Positions 1 through 36,989 of a stretch of DNA of 36,989 nt are shown here, piece by piece. The stretch covers positions 1-36,989 of IMG/VR virus record IMGVR_UViG_3300042010_000258. The stretch is one strand, 5' to 3'. Made by a program: the position numbers and the translations under genes. The notes beneath the pieces were generated by a model. That model made no database searches. It was not told the origin of the DNA and saw nothing but the letters and a program-made list of their open reading frames with translations. Position 1 is the stretch's first letter. Every line of letters begins with the position of its first letter. This DNA is from a virus.

Positions 1-5
1 ACTAA

Positions 6-26
6 TGATATGGCGATGCCATATCA
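6..26. repeat. 9-bp inverted repeat at left edge
   Basis: TGATATGGC (6-14) and GCCATATCA (18-26) form a perfect 9-bp inverted repeat around a 3-base centre. It lies 33 bases before the first gene. There is no T-run after it, so it looks more like an operator or a structured leader than a terminator. Confidence 0.5.
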
Positions 27-37
27 AACATAAACCA

Positions 38-54
38 ACTCCTTAAAAAGGAGT
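38..54 (+). promoter_or_regulatory. Hairpin that buries a ribosome binding site
   Basis: ACTCCTT (38-44) pairs perfectly with AAGGAGT (48-54) across three A residues. The right arm is the Shine-Dalgarno sequence of the gene starting at 60, six bases away from its ATG. In RNA the site would be closed in a 7-bp stem, which suggests low or regulated translation. Confidence 0.55.
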
Positions 55-59
55 GAAAA

Positions 60-299
60 ATGGTAGAAAGATACGTTGTCGTTCCAGGCATACCTGTTTT
101 GTTAGGAGCTGTGTGTAGGGATGGGAGATATTACGCCGAGACGGCCAGCTCCGGATTTGACCTTTATGACACTAAAGAAAAATGTCGGCTTTCTCTTGCG
201 CTTCCGTCAAGACATGAGGCGGAACTTGCATGTCAAAAGAAGAATGGAGAACAACTATTTGATTGGGAGAAACAATCCTTTACTGATCAATCCGGCTGA
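60..299 (+). CDS. Small protein of unknown function (79 aa)
   Basis: This is a 79-residue protein I do not recognise. The start is set by a strong AAGGAG six bases upstream of the ATG. The sequence is mixed alpha/beta in character, with two cysteines, no signal peptide and no membrane segment; the middle part (DLYDTKEKCRLSLALPSR) reads like a real folded domain. It lies at the left end of the prophage, apart from the main operons and on the strand opposite to the late genes. Its base composition is more AT-rich than the tail genes, which fits accessory or recently acquired DNA. It could be a host gene fragment if the phage end lies inside the window. Confidence 0.55.
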   Translation: MVERYVVVPGIPVLLGAVCRDGRYYAETASSGFDLYDTKEKCRLSLALPSRHEAELACQKKNGEQLFDWEKQSFTDQSG

Positions 300-379
300 A
301 ACGCAACTTGAATACCAACTATCCACGTGTTCGTTTGGAATCCATCACGGCTAACGGAAGGTACCAAATGGACGTTCTC

Positions 380-583
380 TTAAGGCTGGAAAGGACCGTC
401 ATCTACCGTATCGAGCAATCTTGTCCAAGCCTCATAGGCTGCTCTTTGATGCAGCACGGCTTCGTTCCACCGGTACCCTGAGACCTCCTTCGCTACAACC
501 ATCATCATTAATTGACTGGTTGTGGCATCCAAATCCAATAACAGGTGGTGAGATTCGAAGCGGAAATCATCGATATTATGCAT
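380..583 (-). CDS. Possible small protein of unknown function (67 aa)
   Basis: This 67-residue reading frame has Pseudomonas-like codon use and a plausible helical composition, but no family that I recognise. The ATG at 583 is preceded by only a weak purine stretch (GAAGTG). It faces the gene at 60-299 and leaves about 250 bases before the SOS box at 820. No other convincing gene is seen between 584 and 838. It may be a real small gene or chance coding. Confidence 0.35.
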   Translation of the reverse strand: MHNIDDFRFESHHLLLDLDATTSQLMMMVVAKEVSGYRWNEAVLHQRAAYEAWTRLLDTVDDGPFQP

Positions 584-819
584 GTATTCACTTCAATGCT
601 GGAGAGGGCTTGATAATGCGAGCCACTATTTTGACATAACAGGTTGCGCTCAGAATCAATCTATTGCATAGAGCAAACGCCTTGCAAACACTCTATTTCA
701 CTCAATGAGTGCTGGATCGGCCCTTTCTAAGTCCGCACGGAGGATCATGCCCGCAGTCCTCCAAGCGTCGAAGCGGTTCCCCGTCGCCTCGCACTCGCGG
801 AAATCTCTCGCCTCCATTA

Positions 820-835
820 CTGTACATATGAACAG
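820..835. promoter_or_regulatory. LexA-like SOS box upstream of the SRAP gene pair
   Basis: CTGTACATATGAACAG has the CTG-N10-CAG form with an AT-rich core and matches 13 of 16 positions of the usual CTGTATATATATACAG box. It ends three bases before the ATG at 839. That leaves room for a transcript with almost no leader, with TACATA (823-828) as a possible -10. Confidence 0.65.
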
Positions 836-838
836 TTC

Positions 839-1222
839 ATGAAAAACGCAACCGTGGATCCCTACGATATCGAAGACACCAGCGATTGGCTCGGCTGCCC
901 GACTGAGCTGGAGACATGCCGTCACTTTTTGCGCATATACGAAAACGAAGTCCAGGAATTGACCTTCCAACTCCGCAAGTCGCGCAGAGACATCTTCAAC
1001 CTGGTGCAAATGCACGCGGAGGTATCCGAGGAGCGCGATCGACTCCGCGCAGAACTGAACCGAGCGCTCACCTCTGCGCCAGATGCCAATAGAAGGGTCA
1101 CGGATATCGAGACCAAGACCAACTGGGAGCTGATGGCCAACGCCAAGGTGATCAGCGAGCTCCACGCAAAGCTGCGCAAGCTGACCGGCGTGGATCCGTT
1201 CACCCAAATTGCGAAAAGCTGA
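839..1222 (+). CDS. Coiled-coil protein of unknown function (127 aa), SOS-linked
   Basis: A 127-residue acidic protein. After an N-terminal stretch with NPYD/DTSDWL-like features (VDPYDIEDTSDWLGCP) it is nearly all helical. Residues about 25-80 show heptad-like spacing of hydrophobics among E, R and L (ENEVQELTFQLRKSRRD, then EERDRLRAELNRAL), typical of a coiled coil. No enzymatic motif is visible. No Shine-Dalgarno sequence precedes the ATG; the LexA-like box sits directly against it, so translation may be leaderless. The SRAP gene follows after 23 bases on the same strand and probably shares the transcript. A role in DNA damage is inferred only from this context. Confidence 0.7.
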   Translation: MKNATVDPYDIEDTSDWLGCPTELETCRHFLRIYENEVQELTFQLRKSRRDIFNLVQMHAEVSEERDRLRAELNRALTSAPDANRRVTDIETKTNWELMANAKVISELHAKLRKLTGVDPFTQIAKS

Positions 1223-1245
1223 TTGCCCATTCCAGGACTCAAACC

Positions 1246-1953
1246 ATGTGTGGACGACTTTCTCAATACGATGGCATCCACGACTTCGTGGCTGCGTTGA
1301 GCATGCCCAACCCGTTGGTGAACAACACCGGCGATTTGCCGTTTCGACGCTATAACGCTGCGCCCGGTACGCAGCTCGCCCTCTTCCACCAGGAAGGCGC
1401 CTATCTGCACGCCGACATGGTGCGCTGGGGATGGCGACCGCATTGGGCCAAGGATCGTGCCGCGCCGATCAATGCCAGGGTCGAAAAGGTCGCCCACGGT
1501 CCGTTCTTTCGGGCGATCTGGCCACACCGGGCGATCATCGCGATCAACAACTGGTTTGAGTGGGTGGACGAAGGCGGACCGAAAAAGCAGCCCTACCTCA
1601 TTCGCCGGCGGGACCGAGCGCCGATCCTGTGTGCAGCCATCGGCCAATACCCAAATCCGGAGCATGAGCCGAGTGAACACGATGGCTTCGTCATCATCAC
1701 CGCCGACAGCGCCGGTGGCATGGTGGATATCCATGACCGGCGTCCGGTGACGCTATCACCGGAGTTGGCCAGAGAATGGTTAGACCCTTCCACACCCAAG
1801 GAGCGAGCAGAACAAATGGTACTGCTGCAGGGTGAGCCCACTGAGGCATTCGAATGGTTCAAGGTGGATCGGGCAATTGGCAACGTACGCAATCAGGGTC
1901 GTGACTTGATCCAACCCGTGGAAGGCGAACCAGAGGGAAACAGTTTGTTTTAG
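1246..1953 (+). CDS. SOS response-associated peptidase (SRAP/YedK/HMCES family)
   Basis: SRAP proteins bind abasic sites in single-stranded DNA and form a protective thiazolidine crosslink through the N-terminal cysteine. All family hallmarks are visible in this 235-residue protein: Cys2 directly after the start Met (MCGRLSQ), Asn76 in INARVEK, Glu105 in WFEW and His163 in DIHDRRPV. Length matches the family. It follows the coiled-coil gene and the LexA-like box at 820-835, so damage-inducible expression is likely. The stop overlaps by four bases the stop of the convergent gene at 1950-2180. In a phage it may protect replicating DNA from abasic-site damage; that role is inference. Confidence 0.93.
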   Translation: MCGRLSQYDGIHDFVAALSMPNPLVNNTGDLPFRRYNAAPGTQLALFHQEGAYLHADMVRWGWRPHWAKDRAAPINARVEKVAHGPFFRAIWPHRAIIAINNWFEWVDEGGPKKQPYLIRRRDRAPILCAAIGQYPNPEHEPSEHDGFVIITADSAGGMVDIHDRRPVTLSPELAREWLDPSTPKERAEQMVLLQGEPTEAFEWFKVDRAIGNVRNQGRDLIQPVEGEPEGNSLF

Positions 1954-2180
1954 GCAGATGCCAGGGACTTGAGTCGATCTTCCAGCGCGGTTTCAAAAAT
2001 GATGTAAAGCCGCTCCGCGTCACCTACGCGCAAGGCTCCCACCGTCTCCATGCCCAAGACAAATCCCTCGGCACGAGCGCCGGCCTTCACGGCAATGAGC
2101 ATCGACTCAGCGCGTTGGATTTGTGCAAGGAGGCGATCAGCTTCACGCCGCGGCCTGGGGCCGAGTACGACATCTTCCAC
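1950..2180 (-). CDS. Small helical protein of unknown function (76 aa)
   Basis: A 76-residue protein rich in Arg, Ala and Glu and likely all helical; I do not recognise its family. The start is a GTG at 2180, chosen because a GGGGAGG Shine-Dalgarno sequence stands just upstream; the next in-frame Met would remove the N-terminal helix. It lies 24 bases after the 28-residue membrane peptide gene and downstream of the adenine methyltransferase on the same strand, so the three may share the LexA-boxed promoter at 3246. It ends four bases into the convergent SRAP gene. Confidence 0.6.
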   Translation of the reverse strand: MEDVVLGPRPRREADRLLAQIQRAESMLIAVKAGARAEGFVLGMETVGALRVGDAERLYIIFETALEDRLKSLASA

Positions 2181-2204
2181 GGACCGCCTCCCCTTTTTTC
2201 TGCA

Positions 2205-2291
2205 CTACGACATCCAATACATCACCAAGACCACGACTACCACCCACACCAGGGTGAGCAGGAACGAGAGTCCGGCAAGTTGCTTATCCAT
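2205..2291 (-). CDS. 28-residue single-span membrane peptide
   Basis: A very short frame, ATG at 2291 to TAG at 2205. It encodes a polar N-terminus (MDKQLAG) followed by about 20 strongly hydrophobic residues including a run of Val and Leu and ending YWMS. This is a clear single transmembrane helix. GAGG stands about nine bases before the ATG. It lies between the methyltransferase gene and the 76-residue gene, both on the same strand. Such peptides act as toxins, holin-like proteins or partners of membrane enzymes; nothing here decides between these. The about 140 bases between 2292 and 2434 hold no other gene that I can support. Confidence 0.5.
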   Translation of the reverse strand: MDKQLAGLSFLLTLVWVVVVVLVMYWMS

Positions 2292-2434
2292 GGCCGATGC
2301 CTCATCCCCCTGTCAAAGAATCATGAGGCAACCTGACACCGGCGACAAGAATGGCGGCATGCCATCACGAGACAAGCTCAATCGATATTTCGTATTGCCG
2401 GACGCCTCGGCGTAGTTGCGCGGTGCACTGCAGG

Positions 2435-3229
2435 CTAGAACAGACGCCCTAGCGCTGATACTTCCCAGTTGGTGATCACCAGTTCGCCGCTGACCTCCGC
2501 CTTGCCCTGTCGCTGATTGGTGTTGCAATAACGGATGTCCAGTGTCTCGAAGTGGAAACCGTCGAACACCCGTCGGATATCCGGATGATCGTTGATGCTG
2601 ACCATGACCTTGCCTTTGCAGCGGCGCATGAAGTCGGCCATTCGCTCGTAGTTCTCGAACGGAAAGTCGACCCCATATCCCGCAGTCTGCCAATAAGGCG
2701 GGTCCATGTAGTGGAAGGTGTGAGCACGGTCGTAGCGCTCAGCGCATTCAAGCCAGGGGAGATTTTCGACGTAGGTACCGGACAGACGTTGCCAGGCGGC
2801 CGAGAGGTTTTCCTCGATCCGCAGCAGGTTGATGGCCGGGCCAGTGGTGGCGGTACCGAACGTCTGCCCGGTGACCTTACCGGCGAAGGCATGGTGCTGC
2901 AGATAGAAGAATCGGGCGGCGCGCTGAATGTCGGTGAGCGTTTCGGGGCGGGTCATTTTCTGCCACTCGAATACCTGGCGGGAACTGAGCGCCCATTTGA
3001 ACTGGCGCACGAATTCTTCCAGGTGGTTCTGCACAACCCGGTATAGCGTAACCAGGTCGCCGTTGATGTCGTTGAGCACTTCAACGGGCGCAGCTTGGGG
3101 TCGCAAGAAGTACAGCGCGGCACCGCCGGCAAAGACTTCAACGTAGCATTCGTGTGGTGGAAAAAGCGGAATGAGGCGATCGGCCAGGCGGCGTTTGCCG
3201 CCCATCCAAGGGATGATAGGTGTAGACAT
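2435..3229 (-). CDS. D12-class DNA adenine N6-methyltransferase (Dam-like)
   Basis: Transfers a methyl group from S-adenosylmethionine to adenine N6 in DNA. The 264-residue protein has the class order of motifs: PWMGGKRRL near the N-terminus, the SAM-binding EVFAGGAAL (residues 31-39) and the catalytic DPPYW (176-180). The ATG at 3229 gives the usual start (MSTPIIPWMGGK); a longer frame runs upstream through the SOS box and is unlikely to be translated. AAAGG lies about ten bases before this ATG. A strong LexA-like box is 16 bases upstream. Phage orphan methylases protect against restriction or alter regulation. The target site cannot be read from sequence. Confidence 0.9.
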   Translation of the reverse strand: MSTPIIPWMGGKRRLADRLIPLFPPHECYVEVFAGGAALYFLRPQAAPVEVLNDINGDLVTLYRVVQNHLEEFVRQFKWALSSRQVFEWQKMTRPETLTDIQRAARFFYLQHHAFAGKVTGQTFGTATTGPAINLLRIEENLSAAWQRLSGTYVENLPWLECAERYDRAHTFHYMDPPYWQTAGYGVDFPFENYERMADFMRRCKGKVMVSINDHPDIRRVFDGFHFETLDIRYCNTNQRQGKAEVSGELVITNWEVSALGRLF

Positions 3230-3245
3230 GAGAGCAAGACCTTTA

Positions 3246-3261
3246 CTGTATATATAAACAG
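3246..3261. promoter_or_regulatory. LexA-like SOS box upstream of the methyltransferase
   Basis: Read on the minus strand this is CTGTTTATATATACAG, 15 of 16 positions of the classical LexA box. The core also contains a TATATA that can serve as a -10 element for the methyltransferase gene starting at 3229. Confidence 0.8.
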
Positions 3262-3333
3262 GTGCTAGGCTCCCCGCGCTTTGTGCACGGAGCAAGAGCC
3301 TTGGCTGGACTTGCAGGGACTATCTGCAGGGAC

Positions 3334-3379
3334 GGCGGCCGGATGGGATGTTGACGCATCCTCTCCGGTCGCTCTTTTT
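3334..3379 (+). terminator. Rho-independent terminator on the plus strand
   Basis: GGCGGCCGGATGGGATG pairs with CATCCTCTCCGGTCGCT, with one internal mismatch and some G-U pairs, around a 6-base loop. It is followed by TTTTT (3375-3379). Read on the other strand it has no T-run. No plus-strand gene lies directly upstream, so it ends either an antisense transcript or a small RNA. Confidence 0.6.
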
Positions 3380-3921
3380 CACTTCGCTATTGAAATTGCT
3401 TTCGCATAAGCCTGGCAGGCTGCCAAGGCGATCAATCCTTGGTCGCCGGCATCGGTGATGCCAATAATTCGTTGAGCATGCGCTGGGTCAAGTTGGGCTC
3501 TTGCGGGACCATGAACCACGCCGCCGGCTGCGGTGGCGGCTGGCACTGCGTTGCTGCTGGCTGCATCTGCGGCGTCGAGTAGGACTGACAAGCGCAGGTC
3601 AGCAGTGGCAAGGCGATCGCGCAAGCGACCCTGATTACGTTGGGCATCGGTTAACACTCGAAAGTGGGTTTGTTCGCTGGTTGAAAGCTGCTGCTCCAGG
3701 ACCAAACGCTTGTCCCGCTCGGTGCGTTGTTGCGCGGCCGAGGCGAGGGCCAGTTGGTTGAGGGTTCCGGTGTGCAGGCGGGACTGTTGTTCCAGCCGCT
3801 GGCCGTAGCGCCAGTCCTGGACTTGCCAAGTGATCGCGGCCGAGCCGCCGACCAAAATGGCCAGCAGCCCCCCGGTCGCCAGCAACCGATACGGCGCCGG
3901 AATCAGGTCGACGAAACGCAT
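3379..3921 (-). CDS. Rz: Rz-like inner-membrane spanin subunit
   Basis: The i-spanin joins with its lipoprotein partner Rz1 to fuse inner and outer membranes at the last step of lysis. The start at 3921 (MRFVDLIPAPYRLL) gives 180 residues with one N-terminal transmembrane helix (about 12-33) and a long periplasmic part. That part is rich in Gln, Arg and Leu and likely coiled-coil (residues about 40-120). It overlaps the end of the endolysin gene by 19 bases and contains the whole Rz1 frame, the usual arrangement for this system. Sequence alone is weakly conserved in this family; the nested lipoprotein and the position behind the endolysin carry the call. Confidence 0.85.
   Translation of the reverse strand: MRFVDLIPAPYRLLATGGLLAILVGGSAAITWQVQDWRYGQRLEQQSRLHTGTLNQLALASAAQQRTERDKRLVLEQQLSTSEQTHFRVLTDAQRNQGRLRDRLATADLRLSVLLDAADAASSNAVPAATAAGGVVHGPARAQLDPAHAQRIIGITDAGDQGLIALAACQAYAKAISIAK
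3432..3647 (-). CDS. Rz1: Rz1-like outer-membrane lipoprotein spanin, nested in Rz
   Basis: This 71-residue protein lies fully inside Rz in another frame. It has a short signal peptide (MPNVIRVACAIALPLLTCAC) with a lipobox-like end, in which Cys18 or Cys20 is the probable lipidated residue. The mature part is short and proline-rich (PQMQP, QPPPQPAAW), the mark of Rz1 proteins. The lipobox is not ideal, because -1/-2 residues are T/L or A/C. No strong Shine-Dalgarno sequence is seen before the ATG at 3647, as expected for a weakly expressed nested gene. Known examples in lambda and P2 have the same nesting. Confidence 0.8.
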   Translation of the reverse strand: MPNVIRVACAIALPLLTCACQSYSTPQMQPAATQCQPPPQPAAWFMVPQEPNLTQRMLNELLASPMPATKD

Positions 3922-4466
3922 AACACCGCCCTCGCCCGCTCCCACAGTTGCAACCGATCCGAGAGGCCATTGAGGCCGCCATTGATCTTTCGGGTGATCG
4001 CTTCGAAGTCATCCCGATCCGCCAGGGCGTTCAGCTCGCGCATCCACCAGAACCAAGCCGCCGATTCGGCGGCCCCTTGCGGTTGCTCGAGCAATTCCGG
4101 CGTGCGCAGCAATCGTTCGTCGCCGAACAACGCCAGGCTACAGCGCAGGTAGTTGCTGTGACCGGTGATCTGGATCAGACCGCGTCCGCGATAGCGCTGA
4201 CCATCGCCATCTGCCGCCGGGGTGTTGCCCAGTTTTGCGGCCAAGTTACCGGTGTCGTACTTGCTCAGGTATTGCTCGCCGCCCAGTTCGCGAACGTATT
4301 GCAGCTGACCGGACTCATGGCCCACTTGGGCGATGAACGCCGCCTGCCGTTTCGGTGTGTTGATCTGCCGGTTCGTCATCGCGACATTGAGTGCGGATAC
4401 AAAAACGCCCGCTTGGCGGCGGGCGTTGGGCATGATGTGTTGCAGCTGTTGCTCGGTTAAGGGCAT
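3903..4466 (-). CDS. GH19 chitinase-type endolysin
   Basis: Cuts the peptidoglycan glycan backbone at lysis. The 187-residue protein has the GH19 core: the catalytic Glu in GHESGQLQY and the conserved YRGRGLIQITGHSNY segment that shapes the substrate groove. The start at 4466 (MPLTEQQL) is chosen because TGGAG lies five bases upstream; a longer frame to 4481 has no such signal. There is no signal peptide, so it needs a holin to cross the membrane. The holin is encoded far away at 25404. A short hairpin with a T-run (4482-4502) lies just upstream of the ribosome binding site. Confidence 0.92.
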   Translation of the reverse strand: MPLTEQQLQHIMPNARRQAGVFVSALNVAMTNRQINTPKRQAAFIAQVGHESGQLQYVRELGGEQYLSKYDTGNLAAKLGNTPAADGDGQRYRGRGLIQITGHSNYLRCSLALFGDERLLRTPELLEQPQGAAESAAWFWWMRELNALADRDDFEAITRKINGGLNGLSDRLQLWERARAVLCVSST

Positions 4467-4481
4467 AAAAACTCCAGACAT

Positions 4482-4502
4482 AAAAAAGCCGCACGGGGCG
4501 GC
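4482..4502 (-). terminator. Intrinsic terminator-like hairpin before the endolysin
   Basis: On the minus strand: GCCGC, loop CCCGT, GCGGC, then TTTTTT. It lies between the gpD stop (4521) and the endolysin start (4466). It belongs to a family of similar hairpins placed just upstream of late genes. Confidence 0.65.
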
Positions 4503-4520
4503 GATGGGGGATGTGTTGGA

Positions 4521-5567
4521 CTACGCGAGGCTGACCACCTTGACCGGTTTGTCGGCTTTCTTTTTCTTGCCCTTGGCCTTGGCTTTGCCCTGCTTGCCGC
4601 CGTTGCATTCGACCGTGGTCGACCAGCCGGCCTGGGTGTAAACCTGCTCGACCGAATCGGCCAGGTACTCGCCATCGAGCCCGACCTTGAACCCGTGGGC
4701 ATTGATTGAGCGCTCGGCAAAAATGTCGGTGCGCCCTTCCATCTCGAAACGCACCCCGGCCGTGGAACGGTTGAACGCCGCCAGGCGTGCCTTGGCCGCT
4801 GCCTCGGCGGCAGTTTTGTTCGGGTGAATGTGTCGATCCGTATGCACCGCCGGCAGGCCGTCCGGCACGTCGTCATTGTCCAGGGACACTACGGCGAGCT
4901 GGCCGGTCTTCTTGTCCTGATGCGTGGCCGCCACGGCCTTGTGCGCGTTGCGATCGCCCAGGCGGAATTGCCAACGGCTGACGTCGCTGCGCGTGAGGGT
5001 GATCGCGCCAAAGGCCTTGCCGCTTGCGCTCTCCCCGCCCTGGCGCGGCATCACCAGCAACTTGCCGTCGGCGACCTTGGTCGTGCAGTCGTATTGCTTG
5101 GCCAGGCGCGTGATGAAATTAAAATCGGACTCGCCGATTTGATCGGCACGTTCGACCTTGGTGGCCACCGGGCACACCGCTTGCCAGCCGTTGCGCGCGG
5201 CGATATCGGCGACGATCTTCGACAGCGGTACGTTTTCCCAACTGCCGCTGCGAATGGTCTTGCCGCTGCCGCGCATGTCGCTGGCCTTGCCCTGAATGAC
5301 GATGGTATCGGGCGGACCTGACACGGTGATTTCATCCACTACGTAACGCCCCAGGCGCGCCAGGGATGTCTCGACGTAGCCCAGGTAGACCTCGATCCCC
5401 GCGCCACGGCTCGGTAGCGTCACCAGGCCGTCGCGATCGTCTATGCGCAACTCGAATTCGTCCGACTCCATGCCGGTCTTGTCGGTGGTGCGCAGTTGAA
5501 TCAGCCGATCATTGATCAGGCTGGTGATGTCGGCCCCGTCGGCGACAATGCGAAACATCGGAGTCAT
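4521..5567 (-). CDS. D: P2 gpD-like tail hub / late control protein
   Basis: This 348-residue protein belongs to the gpD family of contractile tails, equivalent to the gp27-type hub that holds the spike at the baseplate centre. The N-terminal half carries the usual beta-rich hub pattern (PMFRIVADGADIT, LRIDDRDGLVTLP, GYVETSLARLGRYVVDEI). The middle contains ESDFNFITRLAKQYDC, typical of the family. The C-terminus ends in a lysine-rich tail (KGKKKKADKPVKV). The start at 5567 fits homologues; the frame could extend to 5594 but that would run into the terminator hairpin. It is the last gene of the P2-like tail block, after gpX. Confidence 0.9.
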   Translation of the reverse strand: MTPMFRIVADGADITSLINDRLIQLRTTDKTGMESDEFELRIDDRDGLVTLPSRGAGIEVYLGYVETSLARLGRYVVDEITVSGPPDTIVIQGKASDMRGSGKTIRSGSWENVPLSKIVADIAARNGWQAVCPVATKVERADQIGESDFNFITRLAKQYDCTTKVADGKLLVMPRQGGESASGKAFGAITLTRSDVSRWQFRLGDRNAHKAVAATHQDKKTGQLAVVSLDNDDVPDGLPAVHTDRHIHPNKTAAEAAAKARLAAFNRSTAGVRFEMEGRTDIFAERSINAHGFKVGLDGEYLADSVEQVYTQAGWSTTVECNGGKQGKAKAKGKKKKADKPVKVVSLA

Positions 5568-5581
5568 GAATTTTGCCCAAT

Positions 5582-5603
5582 AAAAAACCCGCACCAGGCG
5601 GGT
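5582..5603 (-). terminator. Intrinsic terminator-like hairpin before gpD
   Basis: On the minus strand: ACCCGC, loop CTGGT, GCGGGT, then TTTTT. It is 15 bases before the gpD ATG and is related in sequence to the hairpins at 15510 and 18651. Confidence 0.65.
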
Positions 5604-5619
5604 CGAGGTTGATCGGTTC

Positions 5620-5631
5620 GTTACGCGTAAC
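5620..5631. repeat. Palindrome GTTACGCGTAAC, copy 1
   Basis: This perfect 12-bp palindrome lies in the gap between gpX and gpD. The same 12-mer, also followed by GG on the plus strand, recurs at 11344-11355 in the gap before the sheath gene. In both places it stands just upstream (minus strand) of a terminator-like hairpin. Confidence 0.6.
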
Positions 5632-5664
5632 GGCCAACGGCGCCGGCGCGTGTCCGGACGGGCA

Positions 5665-5871
5665 TTAATCCCAGAGTGTTACCTGCTCATCGATCGGCGC
5701 CGGCAGATCCGGCAGGTATATCAATACGCCGGAGCGGTAAGGCTGTTCCTCATCGGCCAACCCGGGATTGGCGCCCAGCACCGCCTCGACGCTGCCGACC
5801 AGATGGCCGTAGTAGTTATGGCAAATGGTGTCCAGCAGATCCCCGTCAGACGTTCTGCATGTCGTCGCCAT
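5665..5871 (-). CDS. X: P2 gpX-like tail protein (LysM-type)
   Basis: A 68-residue LysM-like tail protein, equivalent to P2 gpX, thought to act as a small baseplate or hub adaptor. The pattern DGDLLDTICHNYYGHLVGSVEAVLGANPGLA and then VLIYLPDLP is the typical single LysM-like fold of this family. The start at 5871 (MATTCRTSDGD) lies 26 bases inside the end of the gpU gene, so translation is probably coupled. It is followed by a 97-base gap with a palindrome and a terminator-like hairpin. Confidence 0.88.
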   Translation of the reverse strand: MATTCRTSDGDLLDTICHNYYGHLVGSVEAVLGANPGLADEEQPYRSGVLIYLPDLPAPIDEQVTLWD

Positions 5872-6691
5872 AGCGCACAAACTCCAGAGTGAACCCTTGT
5901 TTACGCGGAATCCCGCCCTGCATCAGCGCGCTTTGCTCTTCTTCAAGGCTCTTCAGGCACCAGGTGCCCAACACGTCGCCATAACCGGTGGTCAGGGTCA
6001 GCGGCTGGAGCTGGGCGCCGAGCGTGCGCAGCGTGTCGAGCTGTTTCAAGCCGCCCTTGAGGCCCGGGATAATCGCGCCCTTGAGGGTGATTTTCTCGTC
6101 GCCCATGCCCACCGCTTGCTGCGCCGGGCGCCGCGAAAGGCGCTCTTGCGAGGCCCAGCGGAATTCAGTCGAGCGGCGCAGCTCATCAAAGGCCGCCGTG
6201 TCGAGGTTGAAGAAATACGGCGCCGCCTTGGGGTCTTGCGGCTGGATGATCAACAGGTGCGGAAACGGCTGCACCGCCTCCGGCGCCGGGGTCTGATCCG
6301 TGGCAAAGGCCCCCGTGGGCACGATGTTGGCCAGGGCCGGGCTGGCCTTGCCGGCGATTTTGTTGATCGCCGTCGCCGCTTTCCCGGCCTGCTCCTTGAG
6401 CGTGCCCAAGCGCTCATCCATTCCCGACAGCGCACGACTGGCCTTGTTGTAGGTGGCCACCACCGCGCCGACCTTGGCTTGCGCGGCATTTACTCCGCGC
6501 ATCACCCGCTGGAGCTTGGCGCCCATGGCCGGCCCCACAAAGGGCAAATCCTCCAGCTCGGACGCGGCGCCGGTGATTTCACCGATCGCGCCATTCATGG
6601 GCCCCAGCATGCCGTCTAGGCTGCGCCGTCCGGTTTCCCCCGCCGAGGCCAGGTATTTCAGCCCCGACTGTAACTGCTCCAATGCCGGCAT
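5846..6691 (-). CDS. U: P2 gpU-like tail protein with an N-terminal extension
   Basis: The C-terminal half (about 130-281) matches gpU of P2-type contractile tails: PFPHLLIIQPQDPK, TEFRWASQERLSRRPAQQ and GYGDVLGTWCLKSLEEEQS. P2 gpU is about 160 residues; this protein is 281. The extra N-terminal 125 residues are Ala/Gly-rich, probably helical, and resemble tape-measure-like sequence. AGGAGGGCTT stands directly before the ATG at 6691. It lies between tape measure and gpX as in P2. The extension may be a long-standing fusion in Pseudomonas phages rather than a new event. Confidence 0.85.
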   Translation of the reverse strand: MPALEQLQSGLKYLASAGETGRRSLDGMLGPMNGAIGEITGAASELEDLPFVGPAMGAKLQRVMRGVNAAQAKVGAVVATYNKASRALSGMDERLGTLKEQAGKAATAINKIAGKASPALANIVPTGAFATDQTPAPEAVQPFPHLLIIQPQDPKAAPYFFNLDTAAFDELRRSTEFRWASQERLSRRPAQQAVGMGDEKITLKGAIIPGLKGGLKQLDTLRTLGAQLQPLTLTTGYGDVLGTWCLKSLEEEQSALMQGGIPRKQGFTLEFVRYGDDMQNV

Positions 6692-6703
6692 AAGCCCTCC
6701 TGT

Positions 6704-9139
6704 TTAAACGTTCGGCGTGTCGTATAACTTGCGGCTTTCCAGTTGCTGGGCAAACTCGCGCTGATGCTGATCGAGCAACGGCCGGAGCTTGGCAAACAGG
6801 GCGTTGGCGTCCTGCACATCCCCCTGCACCGTCAAGGTAAACGGCGCCTGAATGTCCACCTTGGAATCGACCTTAATCCCCTCGCTTTTCACCGGCGCCA
6901 CGGGGGCGAGTTTCGTCACCGCATCGGCACCGGCCGGGGGCATCATCAAGGCCCGCGCAGCATCTCCCGGATTGGCCAGCATCGCCGGCGCAGCGCTCGC
7001 CGGTTTGGCGAAGGATTGCGTGACACCGCCCAGCACCGGCGGCATGGTCTTGCCGGCATTGGCCATCATCAGCGGCCCCGCGTCAGGCAGGCGCTTGAGT
7101 GATTCGTCGGCGCCAAACATCGACCTACCGAGTATCCCGCCCAGAAGATCGCCCCCCATGCCGCCCAGGGCCGCACCGATCGCCCCACCCACCACCGTGC
7201 CGATCACCGGCACCACAGAACCGATCATTGCGCCCGCCGAGGCCCCGGCGATCGCCCCGGCCAGCCCACCCGCGGCGCCGCCGTAGCCCTCGGCCTTTTC
7301 GTCTTGGGTTTCGGCATTCTGGTAGGTGTCCACCGCCTTGAAAGCAGAGTCGACCGCCGCAAAGATGGCCGGGCCTTTCACCCCCAGGCCGACATTTCCG
7401 CCACGACCAAAGCGGCCCGATCGCCCGCCCTTCTTGCCCTTGCCGCCGTCGGCATCGACGCCGCCCGCATCCAGGCCACCGGCGCCGCCGGCCAGCAGGT
7501 TGGTCACGATCACCTTTTGCGGAATGTTCGGATTGCCCCCCAGCGAACCGCGCCCGATGTTCAGCAGGCCCTTGGCAATCTTGAAACTGCTAAAGGCGGT
7601 CTGCGCGGCGATCACCGCCGCCACGGCCGCACCGATCCCCGTCACCAGGCGCGGCGATTCATCTGACAGCTTGCTCAGGCCCTGGGCGACCGACGTCAAC
7701 CCGCCCGCCACGGCGTCTGTCACCGGCCGAAAGGCATCGCCGATCGCCCGCATGGCATCGTCCATGCCCTGGGCCATTTCCGCCCATTTCTGCGCCGAGG
7801 ACTGGCGCCGCTCTTCGAGGTTCTTATCCAAGATCCCGCTGGCATTGGCCGACTCGTTTTTCAACTTGTCGTACAGATCCTTGTTTTGCATGTACGCCGT
7901 CAGCGCGCCCTTGACCTGCATGTCGGCGAACAGGTCGCCGGTGCGCAGGGCTTGTTCCAGGGACGCAATCATGGCCTTGGCTTTTTCTGGATCGGCCTCC
8001 TTGCTGATCCTGGCCGTGGCTTCCGCCATGGCGGCGGCCTTCTTCGGATCGGTCGCGGCAATGTACTTCTGCGCCAATTCAAAGCTGGATTCCAGGGTCG
8101 ACTTGCCATTCTGCAGGCCGGTGTTCATCGACGCTTGATAATCAATACCGGCGTCTGCATAGGCCTTGACGGTGTCGACCGAGCCGATTTTCTCCATCCA
8201 GTTTTTGAGGTTGTTGGCCGCCTCATCGGAACCGCCGGCGGTCTTCATCTGCACCTGAAGCATGGCGCCCAGTTGCGACACCGAATCCATGCCGGTGATG
8301 CCCAGCTTGCCCATGCCGGCTAGCAGTTCCGGGAACCAGCGCGCCATGTCGGCCGCCTCAAAGCTGCCCGCCTGGCCTTGGTAGGCGATCGCCTCCAGGG
8401 CCTTTTGCATCTGCGCCGGGTCGGTGATCTTGGCGTTCTGCCCCAGGGCATTGATCATGCGCGCCGTTTCGGTGCCATCCGAACCCTGACCCACGGCGAA
8501 CTTGGCCGCCGTCGGGGCATACTTCAGCGCCTTGTCCAGCTCCATGCCGGCGCCCACCAGGGCGTTGACCACCTCGGCCACCTGATTGCGCGCCATGCCG
8601 GTATCGCGCGACGTGTCGACAATGGTTTTCGACAACTGCGCCTCTTCCGGCTTGTTGGCAATGTTGGCCTTGATCGCAATGTCACGAATGATCGCGCCAT
8701 AGTCCGCGCTGACCTTGGTCGGCACCGCCATGGCCACCGTCGCCGCCGCGGCCTGGCCGACGCTGCTTTTCAGGTTCTGCTTGCCCTCATCGAGCTGCAT
8801 GTGTCCCTTGGCTTTCAGCTCGGCCTTGGCCGCCACGGCGCCCATGCTGGTGTAAGCCTTGGTCAGATTGCGGACTTCAACACCTTGTTTCTTCAGGCTG
8901 CTAAGGTTGCCCTCCAGTTGCCGCAACAGCGCCGAGGCGCCCTTTTCGCCCGCCAGGTGCGCCTTGCGCCACTCTTCCTGCAAACGCATCGTGTCGCCGA
9001 TGGTCTTTTCCAGCACCCGGGCTTTTTTGCCTTCGGCCTCCAGCTTCTTGATGCGCCCGGTGACATCCTTGAAGGCGTTGCCCACCGTGGAACTGACCGC
9101 CCCGCCAATGACCAGGCCGAGCGCGAGTTTATTCGCCAT
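6704..9139 (-). CDS. T: Tail tape measure protein (gpT)
   Basis: Sets tail length and is ejected first at infection. The protein has 811 residues from the ATG at 9139, where AGGG stands upstream. It begins with a helical coiled-coil region (LALGLVIGGAVSSTVGNAF, then KDVTGRIKKLEAEGKKARVLEK). The tape-measure core at about 130-480 includes the DYGAIIRDIAIKANI and NALVGAGMELDKALK type segments. Gly/Ala-rich hydrophobic helices at about 500-540 and 630-690 are likely membrane-interacting. The gene lies between E/E' and U as in P2. The length predicts a tail close to that of P2, whose tape measure is about the same size. Confidence 0.95.
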   Translation of the reverse strand: MANKLALGLVIGGAVSSTVGNAFKDVTGRIKKLEAEGKKARVLEKTIGDTMRLQEEWRKAHLAGEKGASALLRQLEGNLSSLKKQGVEVRNLTKAYTSMGAVAAKAELKAKGHMQLDEGKQNLKSSVGQAAAATVAMAVPTKVSADYGAIIRDIAIKANIANKPEEAQLSKTIVDTSRDTGMARNQVAEVVNALVGAGMELDKALKYAPTAAKFAVGQGSDGTETARMINALGQNAKITDPAQMQKALEAIAYQGQAGSFEAADMARWFPELLAGMGKLGITGMDSVSQLGAMLQVQMKTAGGSDEAANNLKNWMEKIGSVDTVKAYADAGIDYQASMNTGLQNGKSTLESSFELAQKYIAATDPKKAAAMAEATARISKEADPEKAKAMIASLEQALRTGDLFADMQVKGALTAYMQNKDLYDKLKNESANASGILDKNLEERRQSSAQKWAEMAQGMDDAMRAIGDAFRPVTDAVAGGLTSVAQGLSKLSDESPRLVTGIGAAVAAVIAAQTAFSSFKIAKGLLNIGRGSLGGNPNIPQKVIVTNLLAGGAGGLDAGGVDADGGKGKKGGRSGRFGRGGNVGLGVKGPAIFAAVDSAFKAVDTYQNAETQDEKAEGYGGAAGGLAGAIAGASAGAMIGSVVPVIGTVVGGAIGAALGGMGGDLLGGILGRSMFGADESLKRLPDAGPLMMANAGKTMPPVLGGVTQSFAKPASAAPAMLANPGDAARALMMPPAGADAVTKLAPVAPVKSEGIKVDSKVDIQAPFTLTVQGDVQDANALFAKLRPLLDQHQREFAQQLESRKLYDTPNV

Positions 9140-9176
9140 GTGCATGCCCTATACGTCGTCGTCGATCGAAGGCGGC

Positions 9177-9293
9177 TCAATCCGTGAGCCACCACACCAT
9201 CCGATCAAAAGTCATGGCCTCGATCTCGGCCGCCGAGAACCCCGTCTCTTTGGCTAAACGCTTGGCCGCGATCTTGAGCGTGGTTGCGTTACA
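9177..9293 (-). CDS. E': E' extension: tail assembly chaperone C-terminal part in a shifted frame
   Basis: Directly past the end of E another frame stays open and encodes TLKIAAKRLAKETGFS..., ending AMTFDRMVWWLTD. The terminal segment is the signature of the short GpE family that P2 makes as E+E' by programmed frameshifting. No ATG, GTG or TTG gives a sensible separate start, so a fusion with E is expected. The frame is +1 (or -2) relative to E, not -1 as in P2. Coordinates give the part in the second frame; where the ribosome would slip is not evident. Confidence 0.7.
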   Translation of the reverse strand, partial: CNATTLKIAAKRLAKETGFSAAEIEAMTFDRMVWWLTD

Positions 9294-9594
9294 GGTCGTC
9301 TTCTTCGACCAGGCGAAAATAGCCCGCCTGCAAGCGGTTGTAGTCCTTGAGTTTCAGGGCCACCAGATCCGTCTCGGTGGCCGTGAGCAAGCTGCAAAAC
9401 AGGTGAAGCTCCATTTTTTCCATGTCGCCGGCGGCAATCATCTTCGCCGCGTTGAAGTCCTTCACGCTGGGCGCGCGCAGGGTCAGCTTGTCGACCAATA
9501 CGCCGTTGAAATTGGCCTTGTAACGCAGCGTTACGGTAACGCCTTCATCCGTGACGGCGAGCCAGCTCGGCAACGCTTGGGTAACTTGAGTCAT
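9289..9594 (-). CDS. E: P2 gpE-like tail assembly chaperone
   Basis: A 101-residue protein of the phage tail assembly chaperone family, which coats the tape measure during tail building. The pattern LRAPSVKDFNAAKMIAAGDMEKMELHLF is typical. It lies between tube (FII) and tape measure (T), the fixed place of the chaperone. It ends EEDDL just where the second frame for E' is open, so most product should stop here and a minority may continue. There is a 12-base gap from FII. Confidence 0.9.
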   Translation of the reverse strand: MTQVTQALPSWLAVTDEGVTVTLRYKANFNGVLVDKLTLRAPSVKDFNAAKMIAAGDMEKMELHLFCSLLTATETDLVALKLKDYNRLQAGYFRLVEEDDL

Positions 9595-9606
9595 GTGCTT
9601 TTATCC

Positions 9607-10110
9607 TTAAAGGCCAACGGCCGAACGTTCGGCCGCGAGTTGGTCCACACCGTCGATCACTTGAATCATGTTGATCGGATCGATCTCGTACATCACACGC
9701 CCGTCAATTTCGAGCTTGTAATAGGTCAGCTTCACGGCGTGCTTGATTTCCGCTTGGTCGCCGGGCTTCCAGTCGCCCATGTCGACCTCTTTCACCCCGC
9801 CGCGCATGGTCACGACCACCGGCGTCACCGCGCCCTTGAGGCCCTTGTACGAGCCACGGAACACCAGATTGCAGGCGGTCTGATCGGACAGGCCGAAAAA
9901 CTTCAGCGTCTCGCGGCGCACGCCATTGGTGGTAAACGCGGACTCGAGTTTTTCCAGGCCCACGGCAAACTCGATCGGGGCGGACATGCCGCCGCCCTGA
10001 TAGTCGACGACTTTTTGCGTCAGCTTCGGCAGGGTCAGGCTTGGCACTTCACCGGACAGGCTCACGCCGTCGACAAACGCGACGCAGTTGGTCAGAACTT
10101 GAGGAATCAT
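9607..10110 (-). CDS. FII: Major tail tube protein (gpFII)
   Basis: Forms the inner tube of the contractile tail. The 167-residue length is that of P2 gpFII (172). Segments such as VLTNCVAFVDGVSLSGEV, EVDMGDWKPGDQAEIKHA and LEIDGRVMYEIDPIN are family-typical and predict the beta-barrel tube fold. It follows the sheath gene with a 12-base gap, so sheath and tube are made from neighbouring cistrons in the usual order. Confidence 0.95.
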   Translation of the reverse strand: MIPQVLTNCVAFVDGVSLSGEVPSLTLPKLTQKVVDYQGGGMSAPIEFAVGLEKLESAFTTNGVRRETLKFFGLSDQTACNLVFRGSYKGLKGAVTPVVVTMRGGVKEVDMGDWKPGDQAEIKHAVKLTYYKLEIDGRVMYEIDPINMIQVIDGVDQLAAERSAVGL

Positions 10111-10122
10111 TGAACGGCCCCC

Positions 10123-11286
10123 TTAGGCTGTTTCGAGAACTTCGGTCAGCCACTCGTTGGTGACTTCGATAAGGAAATTCGGGTTTTCCGCCGGCGGCAC
10201 GTCGGTGAAACGGATACGCCAGTAAATCTTGCCTTGCTCGATTTGGCTGGCCGTGTTCATTTCCTTGTCCGCGTAGACTTCGAAATTGATAATCGCGCCG
10301 GCGTTCTTCTGGTCGCGCATGAACGCTTGCAGGCCTTCGGTGACGTCTTGCACGTAGGTCTTGGTGATCGAGCGATCCACCGCCCACTTGTGCCCCGCCT
10401 GGATCGCATCCATCAGGATGTCGCAGGTGCGCACACGGGTGACGAACGACCATTTGGCATCAGCGGACAACGTGCGGTTGCCCCAAAGGCGATAGCCACC
10501 GTCGCGAATGATCGTGGTGATATTGGCGTTATTCAGCAGGTTGGCCCGACAGGTGTCGTCGCCGTCCAGGTACTCGATCGGGCGACTGGTGCCGGTGATG
10601 CCGACAAACTCTTTGTTCGACGGCGATGCCCAATAGCCGTAATTGGCATCGGTCCAGGCGAACAGGCCCGCGACCCAGGCCGAACCCGGCGCATCGACCG
10701 TCTTGCTTTGTGCCGTGTCCCAAAACTGCACGCCGGGATCGACCAGATACACACGCTTGCTGCCGAAGTTTTCCGCGTAGGCCAGCGCGTCCTCGTCGGT
10801 GGTGTTCGGCCCGTCGACAATGGCGAGCGCGCGCAACTTGCCGGCCAGGGCATCCATGGCGGTGGCCACCGCTTGCGTGGCGGAATGCCCCGGGGCGATC
10901 AACAGTTTCGGCTGGGCGTTGTGTTTGCTCTTGCCGTCCAGCAGGGCTTGCAGGCCGGTACGCTGACCATTGGCGAGAACGCCGCCGATGATCGCCGAGG
11001 TTTGCAGCGCCTCGTCTTCCAGCTTTGGCACGCCGATGGCGACGATCACCGCTTTGGCGCGGACATAAATCGCCTGACAGGCCCGGGTGATCGCCGAGTC
11101 AGCGCCGAACGCGGCAATGGCCTCGCGCTCGGTCGTGACCAGCACCAGCTCGCCGGCCTTGGCCGTGACCAGAGGGCCGGGTGTGAAGGTGTCGCACAGA
11201 CCAATGATCGACGACGAAGGCAACGAAATAGTGCGCGCGCCGGTATCAATCAGCGTCGTGGTGACGCCGTGAAAAAAGCCAGCCAT
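10123..11286 (-). CDS. FI: Tail sheath protein (gpFI)
   Basis: The contractile outer sheath; 387 residues, close to P2 gpFI (396). Conserved blocks include the N-terminal FHGVTTTLIDTGARTI, the middle SPSNKEFVGITGTSRPIEY and the C-terminal DVTEGLQAFMRDQKNAGAI with NEWLTEV at the end, where sheath subunits exchange strands. The phage virion is therefore a myovirus. A terminator-like hairpin (11307-11329) and the 12-bp palindrome stand just upstream, separating it from the tail fibre genes. Confidence 0.96.
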   Translation of the reverse strand: MAGFFHGVTTTLIDTGARTISLPSSSIIGLCDTFTPGPLVTAKAGELVLVTTEREAIAAFGADSAITRACQAIYVRAKAVIVAIGVPKLEDEALQTSAIIGGVLANGQRTGLQALLDGKSKHNAQPKLLIAPGHSATQAVATAMDALAGKLRALAIVDGPNTTDEDALAYAENFGSKRVYLVDPGVQFWDTAQSKTVDAPGSAWVAGLFAWTDANYGYWASPSNKEFVGITGTSRPIEYLDGDDTCRANLLNNANITTIIRDGGYRLWGNRTLSADAKWSFVTRVRTCDILMDAIQAGHKWAVDRSITKTYVQDVTEGLQAFMRDQKNAGAIINFEVYADKEMNTASQIEQGKIYWRIRFTDVPPAENPNFLIEVTNEWLTEVLETA

Positions 11287-11306
11287 AGATCAATCTCCAA
11301 AAACGG

Positions 11307-11329
11307 AAAAGCCCCGCGTGAGCGAGGCT
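11307..11329 (-). terminator. Intrinsic terminator-like hairpin before the sheath gene
   Basis: On the minus strand: AGCCTCGC, loop TCAC, GCGGGGCT with one mismatch, then TTTT. It is about 20 bases upstream of the sheath ATG at 11286. Confidence 0.6.
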
Positions 11330-11343
11330 ATGAGGGTGTTGGT

Positions 11344-11355
11344 GTTACGCGTAAC
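11344..11355. repeat. Palindrome GTTACGCGTAAC, copy 2
   Basis: Identical to the palindrome at 5620-5631. It lies between two terminator-like hairpins in the gap between the tail fibre assembly gene and the sheath gene. Confidence 0.6.
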
Positions 11356-11356
11356 G

Positions 11357-11390
11357 GAAAAGAAAACGCCCCGGCAGTGCGGGGCGTTTA
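11357..11390 (-). terminator. Strong terminator behind the tail fibre genes
   Basis: On the minus strand AACGCCCCG pairs perfectly with CGGGGCGTT (9 bp) around a 6-base loop and is followed by TTTTCTTTT. It begins inside the stop codon of the tail fibre assembly gene. Confidence 0.75.
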
Positions 11391-11822
11391 TTGGGTCTGT
11401 TCGGCGATCCACTCCGGCGCCAGCGGCCGGTGCTGGCTGTCCGGAAAATCTGCTGATTGAGGCCAATCGCGCAGCGCCTGCATGTACAGCAACAGCGCAC
11501 CGAACTGCTCGGCGGTTAGCGTGGTGGACTCCGCAATTTCCAACTGGTCGCGGTGCCGATCGCGCATCCACATGACCGCCGACAGTTCACCGTCACGCCA
11601 TGCCCGCTCCCGGTGCGATGGCGCGTCAGGGTCCGGGACCGGATCGATCAAAACCGGCAGCCCCTGCTCACCGAGCATGATCGTTTTTCCGGTCGACTGA
11701 CCGGCAAGCAATGACACATACAACGCCGAGGAAATCTCTACCGCGTCTGCCGGAATACTTTTAGCCGCGTGCGTGGCCGTATTGAAAAAGCTCCGGGTTG
11801 CCTCGTGATACAAAATAGACAT
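11388..11822 (-). CDS. G: Tail fibre assembly protein (gpG/Tfa-like)
   Basis: A chaperone that helps fold or trimerise the fibre encoded just upstream. The 144-residue protein starts at 11822 (MSILYHEATRSFF); GAGGG lies six bases before this ATG, while the ATG at 11828 would leave no spacing. The N-terminal half is variable and fibre-specific. The C-terminal half, with RDRHRDQLEIAESTTLTAEQFGALLLYMQALRDWP, matches the common Caudovirales tail assembly chaperone pattern. It follows the fibre gene by nine bases and is closed by a strong terminator, so fibre and chaperone form a unit that can be exchanged. Confidence 0.9.
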   Translation of the reverse strand: MSILYHEATRSFFNTATHAAKSIPADAVEISSALYVSLLAGQSTGKTIMLGEQGLPVLIDPVPDPDAPSHRERAWRDGELSAVMWMRDRHRDQLEIAESTTLTAEQFGALLLYMQALRDWPQSADFPDSQHRPLAPEWIAEQTQ

Positions 11823-11831
11823 GCCCATCCC

Positions 11832-13457
11832 TCAATTTCCGATGGCCCACCAGGCGATAATTCCCGCTGATGCCGTGTAGTTGTTTTGCAGCCTGAGCAC
11901 TGATTTAGACAGAATCACCGCCCCCGGCGTGAATGCTGACGGGGTGGTCATGGTCGAAAACTGCATGCTCGCAAAAGCACGCCAACCCGCATTAGGGAAA
12001 GCAAGCGGAAAAAGCGTGTCTAAAACCGGGCCGACAGCGGAAATCGCGTTGGTCGCTTGCGGAACGGTTAACACCCCCCATTGCAAGACGATGCCCCCCA
12101 GCCAAGGGGGCAGCGCGATATACCCCACGTCACCGAGCACCATAGAGATACCAAAACGCAGTTTTTTGGGCGTGACGATGGTTGCATCATTAGCTCCAGC
12201 ATTTACCTGTGCTTGCGTTGCGACTTTGGCGGTGCCTTGGTTGTTTTCCGTGGCTTGTGCGGCCAGCACCGCCAACGCCGCAATATCAATGTTTCCCTGA
12301 TTGATCGGCGCGTTCCAGGCCTTGATGCACCACATCACTGCCAAGTTGCGGCCACGGGTTTCAGCTGCCGTTCGCGCCACTCGGGAGGCATCAAACGACA
12401 TGTTGATCACACCGGTCGTGGCTCCGCCAGCTGGCAGTTGCGTTCCCCCAACCGAGACCCCGGAGAAAGCACCTTGTGCAGTTCCCGTACCCGCGAGCTG
12501 CACCCCATTGTTCGCAGCGTATTGCCCTGTGATGTTTTGCAGCGCATCAAGCTGGGAACTACCGATGGCACGACCCGCATCGACCCCGCGCCCATGGTCC
12601 CAGCCGCGCAGGAACTCGGCGCGAGATTCCGGTAGCCGGAAACTGCCCGCCCCTTCATTGCCCTGATTGAACGCGGTGCCGAGGAATGCGGCCAGATCCG
12701 GATAAGCCGCGATGCTCTTAACACTGCCGTCAACTTCCAGAAACCCCGGCGCGATCTTGTCGACTGGAAACGCCACCATGGTGCCCACCGGCAAGGCCGA
12801 AGCCTGGGCAATCATCGACTCAATTTCGGGCTTGGTGTAAGTATCCGAAATGCCGAAGCCGGCCAGCGTAGTTGGGTTGTCACCCGACACCACCACCCCG
12901 CGATTGTTGACGGTGACACGCCTGTAAATACCGGCCGTTTTGTTCGCCGGTAGCACCTCCAGAATGGCCGCATCGACGTAGGCGCGCGAGGCCAGCACCA
13001 CCGCCGGATCAATCTTGAGCGTGATGTTGCCGGAGTTGTTGACGATGAAATTCATCCGCACCACTTGCGTGCGGCCCGAGCCTTGCGACAGCAGCGGTTT
13101 GTAGCTCGGCGCGCAGTTGGCCACCGCCACCAGATCGCCAGCTTCGTCATACAGCCCGATTTCACGAATCCACTTGCCGCCCTCATCGGCCGGGATAATC
13201 TGCTCGGCGATGATGATGGCCGGATCTTGCGGGTCGACCTTGAGCTGATTCAGCGGCCGGCGCCGCCATTCATTGATCAGCCGGGTTTGCGTGGGAGACG
13301 GGACGGGGTTAGGTGGATCGGCCACCCCGGCAGGGTTGGCATCCCCCACGCCCATGTCGGTGATCTTCCAGGGAATGCCGAGCGCGTCGGCGTTCGCCTG
13401 CTTGGCCAGCCCCACATTGGTAAGGATGGCGAAAAACTGCGAATTCGCATCAATCAT
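11832..13457 (-). CDS. H: Tail fibre protein (gpH-like) with tail collar domain
   Basis: The host-receptor fibre, 541 residues. Residues 1-160 match the conserved baseplate-binding N-terminus of P2-type fibres (FFAILTNVGLAKQANADALG, GKWIREIGLYDEAGDLVAVANCAPSYKP). Residues about 225-345 form a tail collar domain (LPVGTMVAFPVDKIAPGF, FRLPESRAEFLRGWDHGRGVDAGR). A linker with NNQGTAKVATQAQVNAGAND is typical of fibre repeats. The last 110 residues (YIALPPWLGGIVLQWG to the end) resemble gp53-like C-terminal receptor-binding domains. Host range would be set in this C-terminal part, whose DNA is less GC-rich than the N-terminal part. It overlaps gpI by eight bases. Confidence 0.93.
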   Translation of the reverse strand: MIDANSQFFAILTNVGLAKQANADALGIPWKITDMGVGDANPAGVADPPNPVPSPTQTRLINEWRRRPLNQLKVDPQDPAIIIAEQIIPADEGGKWIREIGLYDEAGDLVAVANCAPSYKPLLSQGSGRTQVVRMNFIVNNSGNITLKIDPAVVLASRAYVDAAILEVLPANKTAGIYRRVTVNNRGVVVSGDNPTTLAGFGISDTYTKPEIESMIAQASALPVGTMVAFPVDKIAPGFLEVDGSVKSIAAYPDLAAFLGTAFNQGNEGAGSFRLPESRAEFLRGWDHGRGVDAGRAIGSSQLDALQNITGQYAANNGVQLAGTGTAQGAFSGVSVGGTQLPAGGATTGVINMSFDASRVARTAAETRGRNLAVMWCIKAWNAPINQGNIDIAALAVLAAQATENNQGTAKVATQAQVNAGANDATIVTPKKLRFGISMVLGDVGYIALPPWLGGIVLQWGVLTVPQATNAISAVGPVLDTLFPLAFPNAGWRAFASMQFSTMTTPSAFTPGAVILSKSVLRLQNNYTASAGIIAWWAIGN

Positions 13458-14058
13458 AATAAACGTCCAGGGTGTCTATGGAGTGTTCGCGGCCGAGTAC
13501 GGCAAAGCTGCCCGTGACCTCGATGTCACGCATCACCGGCGGGTAAACGTCGATTTCGTCGCCTTCGCAGAGACAGGCCGCGATGTTCAAATGGCCTTGG
13601 GTTTCCAGGCTGATCGCCAGCCCGGTCAGCTTCCGGCTGACGGGCTTGGCATCGTCGATCAGACGTTCCAGCTCCTGATACATTTCCTCGGTGATGCCCG
13701 TGTCCAGCACCCCGACCTTCAGCGCGAAGGTGCCCGGCACGCCCTCGGGCACCGTCTTGAACCACTCGACGATTTCGATCAAGTAGCCCAGCGGCTCGAC
13801 CACCCGGCGCAGGGCGCCGATCGTGCCTTTGTGGGCATGGATGTAATACGACGCCTTGATCGCCGCGCGCTTGGTCGCTTCGGACCATCGGTAATCCCAG
13901 CGGTCGACCGACCACGCCCACGCCAAGTGGGGCAGCAAATGCACCGGACAGGTATCGGCGTTGTACAACGTGCGCAGCGGCACAATGGTTTTGTCGTAGA
14001 ACGCGGCCTCCAGGGCGCGCTCCAGTGGCGTGCTATTGCTCGGCAGTAGGCTTTTCAT
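13450..14058 (-). CDS. I: Baseplate wedge protein gpI-like
   Basis: A baseplate component next to gpJ in the P2-type wedge; 202 residues from the ATG at 14058 (MKSLLPSNSTPLERALEAA). The conserved N-terminal block PLRTLYNADTCPVHLLPHLAWAW followed by WSEATKRAAIKASYYIHAHKGT is diagnostic of the family. The start codon overlaps the gpJ stop as ATGA, which excludes the much longer upstream frame. The C-terminal stretch is short and ends at the fibre start, in P2 order. Confidence 0.93.
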   Translation of the reverse strand: MKSLLPSNSTPLERALEAAFYDKTIVPLRTLYNADTCPVHLLPHLAWAWSVDRWDYRWSEATKRAAIKASYYIHAHKGTIGALRRVVEPLGYLIEIVEWFKTVPEGVPGTFALKVGVLDTGITEEMYQELERLIDDAKPVSRKLTGLAISLETQGHLNIAACLCEGDEIDVYPPVMRDIEVTGSFAVLGREHSIDTLDVYYD

Positions 14059-14945
14059 GTCGCCCCCGCCAGCACCACGCTCCACTCGGTGCAATACGCC
14101 GCCTGTGCCTTGCTCGGGACCAGATCCACCCAGTCGATTAGCTCGACCCGGGAAACGCCGGCCACGTGCAACTGCGCATCCACCGCCGAACGGGCTACCT
14201 CCACCCCCAGGCGCTTGCGTGGATTGACCCACGCCGCCAGACGCGCCTTAGCCTCGGCCAGACTGGCGTCACCTTCAGGCCCGGCGCTTTTCATGTGCAG
14301 GATGGCGTTGATTTGATAGGGGATAATCTCGGCGCTTTGCACGGTGACAAAATCCGCCACCGGGCGCACGTCCTCATCATTGAGCCCCGCCGACACCGTG
14401 GCCAACAGTTCCGGCCACGCCTCGCCCTCGCCTTCCGAACTGAGCACCGTTACCGTAACGCGCGCCGGGGATGGGCTTTCCGCCGTGGCATCGGCCACCA
14501 GGCCCGAAGCGTTGCGCGCATGCAGGATGTAGCTGTTACGCGGCCCGGCCGTGGTCAGCCCCTCAAAGGCCAACTGAATGCGCTCGCGGTAAGGGTCGTC
14601 CTGCTCCATGACCTTCGCCACGGGCGGCACTGCCAGCAGATCCTCAGCCTGGATCACCAGGCGCGGCAGATTGACGTTGGCCCCCAGGTGATCCAGATCC
14701 GGGCCGATCGCGTGCGCCAACAGCAGGGCTTTGGCGGCATCGTTGACCCTGGCACGATTGCCCACTTTGTTATAGGCCCCGACCTCGAGCAACTTCACCA
14801 CTGGATCACTTTCCAGCGGCGCGCTCCAGTTATCGCCCATGTGCCCGCGAAAGGTGGCCAGCCCTTCCTCATACGTCGCCTCAAAGTCCAGCGGCTCCAG
14901 CACATCCGGCGCCGGCAGCGCCGACAGATCCACGATGCTACTCAT
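14055..14945 (-). CDS. J: Baseplate wedge protein gpJ-like
   Basis: The main baseplate wedge subunit of P2-type tails; 296 residues from the ATG at 14945, close to P2 gpJ (302). Segments LPAPDVLEPLDFEATYEEGLA, ESDPVVKLLEVGAYNKV and YRERIQLAFEGLTTAGPRNSY are typical. It begins in an ATGA overlap with gpW and ends in one with gpI, so the three are translationally coupled. A longer upstream frame is shadow coding of gpW. Confidence 0.95.
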   Translation of the reverse strand: MSSIVDLSALPAPDVLEPLDFEATYEEGLATFRGHMGDNWSAPLESDPVVKLLEVGAYNKVGNRARVNDAAKALLLAHAIGPDLDHLGANVNLPRLVIQAEDLLAVPPVAKVMEQDDPYRERIQLAFEGLTTAGPRNSYILHARNASGLVADATAESPSPARVTVTVLSSEGEGEAWPELLATVSAGLNDEDVRPVADFVTVQSAEIIPYQINAILHMKSAGPEGDASLAEAKARLAAWVNPRKRLGVEVARSAVDAQLHVAGVSRVELIDWVDLVPSKAQAAYCTEWSVVLAGAT

Positions 14946-15268
14946 ACGCTCACCTCCACCAGAAAGCGGTCGCCGAGGTAGTCGCCGGCAATGCTCAGAT
15001 CGATCTTGCCGCCGAGCACCGCCAACACGCGGACGCTCTGCAACTTCAGGCGCGGCTCCCAACGCGCCAGGGCGCGCACCGCCTCGGCTTGCACCGAGCT
15101 TTTCCAACCTTCGTTAACCGGCATGTCGACATAGGCGCGCAACTTGCTGCCGTAGTCCGGCCGCTGCCGGCGACTGCCCAGCGACGTGCTGAGAACGTCA
15201 GCCATGGATTGGCGCAGATGCTCGATACCGGAAATGGGTTGGCCGGTGTGGCGGTCCATTCCGATCAT
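14942..15268 (-). CDS. W: Baseplate protein gpW-like (gp25 family)
   Basis: A 108-residue T4 gp25-like baseplate protein. The pattern MIGMDRHTGQPISGIEHLRQSMADVLSTSLGSRRQRPDYGS is the conserved N-terminal half, and DRFLVEVSV closes the domain. The start at 15268 is set by AAGGAG eight bases upstream; the frame could extend three codons to a GTG. It partly overlaps the preceding small gene's end region and is coupled to gpJ by ATGA. Confidence 0.93.
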   Translation of the reverse strand: MIGMDRHTGQPISGIEHLRQSMADVLSTSLGSRRQRPDYGSKLRAYVDMPVNEGWKSSVQAEAVRALARWEPRLKLQSVRVLAVLGGKIDLSIAGDYLGDRFLVEVSV

Positions 15269-15273
15269 CGACC

Positions 15274-15492
15274 TCACTCCTTCAGGGGTTCGAACTCAGG
15301 GTTGGTTTTCAGGTAGCTGACGGCCTGCTCATCGGACGCCGACACCGCGACACGCGCCTTGGCTACCGCCAATGTGCGTTTGCTTTTGGGGATGATCAGC
15401 GTGCGCGAGGTAAAGACCTTGTCGCGAAAGGTCAGCAGCAGATCGACTGCCGGCGATTGTTCGTCGGCGGACAACTCAGTGGGCTTGGCCAT
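15274..15492 (-). CDS. Small baseplate-region protein of unknown function (72 aa)
   Basis: A 72-residue protein between gpV and gpW, a position that P2 itself leaves empty. The start at 15492 (MAKPTELSADEQS) is chosen because the alternative start at 15522 would lie in the terminator hairpin. It has a mixed sequence with a basic middle (RTLIIPKSKRTLAVAKARVAV) and no membrane segment. A short hairpin with a T-run precedes it. I do not recognise the family; its place suggests a minor baseplate component or assembly factor. Confidence 0.7.
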   Translation of the reverse strand: MAKPTELSADEQSPAVDLLLTFRDKVFTSRTLIIPKSKRTLAVAKARVAVSASDEQAVSYLKTNPEFEPLKE

Positions 15493-15509
15493 GTGTTTCT
15501 CCAGGGATG

Positions 15510-15532
15510 AAAAAGCCCGCACTCGGCGGGCT
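15510..15532 (-). terminator. Intrinsic terminator-like hairpin between gpV and the 72-aa gene
   Basis: On the minus strand: AGCCCGC, loop CGAGT, GCGGGCT, then TTTT. It shares 18 identical bases with the hairpin at 18651-18671. Confidence 0.65.
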
Positions 15533-15546
15533 GAATAAACGACTGA

Positions 15547-16152
15547 TTAATGCGTGTGATGGTTGTCGCTGGATCCGGTGGCAAGGATATTGGCGGCGCT
15601 GGTGATGGTTTGCGTCACGTGCAACGGCCCGTCGACCACCACTGCGCCGATCAACTTGATTGCCGCTGACTTGACCGTTGCCGCATCGGACAGGAGCTGC
15701 GCCTCGGTGCCGCCGACCTTCGCTCTGACGGCGTCATCCGTCACGACCACTTCGGTGCTACCGACCTTGATAGTGACCGTTCCAGTCGGCAACGCGATGC
15801 TGTAGCTATTGGCCTGCCAGTCGTAAATCAGCGAACCACCATCATCGAAGCGCCAGACCTCCACATGGTCGCGGTTGTCCGGCTGGGCACCGGCGTTGCC
15901 ATACAGCCCCGGAATAAAGGTGCCTATCCCCGCCTGGCCACTGGGGTTGAACAACACCCCCTGCTCGTTCAGGCTCGGCGCCCGCCAGTGCCGCGCCTTG
16001 CCGGCGGCGAGGCTGTGCCAGCGCACCCAGGCGCTGGTCCATGCACCGTTGGACACCCGAACCGTGGCCGACGCCAGATCCACACCGACCACCACGCACG
16101 GCATCAGCATGGCGGCAATCATGCGGTCGTGTTCCGCACTGGCGTAACTCAT
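15547..16152 (-). CDS. V: Baseplate spike protein gpV-like
   Basis: The central spike that pierces the outer membrane; 201 residues (P2 gpV: 211). An OB-fold N-terminus includes NEQGVLFNPSGQAGIGTFIPGLYGN. A beta-helical middle follows (TGTVTIKVGSTEVVVTDDAVRAKVGG, repeated VGGTEAQ/KSAAIKLIG). The extreme C-terminus DNHHTH supplies the H-x-H motif that binds iron at the spike tip in P2-type spikes. Its ATG overlaps the stop of the preceding head-module gene as ATGA; this is the joint between the lambda-like and the P2-like blocks. Confidence 0.95.
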   Translation of the reverse strand: MSYASAEHDRMIAAMLMPCVVVGVDLASATVRVSNGAWTSAWVRWHSLAAGKARHWRAPSLNEQGVLFNPSGQAGIGTFIPGLYGNAGAQPDNRDHVEVWRFDDGGSLIYDWQANSYSIALPTGTVTIKVGSTEVVVTDDAVRAKVGGTEAQLLSDAATVKSAAIKLIGAVVVDGPLHVTQTITSAANILATGSSDNHHTH

Positions 16153-16658
16153 AGGTCCTCTGGTCTCATCGGACCATCGCCGGGGGTAATGTCCAACAGC
16201 AGAGAGCCTGGCGGTTCATCGGGCCAAGGCCATTCCTCAACACCCAGGTATATCTGGTGGGTCCATTCCACCAGCCAGACGGTGTACCCATCGAGCTCTG
16301 GTTTGGTCCAGTCCTGTAGCGCCTGAACGAACTCGGCCGGCTCGACGGCGAGCCCCCACGTTTGCATACGCAGCAGCACCGCCAACTGCGCCGCCAGTTG
16401 CACGGCTTGCTGGCAATGTTGGGGGCGTATCGGATCGACAATAATCCGCGCCTCAAAACGGCAGATCAGGGTGGTTTCGCCGGTGCCGATGTCGCGGCCT
16501 GGCTCCATTTCGGCCATCTCAATGAACACGACCGGCAACGCAATTCGATCCTTGATACTCGGCCAGGCGGTGGCCGCTTTGATGCCGGGCAGACCAACCA
16601 TCAGTTGCTGCTCGATTGCACGGTAGAGCTGGTCGAGACTAAAAGGCTCATCAGACAT
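16149..16658 (-). CDS. Tail terminator-like protein at the lambda gpU position
   Basis: A 169-residue protein placed directly after the gpZ-like gene, where lambda encodes its tail terminator gpU (131 residues). Sequence features are compatible with a small alpha/beta terminator: PVVFIEMAEMEPG, LICRFEARIIVDPI and a strand-rich end (GYTVWLVEWTHQIYLG). I see no decisive motif and call it by position and general pattern. Stop and start of the next gene (gpV) overlap as ATGA. It probably completes the head-proximal end of the tail. Confidence 0.55.
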   Translation of the reverse strand: MSDEPFSLDQLYRAIEQQLMVGLPGIKAATAWPSIKDRIALPVVFIEMAEMEPGRDIGTGETTLICRFEARIIVDPIRPQHCQQAVQLAAQLAVLLRMQTWGLAVEPAEFVQALQDWTKPELDGYTVWLVEWTHQIYLGVEEWPWPDEPPGSLLLDITPGDGPMRPEDL

Positions 16659-17316
16659 TGGCCGTCCCCTTCAAATACTTCTGCAGCTCGAAGTTGAACT
16701 CTTGCTGCAGGATTTCCAGCAAGCGCGTGTTGGCGCGTTTGACCCATTCGTCAAAGTGCGGGCGGGCTTGCTCCAGCGACACCTTGGCCTTGGCCAACGG
16801 AAAGCGATTGCCGTTTTCCGCCACCCAGCCCGAACTCGCACCCCCGCCACCAGACACCGTGCTGTCGGGGTAATCGTCCGCGTTGAAATGCTTGCTCGCG
16901 GTACGAATCCAGATGTCCGGTTTGTTGCCGTAAACCTGCTTGAGAAAGGCCCCCTGGTAGCGCCGCCCTGCCACCGACACACCACGGCCGGACTGCCGCG
17001 CCCGGCCGATGCGGCTGGACTCAATGGCATTGAGACCAAACCACAATTTGCCACTGGTTGCGCCGCCGGAGACAGGGTAAGCCCGCAGACGCTGACGGAC
17101 CGCCGCGACGGCGATCCGCTCCTGGCGACTGACCGCCCGGGCAATGTGGGTGCGCAGCCAGCCTAACGTTTTGTTGATCGCTCGACGCTGGGCTGCGGCA
17201 GCTGCTTTGGGGACCAGGCTGGCGAAGCGTTCAAAGGCTTGCAGATCCGCGGTCGACGCCTGGATGGAGATCATCCCGCCGTCGGCTGAGGTTTTGTAGA
17301 AGCTGCCGTTACTCAT
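16651..17316 (-). CDS. Z: Minor tail protein Z-like (lambda gpZ family)
   Basis: A tail completion protein that in lambda is needed for DNA to enter the tail properly. The 221-residue protein has the family pattern: a basic helical N-terminus (AAAAQRRAINKTLGWLRTHIARAVSRQ), then VRQRLRAYPVSGG, KLWFGLNAIESSRIG and the aromatic GAFLKQVYGNKPDIW. The length is close to lambda gpZ (192). It lies between the FII-like and U-position genes, in lambda order, although the virion has a contractile P2-type tail. Confidence 0.85.
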   Translation of the reverse strand: MSNGSFYKTSADGGMISIQASTADLQAFERFASLVPKAAAAAQRRAINKTLGWLRTHIARAVSRQERIAVAAVRQRLRAYPVSGGATSGKLWFGLNAIESSRIGRARQSGRGVSVAGRRYQGAFLKQVYGNKPDIWIRTASKHFNADDYPDSTVSGGGGASSGWVAENGNRFPLAKAKVSLEQARPHFDEWVKRANTRLLEILQQEFNFELQKYLKGTANV

Positions 17317-17633
17317 GCGCGCATCCTCAGGATCAAGGCGACCAGACCGTCACCGCTCGGCTCCAGCTGCAGCAGGTCGTAGTCGCCACCGCCGTCCAGC
17401 GCTGGCAGATCGACGCTGACCAACATGCCCTGCTCCAGCCCCTGCGAATCGCTGACGCGAATCTCGAAGCGAGGCTCACGCAGGCCGGTATTGTGCTTTC
17501 CGATCTTCGGTTGCAACCAAGGCGCCGAGAACATGCCGAGCACGGGCTCCTCGCGACCTTCGATCCGCGCGCTGTCACCAAGGGTTTCGAACACCACCGC
17601 GTCAATGTCGGCGATCAGATCGCGAAAGCCCAT
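17313..17633 (-). CDS. Head-tail joining protein (lambda gpFII-like)
   Basis: A 106-residue protein at the lambda FII position, directly behind the capsid gene. The pattern VLGMFSAPWLQPKIGKHNTGLREPRFEIRVSDSQGLEQG fits the phage head-tail attachment family, which forms a ring at the portal vertex. It overlaps the Z-like gene by four bases and is separated from the capsid gene by two. No separate lambda FI counterpart is present. Confidence 0.8.
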   Translation of the reverse strand: MGFRDLIADIDAVVFETLGDSARIEGREEPVLGMFSAPWLQPKIGKHNTGLREPRFEIRVSDSQGLEQGMLVSVDLPALDGGGDYDLLQLEPSGDGLVALILRMRA

Positions 17634-17635
17634 GA

Positions 17636-18631
17636 TCAGAGCTCCAGCAGGATCTGCGCCAGAGGCCGGGTGCAGAGGTGCAGCGGGTTGGACTGCGCTT
17701 CACCGGCCATGCCTTTGTTGAACGGCATCGGCTCGATCTTGCTGTAATACGGAACGCCCTCAGTGTTGACCGTTTCCATATAGTCGGCCGGAGCGAAGAC
17801 CGAGATGTACAGATCCGGTACGCCTTCGGGAATCAGCAGCGCTTTGTCGTCATGGATGAAGGTCACGCCGGCGATTTTGCCGCGATAACGCTCCCAGACA
17901 ATGCCGCCGAATTCGAAGCTTTCGCGGGCATCACCGCGCAGAGCTGCCGCCTGCTGGGTATTGAGGTAGGTCTCCTTTACCTTTTGGTTTTTCAGAAGTT
18001 GATTCCAGAAGTTCTTGCCGCAAAAGGCGCGAGAACCGCTGCTGGTTATGCTGCCCAGTTGCTCTTCCTGGAGATCGAGTGCTTCACCACATTTGATACG
18101 AAAGTCCGTTTCCTCATTGTTGAGTCCCATGGACATTTTCTTGCGAGTCACACCGAAAGTTTTGTAGATGTCCAAAAGCACCGTCGACCCGTCAGCATCG
18201 AGGATCTGCCCGTTCAACGCGCCCATGCGTTGAAATTCGTGGGTGGCGTCCAGCTGTCGACGTGCTTTTGCCAGGCGCTTGTTCACCACGTCCTGGACCG
18301 CCTGCAACTCGGAGCGCGTTCCGAACGCGCGGATACCCTGAATCTCATCGGCCTTGATCGCAAAGCGTTGTGGCAAGTGCACGGTATTGAAAGGGATCAG
18401 GTTGCGCTTAGAGCCGCTAACCACCAGCCCGGACGTTCCGCGCTCTCCGGCCGGTACCAAGGCTAGAGTGTCGCCGTCCTTTTCGATTTGCACAGTCAGA
18501 GTGGTGATGCCCTCTTCCCGAAACAAACCCAGGCTGCTGATGCGGCCCGGCAGGTATTCCTGTTCGTTGATGGCGGCGGTCAGCGAAGAGACCGAAAACG
18601 CGTCGTCGTTAAAGATTTCAATATCAGCCAT
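17636..18631 (-). CDS. E(head): Major capsid protein (lambda gpE family)
   Basis: The main shell subunit, HK97 fold, 331 residues (lambda gpE: 341). The start at 18631 (MADIEIFNDDAFSVSSLTAAIN) matches the conserved N-terminus of the family. TRKKMSMGLNNEETDFRIKC, FEFGGIVWERYRG and PEGVPDLYISVFAPADY are strong family segments. A terminator-like hairpin lies about 20 bases upstream, between the decoration and capsid genes. The high expression needed for capsid fits a separate leader with a protective 5' hairpin. Confidence 0.96.
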   Translation of the reverse strand: MADIEIFNDDAFSVSSLTAAINEQEYLPGRISSLGLFREEGITTLTVQIEKDGDTLALVPAGERGTSGLVVSGSKRNLIPFNTVHLPQRFAIKADEIQGIRAFGTRSELQAVQDVVNKRLAKARRQLDATHEFQRMGALNGQILDADGSTVLLDIYKTFGVTRKKMSMGLNNEETDFRIKCGEALDLQEEQLGSITSSGSRAFCGKNFWNQLLKNQKVKETYLNTQQAAALRGDARESFEFGGIVWERYRGKIAGVTFIHDDKALLIPEGVPDLYISVFAPADYMETVNTEGVPYYSKIEPMPFNKGMAGEAQSNPLHLCTRPLAQILLEL

Positions 18632-18650
18632 GAAGCAATCTCCAGAAAAC

Positions 18651-18671
18651 AAAAAACCCGCACTCGGCGGG
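18651..18671 (-). terminator. Intrinsic terminator-like hairpin before the capsid gene
   Basis: On the minus strand: CCCGC, loop CGAGT, GCGGG, then TTTTTT. Its core is identical to the hairpin at 15510-15532. Confidence 0.65.
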
Positions 18672-18691
18672 CTGGAAAAACAGGGATCGTC

Positions 18692-19036
18692 TTAGCGGAC
18701 GATCAGGAAATGAGTGGCGAGCGCCTTCTCGGCAGCAGGGTCCAGGCCCGTGAGGTGGGCTTCGCTGACTTCCGCCAGGCGCACCACCGCGCGGCCACGC
18801 CGCACCACATCTGATTCACCCAGCGGGCCGTAAAGGATCGCCACCGCATTTTCACTACCGTCCTCGGCCGTTGGACTGTAAGGGGCGAACTCGCCGGTCA
18901 GACTGACCAGCCCGAGGACTTGCCCAGGCTCCAGTGCAGGGCCTGCGGCGACATTGATCGCTTCGCGGGAAATGGTGCCGGCACCTTCGGACAGGAGGAA
19001 TTCACCTGCATGCATCGGCTCACGTTGGATGGTCAT
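18692..19036 (-). CDS. Head decoration protein (lambda gpD family)
   Basis: Trimers of this 114-residue protein cap the capsid threefold axes and stabilise the expanded head (lambda gpD: 110). HAGEFLLSEGAGTISREAINV and GQVLGLVSLTGEFAPYSPTAEDGSENAVAIL are classic family segments. It overlaps the protease gene by four bases (ATGA) and precedes capsid, as in lambda. Confidence 0.95.
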   Translation of the reverse strand: MTIQREPMHAGEFLLSEGAGTISREAINVAAGPALEPGQVLGLVSLTGEFAPYSPTAEDGSENAVAILYGPLGESDVVRRGRAVVRLAEVSEAHLTGLDPAAEKALATHFLIVR

Positions 19037-20187
19037 CGTCTTACTCCTGAAGCAGGTTGGGATTTACCGGTCTGAGCAGCTTGGCGTGCAGACCAGATGG
19101 AAGGTTGATCGATTTTCTTGGCCTGTAACTTCAGTGCTGGGTCATCGTCCAGCGGCAAGCTGTTGTCGATTTCGAAACCCTTGCCACTGCCAACGATCTT
19201 GTCGAAAAGGCGCGCGCGCACCGCCGCGACATCCAGGCCAGCGGCGACATACTCGACACTGAATTCAGGCAACCGCGCAGCCACGCAAAGATCGTTCACC
19301 GCTTTGGCCCGAGTCAGACCGGCCTGGACAATGGCTTCGCTTTCGAGTTTGGTGGAGCTGAGCAGTGGCTCAATCAAATTGCTGATGCCCGACTCGGCAC
19401 AACGCTGGGTGATCATCAGGGCCAACTTCGCCGAGTCGACCGCGGGAGGCGTGAGTGGTGGGTCATCCGGTTCCAAGTCCGGATCAGGCTCTGGCGGTTC
19501 GTCGAGCTGAGCCAGGAGCTCGGCCGGTGCGTGCTGATAACGCTGCAACACGGCACCTTGGCCGACGCACGCCTTGACCGTGACACCATCACCCACTTCA
19601 TCAGCCAGCCCCAAGGCCACCGCCTCATTGGCGGTGAGCCAGGTTTCATTGGCCACCAGGCGCCGCAACTCAACCTCATCAATGTCCGGCGCCTTGGCCT
19701 TGTAGGCCGCGATGATCGCTTCCATGGTTTGGTCCAGGACATCAGCCACCTTACGGAAGTCTTCGGCATCCCCTGCTGCGTACGTCCAAGGGTTATGGAT
19801 CATCAGCATGGCATTGGAAGCAATCACTACCCGGTGTGCCCCGCACACCGCCACGCTGGCAGCACTGGCGGCCAGCGCATCCACCCGCCCGGTGCAACGC
19901 TCACCCAGACGCGACAACGCGTTGTGCATGGCCAGGCCGTCGAACAGGTCGCCGCCGATGCTGTTGAAGGCGGCGATCACCGGCGAGACGCCATCGTCCA
20001 TGGCACGCAGATCCTGCACGAACTGATTGGCGGTGATACCCCAGCCACCGATCTCGCCGTAGACAAAGACTTCGATCACCCGCTCGGTGGCTTCACCACT
20101 GGCGTGTACGGCGTACCAGGTTTTGTCTTGCACCGGCACGCGCTTGCCCGCCCGGTTGTAAACGCGCGGTCGCGCTTTCTTGCTCAT
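19033..20187 (-). CDS. C: ClpP/S49-type prohead maturation protease
   Basis: Cleaves scaffold and portal during head maturation. The 384-residue protein has a ClpP-like domain (about 35-205) with VFVYGEIGGWGITA, FNSIGGDLFDGLAMHNAL, the serine nucleophile in LAASAASVAV (probably Ser111) and His131 in MLMIHNPW. The C-terminal part (about 225-384) is proline-rich, then helical, and likely includes the scaffold function that lambda makes from Nu3 inside C. No separate scaffold gene is seen. Order B-C-D is that of lambda. Confidence 0.93.
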   Translation of the reverse strand: MSKKARPRVYNRAGKRVPVQDKTWYAVHASGEATERVIEVFVYGEIGGWGITANQFVQDLRAMDDGVSPVIAAFNSIGGDLFDGLAMHNALSRLGERCTGRVDALAASAASVAVCGAHRVVIASNAMLMIHNPWTYAAGDAEDFRKVADVLDQTMEAIIAAYKAKAPDIDEVELRRLVANETWLTANEAVALGLADEVGDGVTVKACVGQGAVLQRYQHAPAELLAQLDEPPEPDPDLEPDDPPLTPPAVDSAKLALMITQRCAESGISNLIEPLLSSTKLESEAIVQAGLTRAKAVNDLCVAARLPEFSVEYVAAGLDVAAVRARLFDKIVGSGKGFEIDNSLPLDDDPALKLQAKKIDQPSIWSARQAAQTGKSQPASGVRR

Positions 20188-20189
20188 GG

Positions 20190-21665
20190 TTACTCCTTGT
20201 CGTCGATCGGGACGAAAGCGTCGAGGGTGGTGTAATTGAGGCCAAGGGTGGTGGCCCGGACCAGATCGGCGGCGTTTTCCGCATCGACCGTTTCCGCGTC
20301 GTAACCGGTGCGCAAGACCATTTCACTGCGTGAGGCGAAGCCGGCCTGCACTTCCATCCGCCGAGCCTGCACTTCCTGCACAGGCTGGATGTAGGCCCAA
20401 CCTTGCGGGACCCAACGTGTGCGCAGGTATTCACGGCGCCGTTGGGCGTAGTCCTCCAACACCAGAACACCCGACAACACTGCCATGTCCATCCAGGCCG
20501 CACGGACCGGTCGGCAAAGCTGATGCACGTAGACGCCGAACTGCAGTTGCTCCAATCGACGCCGAAACTCGTTGAGCACCACCCGCAGCGCCCGGTCGTT
20601 GACCTCGCGCATGTCGCCGGTGAGGATCTCGTACGGTGTGCCGGTACCGGCCGCAGCCGCCATCAGTTGCTGTCGCATGAAGTCGGGATAGTTGTTGCCC
20701 GCGTCTGGTGGCTTGGAGAACTCCACCTCTTCACCTGGTCCCAACTCCTGCATGGTGCCGGGCTCCAGCGCCACCATCGGCGTGAAGCCGTCGCGATCCA
20801 GATTCAAAGGTTGGCCGGTGACCGGGTCCCTCGGCGTGGGGCCGGAGTCCGGTGGCGGTCGACTGATAAACCCGGCGAACAGGTTGGCGACTTCCTGGCG
20901 AAACAACACCGCGTCGTCGTAGTTGTCGAGGCTGCGCAGGCGCTTCAACACCGGAGACAAGCGCGGCACGCCACGCAGTTGCCCCGGTTCGACGGGCTCG
21001 AAGACATGCAGCACCTGCGCGGCCGGCACACGCACCAGTTGGTTGTAACCGGCATTCAGCGAAGAAGCATCACGCGGGTGCGAGAGGTACATCCAGTACG
21101 CCACGCGCTTGCCACCTTGGGTGAACTCGATCCCGGCGCGGATGAAGTTGCCGTCGCGAGTGGTTTCGAATTTGTCGTGAGGGACAAACTCGGGGGCTAG
21201 GATCTGCAACTGCAACGGCACCGCGAGACCTTCATCCAGGCCACGCGGGCGCAGCCGGATAAAACATTCGCCCGAGGTTTCCACCGTGCGCGCGACCAAT
21301 GCTTGCTGGCCGTTGAAGTCGGTGCGCACATCGGCATCCGACTCGTCGACCCAGTCGTCCCAGAGTTCCTGCAGCAACTTGCGCAAGGCTTCGTCGTCGG
21401 TTTTCGGCCTCGGTGTGATGCCGGTGCCGATCAGGTTGCTGACGCGCTTGTCGATCACGTTGTAGGCATACGGGTCGTTGCGAACAGCAGCCCGTGAACG
21501 CGATCGCAGGTTGCGCAGGGCCGGGGTGTTGATGCTGTTGACTCCGTTGTCGGGCGCATCCCAGCCAGTCGAGCGTCGGCCCTCGCCGGCGCCTTCGTAA
21601 CTGGCCTTGATGTTCGACGGCAACACGAATCCGTTACGGGTAAGCGTCGGAAAGTGGCGGGCCAT
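20190..21665 (-). CDS. B: Portal protein (lambda gpB family)
   Basis: The dodecameric DNA gate of the head, 491 residues (lambda gpB: 533). RNDPYAYNVIDKRVSNLIGTGI, TVETSGECFIRLRPR, FEPVEPGQLRGVPRLSPVLKRL and PYEILTGDMREVNDRALRVVLNEFRR are strong family segments. Its start overlaps the stop of the small gpW gene at 21665, and the protease follows after two bases. The reading frame is intact. Confidence 0.96.
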   Translation of the reverse strand: MARHFPTLTRNGFVLPSNIKASYEGAGEGRRSTGWDAPDNGVNSINTPALRNLRSRSRAAVRNDPYAYNVIDKRVSNLIGTGITPRPKTDDEALRKLLQELWDDWVDESDADVRTDFNGQQALVARTVETSGECFIRLRPRGLDEGLAVPLQLQILAPEFVPHDKFETTRDGNFIRAGIEFTQGGKRVAYWMYLSHPRDASSLNAGYNQLVRVPAAQVLHVFEPVEPGQLRGVPRLSPVLKRLRSLDNYDDAVLFRQEVANLFAGFISRPPPDSGPTPRDPVTGQPLNLDRDGFTPMVALEPGTMQELGPGEEVEFSKPPDAGNNYPDFMRQQLMAAAAGTGTPYEILTGDMREVNDRALRVVLNEFRRRLEQLQFGVYVHQLCRPVRAAWMDMAVLSGVLVLEDYAQRRREYLRTRWVPQGWAYIQPVQEVQARRMEVQAGFASRSEMVLRTGYDAETVDAENAADLVRATTLGLNYTTLDAFVPIDDKE

Positions 21666-21871
21666 TAGAGTCCTTTGCCTCCGTGGTACAGCCGAACCAC
21701 GCGCGAGCGTGGCCCTGCTGCACTGATCAACGATGTGCGGATTTCTTCGCGTGCCTTGAGCAGTTCGTCGACGGTGCGGTATTCCACGGTGCGGTCGGTG
21801 TAACGAACGACTTTTTCACCGCGAGCAATGGCCGCCTCAACCGCGTCGAGGTGCTTTTGGGTAAAGGACAT
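21665..21871 (-). CDS. Head-tail connector gpW (lambda gpW family)
   Basis: A 68-residue protein equal in length to lambda gpW. The family pattern is clear: a helix with LDAVEAAIARGEKVV, the beta hairpin RYTDRTVEYRTVDELLKAREEI, and a basic end. It sits between terminase and portal genes, the fixed place of gpW in lambda. It is distinct from the P2-type baseplate gpW at 14942. Confidence 0.92.
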   Translation of the reverse strand: MSFTQKHLDAVEAAIARGEKVVRYTDRTVEYRTVDELLKAREEIRTSLISAAGPRSRVVRLYHGGKGL

Positions 21872-21916
21872 GGAGGTGTGCTCTGGATGCGTACTGGCGG
21901 TGTGATATATAACCGG

Positions 21917-22168
21917 TCAGACGAAGTTCTGGTTTCTTGATTGGATTTCTTGCCTGAAACTGCCGCCGGCTAAAACGTGGGTCAGCGCATCGGCTAATTC
22001 TTCAGCGGGAATATCTGGAAGCCGAATTCGCCAATAAGTACGTGCGCGCACCCAATCCATACGTCCTGTTAACTGATCTGCTACCACTCGGCGCAGCTCT
22101 AGCTGGAGCTCAGCGGTGGCCCTAACTTTTTGCGCGTGCTGCGCTTTTTCCTCGGAGTTTTCTGACAT
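21917..22168 (-). CDS. Small protein of unknown function divergent to a forward moron (83 aa)
   Basis: An 83-residue mainly helical protein (ENSEEKAQHAQKVRATAELQLELRRVVADQL, then DWVRARTYWRIRLPDIPAEELADAL). I do not recognise it. The start at 22168 is set by GGAG six bases upstream. That ATG shares two bases with the ATG of the forward gene at 22167, and each gene's ribosome binding site lies inside the other's first codons. It interrupts the usual terminase-gpW continuity of the head module. It could be the regulator or partner of the forward gene. Confidence 0.6.
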   Translation of the reverse strand: MSENSEEKAQHAQKVRATAELQLELRRVVADQLTGRMDWVRARTYWRIRLPDIPAEELADALTHVLAGGSFRQEIQSRNQNFV

Positions 22169-22604
22169 GGCTGTCTCCAATATTGAAAAGTTTGACGACA
22201 TTACCGGCAAAATTTTTGCCGAGCTTTACCAAAGCTTTCCGCTTCCCCAAGCGCTCCTCGCGGAAGACTTCCTCGAAAAAGCCGTGCAGTTCGACGAACA
22301 AGTCGGCACAGAGGTACCTACAGATGAAACGGAATTTTTCATCGCAACTGCCACGTGGCTTATGCAAGCGGGATACATCACCTGTAAGACCTATCCTTAC
22401 GTCGGGATTGACAACGCCGTCCTCACTGCCAAAGGTCTAGAGGTTTTAAAAGCCACACCTGAAAGCGTGGCCTCAAAATCCACCATCGGGGAACAACTAG
22501 CTGTCAGCGCCAAAGAAGGCGGTAAAGAAGTTGCTCGCGGACTGGTATCTGAAGCATTCGGTCTTGGAGTGAAAATTCTCAGCCCAATGATCGGCCTGTC
22601 CTGA
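22167..22604 (+). CDS. Forward-strand moron protein of unknown function (145 aa)
   Basis: The only gene on the plus strand inside the late head operon. The 145-residue protein starts at 22167, with GGAG nine bases upstream. It has an acidic N-terminal half (MAVSNIEKFDDITGKIFAELYQ), a segment that looks like a winged-helix or DUF2513-like fold (GYITCKTYPYVGIDNAVLTAKGLEVL), and a C-terminal amphipathic stretch (GLVSEAFGLGVKILSPMIGL) that could touch a membrane. Its DNA is more AT-rich than its neighbours. It ends two bases before the terminase stop. A prophage-expressed function such as superinfection exclusion is possible but not shown. Confidence 0.7.
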   Translation: MAVSNIEKFDDITGKIFAELYQSFPLPQALLAEDFLEKAVQFDEQVGTEVPTDETEFFIATATWLMQAGYITCKTYPYVGIDNAVLTAKGLEVLKATPESVASKSTIGEQLAVSAKEGGKEVARGLVSEAFGLGVKILSPMIGLS

Positions 22605-22606
22605 AG

Positions 22607-24622
22607 CTAGCGTCTCTTTAGGTAACCGCTGCTGGAGCTGCGGCGTTGAGGTGGCGCTGCAGCGGGTCGGGAGGGCACGACGACGGCAGCAGGTTGTGGA
22701 GCCGGTTGCGGTGCAACAGCTGGCGTTGCTGCAGCAGTGACGCGTTCACCTTGAACCGGTTTGATGCCCAAGGCGTCGTCAAACAGACCCGACTGCGCCA
22801 GGGACTGACGCACACGCTCCCATTCGTGTTCCTTGTAACGGTTGAGCCCGAGGTAATGCGCCATGGCCAGGCAGTACACCATCAAGTCGAGGGCTTCGTT
22901 GCGCTCGGCCTTGCCCTTGACCCATTCGATACGCTTGTGGCCGCGGATGTAGCGCGCGACTTTGCGCTCCGCGACACATTGGTCGAAAAAGTCGTCCGGC
23001 AGATCATTGGCAAAGTGCAGTGCACCTGGCCCCGTGTGGAACGGATAGCGGTTATAAATCCAGTCCTTTGCCGTGTCGGTACCGACGAACCAAAGCTCGG
23101 CGCCGTTGCGTTCGGTTTGGCCTTTCCAGGTCACGTCGACCATCGACGGGCGCTGAGCGATCACAGGCTTGCCGGGCTTGCTCGCACCCTTGATGGCGAA
23201 CACATTGCGCCAGCGACGGACGCGGCAGAACTGATAAACCTCGTCGGTATGGTGACCACCGGAGTCGACGGCTACGGCGAGAATGCCGAGGCCGACACCG
23301 CAGGGATGGCGGTACTTGGCTTTGAGCAGTTCGTCCAATGCCGCCCAAGTGCGCTCGTCAGCGGGATCGCCCGAGACCACCTGGTAATCCACCACCCAGC
23401 GCTCCATGCCGACGCCCCAGCCCATGGCCATGAACTCCAGGCGGTTGGCCTGGACGTCGACAGCGCCAGTAACCATCAGCACGGCAGCAGGCAACGAACC
23501 GAGGGTAAAGCTTTCCAGCCGTGCCCGCGCTCGCAGTACATCGGCTTTGGTTTGCTCTTGCGCTGCATCCCAAACCTTTGCCAGACGGGTGTTGTAGAAG
23601 ACCTGCATCGGCTCAAGGTCGCCCTTGGCCTGGGCCTTTTTCGCTTTCTCGAACTGCTTGGCCAGCGACTTCCAGTCCATCCAGCCGAGCGGCGAATACA
23701 GCGCATTGAGGTGGAAACCCACGGTCTCGCCATCGCCCTCGGCATGCGCGCGCCACTCGCCGTTGGTGAGCATTTCGCCCTTGTGATATTCCTCGATCAG
23801 CACGTCGCAGTCAGGACCAGCGCACTGGTAGTGCACCACGCTAAAGTCTTTCGAATAACGCAGACGCTCCCAATCCAGGGTCTGCATGTGCCCGCACGAT
23901 GGGCACGGCACGTAGTAGTGACGCTGATCGCTGCCGTCGAACAGATCGGAGATCCGCGAAGCGCCCTTGATCGTTGGCGAGCTGGAAAAGTAGAACTTGG
24001 CATTGCGACCGAAGGTACTGCCTCGGGTTTCCGCCAGCTCGATTGGGTCGCCCTCCTCGCCGATGTCCACCTCCCAGCGATCGATTTCGTCGCCGTACAC
24101 GTAGCGTGCCGACAGCTCCGACAAGTTCGCCGCCGAGCCTGCCGTCGTGACGTATAACGTACCGCCCTCGAACTCCTTGGTGTCCATGGTATTGCGCGAA
24201 TCCCGCGAGCGGCTGGCCGCGACACGCTCGCGCAGCACCGGAGTCGCCTTGATCGTTTTGCCGATCCGTGACGACACACGTTTGGCCAAGCCCAGGCTGG
24301 GCAGCAGCGCCAGGATGTTCGACGGTGCCATGTGCATCAGCCCGCCGATCCAGTTCAGTCCGATCTGGGTTTTCATCAACTGCGACGCGACCATGGTGAT
24401 CACGCGCTTGCAGGGGTGAGCCGGTGACAGGCAACGCATGGGCTCGCGGGCATACGGCGTACGCGAGGTGCGGTATTGGCCTGGCTCAGCGGCGCCGGTG
24501 TCACGCGGGATGCGCATGTACTCATCGGCCCACTGATCGATCCAAACGTCCGGGTCAGGCCGTAGCCCACGGAAATACGCCTCGCGGTACACCTCTGCAC
24601 CGTCAGGGATTTCCGTGGGCAT
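22607..24622 (-). CDS. A: Terminase large subunit (lambda gpA family)
   Basis: The packaging ATPase and cos-cutting nuclease; 671 residues (lambda gpA: 641). N-terminal WADEYMRIPRDTGAAEPGQYRTSRTPYAREPM, the ATPase region with VITMVASQLMKTQIGLNWIGG and VYGDEIDRWE, a zinc-knuckle-like CPSCGH...C..C near 240-280, and the nuclease AVDVQANRLEFMAMGWG are all typical. The last 60 residues form a Pro/Ala-rich tail ending in RRSSSSGYLKRR, probably the portal-docking end. It lies four bases behind the small subunit gene. GpA-type terminases cut at cos sites. Confidence 0.97.
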   Translation of the reverse strand: MPTEIPDGAEVYREAYFRGLRPDPDVWIDQWADEYMRIPRDTGAAEPGQYRTSRTPYAREPMRCLSPAHPCKRVITMVASQLMKTQIGLNWIGGLMHMAPSNILALLPSLGLAKRVSSRIGKTIKATPVLRERVAASRSRDSRNTMDTKEFEGGTLYVTTAGSAANLSELSARYVYGDEIDRWEVDIGEEGDPIELAETRGSTFGRNAKFYFSSSPTIKGASRISDLFDGSDQRHYYVPCPSCGHMQTLDWERLRYSKDFSVVHYQCAGPDCDVLIEEYHKGEMLTNGEWRAHAEGDGETVGFHLNALYSPLGWMDWKSLAKQFEKAKKAQAKGDLEPMQVFYNTRLAKVWDAAQEQTKADVLRARARLESFTLGSLPAAVLMVTGAVDVQANRLEFMAMGWGVGMERWVVDYQVVSGDPADERTWAALDELLKAKYRHPCGVGLGILAVAVDSGGHHTDEVYQFCRVRRWRNVFAIKGASKPGKPVIAQRPSMVDVTWKGQTERNGAELWFVGTDTAKDWIYNRYPFHTGPGALHFANDLPDDFFDQCVAERKVARYIRGHKRIEWVKGKAERNEALDLMVYCLAMAHYLGLNRYKEHEWERVRQSLAQSGLFDDALGIKPVQGERVTAAATPAVAPQPAPQPAAVVVPSRPAAAPPQRRSSSSGYLKRR

Positions 24623-24626
24623 AAGG

Positions 24627-25229
24627 TCAACTCGGGGTCAGTGCGTGTTCAAGATCCGCTGAAGACATGCGCTCGGCATCTTCCAGCGAGCGGCGGATCG
24701 CCGCTGTCAGGTGTTTCTCGATTTCCCAAGGGTCGGTCATGGACGCCAGTTCCGGAGCCAACTGCGGCGGCATGCCCAGCAGCTGATCGCGGATCATACG
24801 GCCGGCGTTGTAGGCACCGGTCTGGACCGCCGTCGCCGACACCAGTGAGCCTTTGGCCTTGTGCAACTCGATCTCTGCGAGTTGGGCCAGGTTGTGTTCG
24901 CGCAGTGCGCGGGCTTTCTGGAAGTCGGGCAATGGCGCCGCTGGGGTTATCGTTGGCGGCGGCGCAGCTGTTGAAGTCGGCTCGACGTGACTGGATAGCT
25001 GGCTGTACACATCACGCTGCAGCCGGTCTTGGTGGTGGCGATCGGCGACAGCAGCCTTGCTTGGGTCAGCGGTGTCGCGAATCAACGCTTCGCTGGCCGT
25101 AACATCGACCTGTTTACCGTCAGCGGTAAGCACCAATCGGTTGTTGTTTTTCAACCAAGTGATATAGCTGGGTGCCCTGCCAATACGAGCCGCGAAGGCG
25201 CTCTTTGACAGGTACATTGGTTCTGTCAT
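24627..25229 (-). CDS. Nu1: Terminase small subunit (Nu1-like)
   Basis: Recognises the packaging site and loads the large subunit. The 200-residue protein starts with a winged helix-turn-helix (MYLSKSAFAARIGRAPSYITWLKNNNRLVLTADGKQVDVTAS in outline, residues 5-47). A linker rich in Pro and Thr follows, then a helical C-terminus that would bind gpA. AGGAGGGCTT precedes the ATG at 25229. The non-coding repeats just upstream (25240-25284) are its likely binding sites. Confidence 0.9.
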   Translation of the reverse strand: MTEPMYLSKSAFAARIGRAPSYITWLKNNNRLVLTADGKQVDVTASEALIRDTADPSKAAVADRHHQDRLQRDVYSQLSSHVEPTSTAAPPPTITPAAPLPDFQKARALREHNLAQLAEIELHKAKGSLVSATAVQTGAYNAGRMIRDQLLGMPPQLAPELASMTDPWEIEKHLTAAIRRSLEDAERMSSADLEHALTPS

Positions 25230-25403
25230 AAGCCCTCCTTTTCAACGGCTTTTCAATGCAAACCTTTCAATTTCAATGGATTGAATTTCAGTAAGCTGGC
25301 AACCCTGCCGCTAACAACTTCCCGCGGGTTTCCGACCCCGTACCCACTGAATAACCCCAGGGTCCCCGGAGATTTTCGTAGCGCGCGGGGCAATGCATCA
25401 TCT
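25230..25403. other. Non-coding packaging region (candidate cos)
   Basis: 174 bases without a gene lie between holin and the terminase small subunit, the standard place of cos in lambda-type genomes. TTTCAA occurs at 25240, 25251, 25265 and 25271, and TTGAAT in inverse near 25281; such spaced repeats are what small terminase subunits bind. The rest is GC-rich with CCCGCGGG (25321-25328) and GCGCGCGGGGC (25381-25391), either of which could hold the cut. The nick positions cannot be read from sequence. Confidence 0.4.
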
Positions 25404-25742
25404 CTACTCCACCCTCGCGGACGGGGCTTCGCAGACGCCCAGCCGTTTTGCGACCCATCGTTCGTAAAGTCCAATGGCTACGTCGGCACCTGCCATCGCG
25501 GTCAGACAACCCAAGGATCCCGCCGTCCATACCGACATACCTGCTCCGATCATCAGCATCATTGCCGACACACCGCAGACGATGCAGGCACCAGAGCGTA
25601 GAGCCAGCCGTCGCAGCAACGCCCAACCGCGCGCACCGTCTTTATCCGCCCGCCACATCTCACCCGACACGCCACCGACCAAGGCCAAGAGGATCACCAA
25701 CCATATCGGCATTTCAGCCAGCGCCTGCTGTTCATTCGTCAT
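25404..25742 (-). CDS. Phage holin, three predicted membrane segments
   Basis: Forms the inner-membrane lesion that releases the endolysin. The 112-residue protein has hydrophobic segments at about 11-28 (PIWLVILLALVGGVSG), 50-70 (SGACIVCGVSAMMLMIGAG) and 73-92, a basic loop between the first two and a charged C-terminus, the layout of class I holins of the LydA/HP1-like type. AAGGA stands seven bases before the ATG at 25742. It lies at the start of the late operon beside cos, about 21 kb from the endolysin and spanins. Confidence 0.75.
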   Translation of the reverse strand: MTNEQQALAEMPIWLVILLALVGGVSGEMWRADKDGARGWALLRRLALRSGACIVCGVSAMMLMIGAGMSVWTAGSLGCLTAMAGADVAIGLYERWVAKRLGVCEAPSARVE

Positions 25743-25771
25743 GTTCTGTCCTTATGAGTTGCGCTATACGC

Positions 25772-25800
25772 CGAAAATAAAAACCCCGCCGAAGCGGGGT
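25772..25800 (-). terminator. Terminator with UUCG loop, copy 1 of a 29-bp duplication
   Basis: On the minus strand: ACCCCGC, loop TTCG, GCGGGGT, then TTTTTATTTT. The full 29 bases are repeated exactly at 26409-26437. This copy ends the moron transcript before the holin gene. Confidence 0.85.
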
Positions 25801-25824
25801 CTGATGAGCGGCCGATAAGAAGGC

Positions 25825-26316
25825 CTACTTAAAAACAGCAGCAATAACCTTCAAGACCTTTTCATTAATCAGATCAGGAGATAATTCGTCATAACCTACC
25901 GTCCCATCTCCACCAGCTGTCCCTCCCCTACCCGGAGACATAGTGCTGTGATAGAACTGTACGCGCCTACCAGCCTTATCGGCCGACATTGATAAGTGCG
26001 GAAATTCATTACTGCCACGATATTTCGACTCCTGATCGAGCAATAACCGAATTCCGATAGTGGCCGATCGAGTATTTCCGCCAACTTGTTCGCCGTCAGC
26101 AATCTCATAAATTGAGCTTTTGCGTCCTCTCTCGGCCAGCTTTTGGACGAAGATTTCAAGAGTCGGGCGGATCACGTTGTTTTGCAACGCCAGAAACTCC
26201 TGAAGGCCCGCTTCCTTCTGTCGTGCGATTTCTTCCTTTAAGCGCTCGGCCTCTGCCTCTTTGCTGGACTTCGCATCAAAAATCGCATCAAGCCTTGCAT
26301 TCAAATCATCAGTCAT
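25825..26316 (-). CDS. Moron gene of unknown function (163 aa)
   Basis: A self-contained accessory gene with its own promoter-like sequence (26367-26394), terminator (25772-25800) and AT-richer DNA than its neighbours. The start at 26316 (MTDDLNARLDAIFDAK) is fixed by GGGAG six bases upstream; the frame extends to 26403 only from a TTG. Residues 10-50 are charged and coiled-coil-like (SSKEAEAERLKEEIARQKEAG). The C-terminal half is more globular, with NEFPHLSMSADKAGRRVQFYHSTMSPGRGG. I do not recognise the function. Expression from the prophage state is likely. Confidence 0.75.
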   Translation of the reverse strand: MTDDLNARLDAIFDAKSSKEAEAERLKEEIARQKEAGLQEFLALQNNVIRPTLEIFVQKLAERGRKSSIYEIADGEQVGGNTRSATIGIRLLLDQESKYRGSNEFPHLSMSADKAGRRVQFYHSTMSPGRGGTAGGDGTVGYDELSPDLINEKVLKVIAAVFK

Positions 26317-26366
26317 ACCCAACTCCCATACCTTCGCGTTGAGCCCATGCACAAGCGACTTAGGAA

Positions 26367-26394
26367 GTGATAGGACATCCGTATGAATTTTCAA
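26367..26394 (-). promoter_or_regulatory. Promoter-like sequence for the moron
   Basis: Minus strand TTGAAA (26389-26394), 16-base spacer, TATCAC (26367-26372). It lies just past the upstream terminator copy and about 50 bases before the moron ATG. Judged by eye only. Confidence 0.4.
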
Positions 26395-26408
26395 GGCATC
26401 CAATCAAT

Positions 26409-26437
26409 CGAAAATAAAAACCCCGCCGAAGCGGGGT
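26409..26437 (-). terminator. Terminator with UUCG loop, copy 2 of a 29-bp duplication
   Basis: Identical over 29 bases to 25772-25800. It follows the Q-like gene by about 130 bases, the place where lambda has tR', the terminator its Q protein overrides. The about 130 bases before it (26438-26566) hold no gene and would contain the late promoter; I see only a weak -10 candidate there. Confidence 0.85.
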
Positions 26438-26543
26438 TAGGTGACCGGCTCAGGGAGGGCCGGGTGAAGCTGCACAGCACGTGCGAGGTCAGCGCCAAGG
26501 CGCAAATTTCATATCGTGGTGACTTTTTACGCCCAGAGTACGG

Positions 26544-26568
26544 AACCGAAAAGGGGTCATTTTCGGTT
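26544..26568. repeat. 9-bp inverted repeat at the end of the Q-like gene
   Basis: AACCGAAAA (26544-26552) and TTTTCGGTT (26560-26568) pair perfectly around a 7-base loop. The hairpin covers the stop codon of the Q-like gene. It has no clean T-run and may be a weak terminator or a structured late leader. Confidence 0.5.
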
Positions 26569-27049
26569 ATCCGACTCGACGCAACTTTGACGCAACTTTG
26601 AGGAGACTTTGAGGCAAAACGCCCCGACCAGCGGTAAGCCACTTCTTCGCATCGGCCCGGTCAGCCAGCACTTGCAGCAACCGCTCATGCAAGCGATGCA
26701 CCTGGTCGTAGTAGGTCTGCTTCGCTTTCGACTCCATCCCCAACAGATGCAGCTGCATCAGCCAGGTCGGCGCCGGATCATCGCCGTAACGCAAGCCAGC
26801 CAATCGCATCAATCGATCACCCTGCTCGTCCTGTCGACCGATCTCCGAAAGCGCGGCCCCGATCTCCTGCGCCACAGCATCAGGCCCGGCCCCAGCGCCG
26901 AGAATAATCCGCGACCCGGGCATGCCCCGCGGTGCTGACCCACCCCATTCCATGATTGTCGCCATCGGGCTGCCCATGCCACCAGCTTCACCGTTCAACC
27001 GGCATTGTTCCCCCCAGTGAGTAAGCAGCACTTCCATCTCATCAATCAT
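26567..27049 (-). CDS. Probable late-gene antiterminator (Q-like)
   Basis: The 160-residue protein lies between replication and late genes, the place of lambda Q. Residues about 85-140 (GLRYGDDPAPTWLMQLHLLGMESKAKQTYYDQVHRLHERLLQVLADR) resemble the helix-turn-helix end of phage antitermination or ArpU-like regulators, where a conserved tyrosine/valine helix contacts DNA. GGGAG lies eight bases before the ATG at 27049. It would act at a late promoter directly downstream and let RNA polymerase pass the repeated terminators of the late operon. A general transcription regulator of another type cannot be excluded. Confidence 0.55.
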   Translation of the reverse strand: MIDEMEVLLTHWGEQCRLNGEAGGMGSPMATIMEWGGSAPRGMPGSRIILGAGAGPDAVAQEIGAALSEIGRQDEQGDRLMRLAGLRYGDDPAPTWLMQLHLLGMESKAKQTYYDQVHRLHERLLQVLADRADAKKWLTAGRGVLPQSLLKVASKLRRVG

Positions 27050-27072
27050 GCCGAACTCTCCCGCCCTAGGGA

Positions 27073-27456
27073 CTATGTACGTTTCTTTTGGGTCAAATGT
27101 TCTTTCACTTCCTGGCGGAGCAATTGGTCGCGATTCACCAAAGGCTCCAGCAACCTCATAACGGCCAAGTACTCAGGCAGCCGATCACTCAACAAGATGT
27201 AGTCAAAGTTGTCGCCATCAATGTTGACATCGAACACGTACTTAATCCCTGGAAGCTCCCCAAGTGGCGAGTTTTGCGCTCCATCTGGGCGACGATACAT
27301 TTTGTAAACATCAGACACTTCGTCATACAGCGAGAGCTTGAGCTTTTTCAGCAACTCCTCGTAGTCCTCCCAATCCGCCCAATCTTCACGAAGCAACTCC
27401 TCAAGCGTTGCACCAACCTCAACCAATTCACCTTTTTCAATCTGATAAACAGCCAT
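27073..27456 (-). CDS. Acidic protein of unknown function (127 aa)
   Basis: A 127-residue acidic protein (about 27 Asp/Glu against 17 Lys/Arg) with no family I recognise. The N-terminus (VEVGATLEELLREDWADWEDYEELLKKLKL) is strongly acidic and helical; the middle has strand-rich GIKYVFDVNIDGDNFDYILLSD; the C-terminus is basic. AGGAG lies nine bases before the ATG at 27456. It stands alone between the iteron region and the Q-like gene. Small acidic phage proteins often block host nucleic-acid enzymes, but nothing specific supports this here. Confidence 0.65.
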   Translation of the reverse strand: MAVYQIEKGELVEVGATLEELLREDWADWEDYEELLKKLKLSLYDEVSDVYKMYRRPDGAQNSPLGELPGIKYVFDVNIDGDNFDYILLSDRLPEYLAVMRLLEPLVNRDQLLRQEVKEHLTQKKRT

Positions 27457-27484
27457 TTTTTACGTCTCCTACGTTATTAATGTG

Positions 27485-27706
27485 TTGTCGGATTACTGTC
27501 GGAATTGTGTCGGAATAGCTTTTGTCAATGAAATCAACATTGTAACTATCGATTCCGACAATCCGACAGATATTTAGAGGTTTTCTCGCCCGTATGTACG
27601 CGCACATGAGCAATCCTGAAAAATGCGTCGGAATGTCGGAAAGCCCGTAACCATTGGTCAAAACTGCGGTTTTCGTGTTGTCGGAATACTGTCGGATTGT
27701 CGGAAT
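27485..27706. repeat. Iteron cluster: ten copies of TGTCGGAWT
   Basis: GTCGGA occurs at 27487, 27498, 27509, 27627, 27635, 27680, 27691 and 27699, and in inverse (TCCGAC) at 27554 and 27562. Flanks extend the consensus to TTGTCGGAWT. Spacings are 11, 11, then 8, 8, 11 and 8, so most copies are in or near helical phase. The two end clusters resemble each other over about 30 bases. The region is AT-rich between repeats, codes for nothing I can support, and lies just behind the helicase gene: a probable replication origin. Confidence 0.75.
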
Positions 27707-29190
27707 CAAAATTCACCCGGCATCGGCAGCGATCGTTTGTCGAAAGCAGTTGTGAATTTGCGACACTCAAGCCCGGCCTTGCTCGCCCATTCACGTCCCA
27801 GCGCTTGCTTTTCAGCCATAAACGCCGGTGTCACATAGATACGGGTTGTCTTGAAGTCATCGCTTTGTGTCGGATATCGAATGTCAGGACGAGCTTGCTT
27901 GAGGTCCCGCACTACCTCCTGGGTGAAGTCCCTCTGTCTTCGTTTGAACTCGTTCGCCCCCTCACACCACCTACAGAATGCCCGCCACAAGTCGTCCTGC
28001 GTCACAGCCCCCGTTACCGGAAACTCCGTTTCACCGGCTAGCCACCGCCGTACGAAATAGCGTGGCGCAGGCAAGCTCCCGTCAATCAGCCCCTGCTTTT
28101 CTTCGTTCAACGGCGGCTTCGTATGCGGCCCGAAACCACGCAGATCGAGACTCATCAGGTAGTGGTAAAACGCCTCAATGCCGCCGTTATCAATCTCATG
28201 CATCAAATGTTCAAAGTATTTCGGCGGCGGCACGCGATCGACGTACAGCACCAGATAACGCCGATCCCCATCATCCAGCGCGAGCGGTACTGTTGAGTTC
28301 GACAGAAACACAAAATTGAGATGGTTGTTCTCCTCTCGCACCGGCATATTCTTCTCGTTGATCTGCAACGTTTCGCCGGTCACCAGGTGCTTGAGCACGC
28401 CCTTGTAGTGACGCATTTCCTCGCGGCTGACAACTTCCTCGGCCAATGCAAACAGCTTGCGACTCTGCCAACCGGTGAACTGGCTTTCCAACTGCGCTTG
28501 ACCAATCGTCGTGCCGTACTCGCCGTAGATGCGCCGCACGACCTTCTCCCACAGCAAGCTCTTGCCCGGTCCTTCCGCACCAAACATCACCACCGCCGTC
28601 GCCATCTTGGCACCGGGGTTTTGCAAGGGATATGCGATCCACTTCAGGGCAAACAGGTACTCGTCTTCGCGCTCATTGCACAACAGCCCCAGGTGCTTAC
28701 GAATCAACAGACACCCAGCAGCACCGCGAGAGTCCTTCTGCATATGGAAGCCGTCGTAGAGGTTCAACATCAACGGGCCACAACGCTCGGTCGGATCGAA
28801 CACCACGTCCTGAGCCATTCGGCGATGATCGCTTTCTTGCCACCACTTGTAGCGGGTCCGCCCGACTGCCTCGCGAATGGCCGACAGCTTGATCATCCGT
28901 GCACGGGCGCAATCCCACGCCACATCCATTCCGTAGATGACCACGAAGTCTTTCAGCAACTCCTGTTCACTGATCCTGAAGCCCCCGTCGCCCCCGGGTG
29001 TGTGCGCGAGATATTCTCCCTCTGGCACTTCGCACTCAGAAGAAGGGGCGCCGGGAAGAAGATCCAGGTCCTGCTCATACATTTCATCCCCAGGCATACC
29101 GTCTTCCAGTGGCCGCCGGGCACTCAACAATTGCTCGCGCACCACATCCAGCCCAGACCTGCAGTGCAGGTCATTCCAATCAATCGCCAT
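27706..29190 (-). CDS. SF3-type replicative helicase (DUF5906/D5-like)
   Basis: Unwinds phage DNA at the origin. The 494-residue protein has an SF3 ATPase core: Walker A FGAEGPGKS (203-211), Walker B-like KLFALAEEVV (245-254) and the motif C sensor FVFLSNS (293-299). The region around 60-150 carries the D5-type N-terminal pattern and the last 100 residues a winged-helix-like end. It lies directly behind the primase gene with no gap and ends at the iteron cluster, so primase, helicase and origin form one replication unit as in P4-type elements. Confidence 0.93.
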   Translation of the reverse strand: MAIDWNDLHCRSGLDVVREQLLSARRPLEDGMPGDEMYEQDLDLLPGAPSSECEVPEGEYLAHTPGGDGGFRISEQELLKDFVVIYGMDVAWDCARARMIKLSAIREAVGRTRYKWWQESDHRRMAQDVVFDPTERCGPLMLNLYDGFHMQKDSRGAAGCLLIRKHLGLLCNEREDEYLFALKWIAYPLQNPGAKMATAVVMFGAEGPGKSLLWEKVVRRIYGEYGTTIGQAQLESQFTGWQSRKLFALAEEVVSREEMRHYKGVLKHLVTGETLQINEKNMPVREENNHLNFVFLSNSTVPLALDDGDRRYLVLYVDRVPPPKYFEHLMHEIDNGGIEAFYHYLMSLDLRGFGPHTKPPLNEEKQGLIDGSLPAPRYFVRRWLAGETEFPVTGAVTQDDLWRAFCRWCEGANEFKRRQRDFTQEVVRDLKQARPDIRYPTQSDDFKTTRIYVTPAFMAEKQALGREWASKAGLECRKFTTAFDKRSLPMPGEF

Positions 29191-30228
29191 CTATCCTTGC
29201 TCCACGCTGGTGGGAAATACGGTGCAGCCGTTCACCGCCTGTGCGGCAGCCTTAGCTTTGGTTCTTCCGGGGTTGCCCTTCGTGTCGGGATCGTCGTCAC
29301 CGGCAACCAGAAACCGGGCATGTGGATGCCTCGCTTTCAAGGTGCGCGCAACGATGGGGAGGTTCCCCGAATCAACCGACATCGCCACCGGCCAACCGAG
29401 CGCCATATGCACACTGGCCGCCGTGGCATAACCCTCCGCCACAGCCATATCCGGCGCGTCATGGGCTTCGCCAAGCACATGGAAACAGCCCGACTTGCGC
29501 CCGTACTTCGGAAACAGTTTGGTGCCCTGCCCATTGATCGATTGCAGGCTCCACAATTTGCCAGTGACATCGCGCAGCGGAATAGCAATGGTCCCGGGCT
29601 TGAACATCAGAAAGCTCAAGGACGCCGGACGGGGTTTGGGAAGGTTGCTGAAGAACTGCATTGCATCGCTGCCCGACCAGACCTGGCAGCGCTTGTTGTG
29701 GTCATCAATCGACAGAATCACCGTGGTACTGAAAAAGCCAATACCGAAGGCACCGACCTGTTTTCGATCAAGGTAGGCACTTCGGCCATCAGGCCGGCAA
29801 TGATCGCTCCAGATGCGCTGGCAGCTATCGGCGACCAGAGCGCGCATTTCCTCGAGCAACGCCTCATCAGCCTCGACCTCTGCCTGGCGTTGTTTGCGCC
29901 GTTCCTCAGCCTCTAACGCAAAGAGCTTCTTTTCCTCAGCAGACATTTCCGTTTTATCGGGACGCCATCCGGCATCTAGGGCCAGCTTGAGCACTGTCCC
30001 CATGCCGGTGCCGCCTTTCTTGAAAGACTTCCAGACAGACAGTGCAGCCTTGCCGTCATAACTTTTACTGCTCTGGCTCCAGATGTTCCAAGCGCCATAA
30101 CCGTCCTGCCCGAATTCAGCCTTCAGCCCCATGCCCACCTCGACCCACGTGTCACGCGAGTCGGGCGAGATGTACTGAAGAAGGTGAGGCAGGTCGGCAA
30201 GCTGAAGAGGGATTTTGTCATCACTCAT
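29191..30228 (-). CDS. Toprim-domain DNA primase with PriCT-2-like N-terminus
   Basis: Makes primers for phage replication. In the 345 residues, positions about 10-85 match the PriCT-2-type domain (YISPDSRDTWVEVGMGLKAEF, WNIWSQSSKSYDGKAALSVWKSF). A charged helix (95-130) links to a Toprim domain at about 225-335. That domain contains MAVAEGYATAASVHMALGWPV, SGNLPIVARTL and the metal-binding FLVAGDDDPDTKG. It starts in an ATGA overlap with the zinc-finger gene and ends one base before the helicase start. Confidence 0.9.
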   Translation of the reverse strand: MSDDKIPLQLADLPHLLQYISPDSRDTWVEVGMGLKAEFGQDGYGAWNIWSQSSKSYDGKAALSVWKSFKKGGTGMGTVLKLALDAGWRPDKTEMSAEEKKLFALEAEERRKQRQAEVEADEALLEEMRALVADSCQRIWSDHCRPDGRSAYLDRKQVGAFGIGFFSTTVILSIDDHNKRCQVWSGSDAMQFFSNLPKPRPASLSFLMFKPGTIAIPLRDVTGKLWSLQSINGQGTKLFPKYGRKSGCFHVLGEAHDAPDMAVAEGYATAASVHMALGWPVAMSVDSGNLPIVARTLKARHPHARFLVAGDDDPDTKGNPGRTKAKAAAQAVNGCTVFPTSVEQG

Positions 30229-30431
30229 CGCCGAGCCTCCCGCAACCCCTGACAGTCAACGCAGGTTTGGCAACCCGCAATCGTCTGCTGCCGGCGTAAC
30301 GGGATAGCTTCGTCGCAATCCACGCAGAACTCCGCGCTGACGCGATTCGATGGCGCACGACGGCTGCGCTGAAGCGCAACGTCGAGCAAGTACTGCGCCT
30401 GATCATTGGCGCGATCGATTTCGTCAGCCAT
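30225..30431 (-). CDS. Small DksA/TraR-type zinc-finger protein
   Basis: A 68-residue protein with the four-cysteine finger CVDCDEAIPLRRQQT...CVDC near the C-terminus and an N-terminal helix (MADEIDRANDQAQYLLDVAL), the TraR/DksA pattern. The start at 30431 fits homologues; the longer frame to 30461 is inside the CII-like gene. Such proteins bind the secondary channel of RNA polymerase. It overlaps the CII-like gene by eight bases and the primase by four, so it is part of the early operon. Confidence 0.88.
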   Translation of the reverse strand: MADEIDRANDQAQYLLDVALQRSRRAPSNRVSAEFCVDCDEAIPLRRQQTIAGCQTCVDCQGLREARR

Positions 30432-30912
30432 GGACACGTTCCTCCATCGCCTGACGGGCACCGGCCATGATGCCGAGGACGTCGCGAATCACGTCCATGC
30501 CCTTCTTTTCCAGGTCCAGGACTTCGCTGAGTTCCCACACATTGTCGGCAGCACCATCGTGCATCGCGGCCACAAACTGCCCCGTCTCGCCGAGCAATTT
30601 ACCGACAGCGATCAGGGCTTCACGAGTGGCCGGTACCGGCACCGGGCGGTACCACACGGCACCCGCCGGGCGCATCAAAGCATCGAGCAACCGCGAATCA
30701 CCCGTCAGCCGGATCAACTCTTCCAGCTCATCGGGGTTCAACCAGCGTCGCTCTTCATCAAGCTTGAGTTTTTTCTGCAGGGTGTCGTTGTCCAACACCA
30801 TGTCAAAGGCAAGGGCGGTGATTCCGCCCTTGTAGTCACGACCAGCGCGATAAATCGCCTGGCGCAAAGGAAGGACCGGACCGGCGTCCGGCAAAAGGTC
30901 TGTTCGACTCAT
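30424..30912 (-). CDS. CII-like phage regulator (CP76/YmfL family)
   Basis: A DNA-binding regulator of the early/lysogeny decision. The 162-residue protein has the CP76-type N-terminal helix-turn-helix (LPLRQAIYRAGRDYKGGITALAFDMVLDNDTLQKKL, then WLNPDELEELIRLTGDSRLLDALM) followed by a long helical part. It is the first gene after cro in the minus-strand early operon, where lambda has cII. Its transcript carries the three-hairpin leader at 31024-31215. Confidence 0.85.
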   Translation of the reverse strand: MSRTDLLPDAGPVLPLRQAIYRAGRDYKGGITALAFDMVLDNDTLQKKLKLDEERRWLNPDELEELIRLTGDSRLLDALMRPAGAVWYRPVPVPATREALIAVGKLLGETGQFVAAMHDGAADNVWELSEVLDLEKKGMDVIRDVLGIMAGARQAMEERVHG

Positions 30913-31023
30913 AACCGTAAATCCCCTGTTTACGGTGTAGCCATAGGTGAAGGTAGTCCCTATCCTACGACCACGACCGATGTGCTGTGTTAATCGTGCT
31001 GTGCCGCACGGTTCATCGTTCCA

Positions 31024-31215
31024 GTCAGTCCGGGGAATTCTTGTGGTGAGAGGCCCCGTTCCGACGCTCCATGTAGCGGGTTGCGTATTCCATGTAACTC
31101 GTTGCAGCCGACCTGGTGTTTCTTTGGTGAGAGGTTCCAGGTCGGTTTGTGGCGGTATGTTATGTGCTGCGTATCGTCACGCTGGGCTGGGGGATCTTTG
31201 GTGAGAGGCCCCGGC
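31024..31215 (-). ncRNA. Three tandem RNA hairpins with a common loop, between cro and the CII-like gene
   Basis: In the 313-base gap 30913-31225, which contains no gene, three hairpins follow each other. Plus-strand loop motif TGGTGAGAGG: 31044-31053, CTTTGGTGAGAGG: 31122-31134 and 31196-31208 (sense strand CCTCTCACCAAAG). Stems differ: CGGGG/CCCCG (31031/31054), CCGACCTGG/CCAGGTCGG (31108/31137), GCTGGGG/CCCCGGC (31186/31209). The stems change but pairing is kept, so RNA structure is likely under selection. They lie in the early transcript directly after cro. Confidence 0.7.
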
Positions 31216-31225
31216 TCGGCACTCT

Positions 31226-31423
31226 TTAAGCTGCTGACTTCAATCCAGCATCTACTTTCACCTCTGTGTATAAGCGCTCAATGGCCTTACCAGTCACATA
31301 CCGAACATCAGCGCCTTTGGCAGCACGAAAAATTGTCGGCTGTGTTGTACCTACGCGATCTGCAATAACCCGTTGGGATAAACCCGACTGCAGTAACTCC
31401 GCGAGCATTTCTTGAATAGACAT
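31226..31423 (-). CDS. cro: Cro-like repressor
   Basis: A 65-residue helix-turn-helix protein from the ATG at 31423; residues about 12-37 (SGLSQRVIADRVGTTQPTIFRAAKG) form the DNA-binding motif. A longer frame upstream crosses the operators and is not expected to be translated. It is the first gene of the minus-strand early operon and diverges from the CI-type gene. Three operator-like repeats lie between them. It should switch off the CI promoter during lytic growth. Confidence 0.85.
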   Translation of the reverse strand: MSIQEMLAELLQSGLSQRVIADRVGTTQPTIFRAAKGADVRYVTGKAIERLYTEVKVDAGLKSAA

Positions 31424-31424
31424 A

Positions 31425-31486
31425 TTGATCACCAATGCGATCTCGAATTGATCGTCACAATACACAAACGAATTGATCGATTCAAT
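31425..31486. promoter_or_regulatory. Three operator-like sites between cro and CI
   Basis: ATTG-N5-CAAT (31425-31437), ATTG-N7-CAAT (31447-31461) and ATTG-N7-CAAT (31472-31486) are inverted half-sites. All start ATTGATC, and centres are 23 and 25 bases apart. CGAATTGATCG occurs twice (31444, 31469). Two sites cover the -10 and -35 of the cro promoter. Confidence 0.65.
31457..31485 (-). promoter_or_regulatory. Early promoter for cro and the replication operon (pR-like)
   Basis: Minus strand TTGAAT (31480-31485), 17-base spacer, TATTGT (31457-31462). It overlaps two operator-like sites and starts transcription about 25 bases before the cro ATG. Confidence 0.6.
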
Positions 31487-31523
31487 ACAATCGTCGATAC
31501 GTTTTTGAATCGGGGCAGAAAAA

Positions 31524-32201
31524 TTGATCGGCGATCGCATTGCTCAACGCATGCAAGAACTGGATTTATCTGAAGGTGAGCTAGGTCGCCGCTCTGGCGT
31601 ACCTCAACCAACTATTCATCGAATCGTGACGAATTCAGTTGCCAGCCCACGTCACGAAAACATCGAAAAAATTGCCAAAGCTTTGAAGGTCAGTAGCAAC
31701 TGGCTGTGGAACGGGGGGATTCACAAAGACCGAAGTATTGAGGTCAACCCTTCGTCGACGCCTGAAACCAATGTCGAACCTGGACCAGCAATTAAGGGAT
31801 ATGTACCTTTGATTTCTTGGGTGCAGGCAGGCGCCTGGTGCGAGATCGAAGACGTCCGAACTCTCGATGATGCAGAGATTTGGCTCCCGTGCGCGGCCTC
31901 CCACAGCACACAGAGTTATGCTCTCAGGGTGCGCGGGTTATCTATGTTCAACCAACATGAACGTCGCTCGTTTCGAGACGGTGACATCATTTTCGTTGAC
32001 CCTTTGAAAGACGCTGAAAATGGTTCGTTGGTGATCGCCAAACTGGTCGACAGCCAAGAAGCAACATTCAAACAATTGGTTATGGAAGGCAAACGCCGAT
32101 TCCTCAAGCCACTAAATCCTGCTTGGCCAGAGCCTATTATTGAGCTGGGAGACGATGCCATGATTTGTGGGGTTGTCTTTTCCAAACTCGAAATTTTCTG
32201 A
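31524..32201 (+). CDS. cI: CI-type prophage repressor with LexA-like self-cleavage domain
   Basis: Holds the prophage silent. The 225-residue protein has an N-terminal helix-turn-helix (SEGELGRRSGVPQPTIHRIV, 16-35) and a C-terminal S24 domain with the cleavage site Ala102-Gly103 in VQAGAW, catalytic Ser140 in VRGLSM and Lys183 in TFKQL. DNA damage should thus induce the phage through RecA. The start is a TTG at 31524 (MIGDRIAQRM), supported by GGGG eight bases upstream and by homologues beginning with IGDRI; the next ATG is at 31551. A clear terminator follows at 32221. Confidence 0.95.
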   Translation: MIGDRIAQRMQELDLSEGELGRRSGVPQPTIHRIVTNSVASPRHENIEKIAKALKVSSNWLWNGGIHKDRSIEVNPSSTPETNVEPGPAIKGYVPLISWVQAGAWCEIEDVRTLDDAEIWLPCAASHSTQSYALRVRGLSMFNQHERRSFRDGDIIFVDPLKDAENGSLVIAKLVDSQEATFKQLVMEGKRRFLKPLNPAWPEPIIELGDDAMICGVVFSKLEIF

Positions 32202-32220
32202 CGACACCAGCTTCAAACGG

Positions 32221-32242
32221 AGCCCGTATTTGCGGGCTTTTT
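32221..32242 (+). terminator. Terminator of the CI gene
   Basis: AGCCCG, loop TATTTG, CGGGCT, then TTTT. It lies 19 bases after the repressor stop and separates it from the forward early promoter. Confidence 0.9.
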
Positions 32243-32259
32243 CATGCCTGATCGCAAAA

Positions 32260-32279
32260 TCAATACATTTATGTATTGA
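32260..32279. promoter_or_regulatory. 20-bp palindromic operator at the forward early promoter
   Basis: TCAATACAT (32260-32268) and ATGTATTGA (32271-32279) form a perfect palindrome around TT. The right arm covers the -35 of the promoter. Part of it (TCAATACA) also occurs at 31482-31489 in the cro/CI operator region. Confidence 0.7.
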
Positions 32280-32304
32280 CCATATCAATTCACGTTTGTA
32301 TCGT
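32276..32304 (+). promoter_or_regulatory. Forward early promoter (pL-like)
   Basis: TTGACC (32276-32281), 17-base spacer, TATCGT (32299-32304). The predicted start is near 32311, exactly at the left arm of the next hairpin. Confidence 0.7.
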
Positions 32305-32310
32305 TTGCAT

Positions 32311-32335
32311 CGTACACCTTTCACCAATGAGTACG
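32311..32335 (+). ncRNA. Hairpin at the 5' end of the forward early transcript, same loop family
   Basis: CGTAC (32311-32315) pairs with GTACG (32331-32335); the loop holds CCTTTCACCAATGA, close to the sense consensus CCTCTCACCAAAGA of the hairpins after cro. It would be the first structure in the transcript. Confidence 0.55.
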
Positions 32336-32339
32336 AGCC

Positions 32340-32540
32340 ATGCAAACCACACAGCACAGCAACACCCGCTGCCCGGTCTACCTGCATCCCTCTGCATGCA
32401 GTAGCCGGGCAGCCGTTGAAGCCATCCAGCGCCAAACTGGCCTGCAGGTAATTACCACCCTCAAAGGCCGCACTGCGGCCGTCGAGCCCACTAGCGCCGC
32501 CACTGACAGCTCGCGGCCTGTCGGGGGCGACGCAGCATGA
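32340..32540 (+). CDS. Small early protein of unknown function (66 aa)
   Basis: A 66-residue protein starting five bases after the leader hairpin. The N-terminal half CPVYLHPSACSSRAAVEAIQRQTGLQVITTLKGRTAAVE has a compact alpha/beta pattern that I associate with small proteins common in early regions of Pseudomonas phages, without known function. Two Cys are present. Only a weak Shine-Dalgarno sequence is seen. Its stop overlaps the next start as ATGA. Confidence 0.65.
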   Translation: MQTTQHSNTRCPVYLHPSACSSRAAVEAIQRQTGLQVITTLKGRTAAVEPTSAATDSSRPVGGDAA

Positions 32541-32908
32541 ACAGCTATCTCATCCCCCTCGAAAAGCAAGAGCTACTGCATCACATGCTGCAGGTCGGCG
32601 GCGCTGCTGTGTGCCCTCTCCAGCGGCCAGAGCAAACTATCCACGCGAAATTTGAAGTCGAGCTCACCGACACTACCGCAACCATCAACGTTGACCTGGG
32701 TGGGCACACCGGTGAACTGACCCTCAAACGTACCGACCGGGCCAACCACCTGCACCTGCGGGAATTCATTCAGGACATTGCGAACGGCCGAATCGAGTCC
32801 GCTCAATCCGCGCCACCAGGTCAAATCGGCCGCTTGGCGCAAATCGATCAAGCGCTGGCCGACTCCGAAGCCCTGCTTGACCGCGTCCGCAAACTGATCG
32901 CCGCCTGA
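32537..32908 (+). CDS. Early protein of unknown function (123 aa)
   Basis: A 123-residue protein. Residues 40-75 are strand-rich (KFEVELTDTTATINVDLGGHTGELTLKRTD), followed by a helical C-terminus (GQIGRLAQIDQALADSEALLDRVRKLIA). No motif is recognised. It is translationally coupled to the gene before it and lies ten bases before the KilA-C-like gene. Its position in the forward early operon suggests a recombination, anti-host or regulatory accessory role, which is inference. Confidence 0.7.
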   Translation: MNSYLIPLEKQELLHHMLQVGGAAVCPLQRPEQTIHAKFEVELTDTTATINVDLGGHTGELTLKRTDRANHLHLREFIQDIANGRIESAQSAPPGQIGRLAQIDQALADSEALLDRVRKLIAA

Positions 32909-32918
32909 GGACAGCGCC

Positions 32919-33200
32919 ATGAACCGCACCCTGGACGAAACGGCCGCCGTGCTCGGCCTCAAACCCCGGAAGTTTCGCGAGCAATTGCGTGCACTCCGCT
33001 TGCTGACTCAAAGCGGCGACCTCGCAAGCCAGCACCGCGATCGTGGCTACCTGTTCTCCGACCCACGCAGCCGCTGGAACGACAACATCCAAGCCTACAG
33101 CCACTACGCCGTAGTGATGGTCACCGAGCGCGGCATCGACTGGCTCGCGAAACAGCTGGGCATCGGCATCAAGGCACACAACAAGGACGCTGCAGCATGA
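32919..33200 (+). CDS. KilA-C-like antirepressor-type domain protein
   Basis: A 93-residue protein made of a KilA-C-like domain only. The pattern TLDETAAVLGLKPRKFREQLRALRLL (a helix-turn-helix), then YAVVMVTERGIDWLAKQLGI, is the usual end of phage antirepressors. In longer relatives this domain sits behind a Bro-N, Rha or Ant module; here it stands alone. It could bind DNA or a repressor during early growth. It is coupled to the next gene by a four-base overlap. Confidence 0.8.
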   Translation: MNRTLDETAAVLGLKPRKFREQLRALRLLTQSGDLASQHRDRGYLFSDPRSRWNDNIQAYSHYAVVMVTERGIDWLAKQLGIGIKAHNKDAAA

Positions 33201-33580
33201 CTACCAACTACTTCAACGCATACACCCAAGCCCTAGGCGCCCTTCGGCTGATCCCGATCTACCTGGACAGCCTGGGCGTGGTCGGCCGGGCGACGTTGAT
33301 CGGCGCCGCGAGCGAAGCTATCGACCTGCTGGCAAGCGTCCCCTGCCGCACTGTGGAACTGGCCGAAGTATTCCGCTGCGTCAACAACGTGATCGAAGAC
33401 GGCCAGGTGGCCTACGTCACTCCAACCAACTCCCCTGAATACCCATTCGGTGCCGTGGTCGCAGACGCAAACGGCCAGATCTGCGCAGCAGCCATGGGCA
33501 AAAGCAAAGAAGGCCTCGCCGAACTGATACGCCTCAAGTTGCACACTCCCGCGGAGGGGTTCGGGGAGGTTGCCGCATGA
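33197..33580 (+). CDS. Early protein of unknown function (127 aa)
   Basis: A 127-residue protein with no recognised domain. The N-terminal helix region (NAYTQALGALRLIPIYLDSLGVV) and a C-terminal strand/helix pair (FGAVVADANGQICAAAMGKSKEGLAELIRLKL) suggest a small alpha/beta fold. Start and stop each overlap their neighbours by four bases, placing it firmly in the operon between the KilA-C-like and PrtN-family genes. Confidence 0.7.
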   Translation: MTTNYFNAYTQALGALRLIPIYLDSLGVVGRATLIGAASEAIDLLASVPCRTVELAEVFRCVNNVIEDGQVAYVTPTNSPEYPFGAVVADANGQICAAAMGKSKEGLAELIRLKLHTPAEGFGEVAA

Positions 33581-33819
33581 GCAACACCCTCGACCAGTTG
33601 CGCAAACAGTTCGCCACACCTTGCCCGTCACTGACAGCAGTACGTGAACATTACTTCACCCACATCCGCACCGATCGCTACCTGCTGAGCGAGATCAAGG
33701 CAGGCCGCATCGACTTGATCGTGACACGCCTGCACAACTCGGCGCGGGCAAAACCGGTGGTGTACCTGCACAACCTGGCTGCCTACCTCGACGCCCAAGC
33801 GCCGAAGCAAGCGGCCTGA
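33577..33819 (+). CDS. Pyocin activator PrtN family protein
   Basis: An 80-residue protein of the PrtN (PyocinActivator) family: SLTAVREHYFTHIRTDRYLLSEIKAGRIDLIVTRLHNSARAKPVVYLHNLAAYLDAQ shows in order the conserved YF...YLL..I..G.I, the R..S..A and the C-terminal LA.YLDA segments. PrtN activates pyocin genes in P. aeruginosa after RecA-dependent loss of its repressor. Here it is part of a phage early operon and could either activate phage genes or act on host tailocin promoters. It is followed by a hairpin without T-run. Confidence 0.85.
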   Translation: MSNTLDQLRKQFATPCPSLTAVREHYFTHIRTDRYLLSEIKAGRIDLIVTRLHNSARAKPVVYLHNLAAYLDAQAPKQAA

Positions 33820-33829
33820 TTAAACGGTG

Positions 33830-33848
33830 GCCCCTGCCGTTCAGGGGC
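33830..33848 (+). other. GC-rich hairpin behind the PrtN-family gene
   Basis: GCCCCTG (33830-33836) pairs with CAGGGGC (33842-33848) around CCGTT. No T-run follows on either strand, so it is not a normal terminator. It may stabilise or process the early transcript. Confidence 0.5.
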
Positions 33849-33878
33849 AAACAACACAAATCCAATGAGGCACAGCAC

Positions 33879-34220
33879 ATGAAAGCCACAGACACGAACG
33901 ACTTTTTCAACTCGCTGAATGCTGGTGTTTTCGCCCAGCAGATCGGCCAAGCCCTCTCGAACGTCGCCGCTGGTGTGATCGACTTTGGCAAGGCCGGCGA
34001 AGTGACGATCAAGTTGAAGATGAAACAGATCGGCCAGAGCAATCAGGTCGCAATCAGCCACACCCTTGATTTCGCCCAGCCCACTAAGCGCGGCAAGTTG
34101 CGTGAAGACTCAACCCTGGACACCCCGCTGTACCTCACCCCGCAAGGGTTGACGCTGTTCCAGAACGACCCGACTTCTCAGCTCTTCAAGAGCGAAGACA
34201 CGCCAGTAGTCCCTCGCTAA
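33879..34220 (+). CDS. Early protein of unknown function (113 aa)
   Basis: A 113-residue protein that often accompanies DUF2303/YfdQ genes in phages. The middle (GVIDFGKAGEVTIKLKMKQIGQSNQVAISHTLDFAQP) is strand-rich, and the end LYLTPQGLTLFQNDPTSQLF has a regular pattern. No function is known. Its leader GAGGCACAGCACATGA (33867-33882) is identical over 16 bases to that of the gene at 35165. The next gene, DUF2303, follows after 55 bases. Confidence 0.75.
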   Translation: MKATDTNDFFNSLNAGVFAQQIGQALSNVAAGVIDFGKAGEVTIKLKMKQIGQSNQVAISHTLDFAQPTKRGKLREDSTLDTPLYLTPQGLTLFQNDPTSQLFKSEDTPVVPR

Positions 34221-34252
34221 ACATCATCAATCATCCAGACGCAGCACCAAAT

Positions 34253-34265
34253 CCTCTCACCAAAA
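34253..34265 (+). other. Loop-motif copy CCTCTCACCAAAA before the DUF2303 gene
   Basis: This matches the sense consensus CCTCTCACCAAAG of the hairpin family, but flanking bases form no good stem. It overlaps the start of the Shine-Dalgarno sequence AAAGGAAG of the gene at 34276. It may be a degenerate copy. Confidence 0.45.
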
Positions 34266-34275
34266 GGAAGCATCA

Positions 34276-35085
34276 ATGCCACTCGCTAAAGACACTCTCG
34301 AACTGATCGTTGCCCAAGCACACGCAGCCAGCACCCTTCCGTCAACGCTCATTCCTGTAACAGCGCTGCCTGACAACGTGCAGATACATAACCTCGAAAA
34401 ATATCAGGCTCTGCGCTCCCGATTCCGCGGTGCACTGCATACCAGCAGTCTGCGCGACTTTGCTGAGTACACGATCTCGCGCACCGGCCCCGCCGCCAAA
34501 GGTTTCGTCGACCAGGACGATATGAGCTGCAAGGTCTTCTTCAACCTTGGCGACGAAACCGTACCAGGCCATGCGGATGACGTGGCAACACTGAAGCTGA
34601 AGCCGACCGCCGCCTTCAAAGCACTCCAGCAAATCGCCGGCAAGAAACTCAGCCAACGTGACCTTGCCGAGTGGATTGAAGACTGGCACCTCAGCCTGGT
34701 GGCAAGTAAGGAAGGCGGGGGCACCATGACCATCAGCGCAGCCATCGCCAGTGTTCGCAACATCACCATCGAAGCCCGCAGCTCGGCCACAAGCAGTGAA
34801 CACAACTTCGGCGCCTCCCGCAGCGCGATGGATAGCATCGAAGCTGCCAGCGCCGAGAGCCGTATCGAGGCGCTGTTCTTCGAACTGATCCCGTATGAAG
34901 GCCTGAGCACCCGCGTGTTCACCCTCAAGCTCAGCATCTTGACCGGTGACGACAAACCGACCCTCAAGCTGCGCTGGGCCGGCGAAGAGCAGCAGGTAGA
35001 AGAAATCGCCCAGGAATTCAAAACGACACTCGCCAGAGAAGTCGGCGGCTCCGCGACCCTGACCCTGGGCACCTTCACCGCGTAA
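34276..35085 (+). CDS. YfdQ family protein (DUF2303)
   Basis: A 269-residue protein of the DUF2303/YfdQ family, widespread in phage early regions and of unknown role. Typical segments are LPDNVQIHNLEKYQALRSRFRG, SLRDFAEYTISR, SCKVFFNLGDETVPGHADDVATL, SQRDLAEWIEDW and the C-terminal strand-rich YEGLSTRVFTLKLSILTGDDKPTLKLR. Length matches the family. It follows the 113-residue gene that usually accompanies it. The downstream gap holds a hairpin of the common-loop family. Confidence 0.92.
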   Translation: MPLAKDTLELIVAQAHAASTLPSTLIPVTALPDNVQIHNLEKYQALRSRFRGALHTSSLRDFAEYTISRTGPAAKGFVDQDDMSCKVFFNLGDETVPGHADDVATLKLKPTAAFKALQQIAGKKLSQRDLAEWIEDWHLSLVASKEGGGTMTISAAIASVRNITIEARSSATSSEHNFGASRSAMDSIEAASAESRIEALFFELIPYEGLSTRVFTLKLSILTGDDKPTLKLRWAGEEQQVEEIAQEFKTTLAREVGGSATLTLGTFTA

Positions 35086-35112
35086 CCATCCAATCCCCGT
35101 AGCAATATCCTG

Positions 35113-35142
35113 CCGCCGGCCTCTCACCAAGCATCCCGGCGG
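35113..35142 (+). ncRNA. RNA hairpin of the common-loop family between DUF2303 and the membrane protein gene
   Basis: CCGCCGG (35113-35119) pairs perfectly with CCGGCGG (35136-35142); the loop is CCTCTCACCAAGCATC. Loop sequence and orientation relative to transcription are as in the hairpins behind cro, but the stem is different. Confidence 0.65.
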
Positions 35143-35164
35143 CGGACCTAACGAGGCACAGCAC

Positions 35165-35584
35165 ATGACCACACCTCAAATTTGCGCACTGATCGTTCTG
35201 ATCGTACTTGTTGGCCTGACTTATTGGGCAGGCTATCGCGGCGGCTTGATCGACGGCCGCATTGAAGGTATCGACGAAGGCAAGGACATTCAGCAATCAG
35301 ATAACTCTGGGATGATCCAGGACCTGAAGCTGTCGCTTAATCAGGCACAGGCCCACTACGAGCAACTTTACTCCCACTATGAGCGGGCGTTGGCTGCGTC
35401 AAAACTAGGGGAGCCGGCTCGCCAAACCCTATTGGAAATCGCAGAAAAACTGCGCATTGCAGCCGAAACATTCAGCGCCTTCCGCACCGGCAAGAAACTC
35501 GAGCGCGACTCACTCACCCTCCGCGATAAGGCCCTGGCTATGGCAGTCCTTTTAGAACCGCAAGTGCTGGAGGATGCAGCATGA
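35165..35584 (+). CDS. Membrane-anchored coiled-coil protein of unknown function (139 aa)
   Basis: A 139-residue protein with one N-terminal membrane helix (about 5-25, ICALIVLIVLVGLTYWAGY) and a long helical rest, likely partly coiled coil (SGMIQDLKLSLNQAQAHYEQLYSHYERAL). The topology suggests a cytoplasmic C-terminal part anchored in the inner membrane. No enzymatic motif. It is the last gene before excisionase and overlaps it by four bases. A role in exclusion or replication anchoring is possible but unsupported. Confidence 0.75.
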   Translation: MTTPQICALIVLIVLVGLTYWAGYRGGLIDGRIEGIDEGKDIQQSDNSGMIQDLKLSLNQAQAHYEQLYSHYERALAASKLGEPARQTLLEIAEKLRIAAETFSAFRTGKKLERDSLTLRDKALAMAVLLEPQVLEDAA

Positions 35585-35940
35585 ATACGCACGTCGACAA
35601 CTCTACGGAGGCACCGCTTCAAACCTATCAGGTCGACAAAATCCCCGAGGAAAAAATGGCCGAGCTGGTCGGTGCTACGCGTAGAGCTCTGCAAGGGAAA
35701 CGGGCCAGGGGAGTTATCCCCAAGGGCGTCTGGAACATCATTGATAACCGCGTCTATTACAGCATCAGGAGATACGAGGCATGGCTCGAAAGCCAATGGG
35801 ATTGCCCACCGGAGTTGAATTTGCTGGACAGTCCGTCCGCATTCGCTTCACCTGGAATGGGCAACGCCGTTGCGAGACCCTCCCCTATCCCCAGACACCG
35901 AAAGGCATTAAAGCGGCAGCCGATCTACGCGCTAACGTAA
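35581..35940 (+). CDS. xis: Excisionase-like protein overlapping the integrase
   Basis: Directs integrase toward excision. The 119-residue protein has a MerR-type winged-helix pattern: IPEEKMAELVGATRRALQGKRARGVIPKGVWNIIDNRVYYSIRRYEAWLESQW. The conserved part ends near residue 73, but the frame stays open for about 45 more residues inside the integrase gene, 160 bases in another frame. Similar C-terminal tails, ending in a PIYALT-like sequence, are what I associate with Pseudomonas phage excisionases, so the overlap is probably real coding on both frames. Confidence 0.8.
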   Translation: MNTHVDNSTEAPLQTYQVDKIPEEKMAELVGATRRALQGKRARGVIPKGVWNIIDNRVYYSIRRYEAWLESQWDCPPELNLLDSPSAFASPGMGNAVARPSPIPRHRKALKRQPIYALT

Positions 35941-36989
35941 CCGGCCTCATCAAACATGGAGTAATGGACGAACAACGCTATGCAGAACTGTTCCCCAACT
36001 CCACTTACGCGACCTACTCGGCGACTCCCCTGTTCGGGGAGTATGCCCAGCAATGGCTGAACAGCCGGGAAGTGGTTGAAGGTACTCGCAAGAACTACCG
36101 TATTTCGCTCAACCTGTATTGGATGCCGACATTGGCCCTGCTCCCGCTCGACAGCATCACCTCGGTGATGCTGCGCAAGATCGTCGGCAGCACGCCCTGG
36201 GCATCCCCCGGGGTGAAACGTTCTGCCATTCAACGACTGACCACGTTGTTTGGTACGGCCGTAAAGGATGGACTGATCATCCGAAACCCGGCCGACTCGA
36301 TTGAACTGCCGGCGAAATCTAAAAAGCTGATCGATCCTTTCACGGTGACAGAGGCCGACGCGATCATCACCCACCTCTATAACAACCTGACCCATTCGAT
36401 GCGGATCTACGCGGCGTACTTTGAGTTCGCCTTCTATACCGGCATGCGTCCCAGCGAGATTGCGGCGCTTCGCTGGGAAGAAGTCGACAAGGAAAAGCGG
36501 CTAGTCAACGTGTGTCGGATCGTCGCGGACTACAAGATCGAGGAGCGCACTAAAACCCGCAACGAACGTCAGGTCATGCTTAACAGTCGCGCACTGCACG
36601 CCATCGAACAGGCCGAAAGCTTGGCGCAGCAACGTGCCGCGCAGAGCCGGCGCAAACGCACCGAATCAGCCTACGTATTCCCACCAACGAAGAACTTCGA
36701 GTTCATTCAACAATCGAGCGTCACCGACAAACATTTCCGGGCCGCGCTGACCGCCCTGAAGATTCGCGCCCGTCGGCAATACAACTGCCGGCACACTTAC
36801 GCTACCATGTGCCTCATGGCGGGTATGAACCCTGCATTTATTGCCACTCAGCTCGGTCATAGCGTTCAGATGCTGCTATCGACCTACGCCCGATGGATTA
36901 ACTCCAGCACCGACTGGGGCGAACTCGGGAAACTCGAAAACAGCCTGATTGGTACAAAATTGGTACAGACTGAAACAGTACCCCTCTGA
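35781..36989 (+). CDS. int: Tyrosine-recombinase integrase
   Basis: Integrates and excises the prophage. In 402 residues: an arm-type DNA-binding N-terminus (GVEFAGQSVRIRFTWNGQRRCETLP, 11-35), a core-binding SAM-like domain (about 80-170) and the catalytic domain. Catalytic residues: Arg223 in TGMRPSEIAALRW, Arg337-His338 in NCRHTYAT, His360 in LGHS, and the nucleophile Tyr369 in STYARW. The first His of the H-x-x-R box is Tyr334. AGGAG lies nine bases before the ATG. ATTGGTACA occurs twice near the 3' end (36948, 36959). The stop is the last triplet of the window, so attP is probably just outside. Confidence 0.95.
   Translation: MARKPMGLPTGVEFAGQSVRIRFTWNGQRRCETLPYPQTPKGIKAAADLRANVTGLIKHGVMDEQRYAELFPNSTYATYSATPLFGEYAQQWLNSREVVEGTRKNYRISLNLYWMPTLALLPLDSITSVMLRKIVGSTPWASPGVKRSAIQRLTTLFGTAVKDGLIIRNPADSIELPAKSKKLIDPFTVTEADAIITHLYNNLTHSMRIYAAYFEFAFYTGMRPSEIAALRWEEVDKEKRLVNVCRIVADYKIEERTKTRNERQVMLNSRALHAIEQAESLAQQRAAQSRRKRTESAYVFPPTKNFEFIQQSSVTDKHFRAALTALKIRARRQYNCRHTYATMCLMAGMNPAFIATQLGHSVQMLLSTYARWINSSTDWGELGKLENSLIGTKLVQTETVPL

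Follow-up and report, generated by a model that had tools for sequence, protein, structure and literature searches.

Hairpins with phage-specific loops recur in both early operons of Pseudomonas phages and point to N/nut-like control from unrelated parts

What does a family of hairpins with a common loop do in both early transcripts of a phage? The question is raised by the IMG/VR virus record IMGVR_UViG_3300042010_000258, all 36,989 nt of which (positions 1 to 36,989) make up the window analysed here. To our knowledge, lambda-like temperate Pseudomonas phages have had no recognised N function. For P. aeruginosa phage YA3, the published account goes no further than conjecture about an ORF that "takes the place of N" (PMC7326022). 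An earlier note on this DNA listed six copies of a loop, five in hairpins and one stemless, and proposed a nut/put-like early element. All six are where it placed them, at 31041-31053, 31122-31134 and 31196-31208 on the minus strand and at 32317-32329, 34253-34265 and 35120-35132 on the plus strand, and all share one orientation relative to transcription, as claimed. Five of the sites do fold as hairpins, and the copy at 34253 has only a 4-bp TCCT/AGGA stem. In the window alone, the 13-mer loop allowed up to three mismatches is not significant (12 matches versus 9.1 expected). The loop core, CTCACCAA, has five exact matches versus 0.98 expected, a number reached by none of 100 shuffles, and four of the five coincide with claimed sites. 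Folding z-scores are clear at two hairpins, -4.8 at 31108-31145 and -2.8 at 35110-35145, and weaker at the remaining three (-2.0, -1.6 and -1.0). A search of Rfam gave chance matches only, with no family near its gathering score, and we found no earlier description of these hairpin sites in the literature.

Between a Cro-like regulator (31226..31540, minus strand, phrog_6831) and a CII-like activator (Phage_CP76; 30424..30912, minus strand) lie three tandem minus-strand copies of site A. Copy 1 (31180..31219; GGGG..CCCC, loop CCTCTCACCAAAG at 31196-31208; R1 model, 46.1 bits) lies about 20 nt past the cro stop codon and is followed by copy 2 (31108..31145; CCGACCTGG/CCAGGTCGG; 45.8 bits) and copy 3 (31025..31065; CGGGG/CCCCG, loop CCTCTCACCACAA; 38.5 bits). 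On the plus strand, past a CI-like S24 repressor (31524..32201, phrog_4), the hairpin of site B (32310..32336; TCGTAC/GTACGA, loop CCTTTCACCAATG) begins at about +1 of a predicted left-operon promoter (32276..32304, plus strand; TTGACC-17-TATCGT, a consensus match only), and the same spacing is seen in other loci. Its 3' arm contains the ribosome-binding region of gene1 (32340..32540, plus strand; phrog_13491), which encodes a 66-aa protein that is the candidate loop reader. Site C (34252..34268, plus strand; loop CTCTCACCAAAA) overlies the Shine-Dalgarno sequence of yfdQ (DUF2303; 34276..35085, plus strand), and site D (35110..35145, plus strand; CTGCCGCCGG/CCGGCGGCGG, loop CCTCTCACCAAGC; R1 model, 43.4 bits) lies behind that gene.

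About 180 related loci, from homologous phages and prophages of Pseudomonas, Stutzerimonas and one Halomonas, carry the element in matching positions. This recurrence across relatives, a matter of sequence comparison, is decisive for the reality of the predicted hairpin family. Four places are fixed in the family: A follows cro, B opens the left operon at its predicted 5' end, the stemless C overlies the yfdQ ribosome-binding site, and D comes after yfdQ. Site A occurs in one to six copies, with a single hairpin in 75 of 110 phages, and B and D have one hairpin each. Across the 110 phages, the median distance from the cro stop codon to the first A loop is 20.5 nt, and the last A loop is about 119 nt from the CII start.

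A second component, absent from the earlier note, is a linear box, ACAGCAC, which A, B and D have 10-14 nt beyond the stem and which is common to the Pseudomonas phages of the family. It occurs at 87/98 A, 81/95 B and 62/71 D loci, versus 1-2% in shuffled controls and about 0 in antisense ones, and its distance from the hairpin hardly varies among 89 of 96 A sites, with near-fixed spacing also at B and D. In the window, copy 1 of site A is followed by GCAGCAC, one mismatch away (31164..31170, minus strand; 35 nt from the loop start), copy 2 by no box, and copy 3 by ACAGCAC at 30996..31002 (minus strand) and again at 30982-30988. The box of site B (32351..32357, plus strand) falls within the first codons of gene1, and that of site D (35158..35164, plus strand) immediately precedes the start codon of the following gene, at 35165. 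Phage L029 has a different loop class and retains ACAGCA. The box would probably be read by a host factor.

Several observations bear on whether the element works as RNA. A covariance-model search of relatives, which the earlier note had called for, gave 67 matches in 53 loci, and all 67 are sense; antisense copies, whose equal frequency it had named as contrary evidence, were not among them. Its statement that stem sequence varies while pairing is kept is borne out at all seven consensus stem pairs, each of which shows changes on both sides, and A-site stems score 20.8 with their own arms versus 13.2 with arms swapped between sites and 10.0 with shuffled arms. A strand test contrasting G-U with A-C pairs, in which few lineages dominate, favours sense pairing at D sites and shows an excess of A-C mismatches at A sites, mostly from few lineages. 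The loops are pyrimidine-rich and long, with about 7-20 nt between stem arms. The strict orientation together with the covarying stems marks the element as RNA.

The loop itself, in a pattern that the earlier note did not describe, varies between phages but is uniform over all sites of one phage. Its classes are CTCAC, CTTAC, CTGAC, CTCTAC and CCCACCAC. In a set of 15 phages picked to span these classes, all 15 carry one class at every site, versus a shuffled mean of 0.5 and maximum of 4. Stems are site-specific, those of B and D staying much alike across loop classes. A concerted switch of class covers 4-8 sites per phage, even within one host species: phages Meadow and LPPA56 share a host species and a left operon that is 98.6% identical, and the loop is switched between them at both A loops, at B and at D. 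Because the class switches together at all dispersed sites, these comparisons suggest a phage-encoded, trans-acting reader of the predicted sites. Loops that changed lineage by lineage at all sites point to a private lock-and-key control, like N/nut but made of unrelated parts.

The protein most likely to read the loop, presumably by binding RNA, is the product of gene1. The earlier note saw no obvious N-like gene, which holds by homology, but gene1 is a good candidate by position and by covariation. It is the first gene behind site B, the place of N in lambda, and adjoins nearly every A site examined; in the exception, L193, a stretch of 3 kb is too short to reach gene1 with certainty. The tract exchanged between near-identical phages is A-cro-CI-B-gene1. 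Between Meadow and LPPA56, gene1 is 78% identical, versus 94-100% for primase/helicase, CII, PrtN, g3, g2 and the kinase. In L095 and L100, which share a loop class, CI is 29%, Cro 24% and gene1 96% identical, and in L060 and L100, which differ in class, CI is 74% identical; CI and Cro thus do not follow loop class. The comparison of near-identical phages leaves gene1, at the level of sequence, as the sole co-inherited protein that tracks it. Against such tracking, gene1 is 97% identical between L003 and L103, whose loop classes are not the same, and LPPA56 gene1 is closer to that of L095, of the other class (88%), than to that of L094, of the same class (84%). In Stutzerimonas, no gene1 column separates the C and T classes across all nine sequences, and T42A separates six close relatives by class. 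The protein has no arginine-rich motif (6 R+K among 66 residues, without a cluster), no match in Pfam or the PDB, and no homologue in 368 other gammaproteobacterial genomes sampled; its predicted structure is of low confidence (pLDDT 61).

Nut-like antitermination is the best mechanism that we infer for these parts, with translational control as its main rival, and we would put at about even the chance that a hairpin-box element and a phage-encoded reader bring about N/nut-like antitermination in both early operons. Nascent early transcripts would bear the element right behind cro (A), at the left-operon start (B) and behind yfdQ (D), in bipartite form: a hairpin whose loop is phage-specific and, after a spacer of 10-14 nt, the linear box ACAGCAC. 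A phage-encoded protein, most likely the gene1 product, would recognise the loop and a host factor probably the box, and the complex would most likely modify RNA polymerase, giving read-through of termination in both operons. At B the complex would probably also lower translation of gene1, as autoregulation, and at the stemless C that of yfdQ. The nut/put-like element of the earlier note is supported by placement, stem covariation and sense orientation, but put-like action in cis is disfavoured. A conserved intrinsic terminator after A was not found (9/113 in sense versus 47/113 in the antisense control), and a convincing tR1-like one follows A only in pAN and one relative. Counting against antitermination, tailocin loci retain only B-gene1-prtN and give long-range antitermination little to act on.

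Those same tailocin loci, in keeping the B-gene1 pair only, are what autoregulation would predict, and so favour translational operators, where gene1 or another early phage protein on the loops would repress translation of whichever gene comes next (at B gene1, at C yfdQ, at D the one that follows, at A CII) and leave RNA polymerase unaffected. Phage translational operators include the RNA phage coat protein and T4 RegA sites, which the present family resembles at B and C, where a hairpin or loop covers the ribosome-binding region; D, too, lies about 20 nt ahead of a start codon. Such operators leave unexplained the A sites, which stand in tandem at a fixed distance behind cro and far ahead of CII, and the box, whose spacing is kept at A far from start codons and at B inside a coding region, and we consider this reading rather unlikely. 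That the reader is some other early factor (the antirepressor-like g3, yfdQ or a loop-pairing phage RNA), with gene1 a passenger, is improbable: columns of yfdQ and CII do separate the C and T classes in Stutzerimonas, and gene1 is little changed between L003 and L103, but neither yfdQ nor g6 was found in Meadow, a phage that carries the sites, and g3, PrtN and CII keep 97-99% identity where the class switches.

Action without any phage protein, by an RNA that binds RNA polymerase in cis, has its model in HK022 put, which acts through the zinc-binding domain of the polymerase beta' subunit. Several of the hairpins are strong, and the sites follow the two early promoters as putL and putR do (PMC9378689), which are likewise structured RNAs. 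A put site, however, spans about 70 nt, folds into two adjacent stem-loops and works without a phage protein (PMC9378689), whereas most A sites here are single hairpins, a linear box follows, and loop classes co-vary across sites. The concerted switch within one host species leaves such cis action decidedly improbable. Scarcely credible, finally, are DNA iterons of a phage primase/helicase origin, although the cro-side operon encodes a primase-helicase (PriCT-2 annotation in relatives). The antisense loop reads TTTGGTGAGAGG, reminiscent of P4 alpha iterons, to which GGTGAGAG bears a loose resemblance. P4-type iterons, with no fixed orientation and no need of a stem, are rejected on the strict sense orientation in both operons and the covarying stems; the sites also occur at translation starts, and the primase/helicase of Meadow and LPPA56 is 100% identical despite different loops.

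Nut-like antitermination, the reading that we prefer, invites comparison with the lambdoid N/nut systems of lambda, P22, 21 and mEp021. Common to both are sites behind cro and at the left-operon start (here by a predicted promoter), the pairing of a linear box with a hairpin whose loop is phage-specific, specificity classes that change in concert, and a small protein whose gene comes first in the left operon, after a leader site. The order differs, being here hairpin, then box, and gene1 lacks both an N-terminal arginine-rich motif and N homology. Lambda boxA and boxB are missing, as the earlier note held: boxA (GCTCTTTAACA / CGCTCTTACACA, up to two mismatches) occurs in 0-3 of 98 loci, a frequency equal or close to that after shuffling, its core GCTCTT[TA]A is absent in sense, and the long loops contrast with boxB, a short hairpin with a purine-rich, GNRA-like pentaloop, none of which was seen. 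A boxA likeness of LPPA56 CTCTACACC to lambda CTCTTACACA fails at the LPPA56 B and C sites. The wider claim, which we put at slightly short of even, is of processive antitermination or early RNA control whose components have no relation to those of N/nut, put or Q: a bipartite RNA with a phage-specific hairpin loop and a host-type linear box in the reverse of the nut order, a reader of about 65 aa from an uncharacterised family, at least five naturally evolved loop specificities among phages of Pseudomonas and Halomonas, and a pared-down tailocin version. If true, an independently evolved solution would fill the missing-N gap for this phage family, and it would predict which protein reads which RNA. 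Natural loop-protein pairs of different specificity would then serve the study of how RNA-protein recognition evolves and supply RNA-tethering parts, and the loop switch at up to eight sites would be a clean example of how one trans factor co-evolves with many sites. More than two sites per phage are also found in coliphage mEp021, with its Gp17 and three nut sites (PMC11893012).

The window derives from a temperate Pseudomonas phage (an IMG/VR virus record) with genes for a CI-like repressor, a divergent Cro-like protein and a CII-like activator (Phage_CP76), a primase/helicase on the cro side of the early region, and a plus-strand operon of gene1, PrtN-like and DUF2303/YfdQ genes with the integrase last, here named the left operon by analogy with lambda. 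In related loci drawn from INPHARED, IMG/VR and GTDB genomes, the same hairpin occurs at four places: site A, between cro and the CII-like gene, in one to six copies; site B, in the leader ahead of the gene that opens the plus-strand early operon; site C, over the yfdQ ribosome-binding site and without the long stem; and site D, directly behind yfdQ. Among 110 non-redundant phages, the median distance from the cro stop codon to the first A loop is 20.5 nt, and the last A loop lies about 119 nt before the CII-like gene. Hairpin B starts at the predicted transcription start.

All six loop copies that an earlier note had described between 31024 and 35142 were recovered (loops at 31044, 31122 and 31196 for A, hairpins at 32311-32335 for B and 35113-35142 for D, and the C copy at 34253), and five of them fold as hairpins, as it had claimed. 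Folding clearly beats shuffled sequence for 31108-31145 and 35110-35145, the other hairpins being weaker taken singly. A 13-mer allowed three mismatches is at chance level in the window (12 matches, 9.1 expected); the exact core CTCACCAA occurs five times where 0.98 is expected, a count reached in none of 100 shuffles. The copy at 34253, described as stemless, does lack the long stem but could still form a TCCT/AGGA pairing, in which AGGA is the Shine-Dalgarno sequence of yfdQ. At 33836-33878, a hairpin (GCCCCTG..CAGGGGC) and an ACAGCAC motif precede the gene at 33879, and the corresponding place in the phages Meadow and Presto has a long hairpin with AACTCACCC unpaired after it; this is possibly a fifth, degenerate site.

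Alignment of 40 A and D sites with RNAalifold yielded seven base pairs, all seven with changes on both sides, which bears out the proposal that structure rather than stem sequence is kept. When arms were swapped among A sites, a site's own arm scored 20.8, arms of other sites 13.2 and shuffled flanks 10.0; D arms resemble one another across sites, so D is uninformative in this comparison. A covariance model gave 67 matches in 53 loci, every one of them sense (A on the minus strand, D on the plus strand), in agreement with the uniform orientation reported earlier. Run on 249 Pseudomonas genomes, the model matched 23, and all neighbourhoods examined among the 23 proved to be this phage early region. 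As to which strand folds, in counts of G-U versus A-C the D sites favor sense pairing and the A sites have a surplus of A-C mismatches, mostly contributed by a few lineages.

Downstream of the hairpin stands a linear box, ACAGCAC, in sense orientation in 87 of 98 loci at A, 81 of 95 at B and 62 of 71 at D. In shuffled sequence the figure is 1-2%, and antisense matches hardly occur. Measured from loop start, the box stands at a median of 37 nt for A, 31 nt for B and 38 nt for D, these distances varying little, and it mostly begins 10-14 nt after the stem; some upstream tandem A copies have a box of their own. Site C has none and, lacking both long stem and box, is an incomplete element. By eye, Halomonas phage H4907 has a different repeated sequence, GCAAACCAATGC, in place of the box.

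Most phages have CTCAC as their loop core. Several Stutzerimonas phages have CTTAC instead, the related loci L095 and L100 have CTGAC, phage LPPA56 and locus L094 have CTCTAC, and locus L029 and H4907 have CCCACCAC. A single class occupied all sites of each phage in 15 of 15 representatives, a statistic that ignores kinship among same-class phages and that, with phages picked to span the classes and labels entered by hand, summarizes the class tables rather than an independent sample; when labels were permuted within site types (2000 trials), 0.5 phages were concordant on average and never more than 4. Meadow and LPPA56, both P. aeruginosa phages, share a 98.6%-identical block on the cro-CII-primase side, where 26 of the 2987 columns that start at CII differ, yet they are unlike at both A loops, B and D. 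The exchanged tract is A-cro-CI-B-gene1. Because B and D retain similar site-specific stems whatever the loop class, duplication of entire elements from one site to another is not the cause. Judged from these comparisons, a phage-encoded reader would need such a concerted loop switch, and neither a factor from the host nor an RNA acting in cis would, which disfavors the put-like action in cis that the earlier note had entertained.

The candidate reader is gene1, a 66-residue protein encoded at 32340-32540 (+), the first gene behind B. Early proteins of Meadow and LPPA56 are 92-100% identical, gene1 only 78%; the other exceptions are CI, Cro, and genes missing from one phage or further downstream. 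CI and Cro do not track loop class, whereas gene1 does, imperfectly: L003 and L103 belong to different classes yet have 97% identical gene1 products, and LPPA56 gene1 is slightly nearer that of L095 (other class) than that of L094 (same class). All nine Pseudomonas phages of this type in INPHARED carry the gene, which has a homolog in H4907 and adjoins nearly every A site checked. It shows no recognizable RNA-binding motif, and its predicted structure is a low-confidence beta-alpha-beta core. Annotation omits it in Turba (L062) and Lodos (L063, 6001-6207), where in Lodos an antisense ORF is called. At about codons 10-18, in the conserved stretch that encodes CPVYLHP, a GC-rich hairpin, gctgcc..ggcagc, is possible in several loci (e.g. 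L093 +25, L105 +21).

Our first choice of mechanism is antitermination, as the sites follow the logic of lambda N/nut in where they lie, in their two-part build and in their phage-specific reading, and the element may be called nut-like by that analogy. It is not a nut site: boxA and the boxB loop are absent, as already remarked in the earlier note, and the candidate protein is not arginine-rich. Of the nut/put-like element first proposed, then, the nut-like placement stands and put is rejected, because put is a two-stem-loop unit, which this element is not, and the loops here are concerted. The main rival is translational control by the sites. Site C overlies a ribosome-binding site; the box, however, is more than part of one, since the box at A is distant from every start codon and that at B falls within gene1. 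No conserved intrinsic terminators were found behind A. Antitermination and translational control may both be true, since lambda N represses translation of its own gene. We found no earlier description of the element in the open-access literature, subscription papers and preprints being outside the scope of the search.

Tailocin-type loci carry gene1 with its own B-like hairpin ahead of prtN, near trpE where the neighborhood was read, and no further copy of the element was found in them; the pair fits gene1's own leader as a target. In L104-L106, L110 (5970-6470), L093, L102 and L109, gene1 lies immediately 5' of prtN, and the preceding hairpin has other loops, CCTCGTCATGG or CATTCATTACCG.

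The leader of the CII-like gene (window 30905-30985 (-), and relatives) is strongly conserved. Its hairpin CCGTAAA..TTTACGG holds the Shine-Dalgarno sequence in the loop with the start codon directly after, and 5' of it stands CTACGAC..GTCGTGG, the loop of which contains the ACAGCAC box in several phages; RNA structure may control the translation of CII. A phrog_4300 protein, annotated "antitermination protein" in H4907, is encoded at window 26567-27049 (-), at 256-633 in L064, and at 4280-4717 in L105, a tailocin locus beside trpE, there on the opposite strand. It is probably a Q-like late regulator common to these phages and one tailocin locus.
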